Below are positions 1 through 64,000 of a stretch of DNA of 64,000 nt, piece after piece. A program made the position numbers and the translations under genes. Source of the DNA: Clavibacter sepedonicus (GTDB taxonomy: Bacteria; Actinomycetota; Actinomycetes; Actinomycetales; Microbacteriaceae); the NCBI RefSeq assembly GCF_000069225.1, contig NC_010407.1, positions 2,480,001-2,544,000 of the forward strand, given 5' to 3'. A model generated the notes under the pieces. That model had not been told where the DNA came from. It worked only from the letters and a program-made list of their open reading frames with translations, and did not search any database. Numbering within the stretch: position 1 is the first letter of the stretch; every line of letters begins with the position of its first letter.

Positions 1-85
1 CGTCGCCCGACCCACGCGGTCCGGCGGCGGGGGCTCCTTGCATGTCGGACTCCTGATCCGGGCGGGTCGCGCCCCCGGCTCTGCC

Positions 86-91
86 TACGAT
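86..91 (+). promoter_or_regulatory. -10 box of leaderless gene at 98
   Basis: TACGAT ends 6 nt before the ATG at 98. With that spacing transcription would begin at or next to the start codon. No Shine-Dalgarno is visible. Confidence 0.5.
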
Positions 92-97
92 GACCGC

Positions 98-790
98 ATG
101 CCCGACGCCGTCGCCCCGCCCTCCTCCTCCTCCTCCTCCTCCTCCTCCTCCTCCTCCTCCCGCTCCCGCACCGCCGCCGTCCTCGTCGCGGTCGCGCTGC
201 CGCCCCTGGCCCTCGCGGCCGCCGGCCTGTCGCACCCCGACCATCTGACCGACGACACCGCGATGCACTGGCGCGACATGCACATCGCCCTGCTGCCCGT
301 CTTCCCGCTGCTCGCGATCGCGCCGATCCTCCTCACGCGCCGCCACGACCGCCGCCTCGGCATCGTCGCGATTGTCCTCGGGTTCGCCTACGCCGTCTGC
401 TACCAGGCGCTCGACATCCTCGCGGGCATCGCGGCGGGCGCCCTCCAGCTCGAGGGCGGCCAGGGCGTCATCACCATGTACGGCCTCGCGGACGACATCG
501 TCGTCACGGGCGTCTGGTCGTACGTCGCCGTCACCGTGCTGGCGAGCGCGCTCGTGATCCGGCATGCGGGGCTCCTGGCGCTGCCGGGCGCGGCGATCGC
601 CGTGGTCGCGGCCGTCTCGTTCGTCGACAGCCACATCTTCTTCCCGCGCGGGGTGATCACCATGCTCGGCCTCGCGATCGGCTGGACCTGGCTGGCGCTC
701 GCGTCGCGCGGACCGGCACGCCCCGGGGCCACCGCGTCCACCGGCTCGGCGAGCGCCCCCGCGGCCGACCGCGCGGAGGCGGCGGCATAG
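98..790 (+). CDS. polyserine-leader integral membrane protein, unknown function
   Basis: A 230-residue protein that I do not recognise. After MPDAVAPP comes a run of 13 serines (residues 9-21) and RSR, then about five or six hydrophobic segments, for example around residues 25-45, 65-82, 90-120 and 140-200. The conserved-looking loop between the first two has GLSHPDHLTDDTAMHWRDMH. The tail is Ala/Thr/Ser rich. The start at 98 is preferred over an in-frame ATG at 38 because a -10 box lies 6 nt upstream, which fits leaderless expression. It probably sits in the cytoplasmic membrane. The next gene, sdaA, starts 9 nt after the stop but has its own -10 box inside this gene's end. Confidence 0.7.
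   Translation: MPDAVAPPSSSSSSSSSSSSSRSRTAAVLVAVALPPLALAAAGLSHPDHLTDDTAMHWRDMHIALLPVFPLLAIAPILLTRRHDRRLGIVAIVLGFAYAVCYQALDILAGIAAGALQLEGGQGVITMYGLADDIVVTGVWSYVAVTVLASALVIRHAGLLALPGAAIAVVAAVSFVDSHIFFPRGVITMLGLAIGWTWLALASRGPARPGATASTGSASAPAADRAEAAA
122..160 (+). repeat. (TCC)13 trinucleotide microsatellite
   Basis: Thirteen perfect TCC units encode Ser9-Ser21 of the membrane protein at 98-790. All serine codons in the run are identical. Because the unit is three bases, slippage would change the length of the serine run without breaking the frame. Confidence 0.95.
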
Positions 791-793
791 TCT
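788..793 (+). promoter_or_regulatory. -10 box of leaderless sdaA
   Basis: TAGTCT overlaps the stop codon of the preceding membrane protein gene and lies 6 nt before the sdaA ATG at 800. Confidence 0.45.
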
Positions 794-799
794 GACGGG

Positions 800-2167
800 A
801 TGACAGCGTACGTCTCGGCACTCGACCTCTTCTCCATCGGGATCGGGCCGTCGAGCTCGCACACCGTCGGCCCCATGCGCGCGGCGCTGCTCTTCGCCGA
901 GGAGTGCCAGGCGTCGCCGCGGTTCACGGAGATCGCGCGCGTCACCGTGCGGCTGTACGGCTCGCTCGGCGCGACCGGGCTCGGACACGGCACGCCCGAC
1001 GCGGTCGTCGCGGGGCTCGCGGGCCTCGCGCCCGAGACGTGCGATCCGGACGAGGTGCGCGGCCGCTGGTCCGGGCTCGGCGAGGGCGTCGACGTGCCGC
1101 TCGCGGGGATCCACCCGGTGCGCATGGTGGGCCGCGACCTCACGTTCGAGCCGTTCACGCGCCTCCCCCGGCATCCCAACGCGATGCACCTGGCCGCGCT
1201 CGACGCCGACGGCGGCACGGTGCTCGAGAGCACGTGGTTCTCGGTCGGCGGCGGCTTCGTGCTGCGCGAGGACCAGGCGCCGTCCGCCGTGCTGCCCACG
1301 GGGCTCCCGCACTCCTTCTCCAACGCCGACGAGCTCATCGAGCTGGCCGAGACCACAGGGCGCTCCATCGCCGACGTCGCGCGCGACACCGAGGAGTCGA
1401 TCCACGGATCCCGCCGCGCGGTCGCCGGGCTCGACGCGATCTGGGACGCGATGGCCGCGTGCGTGACCGCGGGGCTCGGCGGCCAGGGCACGCTGCCGGG
1501 TGGGCTCAACGTGCGGCGGCGGGCGGCGCGCGTCGCGTCGCAGCTGGCCTCGATCGACGCCGAGGGCACGCGCGACACGTCGCACGAGTGGCTGCACGCG
1601 TTCGCGCTCGCGGTGAACGAGGAGAACGCGTCCGGCGGGCGCGTGGTCACTGCACCCACGAACGGCGCGGCCGGCATCATCCCCGCGGTCGGCTCCTACT
1701 ACCTGCGGTTCGTGCCGGGCGCCGACCGCGACGGGATCCGCGACTACCTCCTCACTGCGACCGCCATCGGGTCGCTCGTGAAGGCCAACGCGTCCATCTC
1801 GGGCGCGGAGGCCGGCTGCCAGGGCGAGGTCGGCACGGCGTGCGCGATGGCGGCGGGCGCCCTCTGCGCGGTGCTCGGCGGATCCCCGCGGCAGGTCGAG
1901 AACGCGGCCGAGATCGCGATGGAGCACCACCTCGGCCTCACGTGCGATCCCGTGGGCGGGCTCGTGCAGATCCCGTGCATCGAGCGCAACGCGATCGCCG
2001 CCTCCACCGCCGTCAACGCCGCGCGCATGGCGCTGCACGGCGACGGCACGCACCTCGTCTCCCTCGACACCGTGATCGAGACCATGCGGCAGACGGGCCT
2101 CGACATGTCCACCAAGTACAAGGAGACGTCCACGGGCGGGCTCGCGGTCAACGTCATCGAGTGCTGA
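800..2167 (+). CDS. sdaA: L-serine ammonia-lyase (iron-sulfur, single chain)
   Basis: A 455-residue L-serine dehydratase that converts L-serine to pyruvate and ammonia in the cytoplasm. The beta domain starts at once with [21 protein letters not shown], and the alpha domain follows from about residue 190, so this is the one-polypeptide form. The presumed [4Fe-4S] cysteines lie near residues 340 (GAEAGCQGE), 381 (CDPVGG) and 392 (IPCIER); their spacing of about 41 and 11 matches the family. [14 protein letters not shown] is also typical. Length is normal. The gene appears to be transcribed alone as a leaderless mRNA. Confidence 0.95.
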
Positions 2168-2204
2168 GGGTCCGGGCGGCGGCCGGCCGTGTCAGGCTGG
2201 GCGC

Positions 2205-2603
2205 ATGGGTGTCCCCGCGCTGCTGCTCGCCGTCGCGGCGCTGCTGATCCTCGGCACCACGCAGCTCGCGGCCTGGGGCGCGCTCAAGCGCAACGGCTGG
2301 ATCGGGATCCGCACGCGCCCCCTCATGGTGAGCGATGCGTCATGGAAGGCCGGGCACCAGGCCGCCCTCCCGGCGCTCCGCAGCACGTGCCTGCCCGTCG
2401 CGATCGGCGGCGTCATCGGCGGGATCGCGGCCGGCGCCGGCATGAACAGCGTCGCCAGCTGGGGTGGGCTGCTGCTCGTCGGCGGGATCGTCTGGAGCAC
2501 GTTCCGCGCGGGGCAGGCGGCGAAGCGGGTCACGCGCCGCCAGGACGCCGAGCGGCAGGACGCCGAGCGCTGGGACCGGCCGCCGCGGATCCGGCACGAC
2601 TAG
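2205..2603 (+). CDS. SdpI-family membrane protein
   Basis: A 132-residue membrane protein. It has a hydrophobic N-terminal helix (about residues 3-24), then KRNGWIGIRTRPLMVSDASW, the signature of the SdpI/YhfL family (NxWIGIRT...W), then a second hydrophobic block (about 60-90) and a charged tail. SdpI itself is the Bacillus immunity protein against the SdpC toxin, but most actinobacterial members have no known toxin partner and none is seen here. The start at 2205 has a CAGGCT hexamer 6 nt upstream, a weak fit to the leaderless pattern. Two stop/CTAG sites follow, the second of which received IS element A. Confidence 0.75.
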   Translation: MGVPALLLAVAALLILGTTQLAAWGALKRNGWIGIRTRPLMVSDASWKAGHQAALPALRSTCLPVAIGGVIGGIAAGAGMNSVASWGGLLLVGGIVWSTFRAGQAAKRVTRRQDAERQDAERWDRPPRIRHD

Positions 2604-2641
2604 GGCGGCGCGACCAGCCCGGCGCGACTAGGTGTACTGAG

Positions 2642-3604
2642 TCATGACGTTGGTGACACTCGGGCCGCGGGCGTGAGCCCGTGGCTTGAGTGGATTCGTT
2701 CAGTGTTGTAGTGCTCGATGAAGGGGTCAAGCGCGTCGGCGCGGTGTTGGTTGCTGGTGAAGGGTTGCCGGTAGGCCCACTCGGTCGCGAGGGTCCGGTT
2801 GAAGCGCTCGACCTTGCCGTTCTGCCAGGGGCAGTGCGGGCGGATGAACTTCTGCCGCGCGCCCAGGTCCTGGACGGCGTTCTTGAACGCGGTCGAGTGC
2901 CGGTAGGCGAACGCGTTGTCCGTGATGACCCGCTCGATCCGGGTGATCCCGCGCCCGGCGAAGTACGCCGCTGCGCGGGTCAGGAACCCGGCCGCGGTCG
3001 CGCCTTTCTCATCGGGATGGATCTCCGCGTAGGCGAGACGGGTGTGGTCATCGACCGCGGCATGGACGTAATCGAACCCGATCCCGCGGCCGCGGACCTG
3101 CTCGCTGCGCCCGTGGACCCGCCAGCCGCCTCCGTCCGGGATCCTCCCGAGCTTCTTCACGTCCACGTGGATCAGATCACCCGGATGCTCGTGCTCATAC
3201 CGGTGCGCCGTTGACCGGGATGCCCGGATCACGGCCCCGGTGACGGGGTCCAACCATGCCAACGGCGGCGCCCCGTGCCGGCGCAGGATGCGGGAGATCG
3301 TACGGGATGGAACACCTGTCACCGGCGCCAGCCGCGCAGGACCCGCCCGCAACTGGGCCCGCGCTTCCAGCACGGCCCGTTCCCGCTCCGGGCTCGTTCG
3401 CCTCGGTACTGACCGGGGCCGCGATGACCGATCCGTCAGCCCTCGCAGCCCCTCGGCACGGAACCGGTTCACCCATCGATGCGCGCACTGCCGCGACACC
3501 CCCAGCTCCCGCGCGACGTGCGCGACCGGCCGACGATCCTCCACCACCCGCCGCACGAGGAGAACCCTCCCGTGAACCGTCAGACGAGCATTACCGTGGG
3601 ACAT
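2642..3604 (-). CDS. IS481-family DDE transposase (copy A)
   Basis: A 320-residue transposase. The N-terminal helix-turn-helix covers about residues 10-60 ([20 protein letters not shown]), a second small HTH follows, then the retroviral-integrase core: first Asp in [18 protein letters not shown], second in [12 protein letters not shown], and Glu in [13 protein letters not shown]. It appears intact. It differs from copy B at three residues in this comparison (FAGRG/FAGHG, HSTAF/HSTVF, FTSNQ/FTGNQ). Its ribosome-binding site AGGAGG lies inside a hairpin arm just upstream of the ATG, so read-through transcripts should translate poorly. Confidence 0.97.
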   Translation of the reverse strand: MSHGNARLTVHGRVLLVRRVVEDRRPVAHVARELGVSRQCAHRWVNRFRAEGLRGLTDRSSRPRSVPRRTSPERERAVLEARAQLRAGPARLAPVTGVPSRTISRILRRHGAPPLAWLDPVTGAVIRASRSTAHRYEHEHPGDLIHVDVKKLGRIPDGGGWRVHGRSEQVRGRGIGFDYVHAAVDDHTRLAYAEIHPDEKGATAAGFLTRAAAYFAGRGITRIERVITDNAFAYRHSTAFKNAVQDLGARQKFIRPHCPWQNGKVERFNRTLATEWAYRQPFTSNQHRADALDPFIEHYNTERIHSSHGLTPAARVSPTS

Positions 3605-3605
3605 C

Positions 3606-3658
3606 GAGGCCTCCTGGCGATGGTTGAACTGAACAGCTCCATCAAGCCAGGAGGCCTC
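3606..3658 (-). promoter_or_regulatory. hairpin sequestering the transposase ribosome-binding site
   Basis: Perfect 13-bp inverted repeats at 3606-3618 and 3646-3658 (GAGGCCTCCTGGC and its complement) surround a 27-nt loop. The AGGAGG Shine-Dalgarno of the transposase is in the start-proximal arm, 5 nt from the ATG. A transcript entering from outside the element would fold and hide it. Confidence 0.75.
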
Positions 3659-3701
3659 TTCACACGCCCCGAAGTGTCACCAACGTCATGGCCGAGTACA
3701 A

Positions 3702-4808
3702 CTAGGCCGGCGAGCCCGCCTCGCGCAGCGCGTCGCCCACAGCAGCCAGGCGATCCCGCCCGACGAGGCCGAGGTGGTACACGTACGTGTCGTCTATCCC
3801 GCGCACGGCCGCGGGCCAGCCGGCGCGGATGCTCGCAGGCGTCGCCGGCGGCAGCGCCCAGAGGTAGCCGCCGAGCGGGATGCCGGGCAGCCGCTCGCGG
3901 AGCGCGCGCATCGCGTCGGCGTCGTGGGCCACGGCGTCGAGCACCACGACGCCGTCCACCTCGTCGAGGTCGTCGAGGAGCGCGGCGAACGGCCCGGTGG
4001 CCCACGGATCCGCCTGCGCGTGCACGACGACGCGGTCGACGCCGGCGTCACGCGCGGCGGCGAGGCACGCGTCGAGGAGCTGCCGCCGGGCCCGGCTGCG
4101 CACGCGCAGGACGGCGTCGAGCCCGTCGAGCCCGCCGTCCGCGTCGACGCGGGCGCGCACGTCGGCGCGGAGCGCGTCCGGATCCTCGCCCTCCTCCGCG
4201 AGCAGCCCGACGCACACCGTGCAGAAGCAGATGGACAGCAGCGCCTCGGCTTCGGCCGACCAGTCGGCGCCCGCGGTCTTCTCGTGGTGCCCGAGGTGGC
4301 CGAGGCCCATGGGGCCGCACGCCTCGAGCATCACGCCGTCGAGGTCCACCGCCCGGGCCGTCTCGGCGACCAGCGCCGTCGCGTACTCACGCACCTCGGG
4401 GCGCGCGGGGCAGAGCGCGTACGGGTACGCCTCGCCGAACGCGTTGACGACGCAGCTGCCCGGGTTGCGCGTGCCGACCGACGTCGAGTGCGTGAGGACG
4501 ATCCACGCCTCGACCCGGAGGCCCGCGGCGCGCGCGATCGCGGCGGCCCGGGCGAACGCGTCCGGGCCGACCCACGGGGTGTCGTCGTCGGGCCGGAGCT
4601 CGCCCCAGGCCCCCTCGCGCACCGGCAGGTACAGCGCCGCGGAGCGCGCGTCCACGATGCGGTGCCGCGGATGCAGCGGCGTCGCGGCCCGCACCGAGTG
4701 GTACGCGGCCGCGATGGCGACGCCGTCGGCGCCCGCGGCCCGGACCCGCGTGACAGCGTCGGGGTCGTCGATCAGGTCCCACGGGTAGGCGCAGAACGCG
4801 ACGCTCAT
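3702..4808 (-). CDS. conserved protein of unknown function, possible TIM-barrel, in uronate cluster
   Basis: A 368-residue alanine-rich soluble protein that I cannot assign firmly. The start MSVAFCAYPWDLIDDPDAV, the internal VEAWIVLTHSTSVG, YPYALCPARPEVREY and DGVMLEACGPMG resemble the strands of glycoside-hydrolase-like TIM barrels. A cysteine cluster SICFCTVC (about residue 190) could bind metal, but that is only a guess. There is no signal peptide. It is the last gene of a three-gene minus-strand operon; its ATG overlaps the IclR stop (ATGA), so it is probably co-translated with the regulator. Its TAG stop lies in the CTAG target of IS element A, and the coding sequence is undamaged. A role in breaking down or modifying uronic-acid sugars is an inference from position. 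Confidence 0.6.
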   Translation of the reverse strand: MSVAFCAYPWDLIDDPDAVTRVRAAGADGVAIAAAYHSVRAATPLHPRHRIVDARSAALYLPVREGAWGELRPDDDTPWVGPDAFARAAAIARAAGLRVEAWIVLTHSTSVGTRNPGSCVVNAFGEAYPYALCPARPEVREYATALVAETARAVDLDGVMLEACGPMGLGHLGHHEKTAGADWSAEAEALLSICFCTVCVGLLAEEGEDPDALRADVRARVDADGGLDGLDAVLRVRSRARRQLLDACLAAARDAGVDRVVVHAQADPWATGPFAALLDDLDEVDGVVVLDAVAHDADAMRALRERLPGIPLGGYLWALPPATPASIRAGWPAAVRGIDDTYVYHLGLVGRDRLAAVGDALREAGSPA

Positions 4809-5599
4809 CGCACGCCCGCCGACCGCAGCGCCTGGGCGAGCCGGTGCGCGTGCGCGCCGATGATCCCCGCGACGCGCTCCACCTCGGAGTCGCTCGCGCG
4901 GTCGATGGGCATGGAGCAGCTGATCGCGTCGGTCGCGGGGATCCGGTAGCCCACGCTCACCGCGACGCAGCTGACGCCGGCCAGGTTCTCCTCGCGCTCG
5001 TGCGCGTAGCCGCGTTCACGCGCCGCGTCGAGCTGCGCGTCGAGCGCGGCGACGTCAGTCACGGTCTGCGGGGTGAGGGCGGCGAGCGGGCCCGATCCGA
5101 GCACCTCCCGACGCTCCTCGGGGCTGAGCTCCGCGAGCAGGGCCTTGCCGAGCGACGTCACGTGCGCGGGCAGCTGCCGGCCGACGCGCGAGGTCGCCCG
5201 CCGGGACTCGGTGGTCTCGCGCGTGGCGAGGTACAGCACGCGGTCGCCCTCGCGGCGCGCGTAGTGCGCGGTGTACCCGGTCTCGTCGCGGATCCGCTCG
5301 AGGGCCGCGAGGGCGTGCGGCAGCGCCCGGTCGCGGTCGAGGTAGGCGGTGCCGACGACGAGCGCGCGGGATCCGATGGAGACGTGCGTGCCGTCCTGCA
5401 GCATCTGGATCCAGCCGCTCGCCGCCATGGTGTGCAGCAGCTGGTGCAGGCTCGACCGCGGGTAGCCGGACGCGCGGTGCAGGTCCACGACGGAGACGGG
5501 CTCGGACGACGCGGCCAGCCGCTCCAGCAGCGCCAGCGTGCGCTCCGCCGACTTGACCGGCCGTGCCCCGCGCTCCCCTGCCGGTCCGTCGGTCACCAT
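4805..5599 (-). CDS. IclR-family transcriptional regulator of the uronate cluster
   Basis: A 264-residue IclR protein. The N-terminal winged helix (about residues 15-75) contains VKSAERTLALLERLA and VVDLHRASGYPRSSLHQLLHTM; the C-terminal effector domain contains RDETGYTAHYARREGDRVLYLA, RQLPAHVTSLGKALLAEL and the late SVGYRIPATDAISCSMPI. The start at 5599 is chosen over one at 5632 because GGGAGA precedes it and the upstream uronate dehydrogenase stop overlaps it by 7 nt. It probably binds the shared promoter region at 6433-6500 and responds to a uronic acid or a keto-deoxy sugar acid, as many IclR regulators in pectin catabolism do (inference). Confidence 0.88.
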   Translation of the reverse strand: MVTDGPAGERGARPVKSAERTLALLERLAASSEPVSVVDLHRASGYPRSSLHQLLHTMAASGWIQMLQDGTHVSIGSRALVVGTAYLDRDRALPHALAALERIRDETGYTAHYARREGDRVLYLATRETTESRRATSRVGRQLPAHVTSLGKALLAELSPEERREVLGSGPLAALTPQTVTDVAALDAQLDAARERGYAHEREENLAGVSCVAVSVGYRIPATDAISCSMPIDRASDSEVERVAGIIGAHAHRLAQALRSAGVR

Positions 5600-6402
5600 G
5601 CGTCTCCCAGTGCGTGCTCCGGAGCGGCCCACTCGCCGCCGATGAGTCCGTTCGCGTCGGCGTCGTCCACGTCGGCGTCGTCCACGTCGACGATGCCGGC
5701 CGCGAACGCCTCCGCGTCGTCCTCAGGGTAGTAGCCGATCCGCTCGCCGGACTCGGGCGAGAACCACGCGCGGGCGTTGCGCGACACGCCCCAGACGATG
5801 CGGTGGCCGGGCTCCTCGAGCGCGGCGACGGCCTCGACGAGCCGCGCGAGGTCCGGGAAGGAGAGCCAGGTGGAGAGCGAGCGGCGACCCGTCGGCCGGT
5901 CGAGGAGCGTGCCGATCCTGGCGCTCACGACGCTCATCGCGTGGCGGTCGGCGTACACGGATCCGAGCGCCTCCATGGCCGCCTTCGTCACGCCGTAGAG
6001 GCTGTCCGGCCGGGGCGGCAGGTGGTCGACGGGCACCGCGGGCACCGGGTGGAAGCCGACGGCGTGCGTGGAGCTCGCGAGGAGGACGCGGCGGACGCCC
6101 TCCTGGCGCGCGGCGTCGAGCACGCTCCGGGTGCCGTCGATGTTCGCCGCGAGCACGTCGTCCCACGGCCGTTCGCGGCTGATCCCGCCGAGGTGCACCA
6201 CGACGTCCGCGCCGCGCACGGCATCGCGCACGGCGTCGGTGTCGCGCACCGAGGCGATGACGGCACGCTCCCCCTCGACCGGCTCCGGATCCACCAGGTC
6301 GAGGAGCACGAGCTCGTGGCCCGCCGCCCGCAGCAGGGGCCGGACGCCGCGTCCGGCCATGCCGGCGGCCCCCGTCATCACGATGCGCGTCGTGTCCGCC
6401 AT
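5593..6402 (-). CDS. udh: NAD-dependent uronate dehydrogenase-like epimerase/dehydratase
   Basis: A 269-residue short-chain NAD-binding protein of the extended family. The nucleotide motif is MTGAAGMAGRGV (about residues 9-20), and the catalytic tyrosine and lysine are in YGVTKAAME (about residues 140-148) after the serine of ASSTHAVG. The size and the ending fit uronate dehydrogenases, which oxidise D-glucuronate or D-galacturonate to the aldaric acid lactone. The neighbouring glucarate dehydratase and 5-dehydro-4-deoxyglucarate dehydratase support that step. GAGGAG lies 5 nt before the ATG. A 15-bp direct repeat near the 3' end encodes a doubled DVDDAD segment. A plain sugar epimerase is the alternative. 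Confidence 0.75.
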   Translation of the reverse strand: MADTTRIVMTGAAGMAGRGVRPLLRAAGHELVLLDLVDPEPVEGERAVIASVRDTDAVRDAVRGADVVVHLGGISRERPWDDVLAANIDGTRSVLDAARQEGVRRVLLASSTHAVGFHPVPAVPVDHLPPRPDSLYGVTKAAMEALGSVYADRHAMSVVSARIGTLLDRPTGRRSLSTWLSFPDLARLVEAVAALEEPGHRIVWGVSRNARAWFSPESGERIGYYPEDDAEAFAAGIVDVDDADVDDADANGLIGGEWAAPEHALGDAW

Positions 6403-6432
6403 GCCTTCTCCTCAGGGTCGTCCCACCGGCGA

Positions 6433-6500
6433 TTGACATCGCCGTCGATTGCATTACCGTAGCAGCGCATTCACACTGACGCAATGCATTCAAGCATGCA
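6433..6500. promoter_or_regulatory. overlapping divergent promoters and operator of the uronate cluster
   Basis: Rightward: TTGACA at 6433-6438, 16-nt spacer, TACCGT at 6455-6460. Leftward, on the minus strand: TTGCGT (complement of 6479-6484), 17-nt spacer, TACGGT (complement of 6456-6461). The two -10 boxes share five bases, so both promoters cannot be occupied together. An inverted repeat TGCAT-N6-ATGCA at 6485-6500 covers the leftward -35 and the rightward early transcribed region, and is a candidate IclR operator. Confidence 0.6.
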
Positions 6501-6512
6501 AATGGAGATTCG

Positions 6513-7862
6513 ATGATGAAGACTCGACTCGTGCGGAGGGCGATCGCCTTGGCATCCGTCGCCGCGCTCGCGGGCACCATGAGCGCCTGCTCCGCGTCGG
6601 ACGGCGGCGGCTCCACCTCCGCGGACGACCGCTCCCTCGAGGTGTGGACGCGCAGCACGCCGGACGATGCCGCGTCCTACCAGTTCGTGTTCGACGCCTT
6701 CACCGCGAAGACCGGCATCAAGATCGACTACAAGCCCGTCCCCGAGTTCGACACGCAGCTGCAGGCGCGCGCCCAGCAGCGGAGCCTCCCCGACGTGATG
6801 GTCACCGACGCCGGCAACCTCGGCACCTACGAGTCGCAGGGCTTCCTCCGCCCCGTCGACCGCGACGCCGTCGCCGGCGGCGACCAGATCTCCGACGCCA
6901 CGTGGCAGAGCACGCGCGGCACCGACGGCGACTACTACGGCATCCCGTGGTCGCGCCAGGCCGCCATCACCTTCATCCGCAAGGACTGGCGCGAGAAGCT
7001 CGGCCTGCCGGTGCCGAAGACCTGGGACGACCTCTCCGCGCTCGCGAAGGCGTTCGCCGAGGACGACCCGGACGGCGACGGCAAGGCCGACACCTACGGC
7101 ATGGTCGTGCCGGGCAGCGCCGAGAACGGGTACATCGCGCGCTGGGCCGCGTCGTACATCTGGCAGGCCGGCGGCGACATCCTGAAGGACGACGGCGACG
7201 GCACCTACACCGCGGACTTCGACAACCCGGGCACGGAGAAGGCCATGGAGTGGATCCGCGACCAGTTCTGCACCCCGGGCGTCGTCGTCCCCGGCTCCGT
7301 GAACCTCACGATCGCCAACACGCCGTTCTTCGCGCAGGGCACGGCCGGCATCTACCAGACCGGCCCCTACAACCTCAGCTCGTTCGACGCGGCGGTCGGC
7401 AAGGACAATGTGGAGGTGATCCCGACCCCGGCGGGCCCGGGCGGCGGCACGGACTCGTTCGCGGAGGGCGAGGACATCTACTTCGGCGCCTCCTCGAAGA
7501 AGCAGGACCTGCAGGAGCAGCTGGCCGAGTTCATGATCACGCCCGAGGCGCAGCAGCTCGCCATGCAGGTGAAGACGAACGACCAGGGCGTGCTGGCGCA
7601 GCCGGTGGTGCGGATCCCCGTCAACAGCTCCGTCGACATCGGCGCGGTGAAGGACGACCCGCGCTGGGACACCGCGAAGCAGGTCTACGACGAGCACGGC
7701 CGGTCGTTCCCGTGGGCGATCGACTTCACGCCCTACCGCCAGATCGTCGCGGACGGGCTGAACGGCGTCATCGCCGACTGCTCCAGCGACATCCCCGGGG
7801 CGCTGTCCGACATCCAGTCCCAGCTCTCCGACGAGCTCGACGAGCAGGGGGTGCAGGGATGA
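6513..7862 (+). CDS. ABC sugar-binding lipoprotein (CUT1 type)
   Basis: A 449-residue extracellular solute-binding protein. A lipoprotein signal peptide has basic residues KTRLVRR, a hydrophobic core and the lipobox MSAC with the lipidated Cys26, followed by a Ser/Gly/Asp linker. The mature part is of the family 1 sugar-binding type (EVWTRSTPDDAASYQFVFDAF, LPDVMVTDAGNLGTYESQGFL). GGAG lies about 8 nt before two adjacent ATG codons at 6513 and 6516; either may be used. It is the first gene of a five-gene plus-strand operon and probably captures a uronic acid or an oligouronide for the two permeases that follow (substrate inferred from neighbours). Confidence 0.9.
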   Translation: MMKTRLVRRAIALASVAALAGTMSACSASDGGGSTSADDRSLEVWTRSTPDDAASYQFVFDAFTAKTGIKIDYKPVPEFDTQLQARAQQRSLPDVMVTDAGNLGTYESQGFLRPVDRDAVAGGDQISDATWQSTRGTDGDYYGIPWSRQAAITFIRKDWREKLGLPVPKTWDDLSALAKAFAEDDPDGDGKADTYGMVVPGSAENGYIARWAASYIWQAGGDILKDDGDGTYTADFDNPGTEKAMEWIRDQFCTPGVVVPGSVNLTIANTPFFAQGTAGIYQTGPYNLSSFDAAVGKDNVEVIPTPAGPGGGTDSFAEGEDIYFGASSKKQDLQEQLAEFMITPEAQQLAMQVKTNDQGVLAQPVVRIPVNSSVDIGAVKDDPRWDTAKQVYDEHGRSFPWAIDFTPYRQIVADGLNGVIADCSSDIPGALSDIQSQLSDELDEQGVQG

Positions 7863-8821
7863 GCATCGGCGCCCCCGCACCGCTCCTGGTGGATCCCGAG
7901 CGCCGCGCGCCCGCGGCCCCCAGCCCCGTGCAGCCGAAGGGCCGGCTGCCGTTCCGCACGCGCTCGCTGATCCCGTGGGCCTTCCTCGTGCCTGGCCTCG
8001 TGCTCGGCGCGCTGTTCAAGTTCATCCCGATGCTCGAGGGCTTCCGGATGAGCTTCGTGAAGGTCCAGCCCTTCCTCGGCGACAGGTTCCTGGGTCTCGA
8101 CAACTACGTGCACGTGCTCCGCGACCGGCGGTTCACCGAGGCGCTCGGGCACACCGTGCTGCTCGGCGTCGGGCAGACCGTCGGCGCGCTCATCATCGGC
8201 CTCGCGCTCGCGCTGCTGCTCGAGGGCACGTCGCGCCGGCTGTGGTTCGTGCGCACGGCCGTGTTCCTGCCCGTCGTGACGGCGGTCGCGGTCATCGGCG
8301 AGATCTGGCGGATCCTGTACTTCCCGACCGAGACCGGCTTCCTCAACTCGCTGCTGGGGATGGTGGGGATCCCGCCGCAGGGCTTCATCAGCGACCAGTC
8401 GACGGCCCTCGGCTACGTGATGCTCGTCGGCATCTGGACGGGCGCGCCCTACAACATGGTCATCATCCTCGCGGGGCTCACCGGCATCGACCGCACGCTC
8501 TACGAGGCCGCCGCGGTCGACGGCGTGAGCATGCGCCAGCGCTTCCGGTACATCGTGATGCCGGCCCTCCGCCCCGCCGTCAGCGTCGTGCTGACGCTCG
8601 CGGCCATCCGCAGCCTCCGCACCTTCACCGAGGTGTACGTGCTCACGGGCGGCGGACCCGCGGGATCCACCGAGGTCTGGATGACCCGCGTGTTCTCGCT
8701 CGGCTTCAAGGCCAACGACCTGGGCGTCGCGTCGGCGGCCTCCGTGCTGCTGCTGCTCGCGACCCTGGGCCTCACCGTCGGCGTCCGCGCCCTGTCATCC
8801 CGCAAGGAGAAGGCCAGATGA
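7859..8821 (+). CDS. ABC sugar permease, MalF-type subunit
   Basis: A 320-residue inner-membrane permease with six hydrophobic segments after a Pro/Arg-rich cytoplasmic start of about 40 residues. The cytoplasmic EAA loop is EAAAVDGVSMRQRFRYIVMP (about residues 218-237). The ATG overlaps the binding-protein stop (ATGA), and its own stop overlaps the next ATG in the same way, so translation is coupled. No ATPase gene is in the operon; in actinobacteria CUT1 systems usually borrow a shared MsiK-type ATPase encoded elsewhere. Confidence 0.92.
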   Translation: MSIGAPAPLLVDPERRAPAAPSPVQPKGRLPFRTRSLIPWAFLVPGLVLGALFKFIPMLEGFRMSFVKVQPFLGDRFLGLDNYVHVLRDRRFTEALGHTVLLGVGQTVGALIIGLALALLLEGTSRRLWFVRTAVFLPVVTAVAVIGEIWRILYFPTETGFLNSLLGMVGIPPQGFISDQSTALGYVMLVGIWTGAPYNMVIILAGLTGIDRTLYEAAAVDGVSMRQRFRYIVMPALRPAVSVVLTLAAIRSLRTFTEVYVLTGGGPAGSTEVWMTRVFSLGFKANDLGVASAASVLLLLATLGLTVGVRALSSRKEKAR

Positions 8822-9723
8822 GCATCCTCGAGCGCCCCACGGGCGCCACCCGCCGCAGGAACGACGGCCAGTTCGACAGCGCGCTCGGCTGGAAGCCCGG
8901 CCTCCGCCCGTCGAACGTGATCCGCTTCGCGCTGTGCGCCGTCGCCTTCGTGGTGTTCGCGGCGCCGTTCGTGATCATCGTGTCCGGCGCGTTCGACGCC
9001 TTCACGTCGTCGACGAGCATCCACCTGTTCCCGCAGCAGCTGTCGCTGGAGTCGTTCCGGGTCGCGTTCGACTCCGGCGTGCTCGGCTACCTCCGCAACT
9101 CGCTCGTGATCGCGGGCGGCGGGCTCGTGCTGCAGGTGAGCGTCGCGATCCTCACGTCCTACGCCCTCGCCCGGCACCGGTTCCGCGGCCAGTCGTTCGT
9201 GCTGCTGCTGTTCCTGCTCACGATGATGCTGCCGGAGGAGGTCATCGCGATCCCGCTGTCGCAGGTCATCGGCGACGTCGGCGGCACGGGGCTCGACCTG
9301 CGCGGGACACCGCTCGGCGTGATCCTGCCGGTGGCGGTGTGGGGCTTCTCGATCCTCGTCATGACGGAGTTCATGAAGGACATCCCCCTCGAGATCGAGG
9401 AGGCCGCGCGCCTCGACGGCTGCGGCGAGCTGCGGATGCTGTGGACCGTGATCCTGCCGCTGTGCAAGCCGGTGCTGGGCGTCGTCACGATCTTCGGCTT
9501 CATGATGATCTGGGACCAGTACCTGCTCCCCCTCATCGCCGCGAACGACCCGAGCGACTACACGCTCACGGTCGCGCTCAGCGTCCTCCGCACCGACCCC
9601 ACGGTCGGCTCGGGCGTCCTGCTCGCGGGAGCGCTGCTCGCGCTCCTGCCGAGCCTCGTCATCTACCTGCTCATGCAGCGGTCGCTCATCCGGGGGATCA
9701 CCTCGGGCGCGACGAAGGGATAG
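8818..9723 (+). CDS. ABC sugar permease, MalG-type subunit
   Basis: A 301-residue partner of the preceding permease. It has six predicted membrane segments and the EAA motif EEAARLDGCGELRMLWTVILP (about residues 198-218). The periplasmic loop after helix 1 (SSTSIHLFPQQLSLESFR) is typical of MalG-like CUT1 proteins. The C-terminus LMQRSLIRGITSGATKG matches the usual ending that contacts the ATPase. The gene starts inside the previous stop codon (ATGA) and is followed after 4 nt by the glucarate dehydratase gene. Confidence 0.92.
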   Translation: MSILERPTGATRRRNDGQFDSALGWKPGLRPSNVIRFALCAVAFVVFAAPFVIIVSGAFDAFTSSTSIHLFPQQLSLESFRVAFDSGVLGYLRNSLVIAGGGLVLQVSVAILTSYALARHRFRGQSFVLLLFLLTMMLPEEVIAIPLSQVIGDVGGTGLDLRGTPLGVILPVAVWGFSILVMTEFMKDIPLEIEEAARLDGCGELRMLWTVILPLCKPVLGVVTIFGFMMIWDQYLLPLIAANDPSDYTLTVALSVLRTDPTVGSGVLLAGALLALLPSLVIYLLMQRSLIRGITSGATKG

Positions 9724-9727
9724 CACC

Positions 9728-10960
9728 ATGATCATCCGCGACCTCGTCGTCACCCCCATCGCGTTCCGCGACCCGCCCCTCCTCAACGCCGACGGCGTGC
9801 ACGAGCCGCTCGCGCTCCGCACGATCGTCGAGCTGGTCGTCGACGGCGGCGTCGTGGGCCTCGGCGAGGGGCAGGGCGGACGGGTCGTGGCGGAGCGCGT
9901 CGCGTCCGTGCGCGACGCCGTCGTCGGCCTCCGCGTGACCGACCTCCACGGCATCGAGCGGGCGGTGGACGCGGCGCTCGGCGGCGACGCCGGGCCGCTC
10001 ACCCGCCAGGAGCGCCGTGTCGTGTACTCCATGATCGACGTGGCCGCGCACGACGCGTGGGGCAGGATCGCGGGGCTGCCCGTGAGCGAGCTGCTCGGCG
10101 GGCGCGTGCGCGACGCCGTGCCGTACAGCGCGTACCTCTTCTACAAGTGGGCCGCGCACCCGGGTGAGGCGCCGGACGCGTTCGGCGAGGCGCTGGATCC
10201 CGCCGGGATCGTCGCGCAGGCCCGCCTCCTCATCGACCGCTACGGCTTCGGCTCCATCAAGCTCAAGGCGGGCGTCTTCCCGCCGGACGAGGAGGTCGCC
10301 GCAATCCGCGCGCTGGCCGAGGCGTTCCCGACGCACCCGCTGCGGATCGACCCGAACGGCGCGTGGACCCATGAGACGGCGCTGCGCGTCGCGGCCGAGC
10401 TCGACGGCGTGCTCGAGTACCTCGAGGATCCGGTGCTCGGCATCGACGGCATGTCCCGCGTCGCAGCCCACGTGCCGCAGCCGCTCGCCACGAACATGTG
10501 CGTCGTGACGTTCGAGCAGATCCGGGAGGCGTTCGCGAAGGACGCCGTGCAGATCGTGCTGTCCGACCACCACTACTGGGGCGGCCTGGCGCACACCCGC
10601 GAGCTCGCGGCCATCTGCCGGACCTTCGGCGTGGGCCTCTCGATGCACTCCAACTCGCACCTCGGGATCTCGCTCGCCGCCATGACGCACGTCGCCGCCG
10701 CCAGCCCCGAGCTCGCCTACGCCTGCGACACGCACTACCCGTGGAACCGCGGCGACGACGTGATCGTGCCGGGCGCGCTCGAGATCGTGGACGGATCCGT
10801 CGCCGTGCCGACCGCCCCCGGCCTCGGCGTCGAGCTCGACCGCGACGCCCTCGCCCGCCAGCACCTGGTGTACGTCGAGTCGGGGCGAACCGTACGCGAC
10901 GACTCCGGCTACATGCGGAGCATCCAGCCCGCCTACGACCCCACCCTCCCGAGGTACTGA
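9728..10960 (+). CDS. gudD: D-glucarate dehydratase (enolase superfamily)
   Basis: A 410-residue enolase-superfamily enzyme. The active-site set of glucarate dehydratase can be followed: the KxK pair Lys178/Lys180 in SIKLKAG, metal ligands Asp208 (RIDPNGAW), Glu233 (LEDPVLG) and Asn256 (TNMCV), Asp280 in SDHHYWGG, and the general base His in MHSNSHLGIS (about residues 307-311). It dehydrates D-glucarate (possibly also L-idarate) to 5-dehydro-4-deoxyglucarate. It lies 4 nt after the permease gene and its stop overlaps the next start (TGATG). Position directly before kdgD confirms the pathway. Galactarate specificity cannot be excluded. Confidence 0.88.
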   Translation: MIIRDLVVTPIAFRDPPLLNADGVHEPLALRTIVELVVDGGVVGLGEGQGGRVVAERVASVRDAVVGLRVTDLHGIERAVDAALGGDAGPLTRQERRVVYSMIDVAAHDAWGRIAGLPVSELLGGRVRDAVPYSAYLFYKWAAHPGEAPDAFGEALDPAGIVAQARLLIDRYGFGSIKLKAGVFPPDEEVAAIRALAEAFPTHPLRIDPNGAWTHETALRVAAELDGVLEYLEDPVLGIDGMSRVAAHVPQPLATNMCVVTFEQIREAFAKDAVQIVLSDHHYWGGLAHTRELAAICRTFGVGLSMHSNSHLGISLAAMTHVAAASPELAYACDTHYPWNRGDDVIVPGALEIVDGSVAVPTAPGLGVELDRDALARQHLVYVESGRTVRDDSGYMRSIQPAYDPTLPRY

Positions 10961-11904
10961 TGACGACGACCGACACCGCCACCACCCCCGCCGGCCTGCT
11001 GCCGCCCCTCGAGGGCGTGCTCTTCTTCCCCGTCACGCCGTTCGACGCCGCCGACCGCGTCGACGTCGACGTGTTCGGCGCGCACGTCGCCCACGGCCTC
11101 GACCAGGGCGCCGGCGCCGCGTTCGTCGCGTGCGGCACGGGCGAGTTCCACGCGCTCGACATCGACGAGTACGCCCAGGCCGTGCGCGCCGGGGTCGCCG
11201 CCGCGGGTGGGCGCCACCTCGTCATCGCGGGGGTCGGCGGGCCGCTCGGGCACGCCCGCCGCTGCGCGCAGCTGGCCACGGAGCTCGGCGCCGACGGGAT
11301 CCTCGTGCTGCCGCCGTACCTCGTCGCCGGCCCGCAGGACGGCCTCGCCGCCTACGTCGAGGCCGTCGCCCACGCGACGCCGCTGCCGCTCATCGCGTAC
11401 CACCGCGGCCAGGCGCAGTTCACGGAGGCCACGGTCGAGCGGCTGCTCGCGCTGCCGACGCTGGCCGGGATCAAGGACGGTGCGGGCGACGTGGCCCTGT
11501 TCCAGCGCTTCGTGCTCGCCGCGCGCCGGGCCGGGCGCGACGACGTGCAGTTCTTCAACGGGCTCCTCACGGCCGAGTCGAGCCAGGCCGCGTACCGGGC
11601 GATCGGCGTGCCGCTGTACTCGTCGGCCGTGTTCGCGATGGCCCCCCGCGTCGCGAGCGCGTTCCACGCGGCCTACCGCGCGGACGACCTCGAGCGGCAG
11701 CGCTTCCTCCTCGACGAGTTCTTCACGCCGCTCGTGCGCCTGCGCGACGAGACGCCCGGGTTCGCGGTGTCGCTCATCAAGGCGGGGCTGCGACTGGGCG
11801 GCGTGCCGGTGGGATCCGTGCGGGCGCCGCTCGTGGATCCGTCGCCGCGGCAGCTCGCCGAGCTCGAGCGGATCCTCGCCCACGGGGAGGACGTCGTCGC
11901 CTGA
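10960..11904 (+). CDS. kdgD: 5-dehydro-4-deoxyglucarate dehydratase
   Basis: A 314-residue class I aldolase-fold enzyme of the DapA/NAL superfamily. LEGVLFFPVTPFD is the family N-terminus, ACGTGEFHALDIDEY holds the carboxylate-binding GTGEF, and the Schiff-base Lys172 is in LAGIKDGAGD. The GTGEF and FFNGL sequences fit 5-dehydro-4-deoxyglucarate dehydratase, which dehydrates and decarboxylates its substrate to 2-oxoglutarate semialdehyde. The ATG shares one base with the gudD stop. The expected next enzyme, 2-oxoglutarate semialdehyde dehydrogenase, is absent: a CTAG site with an IS element follows the stop, and the next gene is convergent and unrelated. Confidence 0.9.
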   Translation: MTTTDTATTPAGLLPPLEGVLFFPVTPFDAADRVDVDVFGAHVAHGLDQGAGAAFVACGTGEFHALDIDEYAQAVRAGVAAAGGRHLVIAGVGGPLGHARRCAQLATELGADGILVLPPYLVAGPQDGLAAYVEAVAHATPLPLIAYHRGQAQFTEATVERLLALPTLAGIKDGAGDVALFQRFVLAARRAGRDDVQFFNGLLTAESSQAAYRAIGVPLYSSAVFAMAPRVASAFHAAYRADDLERQRFLLDEFFTPLVRLRDETPGFAVSLIKAGLRLGGVPVGSVRAPLVDPSPRQLAELERILAHGEDVVA

Positions 11905-11910
11905 GCTAGC

Positions 11911-12963
11911 TGTAGTTCCTCGGGAGGTTGTGAACGCGTGGGCGGATAGCGAAGACCTCCGGGACGATGTGAGTTACCAAGCACACGTCATCACCGGAGG
12001 TCTTCGTGACTCACGCTAACGCCCCGTTCACTCCCGTGGGCAGGCTTCGGCTTGCCCGGTTGATCATCGAGGACGGGTGGCCGGTCCGGCGTGCGGCGGA
12101 GCGGTTCCAGTGCTCGCCGGCGACGGCGTCGAGATGGGCTCGCCGGTATCGGGCCGGGTTGCCGATGACGGACCGCTCATCCCGCCCGCACCGGCAACCG
12201 ACCCGCACGAGTCAGCGTCGGGAGCGGCGGATCATCGCGCTGAGATTCACTCGCCGGTGGGGCCCGCACCGCATCAGCTACCACCTGCGTATCCCCCGTT
12301 CCACGGTCGAGCGGGTCCTCCGTCGCTACCGGATGCCGTTGCTCACGCACCTGGATTCCGCGACGGGACTCCCCGTCCGACGCTCGCCCGCGCGACGTTA
12401 CGAGCACTCCTCACCGGGAGATCTGGTCCACGTCGACATCAAGAAGCTCGGCCGCATCCCGGACGGCGGCGGGCACCGAGTCCTCGGCAGAGCGGCCGGC
12501 CGGAAGAACAACCCCCGGACCGGGCGGGGATACGCGTTCCTGCACCACGCCGTGGATGACCACTCCCGACTCGCGTACTCCGAGATCCTCACCGACGAGC
12601 GCAAGGAGACCGCCGCCGCGTTCTGGGCCCGCGCGAACGCGTTCTTCACCACCGCGGGCATCACCGTGATCCGTGTCCTGACGGACAACGGCTCCTGCTA
12701 CCGCTCCCACGCCTTCACCGAGGCGCTCGGCACCATCGCCCACACACGCACCCGCCCCTACCGGCCCCAGACCAACGGGAAGGTCGAGCGCTTCAACCGC
12801 ACCCTCGCCACCGAGTGGGCCTACGCCCACCCCTACCTCACCGACGAGGCCCGCGCCGCGACCTACCCTGCCTGGCTGCATCACTACAACCACCACCGCC
12901 CCCACACCGGCATCGGCGGACTCACGCCCGCCGAACGCGTTCACAACCTCACTGGGAACTACA
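11911..12963 (+). mobile_element. IS481-family insertion sequence, second type (1053 bp)
   Basis: Imperfect inverted repeats of about 28 bp begin TGTAGTTCC and share GAGGTTGTGAACGCG. The flanks are 6-bp direct repeats GCTAGC at 11905-11910 and 12964-12969. The element lies between the convergent genes kdgD and the YyaL-like gene, whose stop codons were only a few bases apart before insertion. Its transposase is clearly related to, but not the same as, that of elements A and B; the terminal repeats also differ. Confidence 0.95.
11951..12005 (+). promoter_or_regulatory. hairpin sequestering the transposase ribosome-binding site
   Basis: Perfect 12-bp inverted repeats GAAGACCTCCGG (11951-11962) and its complement (11994-12005) flank a 31-nt loop. 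The GGAGG Shine-Dalgarno at 11996-12000 is in the second arm, 5 nt before the GTG start at 12006. Confidence 0.75.
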
Positions 12964-12964
12964 G

Positions 12965-12968
<4 letters not shown>
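12006..12968 (+). CDS. IS481-family DDE transposase, stop codon supplied by target
   Basis: A 320-residue transposase with an N-terminal HTH ([22 protein letters not shown]), a basic linker and the DDE core: [30 protein letters not shown] and [18 protein letters not shown]. It starts with GTG. The inverted repeat ends at 12963, but the reading frame is still open there. The last codons are AGC, made of the final base of the element and two target bases, and TAG, which lies wholly in the duplicated GCTAGC. The element therefore depends on its NCTAGN target to terminate translation. Confidence 0.93.
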
Positions 12969-14896
<1,928 letters not shown>

Positions 14897-14902
14897 GCGT
14901 CC

Positions 14903-14908
14903 ACGCTA
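14903..14908 (-). promoter_or_regulatory. -10 box of leaderless YyaL-like gene
   Basis: On the minus strand TAGCGT is followed by GGACGC and then the ATG at 14896. The gap is 6 nt. Confidence 0.45.
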
Positions 14909-14935
14909 CGCGCGGGGCAGGGACGGGTCCGGGCG

Positions 14936-16093
14936 TCAGATCCAGTCGCGCTTGCGGAAGATCCCGTAGAGCACGCCGCTCACGCCGAGCATGAGGACGA
15001 GGGAGAAGGGGTAGCCCCAGTCCCAGTGCAGCTCCGGCATGATGTCGAAGTTCATGCCGTAGACGCTCGAGACGAGCGTGGGCGCAAAGAGGATGGCCGC
15101 CCAGCCCGAGATCTTGCGGGTCTCCACGCTCTGCCGGTTGCTCGACTCGCTCAGCTCGCGCATCTCCTCGTTCTGGCGCTGGCCGACGAGCGTCGAGTTC
15201 ACGGTGAGGATGTCGCGCAGCAGCACGCGGAACTCCTCCACGCGCTCGTTGACGACGATGACGTGGTCGGCCACGTCGCGGAGCGCCTGCTGGAGGTCCT
15301 CGCTGACCTCGTACTTGCCGGATCCCGCCTGCAGCTGCTGGAGCATGCCGCCGAGCGGGCGCACCGCGCGCTGGAAGTCGATGACCTCGCGGCTGAGCTC
15401 GTAGATGCGGCGGGACACGGCCGGATCCCCGTCGAACACCTGGTCCTCGATCTCGTCGATGTCGTTCGCGAGGCCCGTGACGACGGGCGCGTACCCGTCG
15501 ACGACGGCGTCGAGGATCGCGTACAGCACCGACTGCGGCCCGTGCGTGAGGAGCTCCGGCCGCTCCTGCATGCGCGTGCGGATGGCGGAGAGGTCGGGTG
15601 ACTCGGCGTGCCGGACGGTGATGACGAAGTTGCGGCCGAGGAACACGTGCAGCTCGCCGAACTCCACCTCCTCGCGGTCGTCCACGTAGCGGGCGGCGCG
15701 CAGCACGGTGAAGAGGGTGGAGCTGTAGCGCTCGGTCTTGGGGCGCTGGTGGGCCTGCACCGCGTCCTCCACCGCGAGCTCGTGCAGGTCGAACTCCTCG
15801 GCGAGCGCCTGCAGCTCCTCGACCGTGGGGCGGTAGAGGCCGATCCCCGCCATCGCCTCGGGGCGCTCGTCGAGCTCGCGGAACGTGTCGGCGAGGGTGG
15901 CGGGCGACGCGACGCGGCAGCCGTCGACATACACGCCGTTGTCGACGAGGCTCGGGCGACGCGCGCCCGGCTGCTCCGCCGGATCCTCCCGCTCGGCCCG
16001 CGCCCGGGCCGCGCCGCCCGCATGGCCGCCGAGGGGCGCGACGCCCCGGGAGACCACGGACTTGAGGCGCGTGCGGATGCGGTGCTGGGACAT
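14936..16093 (-). CDS. corA: CorA-family magnesium/divalent cation transporter
   Basis: A 385-residue CorA channel. The long cytoplasmic N-terminal domain (about 1-310) includes VEDAVQAHQRPKTERYSSTLFTVL; the two C-terminal helices are separated by the selectivity signature YGMNF, and the periplasmic loop is DIMPELHWDWGYPF. The protein ends with the basic FRKRDWI. It would pass Mg2+ or Co2+ through the cytoplasmic membrane as a pentamer. The ATG at 16093 is preferred over a GTG at 16102 because TACCGT lies 7 nt upstream of the ATG and the GTG would overlap that box. Confidence 0.93.
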   Translation of the reverse strand: MSQHRIRTRLKSVVSRGVAPLGGHAGGAARARAEREDPAEQPGARRPSLVDNGVYVDGCRVASPATLADTFRELDERPEAMAGIGLYRPTVEELQALAEEFDLHELAVEDAVQAHQRPKTERYSSTLFTVLRAARYVDDREEVEFGELHVFLGRNFVITVRHAESPDLSAIRTRMQERPELLTHGPQSVLYAILDAVVDGYAPVVTGLANDIDEIEDQVFDGDPAVSRRIYELSREVIDFQRAVRPLGGMLQQLQAGSGKYEVSEDLQQALRDVADHVIVVNERVEEFRVLLRDILTVNSTLVGQRQNEEMRELSESSNRQSVETRKISGWAAILFAPTLVSSVYGMNFDIMPELHWDWGYPFSLVLMLGVSGVLYGIFRKRDWI

Positions 16094-16100
16094 GACGGAC

Positions 16101-16106
16101 ACGGTA
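16101..16106 (-). promoter_or_regulatory. -10 box of leaderless corA
   Basis: TACCGT on the minus strand ends 7 nt before the ATG at 16093; this decides the start codon. Confidence 0.5.
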
Positions 16107-16149
16107 CCCGGCCGAGGTGACGCGCCCGTGCCGCTGGGGAGCGACCCGG

Positions 16150-18583
<2,434 letters not shown>

Positions 18584-18705
18584 GGTCGGTCCCATCGGTC
18601 GTCGACGACGCGGGAGGCGGTGCCCCCCGGGGCACCGTCCGTCGGGCGCCTGCCGCTGACGATAACCGTCGACGACCGCCCCGGGGAGGCCTGACAGCCC
18701 GCGGA

Positions 18706-18711
18706 TAGGAT
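18706..18711 (+). promoter_or_regulatory. -10 box of leaderless hrpA
   Basis: TAGGAT lies 8 nt before the hrpA ATG at 18720, and no Shine-Dalgarno is present between them. Confidence 0.45.
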
Positions 18712-18719
18712 GATCACGT

Positions 18720-21700
18720 ATGGAATCCAGCATCGTGTACCCGCCCGAGCTCCCCGTCAGCCGGATGCGCGATGAGATCGCCGACGCCATCCGCGACAAC
18801 CAGGTCGTCATCGTCGCGGGCGCCACGGGCTCGGGCAAGACCACGCAGCTGCCGAAGATCTGCCTCGAGCTCGGCCGCGAGAGCATCGGCCACACGCAGC
18901 CCCGCCGCCTCGCCGCGCGCACCATCTCGGAGCGCATCGCGGAGGAGCTCGGCGGCGAGGTCGGCCAGCTCGTCGGCTACCAGGTGCGCTTCACCGACAA
19001 GGTCTCCGCCGACACCCGCATCAAGCTGATGACCGACGGGATCCTGCTCAACGAGCTGCAGCGCGACCGGCTGCTGAAGAAGTACGACACGATCATCATC
19101 GACGAGGCCCACGAGCGCAGCCTCAACATCGACTTCCTGCTCGGCTACCTCAAGCAGCTGCTGCCCCGCCGGCCCGACCTCAAGCTCATCATCACGTCGG
19201 CCACCATCGACCCGCAGAGCTTCTCGAAGCACTTCGGCGACGCGCCCATCGTGGAGGTGTCCGGGCGCACGTACCCGGTGGAGATCCGGTACCGCCCGCT
19301 CGTGGCCGAGGCCGCCGTCGCGGGCGAGGACGACGACCTCGCCGACGCGCCGCTCGAGCGCCCGGCCGACGATCGCGACTTCCTGGAGGGCATCAACGCG
19401 GCCCTCGACGAGCTGGCCGCCGAGTCGTCGGGCGACGTGCTCGTCTTCCTCAGCGGCGAGAACGAGATCCGCGACGCCGAGGACGCGATCCGCAGCCGGA
19501 ACCTCCCGCACACCGAGGTGCTGCCGCTCTACGGCCGGCTGTCGTCGGCGGACCAGCACCGCGTCTTCCAGCCGTCAACGCAGGCGGGCGTGCGCCGCCG
19601 CATCGTGCTCGCCACCAACGTCGCCGAGACGAGCCTCACGGTGCCCGGCATCAAGTACGTGATCGACGCCGGCACCGCCCGCATCTCGCGCTACAGCGTG
19701 CGCTCCAAGGTGCAACGGCTCCCCATCGAGGCGATCTCGCAGGCGTCGGCGAACCAGCGCTCGGGCCGCTCCGGCCGCACGAGTGACGGCATCGCGATCC
19801 GCCTGTACTCGGAGGAGGACTTCCTCCGCCGTCCCGAGTTCACCGAGCCCGAGATCCTCCGCACCAACCTCGCGGCCGTGATCCTGCAGATGGTGTCGCT
19901 CGGCCTCGGCGACATCGCCGCGTTCCCGTTCCTCCAGCCGCCGGACTCCCGCGGCATCAAGGACGGCGTCGACCTCCTCACCGAGCTCGGCGCCGTGATC
20001 CGCTCCCCCGACGGCACGCCCGCCCTCACCCAGGTGGGCCGCGACCTGTCGCGCCTGCCCATCGACCCGCGGTTCGCGCGCATGGTCGTCGAGTCGCGGA
20101 AGCACGGCGTGAGCCGCGAGGTGATGATCATCGTGGCCGGCCTCACCATCCAGGACGTGCGCGAGCGCCCGCTCGAGAAGCGCCCGCAGGCCGACCAGCA
20201 GCACGCGCGCTTCGTGGATCCGTCGAGCGACTTCATCACCCTCCTCAACCTCTGGAACCACCTCGAGGAGAAGGAGGCCGAGCTCTCCTCGAGCGCGTTC
20301 CGCCGCATGTGCAAGGCCGAGTTCCTCAACTACGTCCGCGTCCGCGAGTGGAAGGACGTGTTCCGCCAGCTGCGCCAGCTCGCCCGCCCCCTCGACCTCG
20401 CCATGAACGAGCCCAAGGCCGACCCGGACGGGATCCACAAGTCGCTGCTCGCCGGCCTCCTCTCCCACATCGGACTGAAGGACGCGCAGAAGAAGGACTA
20501 CGTGGGCGCCCGCCAGTCGCGCTTCGTGGTGTTCCCGGGGTCGGCGCTCGCGAAGAAGCAGCCCGACGCGATCATGAGCGCCGAGCTCGTGGAGACCAGC
20601 CGCCTGTTCGCGCGCACCAACGCGGCCATCGACCCGGCGTGGGCCGAGCCCATCGCGGGCGGGCTCGTCAAGCGCACCCACAGCGAGCCGCACTGGGAGA
20701 AGAAGCAGGGCGCCACCGTCGCGTGGGAGCGCGTGACGCTCTACGGCGTGCCGATCGTGCTGAAGCGCCGCGTGCAGTTCTCCCGCATCGACCCCGCGTA
20801 CGCGCGCGAGCTCTTCATCCGGCACGCGCTCGTCGAGGGCGACTGGGAGTCGCAGCAGGCCTTCGACCGCGCCAACCGCCGCCTGCGCGAAGAGCTCGCC
20901 GAGGTGGAGGAGCGCACGCGCCGCCGCGACATCCTCAACGACGACGAGGCCGTCTTCGAGTTCTACGACAAGCGGATCCCGCGCGACGTCGCTTCCACGC
21001 GCGCCTTCGAGGGCTGGTGGAAGAAGCAGCGGCAGGAGACGCCCGAGCTCCTCACGATGACGGCCGAGGAGCTCGTAGCCTCGGACGCGATGGACGTCGA
21101 CGAGGCCGCGTTCCCGCCCACCTGGCAGCAGGGCGACCAGCGCCTCTCCCTCACCTACCGCTTCGAGCCGGGCGCGCCCGACGACGGCGTGACCGTGCAG
21201 GTGCCGCTCGCGCTCCTCGCGCGCCTCAGCCCCGCGGGCTTCGACTGGCAGGTGCCCGGCATGCGGCGCGACCTCGTGACCGCCATGATCAAGGCCCTCC
21301 CGAAGGCGCTGCGGAAGAACGTCGTGCCCGCCGCCGACTGGGCCGACCGGCTCCTCGAGGGCCTGCCCGAGCCGGATCCGCAGCACCCCGTGGCCTTCAC
21401 CACCACCATCGCGGGCCTCATCATGCGGAAGGCGCACGTGCGCGTCGCCGACGACGACTTCGACCTCGACCGGATCCCCGCGCACCTGCGCATGGCGTTC
21501 CGGGTCGTCGACGAGCGCGGCCGCGAGGTGGCCGCCGGTCGCGACCTCACCGAGCTGCAGGCGCGCCTGTCCAGCCGCGCGCGGGACAGCGTCGCGCGCG
21601 CCACCGCCCGGCCGGTCGAGCGCGTCGCCGGTGCGAAGGGCCCGGCCACGCGCGGCATGGAGCGCACGGGCCTCACCACGTGGGACCTCGACGAGCTGCC

Positions 21701-22538
21701 CCGCTTCGTCGACACCGCGCAGGGCGGCACGGGCGACAGCAGGCACGTCATCCGCGCGTATCCCGCGCTCGTCGACGAGGGGTCCACCGTCGCGATCCGC
21801 CTCATGGCGACCGCCGAGGACCAGGCCCGCGCGATGCCCGGCGGCGTGCGGCGCCTCCTGGTGCTCGCCATCGCGAACCCCTCGGCCTACGTGAAGCAGC
21901 ACCTCACGAGCCAGGAGAAGCTGATGCTCGCGACGAGCCCGTACCCGAACGTGCAGGCGCTCTTCGACGACTGCCTGCTCGCGTGCATCGACCAGGTGCT
22001 CGAGCGCGTGGCCCCGGGCGGCGCGATCTACTCGAAGGAGCTGTTCGAGACGGCGCGCGACCGCGTCTCCGGCGTCGTCATGGACTCGATGTTCGACACC
22101 GTGGCGCTCGTCAACCGGATCCTCACGGGCGCGCGCGACGCCGAGCGCGCGATCAAGCAGGCCACGAGCATGCAGCTCATCGGCGCGCTCACGGACGCGC
22201 GCGAGCAGCTCGCCGGCCTCGTGCACCCGGGCTTCGTCTCGGCGACCGGCCTCGCCCGGCTCCAGCGCCTGCCCGCCTACCTCTCCGGCCTCACCCACCG
22301 CGTGCAGCGCCTCCCCGACCAGCCCGCGCGCGACCGCGCGTGGATGACCGAGGTGCAGAAGGCGACCGACCTCTACCGCGAGGCCGGCGGCGTCATCCCG
22401 TCGGCGCCGCACGCGCCCGCGTCGCTCGTGCACGCCCGCTGGATGCTCGAGGAGCTGCGCCTCAGCCTCTTCGCCCAGCACCTGCCGACGGCCGAGCCGG
22501 TGTCGCTGCAGCGGATCCGGAAGGTGCTCGCGGGCTGA
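18720..22538 (+). CDS. hrpA: ATP-dependent RNA helicase HrpA
   Basis: A 1272-residue DEAH-box helicase. Motif I is VAGATGSGKTTQLP (about residues 34-47), motif II DEAHERSLNIDF (about 124-135), motif III SATID, motif V ATNVAETSLTVPGIKYVIDAG and motif VI QRSGRSGRTSDGIAIRLY. The winged-helix, ratchet and OB-like regions follow, then the long C-terminal DUF3418-type region typical of bacterial HrpA (from about residue 680). Bacterial HrpA resolves stalled or collided ribosomes and processes some mRNAs. Length matches the actinobacterial and E. coli proteins. It is a single-gene unit, divergent from the acyl-CoA ligase. Confidence 0.97.
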   Translation: MESSIVYPPELPVSRMRDEIADAIRDNQVVIVAGATGSGKTTQLPKICLELGRESIGHTQPRRLAARTISERIAEELGGEVGQLVGYQVRFTDKVSADTRIKLMTDGILLNELQRDRLLKKYDTIIIDEAHERSLNIDFLLGYLKQLLPRRPDLKLIITSATIDPQSFSKHFGDAPIVEVSGRTYPVEIRYRPLVAEAAVAGEDDDLADAPLERPADDRDFLEGINAALDELAAESSGDVLVFLSGENEIRDAEDAIRSRNLPHTEVLPLYGRLSSADQHRVFQPSTQAGVRRRIVLATNVAETSLTVPGIKYVIDAGTARISRYSVRSKVQRLPIEAISQASANQRSGRSGRTSDGIAIRLYSEEDFLRRPEFTEPEILRTNLAAVILQMVSLGLGDIAAFPFLQPPDSRGIKDGVDLLTELGAVIRSPDGTPALTQVGRDLSRLPIDPRFARMVVESRKHGVSREVMIIVAGLTIQDVRERPLEKRPQADQQHARFVDPSSDFITLLNLWNHLEEKEAELSSSAFRRMCKAEFLNYVRVREWKDVFRQLRQLARPLDLAMNEPKADPDGIHKSLLAGLLSHIGLKDAQKKDYVGARQSRFVVFPGSALAKKQPDAIMSAELVETSRLFARTNAAIDPAWAEPIAGGLVKRTHSEPHWEKKQGATVAWERVTLYGVPIVLKRRVQFSRIDPAYARELFIRHALVEGDWESQQAFDRANRRLREELAEVEERTRRRDILNDDEAVFEFYDKRIPRDVASTRAFEGWWKKQRQETPELLTMTAEELVASDAMDVDEAAFPPTWQQGDQRLSLTYRFEPGAPDDGVTVQVPLALLARLSPAGFDWQVPGMRRDLVTAMIKALPKALRKNVVPAADWADRLLEGLPEPDPQHPVAFTTTIAGLIMRKAHVRVADDDFDLDRIPAHLRMAFRVVDERGREVAAGRDLTELQARLSSRARDSVARATARPVERVAGAKGPATRGMERTGLTTWDLDELPRFVDTAQGGTGDSRHVIRAYPALVDEGSTVAIRLMATAEDQARAMPGGVRRLLVLAIANPSAYVKQHLTSQEKLMLATSPYPNVQALFDDCLLACIDQVLERVAPGGAIYSKELFETARDRVSGVVMDSMFDTVALVNRILTGARDAERAIKQATSMQLIGALTDAREQLAGLVHPGFVSATGLARLQRLPAYLSGLTHRVQRLPDQPARDRAWMTEVQKATDLYREAGGVIPSAPHAPASLVHARWMLEELRLSLFAQHLPTAEPVSLQRIRKVLAG

Positions 22539-22756
22539 GGCGCGGGATCAGGCGGGGGTCGGGCACGTGCCCGGTCGCCTCGTGGCTCGTCGCTGGCGTC
22601 GAGTTCGTATGCAACCTCGTGTACAGCGCTGTCGACACACAGATGTTCGCTGCGGGGAACATCGTCGAAACACGGGCTGAGCAGAGTGGTCGCACGACGC
22701 CCACCGGAGAGCGTCGTGCTCCCCGCCCTGCACCGTCGCCCGTGAAAGGCCCTGCC

Positions 22757-24463
22757 ATGACGCCAGACACCCGGTCAGCTCCACCCGGCCCCAGCTCCGC
22801 CGCCCCCGCCGTCGCCTCCGCCTCCGCCGACTCGACCACCCGCGCCGCCACGCGCGAGAGCCTCGAGGACTACACCCTCCGCTTCGCGCCCCGCTCCTAC
22901 CGGCGCTGGACCGCCGGCGTCGTCGCCACCAGCGCCCTCGGCGGCATCGCCTACCTCGCGGACTTCTCCATCGGGGCCAACATCGGCATCGCCCACGGCA
23001 CCACGAACGCGCTCCTCGGGATCCTCGTCGCCGCCGTCATCATCTTCGTCACCGGCATCCCGCTCGCGTACTACGCGGCCCGGTACAACATCGACCTCGA
23101 CCTCATCACGCGCGGATCCGGCTTCGGCTACCACGGCTCGATCATCACCAACGTGATCTTCGCCACGTTCACGTTCATCTTCTTCGCGCTCGAGGGCTCG
23201 ATCATGGCGCAGGGGCTCGAGCTCGGCCTCGGCATCCCGCGCCCGGTGGGCTACGCGGCGTCGACGCTGCTCGTGATCCCGCTCGTGATCTACGGCATGA
23301 AGGCGCTGTCGAAGCTGCAGGTCTGGACCACGCCGCTCTGGCTCGTGCTGATGGTGATCCCGTTCGCCTACCTCGTCATCGCGAACCCCGGGTCGGTGGG
23401 CACCTTCCTCGCCTACCCGGGCGAGGGCGGCGGGACCGGCGGCGCCGACCTCGCGTCGGTGATGCTGGCGGCCGGCGTCTGCCTCTCGCTCATCGCGCAG
23501 ATCGCCGAGCAGATCGACTACCTCCGCTTCATGCCGCCGAAGACCGACGCCAACCGCGTCGCCTGGTGGCGCGCCGTCATCCTCGCGGGACCCGGCTGGG
23601 TGCTCTTCGGCGCCGTCAAGCAGGCCGTGGGCCTCTTCATCGCCGTCTACCTCATCGCCACGCTCGATCCCGCCGCCTCGGCGACCGCGAACGAGCCGGT
23701 CCACCAGTTCCTCGGCGTCTACGAGCAGATGATGCCCGGCTGGCTGGCCCTCGCCCTCGCCGTGGTGCTCGTGGTGATCTCGCAGATCAAGATCAACGTG
23801 ACGAACGCCTACTCGGGATCCCTCGCCTGGACGAACTCGTTCACCCGCGTCACCCGCACGTACCCCGGACGCATGGTCTTCGTGATCGTGAACCTCGCCA
23901 TCGCGCTCGCGCTGATGGAGCTCAACATGTTCGACTTCCTCAACACGATCCTCGGCTTCTACGCCAACTGCGGCATGGCCTGGATCGTCACCGTGGCGAC
24001 CGACATCGCGATCAACAAGCACGTGCTGGGGCTGTCGCCCAAGCACCCGGAGTTCCGGCGCGGCATGCTCCACGACTGGAACCCGGTGGGCGTCGTGTCG
24101 CTCGCGCTCAGCGCGGGAATCTCCATCGCCATGTTCTTCGGCGCGTTCGGGCCGGACATCGCCCCGTTCTCGCCGATGTTCGCGGTCGGCATCGCGATCG
24201 TCGCCACCCCGCTCATGGCGATCCTCACGCGCGGCCGCTACTACCTCCGCCGCACCGACGACGGCATCGACCTCCCGATGCTCGACGCGGACGGCAACCC
24301 CTCCGCCGCGCTGCTGCGCTGCCACGTCACGGGGTTGGAGTTCGAGCGGCCCGACATGATCCTCTCGGCGGAGCGCGCGGAGGACGGCTCGCCGCAGTAC
24401 ATCTCCTCGCTCGCGCTCGCCACCGACCGGACGGGGCGCTACGTGCTCCCCGCGCAGCGATGA
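22757..24463 (+). CDS. NCS1-family nucleobase/allantoin/urea-type permease
   Basis: A 568-residue integral membrane protein with about twelve helices between residues 50 and 490 and soluble ends. LEDYTLRFAPRSYRRWTAGVVATSALGGIAYLADFSIGANIG is of the NCS1 purine/cytosine permease type, as are AEQIDYLRFMPP and INVTNAYSGSLAWTNSF. GAAAGG lies about 7 nt before the ATG. It is followed by a GntR regulator and by urea carboxylase and allophanate hydrolase, so a nitrogen-rich small molecule such as urea, allantoin or a related amide is the likely cargo (inference). The 218-bp gap upstream contains the palindrome ACAGCGCTGT, a possible operator. Confidence 0.85.
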   Translation: MTPDTRSAPPGPSSAAPAVASASADSTTRAATRESLEDYTLRFAPRSYRRWTAGVVATSALGGIAYLADFSIGANIGIAHGTTNALLGILVAAVIIFVTGIPLAYYAARYNIDLDLITRGSGFGYHGSIITNVIFATFTFIFFALEGSIMAQGLELGLGIPRPVGYAASTLLVIPLVIYGMKALSKLQVWTTPLWLVLMVIPFAYLVIANPGSVGTFLAYPGEGGGTGGADLASVMLAAGVCLSLIAQIAEQIDYLRFMPPKTDANRVAWWRAVILAGPGWVLFGAVKQAVGLFIAVYLIATLDPAASATANEPVHQFLGVYEQMMPGWLALALAVVLVVISQIKINVTNAYSGSLAWTNSFTRVTRTYPGRMVFVIVNLAIALALMELNMFDFLNTILGFYANCGMAWIVTVATDIAINKHVLGLSPKHPEFRRGMLHDWNPVGVVSLALSAGISIAMFFGAFGPDIAPFSPMFAVGIAIVATPLMAILTRGRYYLRRTDDGIDLPMLDADGNPSAALLRCHVTGLEFERPDMILSAERAEDGSPQYISSLALATDRTGRYVLPAQR

Positions 24464-24516
24464 GCCCCATGCTGACGGAGCCGCCGCTCCGGAGGATCGT
24501 CTCCCTCGGCGGACCG

Positions 24517-24522
24517 TATGGT
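24517..24522 (+). promoter_or_regulatory. -10 box of leaderless GntR gene
   Basis: TATGGT lies 6 nt before the ATG at 24529. The intervening GCAGGG could also act as a weak ribosome-binding site. Confidence 0.4.
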
Positions 24523-24528
24523 GCAGGG

Positions 24529-25263
24529 ATGAGCGACGACGAGAACGCCCCCGAGACCCCGACGGCGTCCGCCGCCGCGACCGGGCCACGGCGTTCCCGC
24601 ACCGACCACGTCTACGAGCAGCTCCGCGACCGCCTCATGAGCGGGGCCTACGCGCCGCGCACCCGGCTCCGGGAGGAGGCGATCGCCGCCGAGATGCAGG
24701 TCTCGCGGACGCCCGTGCGCACGGCGCTCTTCATGCTCCGCAGCGACGGCCTCATCGAGAACGACGAGTACGGCTACCGCGTCGTCATGCCGGACCTGCA
24801 AGCCCTCGCCGCCCTGTACGAGCTGCGGGTCACCCTCGAGATGCGCGGGATCCAGCGCACCATCGACTACGACGCCGCCGCGTACGACCTCCCGCTCCTC
24901 ACCGCGGAGCTCGACCGGTGGCGGGAGTTCGCGGAGAGCCCGCCGTCGCCGACCCCGCAGTTCGTGGTCGAGGACGAGCGCTTCCACGTCACGCTCTGCC
25001 GTGCCGCCGGCAACGAGGCGATCGTCGACGCCCTCGAGGCCGTCAACCACCGGATCCGCTCGGTGCGCATGTACGACTACGTGACCGAGGACCGCATCAC
25101 CGCGACCGTCCAGGAGCACCTGGCGATCGGCGACCTCGTCGTCGCCGGCGACGTCGAGGCGGCCAAGGCCGCGCTCGGCGAGCACGTCGGCGTCTCCCTG
25201 GACACCGTGATGGCCCGGGCCACCCGCGCCATCACCAACATGGTCACCCGCGGCGTCCTCTGA
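24529..25263 (+). CDS. GntR-family (FCD domain) regulator of urea use
   Basis: A 244-residue regulator. The N-terminal winged helix (about residues 20-85) contains VYEQLRDRLMSGAYAPRTRLREEAIAAEMQVSRTPVRTALFMLRSDGLIE. The FCD all-helical ligand domain follows, with the metal-binding pattern of this group (ELRVTLEMRG, DERFHVTLCRAAGNEAIVDAL, VQEHLAIGDLVVAGD). The start at 24529 is favoured; an ATG at 24462 overlapping the permease stop would add 22 residues of low-complexity sequence. It sits inside the permease-carboxylase cluster and probably controls it, for instance through the palindrome upstream of the permease. Confidence 0.88.
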   Translation: MSDDENAPETPTASAAATGPRRSRTDHVYEQLRDRLMSGAYAPRTRLREEAIAAEMQVSRTPVRTALFMLRSDGLIENDEYGYRVVMPDLQALAALYELRVTLEMRGIQRTIDYDAAAYDLPLLTAELDRWREFAESPPSPTPQFVVEDERFHVTLCRAAGNEAIVDALEAVNHRIRSVRMYDYVTEDRITATVQEHLAIGDLVVAGDVEAAKAALGEHVGVSLDTVMARATRAITNMVTRGVL

Positions 25264-25362
25264 CGCCCCTCCCCGCCCGACCCGCGACACCCGACCCGCG
25301 TCACCCGCGCCGCCCGATCCCCGGGCCGCGCGCTCCTCCGCCGACCCGGAAAGCAGAGAGCC

Positions 25363-28300
25363 ATGCCCACGCCCGCTCCCCCCGCACCGCGCTTCGACAG
25401 CGTCCTCATCGCCAACCGCGGCGAGATCGCCCGCCGCATCATCCGCACCGCCAGGCGCATGGGGCTGCGCACCATCGCCGTGTACTCGGAGGCCGACCGC
25501 GCCGCCCCGCATGTCCGCGAGGCCGACGAGGCCCATCTCCTCGGGCCGAGCGAGCCGGAGCGCAGCTACCTCGACATCGACCGCATCATCGAGGTCGCGC
25601 AGGCCGCCTGCGCCGGCGCCATCCACCCGGGCTACGGCTTCATCTCGGAGAGCGCCGCGTTCGCCCGGGCCGTCGAGGAGGCGGGCATGGTCTTCGTCGG
25701 CCCCACCTGGCAGCAGATCGAGGCCTTCGGCCCGAAGCACACCGCGCGCGCGATCGCCATGGAGTGCGGCGTCCCATGCGTGCCCGGGAGCGGCCTCGTC
25801 GCGTCGGAGGACGCCGCGGCCGAGGCCGCCGCCGCGGTCGGCTACCCGGTGATGGTGAAGGCGTCGGGCGGCGGAGGCGGCGTGGGCATCGTGACCTGCG
25901 CCGACGAGACGCAGCTCCGCGCCGCGTACGCCTCGGTCACGCGGCTGGCCGCGGCGAACTTCGCGACCCCCGGCGTGTTCGTGGAGCGCTTCATCGCCCG
26001 TGCCCGCCACCTCGAGGTGCAGGTGTTCGGCGACGGCGCGGGCGAGGTGGCGATCCTGGGCGACCGGGACTGCAGCCTGCAGCGCCGCCACCAGAAGGTC
26101 GTCGAGGAGGCCCCGGCTCCGCACCTCCCCGAGCACGTGCGCGAGACGATGCACCGCAGCGCGGCCGCCCTCGCCCGGCACGTCGGCTACCGCTCGGCCG
26201 GCACGGTCGAGTTCGTGTACGACGACCGGACCGAGGACGTGTTCTTCCTCGAGATGAACACCCGGCTCCAGGCCGAGCACCCGGTGACCGAGCAGGTCCT
26301 CGGCATCGACCTCGTCGAGTGGATGCTGCGCGTGGGCCTCGGCGACGTCGGCCCCGCGGGCTTCCTCGCCGCGGCCGAGATCCCCTCGCCGACGCGCCAC
26401 TCCGTGGAGGCGCGCATCTACGCGGAGGACCCCACGAAGGACCACCGCCCGAGCTCGGGCCTGCTGACCGAGGTCGCGTTCCCGGCGGGCGCCGTGGCCG
26501 GCCCGGCCGACCTCCGCATCGAGAGCGGGGTGGAGACGGGCGACGTCGTCACCCCGGTCTACGACCCGATGCTCGCCAAGCTCATCGTCACTGCCGACGA
26601 CCGCACCGCGGCCTTCGCCGCCCTCTCGGACGCGCTCGCCGAGACGCGGATCCACGGGCTGGAGACCAACGTCGGCCTGCTGGCGAGCATCGCCCGGTGC
26701 CCGGAGGTCCTCGACGGGAGCATGACGACCTCGCTCCTGGAGACCCTCCGCGACGAGCGCCCCCGCATCGACGTGGAGCGCGGCGGCGCGTCCACCACCA
26801 TCCAGGACTGGCCGGGACGACTCGGCCACTGGCAGGTCGGCGTCCCGCCGGGAGGCCCGATGGACGACCGCTCCTTCCGCCTCGCGAACCGCGCAGTCGG
26901 CAACCCGGAGGGCACTCCGGCCCTCGAGTGCACCGTGACCGGACCCGCGCTGCGGTTCTCCCACGCGACCCTCGTCTGCGTCACCGGCGCGGAGACGGTC
27001 GTGACCGTCGACGGGGCGCCCGTCCCGCAGTGGGAGCCCGTCCTCGTGCCGGCGGGCGGCACGCTCGACGTCGGCACCGTGCGCGGCGTCGGGGTCCGGA
27101 CCTACGTCGCCGCGCGGGCGGGCTTCGACGTGCCCGCGTACCTCGGCAGCGCCGCCACGTTCGCGCCCGGGGGCTTCGGCGGGCACGGCGGCCGAGCGCT
27201 CGCCACGGGCGACGTGCTCCGGACGGCGCCGCTCGACGAGGCGGGATCCGCGGCGGGACTCGGCGAGCCCGCTCCCGTGCCGCCGGCGGAGCGTCCCGTC
27301 ATCGGCGCCTCGTGGACGCTGCACGTCGCCGAGGGACCGCACCCGGCCCCGGACTACTTCACCCCCGATGACATGGCCGCGATCTACGACGCCGAGTGGG
27401 AGGTGCACTTCCACGCGGCGCGCACCGGGATCCGGCTCGTCGGCCCGAAGCCGCGCTGGGCACGACCGGACGGCGGCGAGGCGGGCCTGCACCCCTCGAA
27501 CCTGCACGACAACGCGTACTCCGTCGGCGCGATCAACTTCACCGGCGACACCCCGTCGATCCTCGGACCCGACGGCCCGAGCCTCGGCGGCTTCGCCTGC
27601 CCGGTCACGGTCGTGAGCGCCGACCGCTGGAAGCTCGGCCAGCTGCGCCCCGGCGACACGCTGCGCCTGGTCCCCGTCGACGAGTCGGAGCTGCCGCGCA
27701 TCGGCGAGGCCCGGCGCACGGCCGACGCCTTCGTCCCGCGCTCCTCCCGGCGGGACGACGATGACGGCGTGCTCGCCCGCCGACCGGCGACCGACGCCGC
27801 TCCCGAGGTCGTCTACCGCCGGGGCGGCGACGACAACCTCCTCGTCGAGTACGGGCCGATGACGCTCGACCTCGGGCTGCGGATGCGGATCCACGCGCTC
27901 ATGGAGGCGCTCGCCCGCGTCGACCCGGCCGGGCTCGTGGACGTCACGCCGGGCGTCCGATCGCTGCACCTGCACGTCGACCCCGCCGTGCTGGGCGTGC
28001 GCCGGCTGCTCGGGCTCCTGCGAGAGCTGGAGGACACGATCCCGGCGACGGCCGACCTCGTGGTCCCCAGCCGCGAGGTGCACCTGCCGCTCTCGTGGGA
28101 CGACCCGAGCATCCACGAGGCCATCGACCGGTACGCGTCGCTCATCCGCGACGACGCCCCGTGGAACCCGTCCAACATCGAGTTCATCCGCCGCGCCAAC
28201 GGCCTGGGGTCGGTGGACGAGGTCCGCGACATCGTCATGTCCGCGCAGTACATGGTCCTCGGCCTCGGCGACGTCTACCTCGGCGCCCCGGCGGCGGCCC

Positions 28301-28992
28301 CGCTCGATCCCCGCCACCGGCTGATGACGACCAAGTACAACCCGGCGCGCACGTGGACGGCCGAGGGCACGGTCGGCATCGGCGGGACGTACATGTGCAT
28401 CTACGGCATGGACAGCCCCGGCGGCTACCAGCTCATCGGCCGCACGCTCCCCATCTGGGCGGGCCTGCGCACGCGCCGGCGGGCGTTCCGCGACGGCCAC
28501 CCGTGGCTGCTGCGTTTCTTCGACCGGATCCGCTACCACCCCGTGAGCGCCGACGAGCTGATGCACCTGCGCTCCGAGATGGCGGCCGACCGGCTCGAGC
28601 TCGACATCCGACCGGGCGAGTTCTCGCTGCGCGAGCACGAGGACATGCTCGCGCGCGACGCCGAGCCGATCGCCGCGTGGGAGGCGGCCGGCGAGTTCGC
28701 CGTCCGCGAGGAGGCCGTCGGCGCCGACTCCGTGGAGGACGATGTCCGATCCCGGCTGCCCGAGGGCGCCACCGTGGTGGAGGCGCCGATGGCCGGCGCC
28801 GTGTGGAAGGTCGAGGCATCGACCGGGGCCGACGTGGGAGTCGGCGCCGCGCTCCTCGTCCTCGAGGCGATGAAGATGGAGACGCCCGTCCGCGCGCCCC
28901 ACGACCTGCGCGTGGTGGAGATGCTCGTCGCGGCCGGTGCCACCGTCGCGGCCGGCCAGCCGCTCGCCATCGTCTCCGCCACCGCCCCCTGA
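25363..28992 (+). CDS. uca: urea carboxylase
   Basis: A 1209-residue biotin enzyme. Residues about 1-455 are biotin carboxylase (LIANRGEIARRIIRTARRMG, ATP-grasp GGGGGVGIV, ERFIARARHLEVQVFGDG, EMNTRLQAEHPVTEQV). Then come the two allophanate-hydrolase-like KipA/KipI regions (TTIQDWPGRLGHWQVGVPPGGPMDD; and about residues 830-1060), and a C-terminal biotinyl domain with the biotin lysine in VLEAMKMETP (about residue 1169). It carboxylates urea to allophanate using ATP and bicarbonate. Guanidine carboxylases share this architecture, but their usual partner genes and riboswitch are not seen here, so urea is favoured. CAGAGAG precedes the ATG. Confidence 0.92.
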   Translation: MPTPAPPAPRFDSVLIANRGEIARRIIRTARRMGLRTIAVYSEADRAAPHVREADEAHLLGPSEPERSYLDIDRIIEVAQAACAGAIHPGYGFISESAAFARAVEEAGMVFVGPTWQQIEAFGPKHTARAIAMECGVPCVPGSGLVASEDAAAEAAAAVGYPVMVKASGGGGGVGIVTCADETQLRAAYASVTRLAAANFATPGVFVERFIARARHLEVQVFGDGAGEVAILGDRDCSLQRRHQKVVEEAPAPHLPEHVRETMHRSAAALARHVGYRSAGTVEFVYDDRTEDVFFLEMNTRLQAEHPVTEQVLGIDLVEWMLRVGLGDVGPAGFLAAAEIPSPTRHSVEARIYAEDPTKDHRPSSGLLTEVAFPAGAVAGPADLRIESGVETGDVVTPVYDPMLAKLIVTADDRTAAFAALSDALAETRIHGLETNVGLLASIARCPEVLDGSMTTSLLETLRDERPRIDVERGGASTTIQDWPGRLGHWQVGVPPGGPMDDRSFRLANRAVGNPEGTPALECTVTGPALRFSHATLVCVTGAETVVTVDGAPVPQWEPVLVPAGGTLDVGTVRGVGVRTYVAARAGFDVPAYLGSAATFAPGGFGGHGGRALATGDVLRTAPLDEAGSAAGLGEPAPVPPAERPVIGASWTLHVAEGPHPAPDYFTPDDMAAIYDAEWEVHFHAARTGIRLVGPKPRWARPDGGEAGLHPSNLHDNAYSVGAINFTGDTPSILGPDGPSLGGFACPVTVVSADRWKLGQLRPGDTLRLVPVDESELPRIGEARRTADAFVPRSSRRDDDDGVLARRPATDAAPEVVYRRGGDDNLLVEYGPMTLDLGLRMRIHALMEALARVDPAGLVDVTPGVRSLHLHVDPAVLGVRRLLGLLRELEDTIPATADLVVPSREVHLPLSWDDPSIHEAIDRYASLIRDDAPWNPSNIEFIRRANGLGSVDEVRDIVMSAQYMVLGLGDVYLGAPAAAPLDPRHRLMTTKYNPARTWTAEGTVGIGGTYMCIYGMDSPGGYQLIGRTLPIWAGLRTRRRAFRDGHPWLLRFFDRIRYHPVSADELMHLRSEMAADRLELDIRPGEFSLREHEDMLARDAEPIAAWEAAGEFAVREEAVGADSVEDDVRSRLPEGATVVEAPMAGAVWKVEASTGADVGVGAALLVLEAMKMETPVRAPHDLRVVEMLVAAGATVAAGQPLAIVSATAP

Positions 28993-29053
28993 CCGCCGCG
29001 TCGCCACGAGCGCCGCACCCCAACGACCACCGCACCCCGAACGGAGACCCCGC

Positions 29054-30835
29054 ATGACCTCCTCGCCCACGTCAGCTCCCCTCACCCCTCCCGCTCCTCC
29101 CGCGGGGGCACCGGATCCGGTCGGCCGCGTCCGCGCCGCCTACCGGCGCATCGTGGAGGCGGACCGGCCCGAGGTCTGGATCACGCTGCGCCCGGAGGAG
29201 GAGGCCCTCGCCGCCGCGGCCGCCGTCGAGCGCGCCCTCGCGGATCACGGCGCCGACGCCCTGCCGCTCGCGGGCCTGGTGATCGCGGTCAAGGACAACA
29301 TCGACGCCGCCGGGTTCCCGACGACCGCAGCGCTCCCCGGCAGCGCCTACACGCCTGCGGAGAGCGCCCCCGTCGTCGCGCGCCTCGAGGCGGCGGGCGC
29401 CGTGGTCGTCGGCAAGACGAACCTCGACCAGCTCGCCACCGGGCTCGTCGGGACGCGCAGCCCCTACGGCGAGGTGCGGGGAGCGGCCGACCCCGAGCTC
29501 GTCTCCGGTGGATCCAGCTCGGGCTCCGCGGTAGCCGTCGCGCTCGGGATCGTGGACGCCGCCCTCGGCACCGACACCGCCGGATCCGGCCGCGTGCCCG
29601 CCGCCTACAACCGGCTCGTCGGGATCAAGCCCACCCTCGGCCTCCTGCCTGCCCGCGGCGTCGTGCCGGCCGCGCCCTCCTACGACACCGTGACGGTGTT
29701 CGCCCGCACCCTCGGCCTGGCCGAACGCGTGGCCGGGGTGATGGCGGGCGTCGACGACGCGGATCCGGCCAGCCGCCCCTGGCCCGCCGACGCTCCGCTG
29801 AGCGCGGCTCCCGTCCTCCACCTCGCCGTGCCGGTCGACGCTGACCTCGCGCCCATGTCCCCGGAGTGGCGGCGCGCCTTCGACCGGACCGTCGCGCTGC
29901 TCGCGGACGCGGGCGTGCAGATCGTCGAGGTCGACATCGCGCCGCTGCTCGCGGCCGCCGCCCTCCTCTACGACGGCGCCCTCGTGGCCGAGCGCACGCA
30001 GGCCGTCGGGCACCTGCTCGCCGGGACGCCCGAGGGCACGGATCCGTCGGTCGCCCGCATCATCGGCTCCGGCTCCGCGAAGACGGCCGTCGAGCTCGTC
30101 GCCGACCAGCAGACGCTGCGACGCCACCGGCTGGATGCCCGGCGCATCCTCGCCGGCGTGGACGCGCTCCTGCTGCCCACGGCCCCCGGGCACCCGTCGC
30201 GCGCCGAGGTCGCGGCGGATCCGATCGGCGTGAACTCGTGGGTGGGCACGTACACGAACTTCGTGAACCTCCTCGACCTGGCCGCGATCGCGGTGCCCGG
30301 TCCCGACGCCGACGGTCGGCCCTTCGGCGTGACCCTGGTCGGTCCCGCGTTCTCGGACGCCGCGCTCGTCGACGCCGCTGGCCGGCTGCAGCGCACGATC
30401 GGCACGGCGGGTGACGACGCGCGCATCCCGACGGGGTCGTGGGGACCCGCCGCCACGCCGATCGCCGTGTTCGGCGCACACATGGTCGGGCAGCCGCTCA
30501 ACGGGCAGCTCACCGCGCTCGGCGCGCGGCTGCTCGGCGACGCGGTCACCGCGCCCGCCTACCGCCTGCACGCGCTCGACACGACGCCGCCCAAGCCGGG
30601 GCTCGTCGCCACGGACACGGGCGGCGCGAGTATCACCGGGGAGCTGTGGGCGATCCCGTCGGGCCGCGTGGCCGACTTCGTCGCGCAGCTCGCGCGCCCC
30701 ATGGTGGTCGGCAAGGTGGCGCTGGCGGACGGATCCGAGGTGCTCGGCTTCCTCTGCGAGCCCCAGGCGATCGCGGGCGCCGAGGACATCACCGAGCGCG
30801 GCTCCTGGCGCACGCACCTCGGGGCCGGGAGCTGA
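29054..30835 (+). CDS. atzF: allophanate hydrolase
   Basis: A 593-residue amidase-signature enzyme that splits allophanate to two ammonia and two carbon dioxide. The Ser-cisSer-Lys set is visible: Lys in VIAVKDNID (about residue 81) and the serines in ELVSGGSSSGSAVAVA, plus the downstream GTDTAGSGRVPAAYN. After about residue 450 comes the C-terminal domain of AtzF-type enzymes (IAVFGAHMVGQPLNGQLTAL, ITGELWAIPSGRVADFV), which acts on the N-carboxycarbamate intermediate. GGAG lies 8 nt before the ATG, 61 nt after urea carboxylase. Together the two enzymes replace urease with an ATP-dependent route. Confidence 0.93.
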   Translation: MTSSPTSAPLTPPAPPAGAPDPVGRVRAAYRRIVEADRPEVWITLRPEEEALAAAAAVERALADHGADALPLAGLVIAVKDNIDAAGFPTTAALPGSAYTPAESAPVVARLEAAGAVVVGKTNLDQLATGLVGTRSPYGEVRGAADPELVSGGSSSGSAVAVALGIVDAALGTDTAGSGRVPAAYNRLVGIKPTLGLLPARGVVPAAPSYDTVTVFARTLGLAERVAGVMAGVDDADPASRPWPADAPLSAAPVLHLAVPVDADLAPMSPEWRRAFDRTVALLADAGVQIVEVDIAPLLAAAALLYDGALVAERTQAVGHLLAGTPEGTDPSVARIIGSGSAKTAVELVADQQTLRRHRLDARRILAGVDALLLPTAPGHPSRAEVAADPIGVNSWVGTYTNFVNLLDLAAIAVPGPDADGRPFGVTLVGPAFSDAALVDAAGRLQRTIGTAGDDARIPTGSWGPAATPIAVFGAHMVGQPLNGQLTALGARLLGDAVTAPAYRLHALDTTPPKPGLVATDTGGASITGELWAIPSGRVADFVAQLARPMVVGKVALADGSEVLGFLCEPQAIAGAEDITERGSWRTHLGAGS

Positions 30836-30867
30836 GCGTCGTGCGCCGGGAGCGGTCCGCCGCCGCG

Positions 30868-30873
30868 TACCGT
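30868..30873 (+). promoter_or_regulatory. -10 box of leaderless small kinase gene
   Basis: TACCGT is 6 nt before the ATG at 30880, inside the short gap after the allophanate hydrolase gene. Confidence 0.45.
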
Positions 30874-30879
30874 CGTCGC

Positions 30880-31320
30880 ATGACGCGGATCCTCCTCACC
30901 GGCATGTCCGGCGCCGGGAAGTCGACGCTCCTCACCGAGCTCGCCCGCCGCGGGCACCGCACCCTCGACACCGACCACGACGGCTGGACCCTGCCGGACG
31001 GCCGATGGGACGAGCCGCGGATCGCCGGCCTCCTCGACCGCGAGCCGCACATCGTGGTCTCCGGCGCCGTCGAGAACCAGGGCGCGTTCCGCGACCGCTT
31101 CGAGCACGTCGTGCTGCTCAGCGCACCGCTCGACGTCCTGCTCGCCCGCGTCGCCGCGCGCACCGGGAACGACTACGGGACGGATCCCGCCGACCGCGAG
31201 GAGATCCGCCGGTACACGCGGGAGGTGGAGCCGCTGCTGCGTCGATCTGCCGACGTCGAGCTCGACGGCCGGCGCGCGACCGCGGACCTGGCCGACGAGC
31301 TGGAGCGGCTGCTGGGCTGA
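30880..31320 (+). CDS. small P-loop kinase/ATPase of broad-specificity type
   Basis: A 146-residue P-loop protein. Walker A is GMSGAGKST (residues 8-16), followed by the kinase-like TLDTDHDGW, an SGAVENQ segment, a lid-like region RVAARTGNDYG and RREVEPLLR-type helix REVEPLLRRSADVELDG. It resembles shikimate/gluconate/NMP-kinase-like proteins annotated as broad-specificity kinases; the substrate cannot be told. It is compact but complete. Confidence 0.7.
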   Translation: MTRILLTGMSGAGKSTLLTELARRGHRTLDTDHDGWTLPDGRWDEPRIAGLLDREPHIVVSGAVENQGAFRDRFEHVVLLSAPLDVLLARVAARTGNDYGTDPADREEIRRYTREVEPLLRRSADVELDGRRATADLADELERLLG

Positions 31321-31327
31321 GCCGCGG

Positions 31328-32173
31328 TCAGACCCCGCCCGGCTCCGCGCCCGTCGCGGCCGGCAGCTCCGGCCGGTTCGCCCACGCCGACCAGGATCCC
31401 GGGTACAGCGCGGCGTCTATGCCCGCGATCGCGAGCGCCGCGACCTCGAGCGCCGCGCTCACGCCGGACCCGCAGTAGACCGCGACCTCGTCCGCATCGG
31501 GCACCCCGAGCACCGCATACCGCGCGCGCAGCTCCGCGCGCGACCGGAACGTGCCATCCGAGGCGAGGGCGTCCGAGGAGGGCGCGCTCCGGGCACCTGG
31601 GATGTGACCCGGACGCGGATCCCACGGCTCGACCTCCCCGCGGTACCGCTCCTCCGCGCGGGCGTCGAGCAGCACGCCGTCGAGCGCGACACGGGCGGCG
31701 CCGTCCTCGTCGACCACGGCGAGGAGGCCGGAGGCTAGCGTCACGTCGCCGGGGGTCGGCACGACCGGGCCGGTCTCGAGCGGGAGGCCCGCGGCGGTCC
31801 AGGCGGGCAGGGCGCCGTCGAGGATCCGCACGTCGGCGATGCCGGCGTCGCGCAGCAGCCACCAGGCTCGCGCCGCCGCGAGGCTGCCTCCGCCGTCGTA
31901 CGCGACGACCGCGTCCCCCGCCCGGACGCCCCACCTGCGCGCAGCCTCCTGCAGCGCCGCGGGCTCGGGCAGCGGATGCCGCCCCTCCTCGGGAGCGCCG
32001 TGTCGCGACAGCTCCGTGTCGAGGTCCGCGTACACGGCGCCCGGGATGTGCCCGGCCTCGTGCAGCGGCCGGCCGGGCGGGCCGCCGAGGGACCACCGCA
32101 CGTCGATCACGCGCACGTCGCCGCGGGTGCGGATGGCGTGGTCCAGCTCGGTCGGCGTGATGAGGATCTCCAT
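31328..32173 (-). CDS. 3-mercaptopyruvate-type sulfurtransferase (tandem rhodanese)
   Basis: A 281-residue protein with two rhodanese domains. The N-terminal one (about 1-140) is inactive-type and has VRVIDVRWSLGGPPGRPLHEAGHIPGAVYADLDTEL; the C-terminal one has DARAEERYRGEVEPWDPRPGHIPGARS and the active-site loop YCGSGVSAALEV, in which the cysteine carries the persulfide. The CGSGVSA loop is of the mercaptopyruvate sulfurtransferase type rather than the CRKGVTA of thiosulfate sulfurtransferases. It acts in the cytoplasm in sulfur transfer or cyanide detoxification. It converges with the small kinase gene, with a 7-nt gap. Confidence 0.88.
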   Translation of the reverse strand: MEILITPTELDHAIRTRGDVRVIDVRWSLGGPPGRPLHEAGHIPGAVYADLDTELSRHGAPEEGRHPLPEPAALQEAARRWGVRAGDAVVAYDGGGSLAAARAWWLLRDAGIADVRILDGALPAWTAAGLPLETGPVVPTPGDVTLASGLLAVVDEDGAARVALDGVLLDARAEERYRGEVEPWDPRPGHIPGARSAPSSDALASDGTFRSRAELRARYAVLGVPDADEVAVYCGSGVSAALEVAALAIAGIDAALYPGSWSAWANRPELPAATGAEPGGV

Positions 32174-32201
32174 CCCGCCATGCTCGCAGCGTCGAGCGGG
32201 A

Positions 32202-32735
32202 TCAGCCCAGCGGCTTCTCGAAGCAGACCGAGTTCGTGACCGGGATGTACGGCGGGTACGTGTCGATGGGCAGCCACCCCGCGGTCGCGTACAGCCGGAT
32301 GGCGTCGGGCTGCCGGTCGCCCGTCTGCAGGATGAGCCGCCGTGCGCCGCGCTCCCGGGCCACGCGCTCCAGCTCCGCCATCAGCACGCGCGCGAGGCCG
32401 GTGCCGCGGTGCGCGGGATCCACGACCACCTTCTTCAGCTCGAGCTCGTCGCCGAGGTGCCGGATGACGCCGTGCGCGGCCGCATCCCGGTCGTCGCCGT
32501 CGACGACGAGCAGCACGACGGCCTCCACGTCGGCCGGGTCGAACGCGAACGCCACGGCCGCCTTCGCGGGCCAGTCGGGGTCGTCGTCGTGCCGCCCCTC
32601 GTACCGCACGTCCATCTCGGCCTCCATGGCCGCCCGGATCCGGGCACCGCGCGCGTCGTCCCAGCCGACCACCTCGGTGCGGTACACCCGTCCGTCGCGC
32701 GCGACGTGCCGCGCCCCGGTCTGCTGCTCGGTCAT
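32202..32735 (-). CDS. GNAT-family N-acetyltransferase
   Basis: A 177-residue acetyltransferase. The acetyl-CoA pyrophosphate-binding loop is VVDPAHRGTGLARVLMAELE (about residues 113-132), followed by ARRLILQTGDRQPDAIRLYATAGWLPI, the usual motif B. ELELKKVVV is the central strand. The substrate is not predictable. The ATG at 32735 is used; an upstream in-frame start would overlap the terminator-like hairpin of nrdB. Confidence 0.85.
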   Translation of the reverse strand: MTEQQTGARHVARDGRVYRTEVVGWDDARGARIRAAMEAEMDVRYEGRHDDDPDWPAKAAVAFAFDPADVEAVVLLVVDGDDRDAAAHGVIRHLGDELELKKVVVDPAHRGTGLARVLMAELERVARERGARRLILQTGDRQPDAIRLYATAGWLPIDTYPPYIPVTNSVCFEKPLG

Positions 32736-32763
32736 GCTCCCTCTTCCTCCGGGCCGGGCCGGT

Positions 32764-32795
32764 GCCGGCGCGGGCATGACGACGCCCGCACCGGC
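32764..32795 (-). terminator. terminator hairpin after nrdB
   Basis: Arms GCCGGCGCGGGC (32764-32775) and GCCCGCACCGGC (32784-32795) pair with one mismatch and a loop of 8 nt. It lies between the nrdB stop and the acetyltransferase start; there is no long T tract. Confidence 0.55.
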
Positions 32796-32868
32796 ATCCG
32801 GGTGGATGCGCGGCGCGGGCGGCGTCGGTGATGCGGTGCCGCGGTCTCCCGCGGCGGGTCGTGCGGTG

Positions 32869-33864
32869 CTACTTGGCGCCGACGGTGGCCGACGCGTTCG
32901 ACTCGTACGACGTGTTGGTCGACTCGAAGAAGTTGACGAGCTGCAGCGTGTCGTTCGCCGTGGCCATCCATTTCGCCGGGTTCGAGACCTTGTACTCGGC
33001 CTCGAAGCCGAGCTCCTCCAGGCGACGGTCGGCCAGGTACTTCACGTACTGGTTGATGTAGTTCGCGTTCAGCCCGAGGATCCCGTTGGGCAGGAGGTCG
33101 CGGTTGTACTGCTCCTCCATCTCGACGGCGTCGAGGATCATCTGCTTGATCTCGGCGGCGAACTCCTCGGTCTGCAGGTCGGGGTTCTCCTCGAGCACCG
33201 TGAGGATGAGGTTGATCCCGAACTTGAGGTGCAGTGACTCGTCGCGCACGATCCAGTCCATGAGCGAGCCGAAGTTGCGCAGCAGGTTCCGCTGGCGGAA
33301 CGACAGCGACACCATGAAGCCCGAGTAGAACCAGATGCCCTCGAGGATGACGTTGTACGCGACGAGGTTCCGGACGAAGTCCTTCTTGCCCTCGGTGGTG
33401 GTGATGTCGAGGGTCTGCTCGGTCATGCGCTTGATGAACTTGACCTCGAACTCCTCCTTGCGCGCCATCGACGGGATGTCGACGTGGGAGTTGTACGCGG
33501 CCTCGCGGTCGATCGGGAACGTCTCGAGGACGTACTCGAACGACATGCAGTGGTTCGCCTCCTCCCACATCTGCTTCGCGAGGTAGAGGTGGCACTCCGG
33601 CGCGTTGATGTAGGGGTAGACGCCGAACGCGAGCGCCTTGTTCACGAGGAGCTCGTTCGGGTTGAAATAGCTCATGAGGAACGTGATCGCGTGGCGCTCC
33701 TCGTCCGTCATCTTCTTGAAGTCCGCGATGTCCTCGCCGAGCTGGATCTCGTTGGGAAACCACGTGTTGGCGACGGCCTGGTCGTACAGGTCCATGGCCC
33801 ACTGGTAGTTGACGGGCTTGAGGAGGAGGCCCTCCTGGATTCCCGTGCCGAGGATCTTCGACAT
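32869..33864 (-). CDS. nrdB: ribonucleotide reductase small subunit, predicted class Ic (Mn/Fe, radical-less Phe)
   Basis: A 331-residue R2 protein. Aligned by hand with E. coli R2, the metal ligands are Glu71 (Asp84 in E. coli), Glu102, His105, Glu175, Glu209 and His212. The radical tyrosine position (Tyr122) is Phe109 in EANHCMSF. Glu for the first Asp together with Phe for Tyr is the pattern of the Chlamydia class Ic enzyme, which uses a Mn(IV)/Fe(III) centre instead of a tyrosyl radical. The electron path looks complete: Trp35, Asp208, and Tyr320 in the C-terminal tail. GGAGAGAAG precedes the ATG. It is the last gene of an nrdA-microORF-nrdB operon. Confidence 0.93.
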   Translation of the reverse strand: MSKILGTGIQEGLLLKPVNYQWAMDLYDQAVANTWFPNEIQLGEDIADFKKMTDEERHAITFLMSYFNPNELLVNKALAFGVYPYINAPECHLYLAKQMWEEANHCMSFEYVLETFPIDREAAYNSHVDIPSMARKEEFEVKFIKRMTEQTLDITTTEGKKDFVRNLVAYNVILEGIWFYSGFMVSLSFRQRNLLRNFGSLMDWIVRDESLHLKFGINLILTVLEENPDLQTEEFAAEIKQMILDAVEMEEQYNRDLLPNGILGLNANYINQYVKYLADRRLEELGFEAEYKVSNPAKWMATANDTLQLVNFFESTNTSYESNASATVGAK

Positions 33865-33951
33865 CTGCTTCTTCTCTCCGGGTGCGTGGTGCGTGGTGGT
33901 GCGGGTGGGGCGGCCGATCGGGCCGGGTGGAGCTCTAGGAGCGGCGCCTGC

Positions 33952-34029
33952 CTACTGGCAGGAGTCGCACTGGAGCTCGTCCATGGGGTCCATGGGGACG
34001 ACGTAGTCGCCGAACGTGTCGTCGTTCAT
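33952..34029 (-). CDS. 25-residue CxxC peptide, candidate detached NrdA redox tail
   Basis: A 25-codon ORF, MNDDTFGDYVVP...ELQCDSCQ, between nrdA and nrdB. Its ATG shares one base with the nrdA stop (TGATG), and GGGAGG inside the end of nrdA lies 9 nt upstream, so translational coupling is likely. The ending CxxC-Gln looks like the C-terminal cysteine pair with which class I large subunits re-reduce their active site, and NrdA here has no cysteine in its last 60 residues. The peptide could act in trans, or be joined to NrdA by a -1 frameshift. Either reading is inference; the ORF and its signals are seen directly. Confidence 0.6.
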   Translation of the reverse strand: MNDDTFGDYVVPMDPMDELQCDSCQ

Positions 34030-36533
34030 CAGCGTGCACCTCCCACTCCGCCGAAGCCGAAGCCCTTGCGGGGCGCCGGGGCGGACTGCGGGGCCGGGGC
34101 CTCCGCGGTCGCGGTGGATGCGGGAGCCGCCGAGGCCGGCACGGCCGCGGGTGCGCCGCCGCCGAATCCGCCGAAGCCCTTGCGCTTCGTGCCGTCGGCG
34201 TCCTGCGACTTGTCGACCTTGACGGTCGACTGCTCGGCCGTGTGACGGGGCTTCATGTGCAGGTAGTACGTGGTCTTGACCCCGCGCTCCCAGCCGGCGA
34301 AGTAGATGTCCATCATGTCGCCGAGGTCGCGCGTCTCGAGGTACATGTTGCGGCTGATGGCCTGGTCGATCCACTTCTGCGCGCGGGCCGCGACCTCGAG
34401 GAACGCGTACGGCGAGAGCTGGAAGCTCGTGCGGTACGTGGCCTTGACGTGGTCCGGGATCGCGGCGATGTTCTGGATGTCGCCCTGGCTGCGCAGGATG
34501 TTCTCGCGCACGGTCTCCCAGATGCCGAGCTCCTGCAGGTCCTTCACCAGGTTCCGGTTGACCTCGAGGAACTTGCCCGAGGAGGTGGAGCGGCTGAAGA
34601 TCTGCGAGAACTGCGGGTCGAGGCCGGGCGTGGTGCCGGCGACGAGGCCGATGGACGCGGTGGGCGCGATCGCCATGAGCGTCGCGTTCCTCATGCCGCC
34701 CTTGACCTTGGCGCGCAGCGCGTCCCAGTCGAGGCGCGTGGTGCGGTTGACCTTGACGGGCACGCCGCGGTCGGCCTCCATGAGCGCGATCGAGTCGAGC
34801 GGCACGAGGCCCTCCGACCAGCGCGAGCCCTCGAAGTTCGGGTACGCGCCGCGCTCCTTCGCGAGATCGGCCGACTCGTCGATGGCTGCGTAGGAGACGT
34901 GCTCCATGATCTCGTCGATCAGGTCGTAGCTCTCCTCCGACTCGTACGAGAAGCCGAGCTTCTCGACGATGTCGGTGAAGCCCATGACGCCGAGGCCCAC
35001 CGCGCGGTTCTGCTGGTTGGAGAAGTCCGCCTCCTTCACGCTGGAGCGCGTGATGTCGATGAGGTTGTCGAGCTGGCGCACCGCGAGGCGCGCGCTCTGC
35101 TCGATCTTCGCGAAGTCGACCTTGCCGTCGGCGAAGTGCTGCGACAGGTTGATCGACGCCAGGTTGCAGACGGAGACGTTGTCCTCGTCCTGCGGCAGCG
35201 TGATCTCGGTGCAGAGGTTCGAGAGGTGGATCGTGCCCGTGTTGTTGTTCAGGGCGCGGTTGTTGATCGTGTCCTTCCAGGTCAGCCACGGGTGGCTGGT
35301 GGTCTGGAGCGAGATGAGGATCGACTTGAACTGCTCGCGCGCATTGATGCGCTTGAACATGCGGATGCGCCCGGCCTCGGCCTCGCCGACGTAGAACGCG
35401 TAGCGCTCCGAGAACGCCTTGCCGTACAGCTCGTTGAGGTCGGAGACCTCCAGCGGGTCGAAGAGGTACCAGTCCTCGTCGTTCTGCACGCGCTTCATGA
35501 ACTCGTCGCTGATCCACACGGCCGTGTTGGCGGTGCGGGTGCGGCGGTACGGGTCGCCCGAGTTCTGGCGCAGGTCGAGGAACTCGGGGAAGTCGAGGTG
35601 CCAGTTCTCCATGTAGAAGCACAGGGCGCCGAACTTCTTGCCGCCGCGGCTGACGGCGCGGAGCACCGAGTCGATGGTGTGCATGAACGGGATCGGGCCC
35701 GTGGAGGTGGTGTTGTTCGAGCGGATGGGCGAGCCCTGCGCGCGCAGCTTGGAGACGGAGAGGCCGATGCCGCCCGTGCCCTTGGTGAGCCACATGACGT
35801 CGCGCGTGGTCTTCGCGATGTGCTCGATGTCGTCCTGCATCTCCATGACGAAGCAGTTCGCGAGCTGCGGGTAGATGGTGCCCGCGTTGACGAGGGTGGA
35901 GCCGGCCGCGAGGTACTCGAGCTTCGACATCTTCTCGTAGAAGGCGATGGCCGTCTCGGTGGGGTTCTGCTCGTTGAGCGTGAGGCCCATCGCGATGCGC
36001 ATCCAGAAGTACTGGGGCACCTCGAGGGCGTCGCCGTTGCGGCCCTTGATGCCGTAGCGGTTGTTCAGTGTGACGACGCCGATGTACTTGAGCAGCTCGT
36101 CGTGCGCGGGCTCAAGGGCCTGGGCGAGGCGCTCGAGGTCGAACAGCTGCACGAGGCGGGAGTCGAGGAGCATCTCGTCGACGCCGCGCTGGATGTTGCG
36201 GGCGAAGTGCTCCGCGTGGAGGCGCTTGAGCTCCTCGGGCGACGAGTAGTCGCCGAGGACGCGCTTGTAGATGGTCTTGAGGAGCAGGCGCGCGGCGACG
36301 GTGTCGAACGCCGGGTCGTCCTTCACGTTCTGGAGTGCGACCTGGATGACGGCCTCATCCAGCTGCTGCGTGGTGATCCCGTCGAAGAGGGTGATCTCCA
36401 GCTCGGACGCGATCTGCGTGACCCAGCCGATGTTCTCGTCGAGGCCCTGCGTCGCGTCCTCGATCGCCAGGTTGATCCTGTTCGCGTCGTACGGCTCCTT
36501 CGAGCCGTCCCTCTTGACTACCGTGATCGACAC
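34029..36533 (-). CDS. nrdA: ribonucleotide reductase large subunit
   Basis: An 834-residue R1 protein reducing ribonucleoside diphosphates. The ATP cone (about residues 1-92) starts ITVVKRDGSKEPYDANRIN. Active-site cysteines are Cys227 (YPQLANCFVM), the radical Cys in HLSNLCTEITLP and Cys in SVCNLASINLSQ; the tyrosine pair is in KTTYYLHMKPR. After about residue 770 the protein becomes a Lys/Gly/Phe then Ala/Pro/Ser linker with two KGFG(G)F repeats, ending KGFGFGGVGGAR without cysteines. The start is GTG at 36533 with AAGGAG about 11 nt upstream; an ATG at 36540 is out of frame. Transcription should come from the region with NrdR- and DnaA-like boxes. Confidence 0.95.
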   Translation of the reverse strand: MSITVVKRDGSKEPYDANRINLAIEDATQGLDENIGWVTQIASELEITLFDGITTQQLDEAVIQVALQNVKDDPAFDTVAARLLLKTIYKRVLGDYSSPEELKRLHAEHFARNIQRGVDEMLLDSRLVQLFDLERLAQALEPAHDELLKYIGVVTLNNRYGIKGRNGDALEVPQYFWMRIAMGLTLNEQNPTETAIAFYEKMSKLEYLAAGSTLVNAGTIYPQLANCFVMEMQDDIEHIAKTTRDVMWLTKGTGGIGLSVSKLRAQGSPIRSNNTTSTGPIPFMHTIDSVLRAVSRGGKKFGALCFYMENWHLDFPEFLDLRQNSGDPYRRTRTANTAVWISDEFMKRVQNDEDWYLFDPLEVSDLNELYGKAFSERYAFYVGEAEAGRIRMFKRINAREQFKSILISLQTTSHPWLTWKDTINNRALNNNTGTIHLSNLCTEITLPQDEDNVSVCNLASINLSQHFADGKVDFAKIEQSARLAVRQLDNLIDITRSSVKEADFSNQQNRAVGLGVMGFTDIVEKLGFSYESEESYDLIDEIMEHVSYAAIDESADLAKERGAYPNFEGSRWSEGLVPLDSIALMEADRGVPVKVNRTTRLDWDALRAKVKGGMRNATLMAIAPTASIGLVAGTTPGLDPQFSQIFSRSTSSGKFLEVNRNLVKDLQELGIWETVRENILRSQGDIQNIAAIPDHVKATYRTSFQLSPYAFLEVAARAQKWIDQAISRNMYLETRDLGDMMDIYFAGWERGVKTTYYLHMKPRHTAEQSTVKVDKSQDADGTKRKGFGGFGGGAPAAVPASAAPASTATAEAPAPQSAPAPRKGFGFGGVGGAR

Positions 36534-36637
36534 TCTGCATCTGCTCCTTGGGGTGACGGGCGCTCGAAAGGAGGGCTTGCCTCCCCCGACGAAATCAGCC
36601 GATCAGGCCTGTATCTGTGGGTTCCACTGCGAAGAAT

Positions 36638-36693
36638 GGGGGCCCCGACATATAGTGGCCTTCGGCTGAAGGCCACTATATGTCGGGGCCCCC
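36638..36693. promoter_or_regulatory. perfect 26-bp inverted repeat with NrdR-like boxes upstream of nrdA
   Basis: Arms 36638-36663 and 36668-36693 are perfectly complementary, with loop GGCT. Each arm contains a sequence like half of the NrdR box consensus: GACATATAGTGG and its complement CCACTATATGTC. It lies 105-160 bp upstream of nrdA. In DNA it may be a pair of operators; in RNA it would be a very stable hairpin. Confidence 0.7.
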
Positions 36694-36704
36694 AGACACG
36701 CCAA

Positions 36705-36776
36705 CCACCACATGTTGTGGGCGTGTCATCCACAGATGTGCGTAAGTTCGCGGAGTTCTCCTCACCCTGTGGACTC
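36705..36776 (-). promoter_or_regulatory. diverged copy of the NrdR/DnaA box module (nrdA side)
   Basis: A third NrdR-like box (ACATGTTGTGG, 36710-36720) is followed by GGGCGTGTCATCCACAGATGTG and further on by TGTGGACTCCGCGG. The same series, with a few changes, is found at 37260-37306. TCATCCACA (36726-36734) and TGTGGACTC (36768-36776) are imperfect DnaA boxes. Confidence 0.5.
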
Positions 36777-36883
36777 CGCGGCCGGCTTGCGACACCGCCC
36801 ATCGTCCGCCAAAGTTCCAGACGCGCCCGGGGGACACAGCGGTTGCACGGTCGCGACCGCGTCGCGTAGCTTTCCAGGACACG

Positions 36884-36933
36884 AAGAAGGCCCGGACCGA
36901 TCCGGCTAGATCGATTCGGGCCCGTGTTCTTGA
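36884..36933. terminator. terminator hairpin after the two microprotein genes
   Basis: GGCCCGGACCGATCC and GATCGATTCGGGCC pair around TAGC, with flanking AAGAA and TTCTT stretches on both sides, giving a bidirectional terminator shape. It lies 13 nt beyond the stop of the 40-residue gene. Confidence 0.6.
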
Positions 36934-36945
36934 GGGACTTGCTAG

Positions 36946-37068
36946 TTACTTCTTCTTCGAGACAACCGTCGTGCTGGGGTGCGCCTTGGCGTACCTCAGC
37001 GTGACGTACTTGCCGGTCTTAGCGCTGCGCGCACTCGCGCCGCTAGACCCGCCCCTCTTGCCCGCCAT
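36946..37068 (-). CDS. 40-residue basic microprotein (TGKYVT...AHPSTTV)
   Basis: MAGKRGGSSG is followed by ASARSAKTGKYVTLRYAKAH and PSTTVVSKKK. It has 9 Lys/Arg and no hydrophobic helix. The second half is paralogous to the 36-residue protein encoded just upstream: both have TG-x-x-VT-x-x-YA-x-AHPSTTV. Its ATG shares one base with the upstream stop (TGATG). Similar short proteins of unknown function occur, from memory, in actinobacteria and their phages. It ends before a strong terminator. No function can be given; position under the NrdR/DnaA-like promoter suggests co-regulation with nucleotide reduction or replication. Confidence 0.65.
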   Translation of the reverse strand: MAGKRGGSSGASARSAKTGKYVTLRYAKAHPSTTVVSKKK

Positions 37069-37178
37069 CAGACGGCCACTCTTTCGCGGACCGTCGTGGA
37101 AGGGTGCGCGAGCGCGTACTCCTCAGTCACAAGACGCCCCGTGATCGCGTCGCGATAGATGTACCGATAGTCGCTCAT
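37068..37178 (-). CDS. 36-residue microprotein (TGRLVT...AHPSTTV)
   Basis: MSDYRYIYRDAITGRLVTEE is followed by YALAHPSTTVRERVAV. A near-perfect Shine-Dalgarno AAGGAGG lies 6 nt before the ATG, which is unusual in this leaderless-rich window and argues strongly that the ORF is translated. It is the first gene of a two-gene operon with its 40-residue paralogue. The YxYRDAxTGxxVT start resembles small proteins of unknown function seen widely in bacteria. A NrdR-like box pair lies 49 bp upstream. Confidence 0.72.
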   Translation of the reverse strand: MSDYRYIYRDAITGRLVTEEYALAHPSTTVRERVAV

Positions 37179-37226
37179 GGCGACCTCCTTAGGTGTGGTG
37201 CGATCGACTGGTGCCAACCGTCTCCA

Positions 37227-37274
37227 TCACTATATATGGGGTATTGGCGCCCCGCCCAACCCCATATGTAGTGG
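37227..37274. promoter_or_regulatory. pair of NrdR-like boxes
   Basis: Two 16-bp boxes, TCACTATATATGGGGT (37227-37242) and the inverted ACCCCATATGTAGTGG (37259-37274), are separated by 16 bp, so their centres are 32 bp (three helical turns) apart. The NrdR consensus is close to ACACTATATATAGTGT, and pairs with a 15-16 bp gap are usual. They lie between the microprotein operon and the MFS gene and could control either. Confidence 0.65.
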
Positions 37275-37279
37275 GCGTG

Positions 37280-37318
37280 TCGTCCACAGGTGTGGACAAC
37301 TCCGCGGACTTGTCCACA
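37280..37318. promoter_or_regulatory. cluster of DnaA-box-like sequences
   Basis: TGTGGACAA (37291-37299) and TTGTCCACA (37310-37318) are perfect inverted copies of the actinobacterial DnaA box; TCGTCCACA (37280-37288) has one mismatch. DnaA control of nrd genes is known in E. coli. The cluster is too small and lacks an AT-rich segment, so it is not proposed as an origin. Confidence 0.55.
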
Positions 37319-37396
37319 CGTTCCACAGGCTACGGAGGGCCACCGACATCGCTGTCCGCTCCCGCCCGGAGCAGCGGGAGGAGTCCTCCCGGCCGG

Positions 37397-37402
37397 TAGG
37401 AT
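37397..37402 (+). promoter_or_regulatory. -10 box of leaderless MFS gene
   Basis: TAGGAT lies 9 nt before the GTG at 37412, downstream of the DnaA-box cluster. Confidence 0.4.
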
Positions 37403-37411
37403 CTGACCCTC

Positions 37412-38623
37412 GTGAGCACGTACGGAAGCCTCCTCAAGACCCGCGGCATGGGCCGGATCATCGCCGCCCAGCTCGTGGCGCGCTTCCCCGGCGGCATGCT
37501 GTCGCTGGCGTTCCTGATGCACGTCGAGCGGATCCACGAGTCCTACGGCGCGGCCGGCCTCGTGCTCGCCGCGACGAGCATCGGCCAGGCCATCGCCGGC
37601 CCCCTCACCAGCCGGTGGATGGGCGTGTGGGGAATGCGCCCCGTCCTCATCCTCACGTCCATCGTCTGCACCGTGGCCGTCGTCGCGGTGGCGCTCGGCG
37701 ACGCCGGCACGTCCGTCCCCGTGTTCATGGCGCTCGGCCTCGTCGCCGGCCTCGCGAACCCGCCCGTGCAGCCGGCGGTCCGCACCATCTACCCGAAGAT
37801 GGTCAACTCGAAGCAGCTCACGCCCCTGTTCTCCCTCGACGCGTCGGCCCAGGAGATCATCTGGGTGCTCGGGCCGGTCATCGCCACGTTCCTCGCGATC
37901 CAGGTGGACACGAGCGCCGGGATCCTCGTCGCCGCGGCCTTCCTCGTCGGCGGCGGCGCGTGGTTTATCTCCTCCCCCGAGCTCGGCCGCGTGCGCATCC
38001 CCCGCAGCAAGCGCCGGTTCGGCGTGGTGCTCGGGCGGCCGCCCGTGCTGCTGAGCACCGTCGTCGGCTTCCTCCTCATCGCGGCGTGCGCGGCCATCGA
38101 GGCGGGCGTCGTCGCGGTCTTCGGGCACGGCGGCCCGGAGGCCGGGATCGTGCTCGCGATCTTCGCGGTCGGCTCGCTCATCGGCGGCCTCTCGCTCGGC
38201 CACATCCCCATCAGCCCGTGGGCGATGGCGCGGCGCATGGCGATCATCCTCGCCGGCACCGCCGTCGCCGCCGTGTCGATGAACGTCGTCTGGCTGTCGG
38301 TGTTCCTCTTCCTCGCGGGAGTGGGCATCGCGCCCGCCCTCGCGGTGCTGTTCGCGGTCGTCTCCTCGTCGGTGCGGTTCAGCGACACGGCGGAGGCGTA
38401 CGGCTGGGTCGGCACCGGCCAGCTCATCGGCGCCGCGCTCGGATCCGCCGCCGCCGGCTTCGTCATCGACGCGCAGGGCGCGCAGGGCGCGTTCGTCGTC
38501 GCGGCGGCGCTCCTCGCGGTCGGCGCGGCCATCGCCGCCGTCTTCCACCGGCACAGCCCGGACCTGCGCGGTCGCGACGCCGGCCCCATCCCGGACACGG
38601 AGCCCGTCCCGGTCATGACCTGA
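37412..38623 (+). CDS. MFS transporter
   Basis: A 403-residue membrane protein with about twelve hydrophobic segments. It begins with GTG (MSTYGSLLKTRGMGRIIAAQL). The helix 2-3 loop GPLTSRWMGVWGMRPVLI is a variant of the MFS motif A, and the central loop is RIPRSKRRFGV. It resembles small-molecule exporters of the YcaD/SetA type, but the substrate is unknown. The acidic/proline tail is short. The gene is divergent from the microprotein operon and shares its box-rich upstream region. Confidence 0.85.
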   Translation: MSTYGSLLKTRGMGRIIAAQLVARFPGGMLSLAFLMHVERIHESYGAAGLVLAATSIGQAIAGPLTSRWMGVWGMRPVLILTSIVCTVAVVAVALGDAGTSVPVFMALGLVAGLANPPVQPAVRTIYPKMVNSKQLTPLFSLDASAQEIIWVLGPVIATFLAIQVDTSAGILVAAAFLVGGGAWFISSPELGRVRIPRSKRRFGVVLGRPPVLLSTVVGFLLIAACAAIEAGVVAVFGHGGPEAGIVLAIFAVGSLIGGLSLGHIPISPWAMARRMAIILAGTAVAAVSMNVVWLSVFLFLAGVGIAPALAVLFAVVSSSVRFSDTAEAYGWVGTGQLIGAALGSAAAGFVIDAQGAQGAFVVAAALLAVGAAIAAVFHRHSPDLRGRDAGPIPDTEPVPVMT

Positions 38624-38709
38624 GGGCCGCCATCGACGCCACGCCCGGGTCGCGCCGGATCGCGCCTCAGAGTCTCCGCCCCCGCGGAATAAGCACCCGC
38701 TGCGCTGGA

Positions 38710-38715
38710 TAGTGT
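38710..38715 (+). promoter_or_regulatory. -10 box of leaderless lipoprotein gene
   Basis: TAGTGT precedes the ATG at 38722 by 6 nt. Confidence 0.45.
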
Positions 38716-38721
38716 GAGGCC

Positions 38722-39201
38722 ATGACCTCTCAGCAGACCCCTCTGACCACGCGCCGCCTGCGGGCCGGGATCGCGGGCCTCGGCCTCGTCCTCGGGCTGA
38801 CGCTCGCCGGGTGCAGCTCGCCTGCGGCCGACGACGCCGTGACGCCGACCCCGTCCGCATCCGCCTCCGCCTCCGCCGAGGCCGCGAGCCCCACGCCCGA
38901 GGCGACCACCGAGGGCGACGCCGGTTCCGGCGATGCCGCGGCCCCCGGATCCCGTGATGCCATCGCCGCGAAGACCCGCGACATCGCGTGCGGCCTCAAG
39001 GACAAGTCGACGCTCGAGGAGTCGGACGTCCAGGCGTTCCGTGACCTCGGCACCGAGATCTCCGCGTCCACCGAGAGCGGCGCCGCCGCGGCCGGCCAGC
39101 AGATCACGGCCCTCGCCGACCAGCTCGCGCCGGGCGTCGGCCAGCCGATCAGCGACGAGCTGAAGACGCAGATGTCGAGCGCCTGCGACTCGCTGCAGTA
39201 G
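38722..39201 (+). CDS. secreted lipoprotein of unknown function
   Basis: A 159-residue protein with a lipoprotein signal: RRLRAGIAGLGLVLGLTLAGC, lipid on the Cys at about residue 31. A Ser/Ala/Thr/Pro-rich linker of about 45 residues tethers a small domain (about 80-159) with two cysteines, ARKTRDIACGL-like KTRDIACGLKDKSTLEES and MSSACDSLQ, probably disulfide-bonded. No family is recognised. It converges with an aldo/keto reductase gene at a shared terminator. Confidence 0.75.
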   Translation: MTSQQTPLTTRRLRAGIAGLGLVLGLTLAGCSSPAADDAVTPTPSASASASAEAASPTPEATTEGDAGSGDAAAPGSRDAIAAKTRDIACGLKDKSTLEESDVQAFRDLGTEISASTESGAAAAGQQITALADQLAPGVGQPISDELKTQMSSACDSLQ

Positions 39202-39215
39202 CGCATCCGCACGGA

Positions 39216-39254
39216 CCACGGCCCCGGCCAGCGATGAGCTGACCGGGGCCGTGG
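39216..39254. terminator. bidirectional terminator
   Basis: A 12-bp perfect stem CCACGGCCCCGG/CCGGGGCCGTGG (39216-39227 and 39243-39254) lies between two convergent genes. Confidence 0.75.
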
Positions 39255-39269
39255 CGCGTCCGGGCGGGA

Positions 39270-40262
39270 CTACCAGCGCGGGTGGACCGCCGCGCGGAAG
39301 TACCGGTCGTAGACGTCCGCCACCTGGCGCTCGAAGACCTCGCCGAGCGCGGGGGCGTCGCCGGCGCGCGCGTTCGCCTGGGCCTGCTCCGCGTTGCGGG
39401 CTCCGGGGATCACCGTGGAGACGCCCTCGCGCTGCACGATCCACGCGAGCGCGACCTGCGCGGGCGTGAGGTCGGGCGCGGCCTCGTGCGCGGCGGCCGC
39501 GAACTCGCGGGCCGCGGCGACGCCGTCGTCGTAGTCGACGCCCGAGAAGGTCTCCCCCACGTCGAACGCGGCGCCCCCGCGGTTGAAGTTGCGGTGGTCC
39601 GTCTCGGCGAAGGTGGTGTCCGCGGTGTAGCGGCCGCTGAGCAGTCCGGACGCGAGCGGCACGCGGGCGATGATCCCGACGCCCGCCTCGACTGCGGCCG
39701 GCAGCACGCGGTCGAGGGGCTTGAGGCGGAACGCGTTGAGGATGATCTGCACGCTCGCGACGCCGGGGCGCGCGATGGCGAGGAGGGCCTCGTCGGTCGT
39801 CTCGACGCTCACGCCGTAGGACGCGATGGCGCCGTCGGCGACGAGCTCGTCGAGGGCGTCGTAGACGCGGTCGCTCGAGAACACGGGCGTGGGCGGGCAG
39901 TGGAGCTGCACGAGGTCGAGCGTCTCGACGCCGAGGTTCCGGCGCGAGCGGTCGGTCCACTCGCGGAAGCGGTCGAGGGTGAAGTTCGCGGGATCCTGCG
40001 CGTCGCGGCGGCCCATCTTGGTCGCGACCGTGACGCCGGAATCGGGGTGCGCGCGGAGCCAGGATCCGATGATCGTCTCGCTGCGTCCGTCGCCGTAGAC
40101 GTCGGCCGTGTCGAAGAAGGTGATGCCCGCAACGGCCGCGGCGTCGAGCACGGCGAGCGCGTCGTCCTCCGCCACGTCACCCCAGTCCCCGCCGAGCTGC
40201 CATGTCCCGAGTCCGATGACCGAGACGTTCCGATGGGTCCTGCCGAGGCTTCTCTGCTCCAT
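39270..40262 (-). CDS. aldo/keto reductase
   Basis: A 330-residue NADPH-dependent oxidoreductase, intact unlike the one at 16150-17000. The catalytic tetrad can be placed: Asp in FFDTADVYG with its Tyr (about residues 50-56), Lys in VATKMGRR, His in VQLHCPPTP. The cofactor-binding C-terminus is VSTVIPGARNAEQAQANA. It is of the AKR11/13-like group with the start EQRSLGRTHRNVSVIGLGTWQLGG. The physiological substrate is unknown. Its start is leaderless. Confidence 0.9.
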   Translation of the reverse strand: MEQRSLGRTHRNVSVIGLGTWQLGGDWGDVAEDDALAVLDAAAVAGITFFDTADVYGDGRSETIIGSWLRAHPDSGVTVATKMGRRDAQDPANFTLDRFREWTDRSRRNLGVETLDLVQLHCPPTPVFSSDRVYDALDELVADGAIASYGVSVETTDEALLAIARPGVASVQIILNAFRLKPLDRVLPAAVEAGVGIIARVPLASGLLSGRYTADTTFAETDHRNFNRGGAAFDVGETFSGVDYDDGVAAAREFAAAAHEAAPDLTPAQVALAWIVQREGVSTVIPGARNAEQAQANARAGDAPALGEVFERQVADVYDRYFRAAVHPRW

Positions 40263-40268
40263 GCATCG

Positions 40269-40274
40269 AGCCTA
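40269..40274 (-). promoter_or_regulatory. -10 box of leaderless aldo/keto reductase gene
   Basis: TAGGCT on the minus strand is 6 nt before the ATG at 40262 and overlaps the end of the upstream gene, so the two minus-strand genes can be transcribed separately. Confidence 0.4.
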
Positions 40275-40805
40275 CGCGCGCAGGTCGCCGGCCTCGCGGT
40301 CGCCGGCGCCGGGGTCGTCCGTCGCGGCCCGGGCGGACCGGCGGCGCGTGGCGTGCACGGCGAGCGCCGCGATCACGGCCATCGGGCCGCCCGCGACGAC
40401 GCCGGGCGCCAGGGTGACGAGCAGGGGCACGGCGTCGAGGAGCCAGCGCTGCCCCAGCGGGTCGCCGAAGCTCGAGTACGGCATCGAGGTCGCGATCCCG
40501 GCGGCGAGCGCGCGCAGGCCGAGGCCGGCGGCGGGGAAGGCGACGGCGAGGATCCAGAGCACGGGTGCGAGCCAGCCGGCGAGGGCGGGGCGGTCGGTCG
40601 CGGGTGCCCGCGATTCGGTCGTCTCGCGTGTCCGCTGCGGCTGCGACCGCGGCTCTCCGGTGGGCGAATCCGACCCGGGGGCGGCGGCGCCCGCCTGCGG
40701 ATCCTGCGGCGGATGCGGCCCGGGACCCGCGGCCCGCTGGAACGCCGGGTCGAAGCGCGGATCCACGCCGGTCGGCTCACCGTCTCCGTCCGACCTCCGC
40801 GTCAT
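40272..40805 (-). CDS. Pro-rich membrane protein, unknown function
   Basis: A 177-residue protein. The first 70 residues are hydrophilic and rich in Pro, Asp, Arg and Gln (GPGPHPPQDPQAGA). Three hydrophobic segments follow: LAGWLAPVLWILAVAFPAAGLGLRALAAG (two close helices) and LLVTLAPGVVAGGPMAVIAALAV; the tail is RRRSARAATDDPG. Family not recognised; the layout resembles DUF4190-like actinobacterial membrane proteins, but that is weak. Confidence 0.65.
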   Translation of the reverse strand: MTRRSDGDGEPTGVDPRFDPAFQRAAGPGPHPPQDPQAGAAAPGSDSPTGEPRSQPQRTRETTESRAPATDRPALAGWLAPVLWILAVAFPAAGLGLRALAAGIATSMPYSSFGDPLGQRWLLDAVPLLVTLAPGVVAGGPMAVIAALAVHATRRRSARAATDDPGAGDREAGDLRA

Positions 40806-40812
40806 GCCGGTC

Positions 40813-40818
40813 AGGCTA
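40813..40818 (-). promoter_or_regulatory. -10 box of leaderless membrane protein gene
   Basis: TAGCCT on the minus strand is followed by GACCGGC and the ATG at 40805. Confidence 0.45.
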
Positions 40819-40940
40819 CGCCCGGGCCGGGCCCAGGATGCTTGGCGGACGCTCGTGCGCGTCATGGGGTGCTCATAGGGTCGCCGGGTGTGATCTCCCC
40901 ATGGCCCCCACCGGGCCACCCGAGACACGAAGGACCCGTC

Positions 40941-42599
40941 ATGAACGAGACACCCCAGGAGCCGACCGGACGTCCGGACGAGGCCCCCACCGACGACACC
41001 CGCTCGACCGCCGCCGCCACGCCGACCGCCGCCGAGACCACCCCCGCGGCTCCCGCGGCTCCGGCCGCTCCGGCCGCTCCGGCCGCTCCGGCCGCGGCCG
41101 ACGGATCGCCCGCGACCGCGCCGCCCGGCTGGCCGGCGCCCACCGGTCCCGCGACCGGCGGTCCCGCCGCACCCGCAGCTACCGCGGCCCCCGCGCCCCC
41201 CGCGCCCCCCGCCTGGACCACCCCGACCGCCGCGCACGGCGCCGCCGGCCCCGCGGTCGGCGCCGGCGCCCCCACCGCCCAGCAGCAGACCGCCGCCCAC
41301 GCCACCGCGATGCCCGCGGGCGGCCACCCCGCCGGATCGCCGTGGCCGGCCCCCGCCACCGACGCGTTCGGCCGCCCCCTCCACGTCGACGCGGCGGGCA
41401 ACCCCGTCCCGCCGAAGCGCATGCGCCGCGGCCTCCGCACGGGCCTCATCGCCGGGGCGTCCGCCCTCGCGCTCCTCCTCTCCTTCGGCAGCGGCACCGC
41501 GGTGGGCTTCATGGCCGACCTCGGCCGCTCGACCTCGCAGGCCGGGAGCACGCAGATCCAGGACCCGGGCTCCTTCACGCCGGGCCAGGGCTTCGGCCGC
41601 GGCACGACCACGGTGCCCGGGCAGGGATCCGGCCGCGGCTCCGGGTCGGGATCCGGCACGCAGTCCGGCACCGGCACGTCGGTCACCTCGCCCGAGGCGA
41701 CGACCACGCAGAAGTCCGGCGTCGTCACCATCGACTCCGCCCTCACGTACGAGAACGCGGCCGGGGCGGGCACGGGCATCATCCTGTCGTCCGACGGCAC
41801 GATCCTCACCAACAACCACGTCGTCAGCGGCGCCACCAGCATCCGCGTCACGGTCGAGTCAACCGGCAAGGCCTACGTCGGGAAGGTCGTCGGCACCGAC
41901 GCCACGAACGACGTCGCCGTGCTGAAGCTCGAGGGCGCGTCGGGCCTCACCCCGGCGAAGCTCGACAGCGACGGCGTCCAGGTCGGCGAGGCCGTTACGG
42001 GCGTGGGCAACGCGGGCGGCACGGGCACGCTGACCGCCGCGACCGGACAGGTCACGGCGACCGGCCAGAGCATCACCACCCAGTCCGAGGGCACGGCCGC
42101 CGGCGAGACGCTCACCGACCTGATCCAGACGGACGCGCCGATCGTCTCGGGCGACTCGGGCGGGCCGCTCGTGGACACGGAGAACGAGGTCGTCGGAATC
42201 GACACGGCGGCGTCCTCCGGATCCGCGCAGATCGCGGGCTTCGCGATCCCGATCGAGAAGGCCATGGGCATCGCGAAGCAGATCGAGAGCGGCGTCGAGT
42301 CCGGCACCGTGAAGATCGGCTACCCGGCGTTCCTCGGCGTGCTGCTCGCGAACGGGCAGGGCACCGTGGCGGGCGCTCCCGTGCAGGGCGTCGTCGACGG
42401 ATCCGGCGCCGCGAAGGCCGGTCTCGCGCAGGGCGACGTCGTGACTTCGGTCGACGGGAAGGCCGTCGCCTCGGCCTCCGAGCTCAGCGCCGCGATCTCC
42501 GCCCACAAGCCCGGCGAGTCGGTGACCCTCGGCTGGACCACCGCCGCCGGCGCCGCCAAGACCGGCGCCGTGACCCTCACCGAGGGCCCCGTGAGCTGA
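40941..42599 (+). CDS. HtrA/DegP-like membrane-anchored serine protease with PDZ domain
   Basis: A 552-residue S1C protease. The cytoplasmic N-terminus of about 155 residues is Pro/Ala/Thr-rich, with a five-fold AAP-type repeat coded at about 41050-41096. One transmembrane helix (about 163-188) is followed by a Gly/Ser/Thr/Gln linker. The trypsin-like domain carries the triad His (TNNHVVSG, about residue 293), Asp (TNDVAVLKLEG, about 324) and Ser (SGDSGGPLVD, about 405). A C-terminal PDZ domain follows (QGVVDGSGAAKAGLAQGDVVTSVDGKAV). It would act outside the cell in envelope protein quality control. The start at 40941 follows AAGGA at about 10 nt. Confidence 0.92.
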   Translation: MNETPQEPTGRPDEAPTDDTRSTAAATPTAAETTPAAPAAPAAPAAPAAPAAADGSPATAPPGWPAPTGPATGGPAAPAATAAPAPPAPPAWTTPTAAHGAAGPAVGAGAPTAQQQTAAHATAMPAGGHPAGSPWPAPATDAFGRPLHVDAAGNPVPPKRMRRGLRTGLIAGASALALLLSFGSGTAVGFMADLGRSTSQAGSTQIQDPGSFTPGQGFGRGTTTVPGQGSGRGSGSGSGTQSGTGTSVTSPEATTTQKSGVVTIDSALTYENAAGAGTGIILSSDGTILTNNHVVSGATSIRVTVESTGKAYVGKVVGTDATNDVAVLKLEGASGLTPAKLDSDGVQVGEAVTGVGNAGGTGTLTAATGQVTATGQSITTQSEGTAAGETLTDLIQTDAPIVSGDSGGPLVDTENEVVGIDTAASSGSAQIAGFAIPIEKAMGIAKQIESGVESGTVKIGYPAFLGVLLANGQGTVAGAPVQGVVDGSGAAKAGLAQGDVVTSVDGKAVASASELSAAISAHKPGESVTLGWTTAAGAAKTGAVTLTEGPVS

Positions 42600-42636
42600 T
42601 CCGCTCCTTGACGGAAGACGGCCCGTCCCGCATCGC

Positions 42637-44095
42637 GGCGGATTCTCGTGGTCGTCGCAACACCTGATGATTTAGATGGTTGTCAGTAGAGCACGCATTC
42701 GCTCGGCTGGGGTGTCCCAGTCGAGCGTTTTGCGTGGTCGGCCGTTGAGCTGCTGAGCGACATGTTCGAGGTCGGCGGAGGTATGGGCGGCGAGATCGGT
42801 GCCCTTAGGGAAGTACTGGCGCAGGAGTCCGTTGGTGTTCTCGTTGCTGCCGCGTTGCCAGGGTGAGTGCGGATCGCAGAAATAGACCGGGATTCCGGCC
42901 TGGATGCTGATCTGGCGGTGGCTCGCCATCTCAGCGCCCTGGTCCCAGGTCAACGATCCACGTAGGTGTGCAGGCAGGGTGCTGATCAAGGGCACGAGCA
43001 CGTCACGGACTTCCTCGGCGGTATGCCCGCCGGGGAGATGGCCGAGCATGACGTAGCGGGTGGTGCGTTCGACCAGAGTCACGATCGCGGACTGTGAGCT
43101 CGTGCCGACGATCAGATCACCCTCCCAATGCCCAGGGACTGCCCGGTCCTCGATCTCCGCGGGCCGGTCAGCGATCATGACCATCGGGTCCACGAACCGT
43201 TGAGTGCGATGCTCTGGGCGGGTGCGGGGTCTGCGGCGGGTGCGGCCGGTGCGTAACGCGTCGGCGACTTCGCGGCGCAGTCCGCCGCGGGCCTGGACGT
43301 AGATCGCTTGGTAGATCGTCTCCGTGCTCACCCGCATACTCTCCTCGCCCGGGAACTCCCGAACCAGCAGGCGGGAGATCTGCTCCGGTGACCAGCGCAG
43401 CATCAGCTTGCGTGCGACGTAGTCCCGCAGCGGCCCGTCCTGAGCGAGCTTCGCCCGCTTCGGACGAGAGCGGCTCGCTGCCCAGGCCCGGTGCGCCGCG
43501 TGGGGCTGGTAGGTCCCCGCGACCGTGCGGGCATCGAGCTCGCGTTTGATCGTCGATGCCGGCCGACCCAGAACCCGCCCGATCGCGCGCAGCGACAGGT
43601 CCTGACGGCGCAGATCCGCGATCGTCTCCCGCTCGATCACGGTCAGGAACCGCGGATGCAGAACAGCGTCGACAGCGGGCAGACGCGGTCCCGTGACCGT
43701 AGCCATCCCGGTGTTGTACTCGATCCGCCGACCATCAGCATGAATCCGAACACTGCCCCGCTTCATCCAGCCGCGGTCCCAGTCCTGCGCAGTGCGCTCA
43801 TGCACACCGACCCGCGACGCGGCTACCCGCCGGGACATCCCCTCCACGCGGAGCCGCTCGTACTCGCCACGCCCTGGATGCCCCGCTGTACCGGACTTCC
43901 CGCGCCCACGCACACCAGCCGTGCGCGCCCACCCGTACGCGGTGTTCCGACTCACCCCGACCACAGCCGCAGCAGCCGTGATGCTGCCATCGACCCGGTC
44001 CAGTACCTCGAAGAACTCCCGCCGCAACTCACCCGAAACCACGATCCCCGCAACCCCCTGAACTCAGGGTGTTGCGGGGACCACGAGAATCCGCC
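42637..44095 (-). mobile_element. IS30-family insertion sequence (about 1.4 kb)
   Basis: The transposase is flanked by short inverted repeats CGCAACACC near 42656 and its complement near 44068-44076. Outside these, 17-bp sequences at 42637-42653 (GGCGGATTCTCGTGGTC) and 44079-44095 are perfect inverted copies of each other; I include them in the interval, but they may be host target sequence. Exact ends and target duplication are therefore uncertain. It lies between the protease gene and a minus-strand small ORF, in a region that looks like a former terminator. Confidence 0.85.
42672..44042 (-). CDS. IS30-family transposase
   Basis: A 456-residue DDE transposase. The N-terminal part (about 1-70) holds a helix-turn-helix of the resolvase type (AAAAVVGVSRNTAYGWARTAGV), then a second HTH typical of IS30 (RFLTVIERETIADLRRQDLSLRAIGRVLGRPASTIKRELD). 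The catalytic residues are in HWEGDLIVG, TWDQGAEMASHR and the IS30 signature NENTNGLLRQYFPKGTDL. It begins with GTG at 44042. A strong hairpin at 44046-44079 (CCCCGCAAC/GTTGCGGGG plus an inner CCCTGA/TCAGGG) lies 3 nt upstream and should limit translation of read-through transcripts. It appears intact. Confidence 0.96.
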   Translation of the reverse strand: MVSGELRREFFEVLDRVDGSITAAAAVVGVSRNTAYGWARTAGVRGRGKSGTAGHPGRGEYERLRVEGMSRRVAASRVGVHERTAQDWDRGWMKRGSVRIHADGRRIEYNTGMATVTGPRLPAVDAVLHPRFLTVIERETIADLRRQDLSLRAIGRVLGRPASTIKRELDARTVAGTYQPHAAHRAWAASRSRPKRAKLAQDGPLRDYVARKLMLRWSPEQISRLLVREFPGEESMRVSTETIYQAIYVQARGGLRREVADALRTGRTRRRPRTRPEHRTQRFVDPMVMIADRPAEIEDRAVPGHWEGDLIVGTSSQSAIVTLVERTTRYVMLGHLPGGHTAEEVRDVLVPLISTLPAHLRGSLTWDQGAEMASHRQISIQAGIPVYFCDPHSPWQRGSNENTNGLLRQYFPKGTDLAAHTSADLEHVAQQLNGRPRKTLDWDTPAERMRALLTTI

Positions 44096-44118
44096 ATCGC
44101 GGGGGGCCTTCGTCATGC

Positions 44119-44136
44119 CCGGCGGCCGTCCGCCGG
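44119..44136 (-). terminator. short GC hairpin after the acidic small ORF
   Basis: CCGGCGG and CCGCCGG pair over CCGT, 10 nt past the stop of the gene at 44146-44262. Confidence 0.4.
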
Positions 44137-44145
44137 AGCGGGGCG

Positions 44146-44262
44146 TCAGCCGGAGGGGTTCTCGACCGGCTTGTCCTCCGCGTCGGTCCCGGTCTCCGGG
44201 TCCACCTCCGCGGGATCCGTCGTCTCGTCGTGCTCGGGCGTGGGGGAGGGCGTGCCGCTCAT
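44146..44262 (-). CDS. 38-residue acidic small protein, unknown function
   Basis: MSGTPSPTPEHDETTDPAEV followed by DPETGTDAEDKPVENPSG. It has no Cys and no hydrophobic segment, and is rich in Asp, Glu, Pro and Thr, so it is probably disordered. CGGAG lies 4 nt before the ATG, and a hairpin follows the stop, which support it as a gene. It begins 51 nt after the stop of the FCD-GntR regulator and may be the last cistron of the tetrulose operon. It has no recognised family. Confidence 0.5.
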   Translation of the reverse strand: MSGTPSPTPEHDETTDPAEVDPETGTDAEDKPVENPSG

Positions 44263-44313
44263 GGTGCTCCGATCGATGGCGCGTCGGCCCGGATGGCCGA
44301 CGGAGGTGCGACC

Positions 44314-45039
44314 CTACTCGCGGACGGCGGCGTCGTCCGCGTCGCGCCGCGACCGCTCCCGCACGCGCTCGATGTGCTCCCGCATCGCCGCCGCCGCGGC
44401 CTCGGGGCCCTCGGCGACCGCGTCGATGACCGCCCGGTGCTCGTGCACGGCGTCGTCCGCGTCGTGGACGCCCGTGCGCATCGTCTGGCGCATGCGGTGC
44501 ACGCGGGTGGAGATCGCCTCCGACATGTCGAGGAGGAAGGGATTGCCCGTGGCCTCGAAGATCCGGTGGTGGAAGTCCCAGTCGACGACGAAGTACTCGC
44601 GGATGAGGCCGACGGGCATCTCGCCGTCGCCCGTCGCCGCGCGCACCCGTCGGGTCGTCTCCTCGTGCGCCGCGAGGGCGTCCTCGAGCGCGGGCACCAG
44701 GCGCGTCGGATCCGCGGCGGCCAGCGCCGTCGCCCCGCCCTCCAGCACGATGCGCGCGTCGAACAGCGCCTCGAGCTGCTCGCCCGCGATGGGCGGCGCG
44801 ACCCGGTAGCCCTTGTGTGCCTCGCGCGCGACGAGCCCCGTGCGCTCCAGCTGCACCAGCGCCTCGCGGACGGGAGTGGGGGACACGTGCAGGTCGCGCG
44901 CGATCTGGTCGATGGCGAGGCGGGAGCCCGGCTCCATCTGGGATCCCATGAGCATGTCGAGCACGAGGTCGTAGACGCGGTCGCGCAGGCCCTGCCGCGC
45001 GGGCATCGAGGTCGCGTCGAGCGGGAGGCCGGTGGTCAC
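44314..45039 (-). CDS. GntR-family (FCD domain) regulator of the tetrulose cluster
   Basis: A 241-residue regulator beginning with GTG (an ATG at 45006 is possible). The winged helix is LRDRVYDLVLDMLMGSQMEPGSRLAIDQIARDLHVSPTPVREALVQLERTGLV (about residues 18-70); the FCD domain has FDARIVLEGGATAL, VDWDFHHRIFEATGNPFLLDM and VHEHRAVIDAV with the three metal-binding His. It lies 15 nt after the isomerase gene in the same operon, as an autoregulated controller might. The palindromes upstream of the kinase gene (48139-48159) are candidate operators. Confidence 0.88.
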   Translation of the reverse strand: MTTGLPLDATSMPARQGLRDRVYDLVLDMLMGSQMEPGSRLAIDQIARDLHVSPTPVREALVQLERTGLVAREAHKGYRVAPPIAGEQLEALFDARIVLEGGATALAAADPTRLVPALEDALAAHEETTRRVRAATGDGEMPVGLIREYFVVDWDFHHRIFEATGNPFLLDMSEAISTRVHRMRQTMRTGVHDADDAVHEHRAVIDAVAEGPEAAAAAMREHIERVRERSRRDADDAAVRE

Positions 45040-45054
45040 CAGGACAGTCTGCCG

Positions 45055-45852
45055 TCAGCGGGAGGCGCCGGCCGCCGGACCGGCCGCCGCGCGCGCGTGC
45101 ACCTCGTCGAGGATCGCCGCGACCGCGCGGGGGTCGTGCGCGAAGCGGCCGAGGAAGAGGCCGTCCACGTCGTCGCCGATGCGGGTGAGGAGGCCGGGGC
45201 CGGCGCTGCCGCCGTAGACGACCGCGGATCCTGGGTGCGCGGAGTGGGACCGTACGTGCGCGCGCAGCTCCCGGCCGACCGCGCGGATGTGCGCGTCGGA
45301 GGCGGGCTCGGCGGCGCCGATCGCCCACTGCGGCTCGTAGGCGACCACGATCCGGCCGCCGTGCCCGCGACCAGCGGCCAGGGCGAGCGCGTCGTCGAGC
45401 TGGCGGATGCACTCCCGGGCCGCGTCGGCGGGAGCCCGCCGGTCCTCCTCGCCGACGCAGAGGAGGGGCACCAGACCGGACGCCAGGGCCCGGTCGGCCT
45501 TCCGCCGCACGACCTCGTCCGTCTCGCCGAAGAGCCGTCGCCGCTCGGCGTGGCCGACCTCGACGAACGTCGCGCCGAGCTCCCGGATCTGCCCGCCGGA
45601 CACCTCGCCCGTGGATGCGCCGGCGTCGTCGGCCGCGAGATCCTGCGCGCCCACGGCGGCGACCCCGTCGAGGATGCCGACAGCGGCCGGCACCGACAGG
45701 TACGACGGCAGCACCACGAGCTCGGCCTCGCCGCGCGTCGTCGCCGGGTGCGTGCGCGCGATGGCCGCGACGGCCTCGCACCACGCGAGCGTCTCGGCGT
45801 GCCCGAGGTACATCTTCAGGCTGACGCCGATCACGGCCGGCTGCGCGGGCAC
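45055..45852 (-). CDS. lerI: triosephosphate-isomerase-like tetrulose-phosphate isomerase
   Basis: A 265-residue TIM-barrel isomerase. Catalytic features: Lys13 in GVSLKMY, electrophile His101 in VEVGHAERRRLFGE, base Glu at about 172 in VVAYEPQWAIG, and the phosphate loop VYGGSAGPG. The Asn of the usual NxK is Ser11, and the gene sits beside an RpiB homologue and a DhaK-DhaL kinase. That context matches the Mycobacterium smegmatis erythritol/threitol pathway, where a TIM homologue (LerI) converts L-erythrulose 1-phosphate to D-erythrulose 4-phosphate. A second housekeeping TIM is the alternative but less likely. It lies 4 nt from the upstream rpiB-like gene. Confidence 0.8.
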   Translation of the reverse strand: MPAQPAVIGVSLKMYLGHAETLAWCEAVAAIARTHPATTRGEAELVVLPSYLSVPAAVGILDGVAAVGAQDLAADDAGASTGEVSGGQIRELGATFVEVGHAERRRLFGETDEVVRRKADRALASGLVPLLCVGEEDRRAPADAARECIRQLDDALALAAGRGHGGRIVVAYEPQWAIGAAEPASDAHIRAVGRELRAHVRSHSAHPGSAVVYGGSAGPGLLTRIGDDVDGLFLGRFAHDPRAVAAILDEVHARAAAGPAAGASR

Positions 45853-45856
45853 GGCC

Positions 45857-46318
45857 CTACTTCGCCTCGTACGCGCGGATCTCGTCGACCTTGTCGTTCG
45901 ACGGGCTCGACGTGTCGAACTCGTACGTCAGCCACTCGCGCACGTTCCGCCGCGCGAGCTCGAGCCCGACGACGCGCTGCCCCATGCAGAGCACCTGCGC
46001 GTCGTTGGAGAGCACGCTCCGCTCCACCGAGAAGCCGTCGTGCGCGGTGACGGCGCGGACGCCGGCGACCTTGTTCGCCGCGATCGCCATGCCGAGGCCC
46101 GTGCCGCAGATCAGCACGGCCCGGTCAGCCTCGCCGCGCGCGACCATCTCGGCCGCCGTGGTCGCGACGGTGGGGTAGGCGGTGTGGCCGTCGGCGTCGA
46201 CGCCCACGTCCACCACCGAGGCGACCAGGCCGCTCGCCTCGAGGTCGGCCTTGATCGCCTCCTTGTGGTCGTAGCCCGCGTCGTCCGCGCCGACGACGAT
46301 GCGCCATGTCCTGGTCAT
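45857..46318 (-). CDS. eryI: RpiB/LacAB-family tetrose/pentose-phosphate isomerase
   Basis: A 153-residue sugar-phosphate isomerase. Substrate loop [10 protein letters not shown] (about residues 11-20; ribose-phosphate RpiB proteins have DHAGYELK), active-site Cys71 in [21 protein letters not shown], and phosphate ligands in [14 protein letters not shown] are visible. In tetritol pathways this homologue (EryI) makes D-erythrose 4-phosphate. The ATG at 46318 follows AGGAGG. The order kinase, RpiB-like, TIM-like, regulator suggests one operon. Confidence 0.82.
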
Positions 46319-46368
46319 CCGGTCCTCCTGTGGGTGCTGGTGGTCGTGCTGATGGGTGCCGGTGGATC

Positions 46369-48105
46369 TCACCGGTCGGCGATGGTGCGGCCGACGGCCG
46401 CGGCGATGAGCGCGAGCGACACGGCTCCCGGGTCCGCCGTGCCGACCGAGCGCTCGCCATGCGACCGGGCGCGCCCGATGCCGGGCTTCATGGCGGCGGT
46501 CGCGTCGGCGGCCTCCTGCGCGGCGTCGCTGGCGGAGGCCCAGGCGTCGTCGAGCGGGCTGCCGGATCCGACCCGCTCGGCGAGCGCCTCGGCGAACGGC
46601 ACGAGCGCGTCCACCATCGTCTTGTCGGCGAGCGCGGCTTTGCCGTGGCCGATGACGGCATCACGGGCGTCGCCGACGCCCCGGGCGACCGCGTCGGCGG
46701 TGACGGGATCCGCGTCTGCGTCGTCGAGCGCGTCGCCGACCGCCTGCAGGATGAGCCCCCACAGCGCGCCCGACGTGCCGCCGCCCTTGTCGGACCAGGC
46801 GTCGCCCGCGAGCCGGAGGACGGTGCGGGCGCCGGCGCCCTGCGCGACGGCCGCGGTCGCGCGCTCCGAGGCGGCGCGGGATCCGCGCAGCATCCCGATG
46901 CCGTGGTCCCCGTCGCCCGCGACCGCGTCGAGGCGGCCCAGCTCGTCAGCGTGCTCCGCGACGACCGCGTGCACGGCGTCCAGCGCCGCGGCGATGCGCG
47001 CGGCGGCCTGCCGGGACGCGTCGGTCGCGTCGGGGATGGCGGCGTCGACCTCGTCGTCCTCGCGCGCGTCGACCGGCTGGAGCGCGGATCCGTCGAACGC
47101 GCCGCTGCGGAAGGCCGGGGTGTCGGCGGGCGCCGTCCACAGCCGCTCCAGCTCCTCGTCGAGCCAGAACAGCGTGAGGGATGCGCCCGCCATGTCGAAG
47201 CTGGTGCAGAACTCGCCGACCTGCGGATCCACGAGGGTGACGCCCGCCTCCTCGAGCAGGTCCGCGACGCGCGTGAACACGACGAAGAGCTCCTCGGCCT
47301 TCACGGATCCGAGGCCGTTGAGCACGGGCACGACGCGCGCGCCGCGCACCTCGACCCCGTCGGGCACCTCGGCGTCGGCGAGCAGCTGCGTCACGAACAG
47401 CTCGGCCAGGCCGTCGGCGGTCGGGATGTCGGTCTCGTCGATGCCGGGCTCGCCGTGGATCCCGAGCCCGATCGCCATGCGCCCCTCCGGCACCGAGAAC
47501 AGCGGCTCGTCCGCGCCCGGCAGCGTGCAGCCCGTGAAGGCGACGCCCATCGAGCGGGTGCGCGCGTTCGCGAGGCGGGCCACGCGCTCGGTGTCGTCGA
47601 GGTCGTAGCCCGCGGCGGATGCGGCGCCGGCTGCCTTGAACACGGTGAGATCGCCCGCGATGCCGCGGCGCTTCGCCTGCTCGTCGGGCGACGCGCTGAA
47701 GATGTCGTCCGTCACGACGACCGTGCGGCAGTCGATCCCGTCGCCGCGCACACGCTCCTGCGCGTCGTCGAAGTGCAGCACGTCGCCGGCGTAGTTGCCG
47801 TAGAGGAGGAGGGCGCCCCGGCCCTGCTCGCTCGAGCGGATCACCGACTCGACCTGGTGCGCCGACGGCGACGCGAAGAGGTTGCCCATCGCCGCGCCGT
47901 GCGCGAGCCCGGGGCCGACGAGCCCGCCGAATGCGGGGTAGTGGCCGGAGCCGCCGCCGATGACGACCGCGACCTCGGGCTCAGCCGAGCGGGTGGAGCG
48001 GGAGACCCCGCCGTGCACGCGCCGGACCCACCGGCCGTTGGCGCGGACGAAGCCCGCCGTCATGTCGTCGGCGAAGTCCGCGGGGTCGTTCCAGAGCCGG
48101 GTCAT
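46369..48105 (-). CDS. lerK: DhaK-DhaL fused ketose kinase (erythrulose kinase type)
   Basis: A 578-residue ATP-dependent kinase. The DhaK domain (about 1-335) has [18 protein letters not shown] and the substrate-binding histidine His217 in GLGIHGEPG, which forms a covalent hemiaminal with the ketose. The DhaL ATP domain (about 375-575) has [20 protein letters not shown] and a C-terminal [12 protein letters not shown]. With the TIM-like and RpiB-like neighbours it most probably phosphorylates L-erythrulose; dihydroxyacetone kinase is the alternative. AGGAGG lies about 9 nt before the ATG at 48105, which is preferred to an ATG 18 nt upstream. It is the first gene of the operon. Confidence 0.87.
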
Positions 48106-48138
48106 CCGTGGTGTCCTCCTCATCGAGCACGTGAGGAG

Positions 48139-48159
48139 ATCCTATAGGATATTGGATCC
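48139..48159 (-). promoter_or_regulatory. operator/promoter of the tetrulose operon
   Basis: A perfect 12-bp palindrome ATCCTATAGGAT (48139-48150) overlaps a second inverted repeat AGGAT-N5-ATCCT (48145-48159). A TATCCT -10-like hexamer on the minus strand lies within it. The AT-rich palindrome stands out from its surroundings and is a likely GntR operator. Confidence 0.55.
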
Positions 48160-48192
48160 TCCCACCATGGTCAGAGGTCGCCCGGACACGAC

Positions 48193-48235
48193 GGAGCCCG
48201 GGCCGACGCGGGGGTCGCGCGTCGTCCCGGGCTCC
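48193..48235. terminator. long GC-rich hairpin
   Basis: Arms 48193-48210 and 48218-48235 (GGAGCCCGGG, one mismatch, CGACGCG and complement) leave a 7-nt loop. It lies in the 318-bp non-coding gap between the UTRA-GntR gene and the kinase gene and should stop transcription of the former. Confidence 0.65.
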
Positions 48236-48423
48236 TCCCGCGGCGGCTTTCGGGCCCGCTTCGGGTGCGTCACCGTCGCCACGACCCACGGGGGATGGGG
48301 TGGCGACGGATCGCTTCGGGTATGTGCGGGTACACGATCCTCGTGATGACGGTATTGAGGATCACGCCATCGTGCCGGATCCGGCCCGACCCCTTGACCT
48401 CTCCGTGCCCGAACGGCTAGGTG
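48236..48423. other. rest of non-coding gap with further inverted repeats
   Basis: No convincing gene is seen. CCGTCGCCAC (48273-48282) pairs perfectly with 48300-48309. Beyond it GATCCTC and GAGGATC flank GTGATGACGGTATT near 48338-48365. The function of these structures is unknown; they may be terminators or the relics of a lost element. Confidence 0.5.
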
Positions 48424-49185
48424 CTACCGGTCGACGAGCGTGATCTCGAACGAGTAGAGGTCCGGGCGGTAGCAGTGCTGGCCGTACTCCACGGCGCGGC
48501 CCGAGCTGTCGAACGCCGTGCGCGACATGGTGAGCACGGCGCCTCCGCGCGGCAGGTCGAGCAGTCGCGCCTCGGATGCGGTGGCCGCGCGGGCGCCGAT
48601 GCGCTGCTTGGCGACCCGCATGATCACGCCGCGTCCGCGCAGCAGCTGGTAGAGCCCGTGGGTGGCGAGCTCGTCCGGATCCAGGTCGACGAACGGCTCG
48701 GGCAGCACGTTGTCGAGGATCGCGAGCGGCACGCCGTCGGCCGTGCGGAGCCGGGTGAGGTGGAGCACGGGGCTGCCGACCGCGACGCCGAGCGCCTCCG
48801 CGACCTTCTCGTCGGCCTCGCCGCGCGACGACGACAGCATCGTGGTGGCGGGTGCCTGGCCCTGCCGCTCGAGGTCCTCGTAGAGGCTCGTGAGCTCGAC
48901 GTTGCGCGTGACCCGGCCGTGCACGACCTGCGTGCCGATGCCGCGGCGGCGCACGAGCAGACCCTTGTCGACGAGGTCCTGGATGGCCCGGCGGATGGTC
49001 GGGCGCGAGAGGCCGAGCCGGTTGCCGAGCGCGATCTCGTTCTCGAGCCGCGCGCCCGCTGGCAGCGTGCCGTCGTGGATCGCCGTCTCCAGCAGGTTGG
49101 CCACCTGGTAGTAGAGGGGCACCGGGCCCGAGCGGTCGAGCGCGAGGAACAGGTCGGGGGGCAGGATCTGCTCCGGTTGCGTCAC
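48424..49185 (-). CDS. GntR-family (HutC/UTRA domain) regulator
   Basis: A 253-residue regulator with a GTG start and GAGGGAG 8 nt upstream. The winged helix is VPLYYQVANLLETAIHDGTLPAGARLENEIALGNRLGLSRPTIRRAIQDLVDKGLLVRRRGIGTQV (about residues 20-90). The UTRA effector domain has VGSPVLHLTRLRTADGVPLAILDNVLP and ending YRPDLYSFEITLVDR, typical of regulators of sugar-phosphate sensing. It is downstream of the sugar ABC ATPase gene (53 nt gap) and probably controls the import genes. Confidence 0.9.
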   Translation of the reverse strand: MTQPEQILPPDLFLALDRSGPVPLYYQVANLLETAIHDGTLPAGARLENEIALGNRLGLSRPTIRRAIQDLVDKGLLVRRRGIGTQVVHGRVTRNVELTSLYEDLERQGQAPATTMLSSSRGEADEKVAEALGVAVGSPVLHLTRLRTADGVPLAILDNVLPEPFVDLDPDELATHGLYQLLRGRGVIMRVAKQRIGARAATASEARLLDLPRGGAVLTMSRTAFDSSGRAVEYGQHCYRPDLYSFEITLVDR

Positions 49186-49238
49186 GTCGATCGCTCCCTC
49201 GTAGGTCAGGTCAACGCCTCATCCTGGCATGCGGCGGT

Positions 49239-50162
49239 TCAGCGGTCCGCCGCCGCCCGGCCCCCGTCCGGGCCCGGGTCGCGCGCGAGCTCGTGCGCCA
49301 GCGAGTCGAGCTCGGCGCCGCCGGCCATGAGGCTCGTCAGCTCGCCGAGCGTGATCTCGTCCTTCTCGAAGGTGCCGAGGCTGGATCCGCGGTTGAGCAG
49401 CAGGAACCGGTCGCCCACCGGGAACGCGTGGTGCGGGTTGTGCGTGATGAAGACCACGCCGAGGCCGCGGTCGCGCGAGCGCGCGATGTACCGCAGCACG
49501 ACGCCGGACTGCTTGACGCCGAGGGCCGCGGTCGGCTCGTCGAGGATCAGCACGCGGGCGCCGAAGTGCACCGCGCGGGCGATCGCGACGCACTGGCGCT
49601 CGCCGCCGGACAGGGTGCCGATGGGCTGGTCGACGTCGCGGAGGTCGATGCCCATCTGCGCGAGCTGCTCGTGCGTGACGGCCTTCATGGCCTTCACGTC
49701 GAGCCGGCGGAACGGGCCCTTGCCCTTCGTGATCTCGGAGCCGAGGAAGAAGTTCCGCCACACCGGCATGAGCGGCACGACCGCGAGGTCCTGGTAGACG
49801 GTCGCGATGCCCGCCTGCAGCGCGGCGCGCGGGGATCCGAGCGTCACCGGCTCGCCGTCGAGGAGCATCGTGCCCTCGCTCGGGGCGTGCACGCCCGCGA
49901 GCATCTTGATGAAGGTCGACTTGCCTGCGCCGTTGTCGCCCAGCACGCACGTGACCTGGCCGGCCGCGACCACGGTCGAGACGCCCGTGAGCGCGTTGAC
50001 GGCCCCGTAGCTCTTCCCGATGTCGCGGACCTCGAGGATGGTCGTCCCGACGGGCGGCAGCGGGGGAGTGGGGCGCCCGCCGGCCTCCTCGGCCGCTCCG
50101 GGGATCGCGCCGGCGAGGGGCTCGGACGCGGCGCTCGCGCTGGGGCTGGTCTCGGCGGTCAT
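49239..50162 (-). CDS. sugar ABC transporter ATP-binding protein (CUT2, single domain)
   Basis: A 307-residue ATPase. Walker A is [10 protein letters not shown] (about residues 70-79), Q-loop [11 protein letters not shown], signature [14 protein letters not shown], Walker [14 protein letters not shown]-loop [14 protein letters not shown]. It has one ABC domain, as in FrcA/XylG-like short proteins, not the fused pair of RbsA. An Ala/Pro-rich N-terminal extension of about 38 residues precedes it. The ATG overlaps the permease stop (ATGA). It would power the permease encoded upstream. Confidence 0.92.
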
Positions 50163-51202
50163 CGTCCGCCTCCCGCCCGCGTCCGCACCAGGTTGTTCAG
50201 CAGCACGGCGGCCAGCAGCATGACGCCGAGGATCGTGCGCAGCCAGTTCGTGTCCCACTGGGCGAAGGTGATGCCCTGGAAGACCATGCCGTAGATGAGC
50301 GCGCCGAGCGCCGCGCCGATGGCCGAGCCGAAGCCGCCCGTGAGCAGGCACCCGCCGACGACCGCGCAGATGATGTAGATGAACTCCTGCCCGACGCCCG
50401 TGTTCGCCTGCACGGTGGAGGTGCGGAACAGCGAGATCATGCCGACGAGCCACGCGGCGCCCGCGGTGCCCATGAAGAGCCCGATCTTGGTCTTGAGCAC
50501 CGGCACGCCCACCTGGCGGGCGGACTCCTTGGCGCCGCCGACCGCGAAGATCCAGTTGCCGGCGCGGGTGCGCAGCAGGATCCAGGTGGCGACCGCCGCG
50601 ACGAGGAACCACCAGAGCACCGAGACGTAGAAGTTCCCGCCGCCGATCCCGAGCGACGAGCCGAAGATCGGTTGGATCGCGTCGTACGACGGCACCTTCG
50701 TCATGCCCTGGATGGCGACCTGGCCCGTGATGAGCTTCGTGACCGCGAGGTCGACGCCCGCGAGCGCGAAGAACGTGCCGAGCGTCACGATGAAGCTCGG
50801 CAGGCCCGTCTTCATCACCAGGAAGCCGTTGAGCGCGCCGATCGCGAGGGCCGCCGCGAGCGAGACGAGCACCGCGACCCAGATGCTGAGCCCGTAGTGC
50901 GACGTGAGGATGCCGACCACGAGGGCGGAGAAGCCCGTCATGACGCCGGCGGAGAGGTCGAACTCGCCGCCGATCATGAGCATCGCGACGGCGACCGCCA
51001 TGATCCCGAAGGTCGATGCCGACTCGAGCCACACGCCCGCGCCGGCGAGGGTGAGGAACTGCGGCGTGTAGAGGGAGAAGAACACCAGCACGGCGAGGGC
51101 GGCCACGAGGGCGCCGATCTCCGGCCGGGCGAGGATCTTGCGGATCGGCCTGTCCTCGAGGCGCGGCCTCGTGGCGATCGTCACGATGTCCGTGGTGGTC
51201 AA
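50159..51202 (-). CDS. sugar ABC transporter permease (CUT2, RbsC/FrcC type)
   Basis: A 347-residue membrane protein with about ten hydrophobic segments. [26 protein letters not shown] and [28 protein letters not shown] are typical of the BPD_transp_2 family, as is VGGNxxAA-like [15 protein letters not shown]. It starts with TTG at 51202 after AAGGAG. A binding-protein gene normally lies just upstream in such operons; here only 92 bp with a hairpin remain before IS element B. The cargo is likely a tetritol or tetrulose, given the neighbouring catabolic genes. Confidence 0.9.
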
Positions 51203-51254
51203 CGCGGGCTCCTTCGGTGGGCGTCGGGCGGTGCGGTGCGGTGGGAGAGAGGGC

Positions 51255-51283
51255 GGGCCGGGCGCGACGGGTGCGCCCGGCCC
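51255..51283 (-). terminator. intercistronic hairpin upstream of the permease
   Basis: A perfect 11-bp stem (51255-51265 with 51273-51283, GGGCCGGGCGC) and a 7-nt loop. Such hairpins often stand between a highly expressed binding-protein gene and its permease gene, so this may be a remnant of the lost gene's 3' side. Confidence 0.55.
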
Positions 51284-51303
51284 GGCCGCCTAGCTGTACT
51301 GGG

Positions 51304-52266
51304 TCATGACGTTGGTGACACTCGGGCCGCGGGCGTGAGCCCGTGGCTTGAGTGGATTCGTTCAGTGTTGTAGTGCTCGATGAAGGGGTCAAGCGCGTCG
51401 GCGCGGTGTTGGTTGCCGGTGAAGGGTTGCCGGTAGGCCCACTCGGTCGCGAGGGTCCGGTTGAAGCGCTCGACCTTGCCGTTCTGCCAGGGGCAGTGCG
51501 GGCGGATGAACTTCTGCCGCGCGCCCAGGTCCTGGACGGCGTTCTTGAACACGGTCGAGTGCCGGTAGGCGAACGCGTTGTCCGTGATGACCCGCTCGAT
51601 CCGGGTGATCCCATGCCCGGCGAAGTACGCCGCTGCGCGGGTCAGGAACCCGGCCGCGGTCGCGCCTTTCTCATCGGGATGGATCTCCGCGTAGGCGAGA
51701 CGGGTGTGGTCATCGACCGCGGCATGGACGTAATCGAACCCGATCCCGCGGCCGCGGACCTGCTCGCTGCGCCCGTGGACCCGCCAGCCGCCTCCGTCCG
51801 GGATCCTCCCGAGCTTCTTCACGTCCACGTGGATCAGATCACCCGGATGCTCGTGCTCATACCGGTGCGCCGTTGACCGGGATGCCCGGATCACGGCCCC
51901 GGTGACGGGGTCCAACCATGCCAACGGCGGCGCCCCGTGCCGGCGCAGGATGCGGGAGATCGTACGGGATGGAACACCTGTCACCGGCGCCAGCCGCGCA
52001 GGACCCGCCCGCAACTGGGCCCGCGCTTCCAGCACGGCCCGTTCCCGCTCCGGGCTCGTTCGCCTCGGTACTGACCGGGGCCGCGATGACCGATCCGTCA
52101 GCCCTCGCAGCCCCTCGGCACGGAACCGGTTCACCCATCGATGCGCGCACTGCCGCGACACCCCCAGCTCCCGCGCGACGTGCGCGACCGGCCGACGATC
52201 CTCCACCACCCGCCGCACGAGGAGAACCCTCCCGTGAACCGTCAGACGAGCATTACCGTGGGACAT
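51304..52266 (-). CDS. IS481-family DDE transposase (copy B)
   Basis: A 320-residue transposase with the same HTH and DDE motifs as copy A, from which it differs at three residues: His for Arg in YFAGHGITR, Val for Ala in RHSTVFK, and Gly for Ser in FTGNQHR. No disruption is seen, so it may be active. The near identity implies recent spread or gene conversion. Confidence 0.97.
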
Positions 52267-52267
52267 C

Positions 52268-52320
52268 GAGGCCTCCTGGCGATGGTTGAACTGAACAGCT
52301 CCATCAAGCCAGGAGGCCTC
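52268..52320 (-). promoter_or_regulatory. RBS-sequestering hairpin of copy B
   Basis: The 13-bp inverted repeat described for copy A is fully conserved here (52268-52280 and 52308-52320). Confidence 0.75.
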
Positions 52321-52363
52321 TTCACACGCCCCGAAGTGTCACCAACGTCATGGCCGAGTACAG

Positions 52364-53974
52364 CTAGGAGGGGACGCGGGCGGGGGCGTCCGCCCGGTCG
52401 GACGCCGGGTCGCCGGCGGGCGCGGGATCGGTCGTGGAATCGGGCGCGGGCGCGGACGCCGCGCTCCCCCGACGGGCCTTCGGCAGCACGCGCGCAAGGT
52501 CGAGCACCCCGCGTACGTCGCGGCGCACGGCCGGGACGAGCGCGACGGCGAGCGCGTACAGCACCGCGGTCGTGCCGACGCCCGCGAGGAGCTGCAGCGC
52601 GTCGGATCCGGTGTCGACCATCGCGAGCAGCGCGCCCGTCACGACGCTCACCGATCCCACGACGCCGATGATCCGGAGGGCGCCCATGTAGAGCCGGCGC
52701 GTCGGGATCGGGGCCTTGCGCGAGAGCCACCACAGCGAGATCGGCCAGCAGATGGCGGGGGCCGCGGCGTACCCGGCGGCGATGCCGACGATGCCGAAGG
52801 AGGATCCGATGAGGATGCAGCTGATCTTGATCACGGCGCTCAGCAGCGAGAAGCGGAAGAGGTCGCCCGTGAGGCCGCGCGACACGTAGACCCAGTAGCC
52901 GACGAAGGCGAGAGTGTCGAAGATCCCGGCGATGGCGAGGAGGCGGAGGATCGGCGCGACGCTGTCCCACTGCGGCCCGAGGAACACCGCCGTGATCGGC
53001 ACGGCCGTCGCGGCGACGAGGCCGAGGCCCGCGCCGAGCGTGTAGCCGAGGGCGAGCTGGCCGCGCGCGACGTAGTCGGCGAAGCGGCGCTGCTCGTCGG
53101 CGAGGCGCGAGAGCACGGGGATCGCGACCGTGGTGAGGGGGCTGCGGATCTGCGCGAGCGGCGTCATCAGGAGCTGGAACGCGCGGTTGTAGATGCCGAG
53201 CGAGCCGGCGCCGAAGCGGAGGCCGACGAGGAACGTGTCGATGTTGTTGCTGACGTAGCCGACCATCTGGCTGGAGACCATGTTCCAGCCGAACCGCAGG
53301 AGCGGGCCCATGGGCTCGCCGCGGCGCGGGAGGCGCGGGATCCACCGGGCGAAGCCGACCGCGAGCCCCAGCAGCACGAGCGTCTGCGTGAGCTGCTGCG
53401 CGACGAGCGCCCAGTACCCCCAGCCGAGGAGCGCGCCGCCGACGGCGACGAGGAGCGCGACCGCGGGCGCCGTGACGTCGGCCGTCGCGAGCGCGCGGAA
53501 GCGGAGGCTCCGGGTGAGGCTCGCGCGGTACTGGGTGGCGAGGCCGTTGAAGACGAAGGTGAGGCTGAGGGCGTGCGCGATGGGGATCAGCTCGTCGTGG
53601 CCGAAGACCGCCGCGAGTGGCCAGGCGGCGCAGAAGACGAGCGCGGCGAGCACGAGGCCGATGCCCGCGTTGATCCACCAGAGGTTGTCGCGCTGCGTGC
53701 GGCTGAGGTCGCGCGCCTGGATGGCCGCGTTGGAGAGGCCGAAGTCGCGGAAGATCTCGCCGACGCCGATGATCGCGAGCACCATCGCGAGCAGGCCGTA
53801 GTCGGTGGGCGTGAGGAGCCGGGCGAGGACGACGACGGACGCGACCTGGATGAGGATCCGGATCAGCTGCGCGCCGATCGTGACGATCGCGCCCCGGGCC
53901 GCGCGGGCGCCGAGGCCCTGCGTGGCGGCGGGAGGCGTCTCGGGAGCGGGGGCGGACGCGGGCGAGGCGGGCAC
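52364..53974 (-). CDS. polysaccharide flippase (Wzx/MATE-like, lipopolysaccharide exporter family)
   Basis: A 536-residue membrane protein with about 12-14 helices, starting GLGARAARGAIVTIGAQLIRILIQVASVVVLARLLTPTDYGLLAM, characteristic of the MOP-superfamily polysaccharide flippases (WzxC group). It would flip lipid-linked repeat units for exopolysaccharide. The C-terminus is Ala/Pro/Asp rich. The TAG stop is in the right-hand CTAG of IS element B. The first possible start in this frame is GTG 53974 without a ribosome-binding site; a better ATG with GGAG at 54072 lies in another frame, so the N-terminus may be frameshifted. It belongs with the downstream glycosyltransferases. Confidence 0.85.
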   Translation of the reverse strand: MPASPASAPAPETPPAATQGLGARAARGAIVTIGAQLIRILIQVASVVVLARLLTPTDYGLLAMVLAIIGVGEIFRDFGLSNAAIQARDLSRTQRDNLWWINAGIGLVLAALVFCAAWPLAAVFGHDELIPIAHALSLTFVFNGLATQYRASLTRSLRFRALATADVTAPAVALLVAVGGALLGWGYWALVAQQLTQTLVLLGLAVGFARWIPRLPRRGEPMGPLLRFGWNMVSSQMVGYVSNNIDTFLVGLRFGAGSLGIYNRAFQLLMTPLAQIRSPLTTVAIPVLSRLADEQRRFADYVARGQLALGYTLGAGLGLVAATAVPITAVFLGPQWDSVAPILRLLAIAGIFDTLAFVGYWVYVSRGLTGDLFRFSLLSAVIKISCILIGSSFGIVGIAAGYAAAPAICWPISLWWLSRKAPIPTRRLYMGALRIIGVVGSVSVVTGALLAMVDTGSDALQLLAGVGTTAVLYALAVALVPAVRRDVRGVLDLARVLPKARRGSAASAPAPDSTTDPAPAGDPASDRADAPARVPS

Positions 53975-54236
53975 GCGGCCGGGGCAGCAGCGCGGGAGGC
54001 GGCTGCGTCCGCCGCGGGATCGGCGGCGGGGGCGGGCGCGGAGGAGGGGTCGCCGGGCAGGGCGGGATGCATGGGGCTCCGTCGTCGGGTCGAGGAGGGG
54101 GTGGCGATCGGGTCGGCCGCGGGTGACGGCCGGATCACCGCGAGCTCGGGTGTCGGCGGGACCGCCGGGTACGCGGGCCCTGTCCGATGCTAACCGCGCG
54201 GTGGCGGGGATCCAGCCCCAGAACGGGTGGGGAGGC

Positions 54237-55286
54237 TCAGCCCCGCTCGACCCCGCGGCGGATCCGCAGCGCGCGCCGGTACGCGGACGCGTGCTGGGCG
54301 CCGGCCCGGTCCCAGTCGCGCGCCCGGAGGTCCGGCGCCGTCGCGCGCGCGCCCGTCTGCACGGCCTCGGTCGCGCGCAGCAGCTCGTCGGGGGTCAGAT
54401 CGCCGTCGAAGAGGTGGATCCAGCCCGGGCCGACCTCCTCGGCGAGCGCGCGGTTCACGGCGTTGTCGGGCACGAGCACCGGCCGGTCGAGGGAGAGGGC
54501 CGCGAGCGCACCGCCGGAGTTGTGCATGAAGCGGTACGGCAGCACGACGAGCTCGGACGAGGTGACGATGTCGACGAGCTCCGCGTCGGACTGGAAGCGC
54601 AGGTCGAGGCGGATCCGGTCGTCGCCCGCGGCGAGCGCGCGGATCGTGCCGGCCAGCTCCTCGGAGGAGGGATTGCCGCCGATGCGCAGGGAGAGATCGG
54701 CGCCCGCGTCGCCGGCGCCGCGGAACGCTGCGACGAGCTGCTCGACGCCCTTGTACCGGCGGACGAGGCCGACGTAGCCGAGGCGGCCGGGCTCCGCGTC
54801 GGCGCGCGGCTCGTCCCGGAACCAGTCGCGGTAGTGGCCGTGCAGGATCGTGACGTGAGGCTGGTCGGCGGGGATCTCCGTGATCGGGTTCACGCGCACC
54901 CGCAGCGTCGTCATCCGCTCCATGAGCGCGAGCAGCAGCGACTCGCGGCGGCTGATGCCCTGCGGCCGCTCGAGGTTGTGCACGGTGCGGACGATGGGGA
55001 TCCGCCGGAGCGTCAGCTTCGCGAGGAGGGCGACCGTGAGCGCCTGGCGCACGGCCTTCTTCAGCGGGCTGTGCCCGTCGACGAGGATCTCGGGCCAGTG
55101 CACGTGGAAGACGTCGTAGCGGCCGAGGAGCGCGGTGCGCCAGCTGAAGTGCAGCGGGCGGACGCCGGGGGTGGCGGCGAGCGCGCGGCCGAGCATCACG
55201 ATGTACGGGTTCGTCGTGGGGCGCGGCGCCTGCGACGACTGGAGGACGACGAGGTCGCGGCCGGGTGGACGGGCGGGGACGGACAT
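54237..55286 (-). CDS. glycosyltransferase (GT-B fold)
   Basis: A 349-residue glycosyltransferase. The N-terminal half has LQSSQAPRPTTNPYIVMLGRALAAT and YDVFHVHWPE, the C-terminal half has LGYVGLVRRYKGVEQLVAAF, LSLRIGG and the donor-binding FMHNSGGALAALSLDRPVLVPD. The pattern suits family GT4 or the mannosyltransferase-like GumI group. It is likely to add a sugar to a lipid-linked exopolysaccharide unit at the cytoplasmic face. It diverges from the two-domain glycosyltransferase gene across a 158-bp gap in which a TAGACT/TAGTCT pair (55353-55359) could serve both directions. Confidence 0.85.
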   Translation of the reverse strand: MSVPARPPGRDLVVLQSSQAPRPTTNPYIVMLGRALAATPGVRPLHFSWRTALLGRYDVFHVHWPEILVDGHSPLKKAVRQALTVALLAKLTLRRIPIVRTVHNLERPQGISRRESLLLALMERMTTLRVRVNPITEIPADQPHVTILHGHYRDWFRDEPRADAEPGRLGYVGLVRRYKGVEQLVAAFRGAGDAGADLSLRIGGNPSSEELAGTIRALAAGDDRIRLDLRFQSDAELVDIVTSSELVVLPYRFMHNSGGALAALSLDRPVLVPDNAVNRALAEEVGPGWIHLFDGDLTPDELLRATEAVQTGARATAPDLRARDWDRAGAQHASAYRRALRIRRGVERG

Positions 55287-55444
55287 GGCGCTCCTGGCGG
55301 ATGACCGGCGGCGGGTCGTCGGGTGCGCCCTCGGGGTCATCGGTCGAGGAAATAGACTATGCCACCACCCGCCCACCCGAGGGCGGACCCCGAGGGCCGC
55401 TCCGCAGGCGAGGCCCCGCCGCACGCCCGACCGATGGGACCCGC

Positions 55445-57388
55445 ATGCCCCGCCCCGCCCTCCTCGCCGTCGTGGTCGTCAACTACGGATCCGCCGACCT
55501 CGTGCGGGAGAACGTGCTGCCGCTGGTCGAGCGCCTCGACGACGCGCTGCTCGTGGTCGTCGACAACCGCACGACCCATGCGGAGCGGGAGCGCGTGCGG
55601 GAGCTCGCCGCGCATCCGTCGACGCGCGTGCACGGCGTGTACCCGGACGCGAACACGGGCTTCGGCACGGGCATGAACATCGGCGTCGCGGCGGTGCGCG
55701 ACCTCGGTGCGCGCGAGTTCCTGCTGCTCAACCCGGACGCGACGATCGAGCCCGACCAGCTGGCGGTGCTGCGTGGCGTCGTGGCCGCGGATCCGCTCGC
55801 GCTCGTCGCCCCGCTGATCCTCCGGCCCGACGGCAGCACGTGGTTCCGCGGATCCGACCTGTACCTCGCCGACGGCCGGATCCGCTCCGCCGCCCGCCGC
55901 GCGCAGCACCCGGGCCAGGCGGTCGAGCCGTGGCTCACGGGCGCGTGCCTGCTCGTGACCGACGAGCTGTGGACCCGCGTCGGCGGCTTCTCCGACGACT
56001 ACTTCCTGTACTGGGAGGACGTCGACCTGTCGCGCAAGGTCGTGGAGGCCGGCGGATCTCTGGCCGTCGTGGAGCAGGCCGTGGCCGTGCACGCGGAGGG
56101 CGGCACGCAGAGCGCCGGCCACGAGAGCGCGGGCCAGGCCAAGTCGGGCACGTACTACTACCACAACATCCGCAACCGGCTCCTCTACGGGGCCCGGCAC
56201 CTCGACGCCCCGGCGCTCCGCCGCTGGCGGCTGCTCACGCCCGTGATCGCGTACGAGGTGCTGCTGCAGGGCGGGCGGCGGCAGTTCGCGCACCCGGTGG
56301 CGCCCGTGACGGCGGCCGTGCGGGGGATCCGCGACGGGTACCGGCTCTCCGGTGGCTGGCGCGCGATGCCGTCGCCCGCGCCGACGTCCGCGGCACCCGC
56401 GGCGCCCGTTCGCCCGGTCGCGCCCGCCTCCTCGCTCGTGGTCGCGATCCTCACCTACCGCCGGCCCGACGACATCCGCGCCGTGCTCCCGCTCGTCGCC
56501 GCGCAGGCCGCCGACCTCCGCGAGGCCGCCGAGGCCGACCGCACGCTCCCCCGCTCCGTGCGGATCGTCGTGGTCGACAACGACCCGGCGGGCGGAGCGG
56601 GCGCGGCCGTGGAGGACGCCGCCGCGGACTCCCCCGTGCCGATCGCCTACGTGCACGAGCCGACGCCCGGCATCTCCGCCGCCCGCAACCGCGCGCTCGA
56701 CGCGGCCGGCGACGACGACCTCCTCGTGTTCCTCGACGACGACGAGCGGCCGGATCCCGGGTGGCTCGCCGCCCTCGTCCGCGCCCGCCAGGCGACGGGC
56801 AGCGCGGGCGTCGCCGGCCCCGTGCGCAGCGAGTACGAGGTCGAGCCGGATGCGTGGGTGCGCGCGGGCGGCTTCTTCACGCGCCGCCGACCCGCGACGG
56901 GCACGCGTCTCGAGGTCGCCGCGACCAACAACCTGCTGCTCGACCTCCGCGCCGTACGGACGGCGGGCCTGCGCTTCGACGTCGACCTCGGCACGCAGGG
57001 CGGCGAGGACACGCTGTTCACCCGCCAGCTCGTCGCGGCCGGCGCGCTCCTCACCTGGTGCGCCGAGGCGGGCGTCGTCGACGTGGTGCCGCGCGCCCGC
57101 ACCACGCGCCGCTGGGTGGTGCTCCGCGCCTTCAGCAGCGGGAACTCGTGGAGCCTCACCTCCGTCGCGCTCGCGCCGGCCTCGCCCGCCGCACGCACGC
57201 GGATCCGGGCCGAGGCGACCGCGCGCGGGCTCGTGCGCGCGCTCGGCGGCACCGGGCGGATCGCGGTGGGTGCCGTCACGGGCAGCGTCGCGCACCGCGC
57301 GAAGGGCACCCGCACGCTCGCGCGCGGCGCCGGCATGGTCGCGGGCGCGTTCGGCTGGTCGTACCAGGAGTACGCGCGGCGCGACTGA
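55445..57388 (+). CDS. tandem two-domain family 2 glycosyltransferase
   Basis: A 647-residue protein made of two GT-A domains. The first (about 1-290) has AVVVVNYGSADLVRENVLPLVE, ANTGFGTGMNIGV, FLLLNPDATI and WLTGACLLVTDELWTRVGGFSDDYFLYWEDVDLS, like rhamnosyltransferases. An Ala/Pro linker of about 30 residues follows. The second (about 330-600) has VVAILTYRRPDDIRAVLPL, PTPGISAARNRALDAAGDDDLLVFLDDDERPDPGWL and GTQGGEDTLFTRQLV. Both keep acidic metal-binding motifs, so it may add two sugars in succession. A fusion is better supported than a missed stop, since the frame is open through the linker. Confidence 0.88.
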   Translation: MPRPALLAVVVVNYGSADLVRENVLPLVERLDDALLVVVDNRTTHAERERVRELAAHPSTRVHGVYPDANTGFGTGMNIGVAAVRDLGAREFLLLNPDATIEPDQLAVLRGVVAADPLALVAPLILRPDGSTWFRGSDLYLADGRIRSAARRAQHPGQAVEPWLTGACLLVTDELWTRVGGFSDDYFLYWEDVDLSRKVVEAGGSLAVVEQAVAVHAEGGTQSAGHESAGQAKSGTYYYHNIRNRLLYGARHLDAPALRRWRLLTPVIAYEVLLQGGRRQFAHPVAPVTAAVRGIRDGYRLSGGWRAMPSPAPTSAAPAAPVRPVAPASSLVVAILTYRRPDDIRAVLPLVAAQAADLREAAEADRTLPRSVRIVVVDNDPAGGAGAAVEDAAADSPVPIAYVHEPTPGISAARNRALDAAGDDDLLVFLDDDERPDPGWLAALVRARQATGSAGVAGPVRSEYEVEPDAWVRAGGFFTRRRPATGTRLEVAATNNLLLDLRAVRTAGLRFDVDLGTQGGEDTLFTRQLVAAGALLTWCAEAGVVDVVPRARTTRRWVVLRAFSSGNSWSLTSVALAPASPAARTRIRAEATARGLVRALGGTGRIAVGAVTGSVAHRAKGTRTLARGAGMVAGAFGWSYQEYARRD

Positions 57389-57602
57389 GCGGATCCACGC
57401 GGCCGGTCCGGCGGCGGCCCGTCCGGCGGCGGCCTCCCCTGGACGGGGGGCTCGTCGGCGCGCGGTGCCGGACGTACGATGCGAGGGCAAAAGACCCGGA
57501 ATCCTGCGTCGGTCGACCACCCATCGCCCGCCCGCCCCGCGCCGCCGACCCGCCCTGGTCGTCGGGCCCGTCTTCCGCCGTACCCGACGAGCGAAGAAGG
57601 CC

Positions 57603-58265
57603 ATGCCCGCACCCGAGAGCACCCCGTCCGACCTGCGTCCGCGCCGCAGCCCGGAACAGCGCAGCCGCCGCGCCCGCACCCGCCGCACCACCGTCGCCGT
57701 GATCGGCGCCGCCTCCGTCCTCGCGGTCGCCGCCGTGGTCGGCACGGTCGTGGTGAACGGATCCGGATCCGACGCCCCCGCGGCCGCCGCCGACACGAAG
57801 GACTGGTCGGAGGTCGCCCCTACCGCGGGGGCCACCGAGGCCCCCGCCCTGCTCCCCGACGGCGACACCCGCGCCCTCGGCCAGGAGGTCGCGACCACGG
57901 TCGGCCTCGACGAGACCGCCACGTTCCCCGGCTCGATCCAGGCGCGCATCGTCTCCGTCACGCCGACCAGCACCGACGGCGGACGCGTGGGCGAGCTGAG
58001 CGGCGACGCGGTCGACGTGCGGCTCGAGCTCGTGAACGTCACGGGAGAGACCGTCGCGGTCGACTCCGTGGCCGTCAACGTCTTCTACGGCGCCGACCGC
58101 ACGCCCGCGACGCCCGCGGACTCCGACACCGTGATCCGCGGCTCGCTCGAGCCCGGCGCGTCCGCGACCGGCGACTACGTGTTCAGCGTGCCGGCCGCCT
58201 CCGCCGACGCGATCAGCGTGGTCGTGGCGCGCGACGCCGGGTCGCCGGTGGTCGTGTTCCAGTAG
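57603..58265 (+). CDS. membrane-anchored secreted protein, DUF4352-like
   Basis: A 220-residue protein. A basic N-terminus (RRSPEQRSRRARTRR) precedes one membrane helix TVAVIGAASVLAVAAVVGTVVV (about residues 29-50). The extracellular part begins with an Ala/Asp/Thr linker and ends in a beta-rich domain (ATFPGSIQARIVSVTPT, DAVDVRLELVNVTGETVAVDSVAVNVFYG, SLEPGASATGDYVFSVP) of the Telomeric-repeat/DUF4352 immunoglobulin-like type. AAGAAGG precedes the ATG. TACGAT at about 57475-57480 may be its -10 box. Function unknown. Confidence 0.7.
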   Translation: MPAPESTPSDLRPRRSPEQRSRRARTRRTTVAVIGAASVLAVAAVVGTVVVNGSGSDAPAAAADTKDWSEVAPTAGATEAPALLPDGDTRALGQEVATTVGLDETATFPGSIQARIVSVTPTSTDGGRVGELSGDAVDVRLELVNVTGETVAVDSVAVNVFYGADRTPATPADSDTVIRGSLEPGASATGDYVFSVPAASADAISVVVARDAGSPVVVFQ

Positions 58266-58389
58266 CGGACGACGCGGCGGTCGGTCGCGGGGTCCGCCGC
58301 TCGGTCCCGTGGTCTTCGGCGCGCCGGCGCTCGGTCACGTGCCTCGCGACCTCCGCACGAGGAGGCAGCGCCAGCCTGGGGACGACGAG

Positions 58390-59616
58390 TCAGAACAGCC
58401 GGCCCGCATCGGGCGCCGTCCCCAGGTCGCGCACCAGCGCGGGGATGCGCTCGCGGAAGGGGAAGAAGCCGCGCGATGCCATGGGCCACGCGGTGCCGTC
58501 CCATCGGCGTCGCACGGTCACCATCGCCACCCCCTCGTCGGCGAGGGCACGACGGAGCCGGTCGTGACGCTCCTGCACGGGCCCGACGGGTGCGTAGGGG
58601 ACGATGACGGTGTCGAGCCGATCCGACCGCACCCAGTCGATCACCGTCTCGCATCCCGCATCGGCCAGCACGCGCGCGGGCCGTCCGCTGCTGTCGTGCG
58701 TGCGAGATGCAGCATCGGCGAGCGCCGCCGTCGTGAAGTCGCGGACCGCATCCGAGACCGCGAGAGGGGACCGCTCCGCCGCGTCGGCGGACACCGCGCT
58801 CGATGCGAGCTGATCGACGAGCCCCGGCCTCTCGGCCAGGAGGCTCTCCGCTTCCAGGTCCTCCTCGTGCAGGAGGAGACCGGTCCGCTCCCCCACCGTC
58901 CCGACGACATCCTCCGGGTCGAGGGCGGCCCGCGGCGGAAGGGGCTCCTCCGTGCGCGCCGGAGCGGTCACGGCGAGACCTGCCGGGGAGAAGCGGCCCT
59001 CGGTGTACCGGGCGATGTTGGCCGCGGACGCCAGGTACGTCTTCCCCCGGGTCTGCAGACCCGCGACCCACCGCCAGGACAGGGTGTTGGACGCGGCATC
59101 GCCGTCGAGGAGGTGCCGGTGGAAGAAGTCGGCGCCGAGCTGCCAGGGCAGGCCGAGGGTGAAGATCCAGATGCTCGCGAACCACATGCGCGTGTGGTTG
59201 TGGAGGTACCCGGTCTCGACGAGCTCGCGCACCCACGCGTCCATCGCGTCGATCCCGCTGCGCCCGCCGACCGCATCGAGGTACCCCGTCGGGAGATCAC
59301 CGGCCGTGAGCTCCTCCACGTCCCGGCGGTAGCGGCGCCAGGCTTCCGGGTTCTGCTCCAGCCACCCCTTCCAATAGGTGCGCCAGAACACCTCCTGCAC
59401 GAACTTCTCCGCCGCGCTCAGACTGTGCCGTGCCAGGACCGCCGCGACGACCTCCTGCTCGGTCACGAGCCGGTGCCGGAGGTACGGGGACAATCCGGAC
59501 ACGTTGTCCCGAGACGCCCCGAGGTCGTGATTGCGGTCGCGCGCGTACGCGGGTCCGGCACGATCGACGAAATCGTGCAGCGCTTCGAGGCCGGCGGCTC
59601 TGGTCGGGATGAACAT
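58390..59616 (-). CDS. photolyase/cryptochrome-like FAD protein with unusual domain order
   Basis: A 408-residue protein. Residues 1 to about 225 are the helical FAD-binding domain of photolyases (FVDRAGPAYARDRNHDLGA, VSGLSPYLRHRLVTEQEVV, VFWRTYWKGWLEQNP, and the FAD-contacting NTLSWRWVAGLQTRGKTYLAS). The usual N-terminal alpha/beta antenna domain is missing; instead an alpha/beta-looking segment is at the C-terminus (GLLLHEEDLEAESLL, LDTVIVPYAPVGPVQERHDRL, RRRWDGTAWPMASRGFFPFRERIP). It could repair pyrimidine dimers or act as a light sensor. The ATG at 59616 gives the correct domain start. Confidence 0.78.
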   Translation of the reverse strand: MFIPTRAAGLEALHDFVDRAGPAYARDRNHDLGASRDNVSGLSPYLRHRLVTEQEVVAAVLARHSLSAAEKFVQEVFWRTYWKGWLEQNPEAWRRYRRDVEELTAGDLPTGYLDAVGGRSGIDAMDAWVRELVETGYLHNHTRMWFASIWIFTLGLPWQLGADFFHRHLLDGDAASNTLSWRWVAGLQTRGKTYLASAANIARYTEGRFSPAGLAVTAPARTEEPLPPRAALDPEDVVGTVGERTGLLLHEEDLEAESLLAERPGLVDQLASSAVSADAAERSPLAVSDAVRDFTTAALADAASRTHDSSGRPARVLADAGCETVIDWVRSDRLDTVIVPYAPVGPVQERHDRLRRALADEGVAMVTVRRRWDGTAWPMASRGFFPFRERIPALVRDLGTAPDAGRLF

Positions 59617-59799
59617 GCCGCCATCCTCCGGCCATGCGCGGGGGGAGAGCTGACCGCGCCCCTCACCGCACGCCGAGCGGATAGGACGAATCCGCCTGAG
59701 CCCCCTCGATGGGGTGGCCGCGACCGCGCTTCGCGCCGCGTCGTGCGGATGTCGGGTCATCGTCGGGTGGATGTCGTGTCCCGGACGGATGCCCGCCCC

Positions 59800-59805
59800 T
59801 ACCGT
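59800..59805 (+). promoter_or_regulatory. -10 box of leaderless HTH gene
   Basis: TACCGT is 7 nt before the ATG at 59813. Confidence 0.45.
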
Positions 59806-59812
59806 GGGGAAC

Positions 59813-60316
59813 ATGAACGAGACACGGGTCACCGACCTCCGCACGCAGCGCGGCTGGACCCAGGAGAGACTCGCCAAGACCAGCGGCATCACCGTCCGCA
59901 CGGTGCAGCGTCTCGAGGCCGGCAACGACGCCAGCCTCGACACCCTCACCCGCGTCGCGAAGGCGCTCGAGGTCCAGGTGCGCGACCTGTTCACCACCGT
60001 CGACGAGAGCGACTACGGACGCGCCGTCACCGGCCTCGACGCGCGAGCCGCGCGCCAGCAGGAACGCCGCGACACGATCACCGACGGACTCGAGGCCCTC
60101 TACTACGGCATCGGCGCCCTGTTCACGATCGCCGTGATCGTCGGCGTCGCCTCGGACGCGTTCCACAACCTCGCGATCTTCCTCATCCCCGCCTACTGGA
60201 TCGCGGGGTGGCTGCTCTCGCTCTTCCTGTTCCTCGTCATCGTCAGCCCGCGCCTGTACCGCCGCTACCCGCTGTCGCGCGACCGGAAGCAACCGACATC
60301 GGACGCGCGGACCTAG
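59813..60316 (+). CDS. XRE-family HTH protein with two membrane helices
   Basis: A 167-residue protein. The N-terminal Cro/CI-type helix-turn-helix (VTDLRTQRGWTQERLAKTSGITVRTVQRLEAGNDASLDTLTRVAKAL) spans about residues 6-55. A charged linker follows, then two hydrophobic segments (YYGIGALFTIAVIVGVAS and LAIFLIPAYWIAGWLLSLFLFLVIVS), and a basic tail. It is thus a membrane-bound transcription regulator or a signal-sensing DNA-binding protein. No partner gene is obvious. Confidence 0.82.
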   Translation: MNETRVTDLRTQRGWTQERLAKTSGITVRTVQRLEAGNDASLDTLTRVAKALEVQVRDLFTTVDESDYGRAVTGLDARAARQQERRDTITDGLEALYYGIGALFTIAVIVGVASDAFHNLAIFLIPAYWIAGWLLSLFLFLVIVSPRLYRRYPLSRDRKQPTSDART

Positions 60317-60402
60317 GACGAACGCATCGGGTCACGCCGCGCCGACGTGTCCCGGGAAGGGGTCCCTCCGCGGACCACCGGACCGGTCGACGGGCCCGCC
60401 GC

Positions 60403-60408
60403 TACGGT
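60403..60408 (+). promoter_or_regulatory. -10 box of leaderless phosphoribosyltransferase gene
   Basis: TACGGT is 6 nt before the ATG at 60415. Confidence 0.45.
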
Positions 60409-60414
60409 GGCGGC

Positions 60415-60954
60415 ATGGTCGATCACGCGACGCAGCTCCTCGGCCGCCGACACGTCCTCGAGCGCTTCCAGTGGATCGACGGCGATGCGGACACCTGGAC
60501 GACGCTGCGCGACCCGGCCGCGTTGCGTGCCGTCGTGCATGCACTGGCCGACCTGCTCGCCGACCGGGAGCTCGACGTGATCGTCGGCATCGAGGCGAGA
60601 GGCTTCGTTCTCGGACCAGCGGTCGCGATCGCCCTCGGACTCGGGTTCTCCCCCATCCGCAAGAACGGTGTGAAGTTCCCCGGCGACGTGATCCGACACC
60701 GGAGCACGCCGGACTATCGCGGCCGGACGCAGGTCTTCGAAGCGAGACGCGACCATTTCTCGACGGGCCAGAGGGTCGGCTTGGTCGATGACTGGATCGA
60801 GACCGGGAGTCAGGCCGTGGCAGCGCAGCGCCTGATCGCGACCGCGGGAGCGGAGCTGACCGCCGTCGCCGTGATCGTCGACGAGGCGAGCGAGGACGTG
60901 CGGCACGTGCTGCCGCCCATCAGCTCGATCGTCTCGGCGTCCGGACTTCCCTGA
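60415..60954 (+). CDS. phosphoribosyltransferase, adenine phosphoribosyltransferase-like
   Basis: A 179-residue type I phosphoribosyltransferase. DVIVGIEARGFVLGPAVAIALGLGFSPIRKNGVKFPGD is typical of adenine phosphoribosyltransferase, as is the PRPP loop region VGLVDDWIETGSQAVAAQRLI (usual form VLLVDDLLATGGTA). The Trp-Ile-Glu substitution suggests a variant substrate. It would salvage a purine base or act on a related compound in the cytoplasm. Single gene. Confidence 0.8.
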   Translation: MVDHATQLLGRRHVLERFQWIDGDADTWTTLRDPAALRAVVHALADLLADRELDVIVGIEARGFVLGPAVAIALGLGFSPIRKNGVKFPGDVIRHRSTPDYRGRTQVFEARRDHFSTGQRVGLVDDWIETGSQAVAAQRLIATAGAELTAVAVIVDEASEDVRHVLPPISSIVSASGLP

Positions 60955-61018
60955 GGAGTCGACACGGGCCCTGCTGAAGCGCGATGGGCAACCCTATACA
61001 CATCCCTACCGCTACCGG

Positions 61019-61024
61019 TACGCT
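61019..61024 (+). promoter_or_regulatory. -10 box of the candidate toxin-antitoxin operon
   Basis: TACGCT lies 7 nt before the ATG at 61032. Immediately upstream a direct repeat GCTACCGGTACGC/ACCGCTACCGGTA forms the palindrome TACCGGTA at 61013-61020, a possible autoregulatory site. Confidence 0.45.
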
Positions 61025-61031
61025 TGTGTGC

Positions 61032-61676
61032 ATGCCTGAAGAGAGCGTTGCCGAGTTCGCCAAGCGTGCGGGAGTGTCCCCTCGTCGCGTGCGCGCGCTC
61101 ATCGAGCAAGGCGCCATCCCGGCCCGCCAGGTGGGTAGGCAGTGGCTCATCGACCAGTCCTGCGCGCACCGCCCCGCAGCCTCCCGCCCGCTAGCCGACC
61201 GGATGCGCGCGAACCTCCTGGCGATCCTCTCCGGAGACGCCCCTGAAGGGCTTTCGGCATCCGAACGCGCACGCCTCCGCAGCTACCGCGACGAACTCAT
61301 GCACAGCCCCGAGCCGGACCGCATCCTCGGTGCCTGGGTCCGCGAGCAGGCGCCTCTGAAGCTCCAGGTCGCTGCCAGCGACCTCGCCGATCTCGCCGCC
61401 GATGAACGCATCGTCAAGTCCGGATTCAGCGATCCGCGCGCCGGGATCGCCGCCGCAGGCCAGCTCGAAGCCCGCGTCGCCAAGGATGACGCCGCCGCGA
61501 TCCGCCGCGCATACCTGCTCCGCCCATCCGAGAGGCCCAACGTCCTCCTGCACCTCGCCGACGAGAGACCACCGTCACCTCTGCCCCTCGGGATGCTCCT
61601 CGTAGACCTCGCGCAACATGACGGCGTCCGCGAGCGCTCCCGCGTAGCCGAACTCCTCCGAGAGGTCGACACGTGA
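61032..61676 (+). CDS. HTH protein, candidate antitoxin/regulator of a nucleotidyltransferase pair
   Basis: A 214-residue protein. Residues about 4-40 (SVAEFAKRAGVSPRRVRALIEQGAIPARQVGRQWLID) form an excisionase/MerR-type winged helix. The rest, about 50-214, is helical and of unknown family; it contains SEPDRILGAWVREQAP-type and SERPNVLLHLADERP segments. It overlaps the following nucleotidyltransferase by GTGA, so both are made together. A DNA-binding first gene with a coupled nucleotidyltransferase second gene is the layout of AbiE/MenAT-like toxin-antitoxin systems. The antitoxin role is inferred. Confidence 0.6.
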   Translation: MPEESVAEFAKRAGVSPRRVRALIEQGAIPARQVGRQWLIDQSCAHRPAASRPLADRMRANLLAILSGDAPEGLSASERARLRSYRDELMHSPEPDRILGAWVREQAPLKLQVAASDLADLAADERIVKSGFSDPRAGIAAAGQLEARVAKDDAAAIRRAYLLRPSERPNVLLHLADERPPSPLPLGMLLVDLAQHDGVRERSRVAELLREVDT

Positions 61677-62419
61677 CCATCACCGCGCCAGCCATGACCC
61701 CCGCCCAGGCTGAGGCGTGGCACGCGCTCTTCGAGGTCTACAAGGCGCACCCGGAGGGCTGGGCGCTCGTCGGCGGGCAGATGGTCCACTCGCTCTGCTG
61801 GGAGCGCGAGGCGAGCCCGCCCCGGCCCACGCAGGACGCGGACGCCGTGCTCGACATCCGCGCCCAGCCGACCATGCTCTTCGACTTCACCAAGACCCTC
61901 ACCGACCTCGGCTACGAGTCCGCAGGCGAGTCGCCGTCGATCCTCGAAGGCATGAAGGGTGTGCAGCACCGCTGGGTGAAGGGTGACGCTCAGATCGATG
62001 TCCTCATTCCGCGTTTCCTGGGAGAGCGCGCGGACAATCGCACCGGCGTCACGGGCGGCCGCACCATCGCCGCACCTGGCGGCCAAGGCGCTCTCGATCG
62101 CTCCGAAGTGATCGAGGTCGCCGTCGAGGGAGTCACCGGGACCGTCATTCGGCCGACGCTTCAGGGGGCCATCGTCGCGAAGGCGTCCGCAATGCTGATC
62201 GGCGAGGGCGCCAAGGCGGACCGCCACCTCAACGACCTTTCGATCCTCGCCTCCCTCGTCACCCGAGGCGACCGAGTCGGCGAAGACGTCACCAGAACTG
62301 AGGTGGCCAGGGTCCGGGCCGCGTTCGCGATGGTCCTCGCCCGCCCGCCTCTGCATCTCAGCGTCGGCGTGGATGCGGAGACGATCGGGATCGTCCGGGA
62401 TCAGTTCGTCCTGGAGTGA
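61673..62419 (+). CDS. nucleotidyltransferase-fold protein, candidate AbiEii/MenT-like toxin
   Basis: A 248-residue protein starting with GTG inside the upstream stop. The nucleotidyltransferase core is recognisable: helix and GG motif in GWALVGGQMVHSL (about residues 31-43), metal acids in RPTQDADAVLDIR (about 55-67), and a third acid in DAQIDVLIPRF (about 103-113). KASAMLIGEGAKADRHLNDLSILASLV is the conserved Lys/Asp helix of the DUF1814/AbiEii group. Such toxins transfer nucleotides to tRNA or other targets. No activity can be proved from sequence. Confidence 0.65.
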   Translation: MTITAPAMTPAQAEAWHALFEVYKAHPEGWALVGGQMVHSLCWEREASPPRPTQDADAVLDIRAQPTMLFDFTKTLTDLGYESAGESPSILEGMKGVQHRWVKGDAQIDVLIPRFLGERADNRTGVTGGRTIAAPGGQGALDRSEVIEVAVEGVTGTVIRPTLQGAIVAKASAMLIGEGAKADRHLNDLSILASLVTRGDRVGEDVTRTEVARVRAAFAMVLARPPLHLSVGVDAETIGIVRDQFVLE

Positions 62420-62682
62420 GAGCGGGAGGCCGATGGATGGTGTTCCTCCGGGTCACGGAGTCGAAGTCGATGAAGAACCGCCTGCACCTGTGCCTCCGCC
62501 CGGCCGGCACGACGCGCGACGCCGAGGTGGAGCGGATCCTGGCGCTCGGGGCGCGCATGGTCGACGACCGTCGGGCGACCGACCGCCGCGCGACCGACGG
62601 ATGGGCGGTGCCCGCCGATCCGGAGGGCGACGAGTCCTGCGTGCTCGGCACCTCCGCCGAGGACGCCGGGATCAGCGAGTGA
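62416..62682 (+). pseudogene. 3' remnant of a glyoxalase-fold (VOC) gene
   Basis: From about 62440 the frame reads VFLRVTESKSMKNRLHLCLRP, AEVERILALGARMVDD and WAVPADPEGDESCVL, the C-terminal half of VOC/glyoxalase-like proteins (usual forms FQRVPEPKxxKNRLHLDL and DPEGNEFCVL). The N-terminal half is missing, since the toxin-like gene ends at 62419. A 12-bp direct repeat codes RATDRRATD. The remnant's stop overlaps the tyrosine-kinase gene by 11 nt on the opposite strand. The 5' part was probably lost when the toxin-antitoxin pair arrived. Confidence 0.65.
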
Positions 62683-64000
62683 CCGCCTGCCCCGCCTGCC
62701 CCGCCTCCGCGCGGTAGTACGCGCGCTTGTCCTTCGTGGGGCGCGCCTTGTTGAGCACGACGCCCAGCACGGATCCGCCCGACTTCTCGACCGCGTCGAG
62801 CGCCTCGGAGAGCTGGGCGCGGTGCACGCGCGTCTGGTCGGCGACCACGATCGCGCCGTCGGTCATGCGCGCCACGAAGGCGGCGTCGGCGACGGCGATG
62901 AGCGGCGCGGTGTCGATCACGATCACGTCGTAGTCCGCCTTCGCGCGCGTGACCAGTTCCTCCATGCGGTTCGACGCGAGGAGCTCGCTCGGGTTCGGCG
63001 GGATCTCGCCGCTGGTCAGCACGTGGAGCGTGCCGTCGCCCCAGGGCTGCACGACGTCCTCGAGCAGCGCCTGGCCGACGAGCACGGTGGTGAGGCCCGC
63101 GTCGCCCTCGAGCCCGAGGTACTGCGCGACGACGGGACGGCGGAGGTCGGCGTCGACGAGCAGCACGCGGCGCCCGCCCTCGCTCAGCGACAGCGCGAGG
63201 TTCGCGGCGACCGTGGACTTGCCCTCGCCGGGGATCGACGAGGTCACGACGATGCTCGACGACCGGTCGCCGAGGAGCACGAAGCGCAGGTTCGCCTTCA
63301 GCTGGCGGAAGCCCTCGGCTGCGGTCGACAGCGGGCGGAGCGCCATCGCGAGGCCCGTGACGCCGCGCTCGCGCTCGAGCGACCCGAGCAGCGGTGCGGA
63401 CGTCAGGTGCGCGACGGTCTCGGCGGAGCGGACGCGCGTGTCGAGCAGGCGCACGAGCGCGAGGCCGAGGAGGCCCGCGAGGAGGCCGAGGAGCAGGCCC
63501 GCGAGCGTGTTGGTGCGGCTGTTCGGTGCCGACTGGCTCTGGGGCTCGGGGGCCTCCTGGATCACGCGCACCGAGACGGTGGTCGACCCCTCCGCCCCCT
63601 TCGGCGCGTACGCCTCCGCGGTGTCGCGGAGGCTCGTGGCGACCGCGTTGGCGATCTGCGCGGCGTCGGACGGCGACGGCTCGGTGACGCTGATCTCCAT
63701 GATCACGGTGTTCTGCGGCGTCGTGACGGTGACGGCGCGCGCGAGCTCCTGCGGCGTCACGTCGAGGCCGAGGCGCGTGATCACGGGCTCCAGCACCGCG
63801 GGCGACTCCGCGAGCTCGCCGAACGACAGCATCTGGCTCTGCGTGTAGGTGGCGCCCTGGTTGAGGTCGCTCGCGCTGGATCCGCTGCTCAGCGAGAAGT
63901 AGAGGCGGGACTGCGCGGTGTACACGGGCGTCGCCAGCTGGGACAGGCCGAACGCGACCGCGCCGCCCGCGAGCGTGGCGGCGACCACGACGTACCAGAG
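62672..64000 (-). CDS. polysaccharide chain-length/tyrosine autokinase protein (partial)
   Basis: The gene continues past the window end; 442 codons are visible. The membrane-linked Wzz domain comes first (VAFGLSQLATPVYTAQSRLYF, about visible residues 10-150), then a second helix LLGLLAGLLGLALVRLL, then the BY-kinase domain with Walker A SSIPGEGKSTVAANLALSL, Walker A' VLLVDADLRRP and Walker B YDVIVIDTAPL. The C-terminus has a Tyr pair in KRAYYRAEAG, a short form of the usual tyrosine cluster. It would control exopolysaccharide length and export, matching the flippase and glycosyltransferases upstream. Confidence 0.93.
   Translation of the reverse strand, partial: LWYVVVAATLAGGAVAFGLSQLATPVYTAQSRLYFSLSSGSSASDLNQGATYTQSQMLSFGELAESPAVLEPVITRLGLDVTPQELARAVTVTTPQNTVIMEISVTEPSPSDAAQIANAVATSLRDTAEAYAPKGAEGSTTVSVRVIQEAPEPQSQSAPNSRTNTLAGLLLGLLAGLLGLALVRLLDTRVRSAETVAHLTSAPLLGSLERERGVTGLAMALRPLSTAAEGFRQLKANLRFVLLGDRSSSIVVTSSIPGEGKSTVAANLALSLSEGGRRVLLVDADLRRPVVAQYLGLEGDAGLTTVLVGQALLEDVVQPWGDGTLHVLTSGEIPPNPSELLASNRMEELVTRAKADYDVIVIDTAPLIAVADAAFVARMTDGAIVVADQTRVHRAQLSEALDAVEKSGGSVLGVVLNKARPTKDKRAYYRAEAGQAGQAVTR

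What the first reader, a model, noticed from the sequence alone, without database searches (positions are those of the whole stretch)
33952..34060. Redox CxxC tail of ribonucleotide reductase encoded as a separate 25-codon ORF
NrdA ends in a Gly/Ala/Pro linker with no cysteine, although class I large subunits normally end with a cysteine pair that re-reduces the active site. Directly overlapping the nrdA stop (TGATG) is an ORF ending ELQCDSCQ with a good Shine-Dalgarno (GGGAGG) inside nrdA. Either the redox tail works in trans as a microprotein, or a -1 frameshift joins it to NrdA (860 residues). Both would be unusual. A sequencing or mutational frameshift is the dull alternative.
Basis: partly seen in the sequence, partly recalled or inferred. 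Interest (0 to 1): 0.82.

Follow-up and report, generated by a model that had tools for sequence, protein, structure and literature searches.

The report
Ribonucleotide reductase tail made separately
A short cysteine tail that normally recharges the DNA-building-block enzyme ribonucleotide reductase appears, in one bacterial family, to have become its own tiny gene, which sits beside the enzyme, elsewhere in the genome, and on phages and plasmids.

Summary
NrdA (36533-34029, minus) ends without cysteine; overlapping its stop (TGATG) is a 25-codon ORF, MNDDTFGDYVVPMDPMDELQCDSCQ. It lies between nrdA and nrdB in 120 of 124 relatives' loci. Of 199 family genomes, all 91 with this NrdA match the peptide; 106 of 108 others do not. 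Starts occur in all three frames, and four genomes encode the peptide only elsewhere, so frameshift and sequencing error are excluded. Close NrdAs of other families carry the same tail fused, e.g. ..VACPVDPMEALQCESCQ (21 of 24; 21 of 21). All 71 split NrdAs in the tree form one clade (support 100): one gene fission. 81 of 93 positive genomes have further copies; 18 of 22 free-standing copies examined have NrdR-like sites. At least 120 viral contig stretches, four isolated phages without NrdA, and 18 plasmid records carry it. Best reading: a trans-acting redox-tail microprotein, a third RNR component. Separate coding and homology are shown; electron delivery in trans is inferred. Closest precedent found: split class II NrdJa/NrdJb. 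Eight open-access literature searches listed no earlier report.

The parts
34029..36533 (-). nrdA, class I ribonucleotide reductase large subunit without the C-terminal cysteine pair (834 aa; GTG start, TGA stop at 34031-34029)
   Evidence: Pfam barrel, all-alpha and ATP-cone domains; NF005101 over its full length; C227, C441, C456, N439, E443 invariant in 44 rows; 0 of 97 distinct split NrdA tails hold a Cys
33952..34029 (-). Redox-tail microprotein gene, 25 codons plus stop, MNDDTFGDYVVPMDPMDELQCDSCQ; start codon overlaps the nrdA stop (TGATG)
   Evidence: homologous to the fused tails of relatives
34039..34044 (-). Shine-Dalgarno-like GGGAGG inside nrdA, 9 nt before the ATG
   Evidence: Read directly. 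Across 78 distinct loci SD-like words precede 21 starts, against 9% of control windows, so an SD is enriched but not general
34032..34260 (-). Ala/Pro/Gly linker of NrdA with two [KR]GFG motifs; G826-F827 of the last one is invariant: candidate docking site (inference)
   Evidence: 44 rows; two [KR]GF[GA] motifs in 77 of 97 distinct split tails, one in 17 of 21 fused tails
36643..36720 (-). Three NrdR-box-like sites upstream of nrdA: 36720-36705 CCACAACATGTGGTGG, 36688-36673 CCCCGACATATAGTGG, 36658-36643 CCACTATATGTCGGGG
   Evidence: each only 11 of 16 to the recalled consensus, a score that 11% of shuffled 400-bp regions reach; the case rests on relatives: best site at least 12 of 16 in 62 of 78 nrdA upstream regions, 2% in shuffles
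32869..33864 (-). nrdB, class I small subunit (331 aa), 87 nt after the microprotein stop
   Evidence: Pfam PF00268 and NF007186; nrdA-peptide-nrdB order in 120 of 124 loci

Best explanation
The ORF encodes the C-terminal redox tail of class I NrdA as a separate protein (about 21-57 residues among relatives). One gene fission in the ancestor of the NrdA-bearing Microbacteriaceae cut the flexible tail off. The peptide is translated from its own start, often overlapping the nrdA stop, binds the NrdA dimer, enters the active site with its CxxC, reduces the active-site disulfide left by each turnover, and is itself re-reduced by thioredoxin or a similar redoxin. In effect it is a third, exchangeable subunit. 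Free-standing copies with NrdR-like sites add a supply that can be set apart from nrdA, and phages and plasmids bring their own copies, probably to keep host RNR reduced while their DNA is made. Shown by sequence: separate coding, homology to fused tails, single origin in the sampled tree, selection, co-occurrence, NrdR-like sites, carriage by phages and plasmids. Inferred: translation in the cell, binding, electron transfer in trans, the benefit to phages.
For: (1) Fused homologues: 21 of 24 close NrdAs from a class-wide draw end ..CPVDPQERLQCESCQ or a near variant, and 21 of 21 pattern-positive genomes of other families in the same order end ..CP[VI]DPME[AR]LQC[ED]SCQ in frame with NrdA. A profile of split peptides alone, run on 3274 translated segments of 29 outgroup loci, hits only NrdA ORFs, in 21 loci (16 with E of 0.0021 or less, 5 weak), each with an alignment ending at the last residue. 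(2) 71 of 71 split NrdAs are one clade, support 100. (3) Cys in 0 of 97 distinct split tails against 21 of 21 fused, while active-site Cys are kept. (4) Peptide pattern in 91 of 91 genomes with this NrdA, absent from 106 of 108 others. (5) Starts in all frames; four genomes with the peptide only elsewhere. (6) Purifying selection. (7) NrdR-like sites before nrdA and before free-standing copies. (8) 80 of 80 viral matches end in a stop right after the motif, which the pattern does not require; four isolated phages have the peptide and no NrdA match.
Against: No expression, binding or activity data. The NrdA model is poor (mean pLDDT 51.8), so docking was not tested. An SD-like word precedes only 21 of 78 starts. 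In phages the gene often lies after holin or endolysin genes, a late position where a DNA-precursor gene is not expected; others lie between terminase and portal or near DNA polymerase genes. Two draft genomes have the peptide without an NrdA match. The three CxxC letters of pattern-found copies are built into the search.
Confidence: 0.87

Rival explanations
1. A programmed -1 frameshift (or stop read-through) fuses the tail to NrdA, giving one chain of 859 residues.
For: In the window the ORF is in the -1 frame and overlaps the stop; 67 of 78 distinct loci share that frame.
Against: 8 of 78 are in frame 0 and 3 in frame +1, with starts up to 61 nt after the stop; four genomes have no adjacent copy; free-standing copies exist, and phages carry the peptide without a detected nrdA.
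Confidence: 0.02
2. Sequencing error or recent mutation that broke one gene.
For: Only the look of a TGATG junction in a single genome.
Against: Same junction in 18 of 18 genomes of the genus; 76 distinct sequences under purifying selection; one old clade.
Confidence: 0.01
3. The peptide has left its old job and is now a regulator of RNR, for instance an inhibitor or redox sensor that binds the active site, and phage copies are decoys.
For: A free tail is in principle an active-site ligand; the N-terminal parts of the copies vary; phages carry it without a detected NrdA.
Against: NrdA has lost its own tail cysteines in all 97 distinct tails, and class I and II RNRs use such a pair for turnover (PMC4520616, PMC4390871, passages read). 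Both Cys are kept in all 76 distinct adjacent sequences; the search motif includes them, but an adjacent copy read without the motif (G083) also keeps both.
Confidence: 0.07
4. The tail is synthesised apart but is then joined covalently to NrdA by an unknown ligation.
For: The terminal [KR]GF motif of NrdA is invariant and could be a joining site.
Against: No known ligation system is implied by the operon (nrdA, peptide, nrdB); a ligase or split intein was not searched for.
Confidence: 0.03

Closest known systems
Split class II ribonucleotide reductase NrdJa/NrdJb of Pseudomonas aeruginosa (PMC4520616; passages read)
   Same: The redox-active C-terminal cysteines sit on a separate polypeptide that mediates disulfide exchange for the catalytic subunit; presumed to descend from one chain; the small part is required in vivo.
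   Different: Class II (B12) not class I; NrdJb is a protein subunit that was expressed and purified on its own (larger than a tail, by recall; its size was not in the passages read), whereas here the separate part has about 25 residues. No second copy or phage carriage is mentioned in the passages read.
C-terminal CxxC tail of class I NrdA: fused tails of related actinomycetes; E. coli NrdA (recalled)
   Same: Same sequence family; CxxCQ at the very end; NrdAs 67-75% identical to the window's.
   Different: There the tail is part of NrdA; here it is a separate gene in 71 of 71 members of one clade.
Trans action of the yeast Rnr1 C-terminal domain on the neighbouring subunit (recalled; no paper read)
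   Same: A tail of one chain reduces the active site of another chain.
   Different: The tail is still part of a large subunit.
Phage-encoded ribonucleotide reductases (PMC3653736, search listing only)
   Same: Phages supply RNR function to support DNA synthesis.
   Different: Here phages bring the tail peptide without a detected NrdA (0 of 4 isolated phage records; 0 of 22 viral records).

Membership tests
Class I ribonucleotide reductase large subunit (NrdA) | RNR barrel, all-alpha and ATP-cone domains | tested here: met
   PF02867, PF00317, PF03477
Class I ribonucleotide reductase large subunit (NrdA) | Active-site cysteines with Asn and Glu | tested here: met
   C227, C441, C456, N439, E443 invariant in 44 rows; equivalence to E. 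coli residues recalled
Class I ribonucleotide reductase large subunit (NrdA) | C-terminal cysteine pair in the same chain | tested here: not met
   Cys in 0 of 97 distinct split tails. PMC9669993 says class I RNRs 'almost exclusively' have it (passages read)
Class I ribonucleotide reductase large subunit (NrdA) | Partner nrdB gene | tested here: met
   nrdB 32869-33864; in 120 of 120 loci with the peptide
NrdA redox tail | Homology to the fused C-terminus of close NrdAs | tested here: met
NrdA redox tail | Reduces the RNR active site and is reduced by a redoxin | not testable with these tools
   Needs an enzyme assay
Split RNR with separate redox subunit (NrdJb kind) | Redox cysteines on a separate polypeptide required for physiological turnover | tested here: inconclusive
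   Separate coding shown; requirement not testable here
Split RNR with separate redox subunit (NrdJb kind) | B12-dependent class II catalytic subunit | tested here: not met
   Best NCBIfam model is NF005101 at 1740.5 bits against 380.2 or fewer for the B12-dependent models; nrdB lies downstream
NrdR regulon | NrdR-box-like sites upstream | tested here: met
   Best site at least 12 of 16: 62 of 78 nrdA and 18 of 22 free-standing upstream regions, about 2% in shuffles, 0 of 78 inside nrdA; the window's own nrdA sites reach only 11; consensus recalled; binding not tested

The most novel reading that the evidence does not exclude
Class I ribonucleotide reductase in these bacteria is a three-component enzyme whose redox step is carried by a diffusible microprotein of about 25 residues. 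Because the tail is exchangeable, its supply can limit or boost dNTP synthesis; the cell sets it through a separate NrdR-like promoter, and phages and plasmids exploit this by carrying only the tail gene, an auxiliary gene of some 25 codons that recharges the host's enzyme.
Probability: 0.55. Interest if true: 0.93.

Novelty: new variant of a known kind. Interest (0 to 1): 0.87.

Why it matters
The swinging cysteine tail is treated as an integral part of class I RNR. A natural version in which it is a free peptide lets the redox step be titrated, swapped and labelled apart from catalysis. It also shows that a working protein tail can become a gene of its own, gain further copies with other promoters and spread on phages and plasmids. 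Such genes are easily missed or misnamed: nothing is annotated at the matches in three isolated phages, a fourth has the other frame annotated, and one plasmid copy is named 'subunit beta'.

Tried and rejected
Frameshift, read-through and sequencing error: rejected. A lysis-gene function of phage copies was considered because of holin and endolysin neighbours and set aside because other copies lie between terminase and portal or near DNA polymerase genes; the position after lysis genes remains unexplained. SD enrichment: a first count chose starts by their SD and so was biased; it was redone without that choice. Structure: the AlphaFold model of NrdA with 44 close rows was poor (mean pLDDT 51.8), so no fold search was run. 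A protein-database search with the peptides was not possible (minimum 40 residues).

Rows dropped or left open: L083 has no nrdA stop in its contig. mixes unnamed and named loci that partly repeat the same species, so counts of distinct sequences (76-78) are also given. For the trees the 123 split-type loci were thinned to 71 by dropping near-identical ones; the second tree also left out L313 (cut) and L323 (long branch), which were in the first. L358, a fused NrdA of the same order, does not fall in the sister group. L224 was left out of the neighbour scans (77 of 78 upstream and 74 of 75 downstream ORFs used), and L293 and L295 from the scan of extra copies. G128 (77% complete) and G186 (94%) have the peptide but no NrdA match; an assembly gap is assumed, not shown. 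Four genomes of family f52 did not match the pattern and were not examined. L323 (G472) stays open.

Passages only were read of PMC9669993, PMC9531940, PMC4520616, PMC4390871 and PMC3853054.
Full report
WHAT IS THERE. The window is from a Clavibacter-like genome (inferred: the most similar named loci are Clavibacter). On the minus strand lie nrdA (GTG 36533 to TGA 34031-34029), a 25-codon ORF (34029-33952) and nrdB (33864-32869). The nrdA stop and the ATG overlap as TGATG, and GGGAGG precedes the ATG by 9 nt. It is the only NrdA match in the genome at E of 0.001 or less. NrdA keeps the active-site cysteines (C227, C441, C456; invariant in 44 rows), but its C-terminal linker has none.

IT IS CONSERVED AND SEPARATE. 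Relative to nrdA it is in frame +2 in 105, frame 0 in 10 and frame +1 in 5. Among 78 distinct loci the start is at -1 in 25 and +2 in 34 (both start/stop overlaps), and at -5, +3, +5, +6, +8, +19, +29 or +61 in the other 19. No shared frameshift could produce a fusion. Over the last 16 codons of 76 distinct sequences pN/pS is 0.25; ten positions do not vary, of which P-M, C, S, C and Q are fixed by the motif used to pick the ORFs; 3 of 123 complete loci failed that motif. SD-like words precede 21 of 78 starts against 9% of control windows.

IT CAN MOVE. In the three loci that lack it (Naasia lichenicola and two MAGs) a degenerate DNA pattern for D-P-M-[DE]-x-x-x-C-[DE]-S-C-Q finds one copy elsewhere in each genome (3 of 3), as an ORF of 27 residues from its ATG. 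A fourth genome, G138, has nrdA followed directly by nrdB and two copies elsewhere.

CO-OCCURRENCE. Of 199 family genomes 91 have this NrdA (73% identity or more over the matched part) and all 91 match the peptide pattern; of 108 others 106 do not. The other two, G128 and G186, have no NrdA match. The backward-read control pattern matched none of the 199. Of the 93 positive genomes 12 have one copy, 60 two, 17 three, 2 four and 2 five. These are lower limits: an adjacent variant with CEGCQ was missed in G083. In a class-wide draw of 394 genomes only the window's genome matched; that pattern demands M after D-P and so passes over tails with DPQ.

ORIGIN. In the class-wide draw 24 genomes besides the window's have an NrdA 63-74% identical to it: 21 end in a fused tail such as ..ACPVDPQERLQCESCQ, two are cut by contig ends, one (L323) has no tail. 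Five more NrdAs, about 40% identical, end ECEACQ (5 of 5 fetched). An order-wide draw of 297 genomes gave 22 pattern matches, the window's own and 21 others, and all 21 others are fused NrdAs ending ..CPVDPMERLQCESCQ..CPVDPMEALQCESCQ or close. A profile made only from 54 split peptides and run on 3274 translated segments of 29 outgroup loci hits only NrdA ORFs, in 21 loci: 16 with E of 0.0021 or less and five weak (0.025 to 4.6). Each has an alignment ending at the last residue; five also have an extra internal stretch. The eight loci without a hit are the two cut ones, L323 and the five 40% ones. In a tree of 119 NrdA cores, tails excluded and split loci thinned to 71, the 71 split ones form one clade (SH-aLRT 100). 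Its sister group is 22 fused NrdAs of the same order (parent node printed as 99), while one fused NrdA of that order, L358, lies elsewhere. One fission explains the data. The adjacent copy was later lost at least twice (L082 apart from L101 and L102).

FREE-STANDING COPIES WITH NrdR-LIKE SITES. Of 35 loci around pattern matches (L125-L159), 22 have no nrdA or nrdB in the stretch; 19 of the 22 have a hit to one dehydratase-like protein (MaoC-like by recall, family not scanned) 74-1150 nt downstream; the other three are L129, L141 and L148. Most read like MDN..DTVGGYAVPVDPMDLLQCDSCQ. Against the recalled NrdR consensus ACACWATATWTWGTGT the best site reaches 12 of 16 in 18 of 22 of their upstream regions (1.6% in shuffles) and in 62 of 78 nrdA upstream regions (2.1%; 78 of the 80 named loci had enough upstream sequence), against 0 of 78 windows inside nrdA. 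The window's own nrdA sites reach 11 of 16, which 11% of shuffled regions also do. A terminator-like inverted repeat follows the free-standing gene in L125-L127 and L281 by eye; it was not scored.

PHAGES AND PLASMIDS. All 80 have a stop codon directly after the motif, which the pattern does not require; there are 58 distinct peptides, and third codon positions vary most. One of 80 (L224) has nrdA and nrdB in the stretch held; there a tail-less nrdA with a large insert (an intein by its size and place, not tested) follows the peptide gene. Among 50,697 phage records the peptide was found in Clavibacter phages CN1A and CMP1, Pontimonas phage phiPsal1 and Pseudanabaena phage Pan2 (CN1A and CMP1 twice each, as GenBank and RefSeq records). 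None of these four records has an NrdA match (0 of 4), nor do 22 of the viral records searched whole (0 of 22; many are fragments); the same search does find the NrdA of L224's record. Upstream neighbours of 77 phage copies include holins (18 with phrog_443, plus smaller groups), terminase large subunits (16) and DNA polymerase exonuclease subunits (6); downstream neighbours of 74 include portal proteins (13). Neighbour ORFs were called by a simple longest-first rule. The scatter looks like cargo inserted at several places. Eighteen of 72,556 plasmid records hold the peptide (14 Clavibacter, 3 Leifsonia, 1 Gryllotalpicola); one copy is named 'ribonucleotide-diphosphate reductase subunit beta'.

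HOW IT MOST LIKELY WORKS. In class I and II RNRs the active-site disulfide is reduced by a C-terminal cysteine pair that is in turn reduced by thioredoxin or glutaredoxin (PMC4390871, PMC4520616, passages read). NrdA here keeps the active site and lacks the pair; the peptide has the pair and descends from the tail. So the peptide should bind NrdA and act in trans. The only invariant residues near the NrdA end are G826-F827 of the terminal [KR]GF motif; most split tails have two such motifs and most fused ones one (77 of 97 against 17 of 21), which makes the motif a candidate dock. These steps are inference.

KNOWN RELATIVES. The nearest described system found is P. aeruginosa NrdJa/NrdJb, where a separate chain provides disulfide exchange (PMC4520616). 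This one differs in class, in the size of the separate part and in its spread on mobile elements. Eight searches of open-access papers listed no report of a separately encoded class I tail; subscription papers and preprints are not held. I therefore rate it a new variant of a known kind.

LIMITS. No laboratory evidence; the NrdA model was poor; the CxxC of pattern-found copies is built into the search; the hosts of most viral contigs are unknown; the phage benefit is a hypothesis.

Noticed in passing
L332 (Pseudanabaena phage Pan2, ON968453.1 21250-21333): The annotated CDS Pan2_27 is in another frame than the tail-peptide ORF MDDFDTIDGFACPNDPADLVSCESCQ; a gene otherwise seen with actinobacterial hosts in a phage assigned to a cyanobacterium raises the question of its true host.
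   Followed up: partly
L224:9665-13979: Viral contig with peptide gene, tail-less nrdA carrying an insert of about 300 codons near query residue 441 (intein-sized) and nrdB, with an NrdR-like ACACTATATCTACGCG upstream of the peptide gene.
   Followed up: partly
L323 (G472): A tail-less NrdA, 63% identical, outside the split clade, with no nrdB in the stretch held: perhaps a second independent loss or split.
   Followed up: partly
window 36637-36694: A long inverted repeat upstream of nrdA (arms around GGGGCCCCGACATATAGTGGCCTTC and its complement, short loop) that embeds two of the NrdR-like sites.
   Followed up: no
L333 (Leifsonia plasmid NZ_CP065038.1 49231-49332): A 33-residue tail peptide (WP_223361114.1) is named 'ribonucleotide-diphosphate reductase subunit beta' in the public record.
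   Followed up: yes
L282-L287 (G068, G057): Two genomes with five copies of the tail peptide. Of 64 neighbour ORFs of extra copies pooled over 15 loci, single ones match SSB, CHAP, M23, VanY and HTH families, which suggests plasmids or prophages but does not show it.
   Followed up: partly
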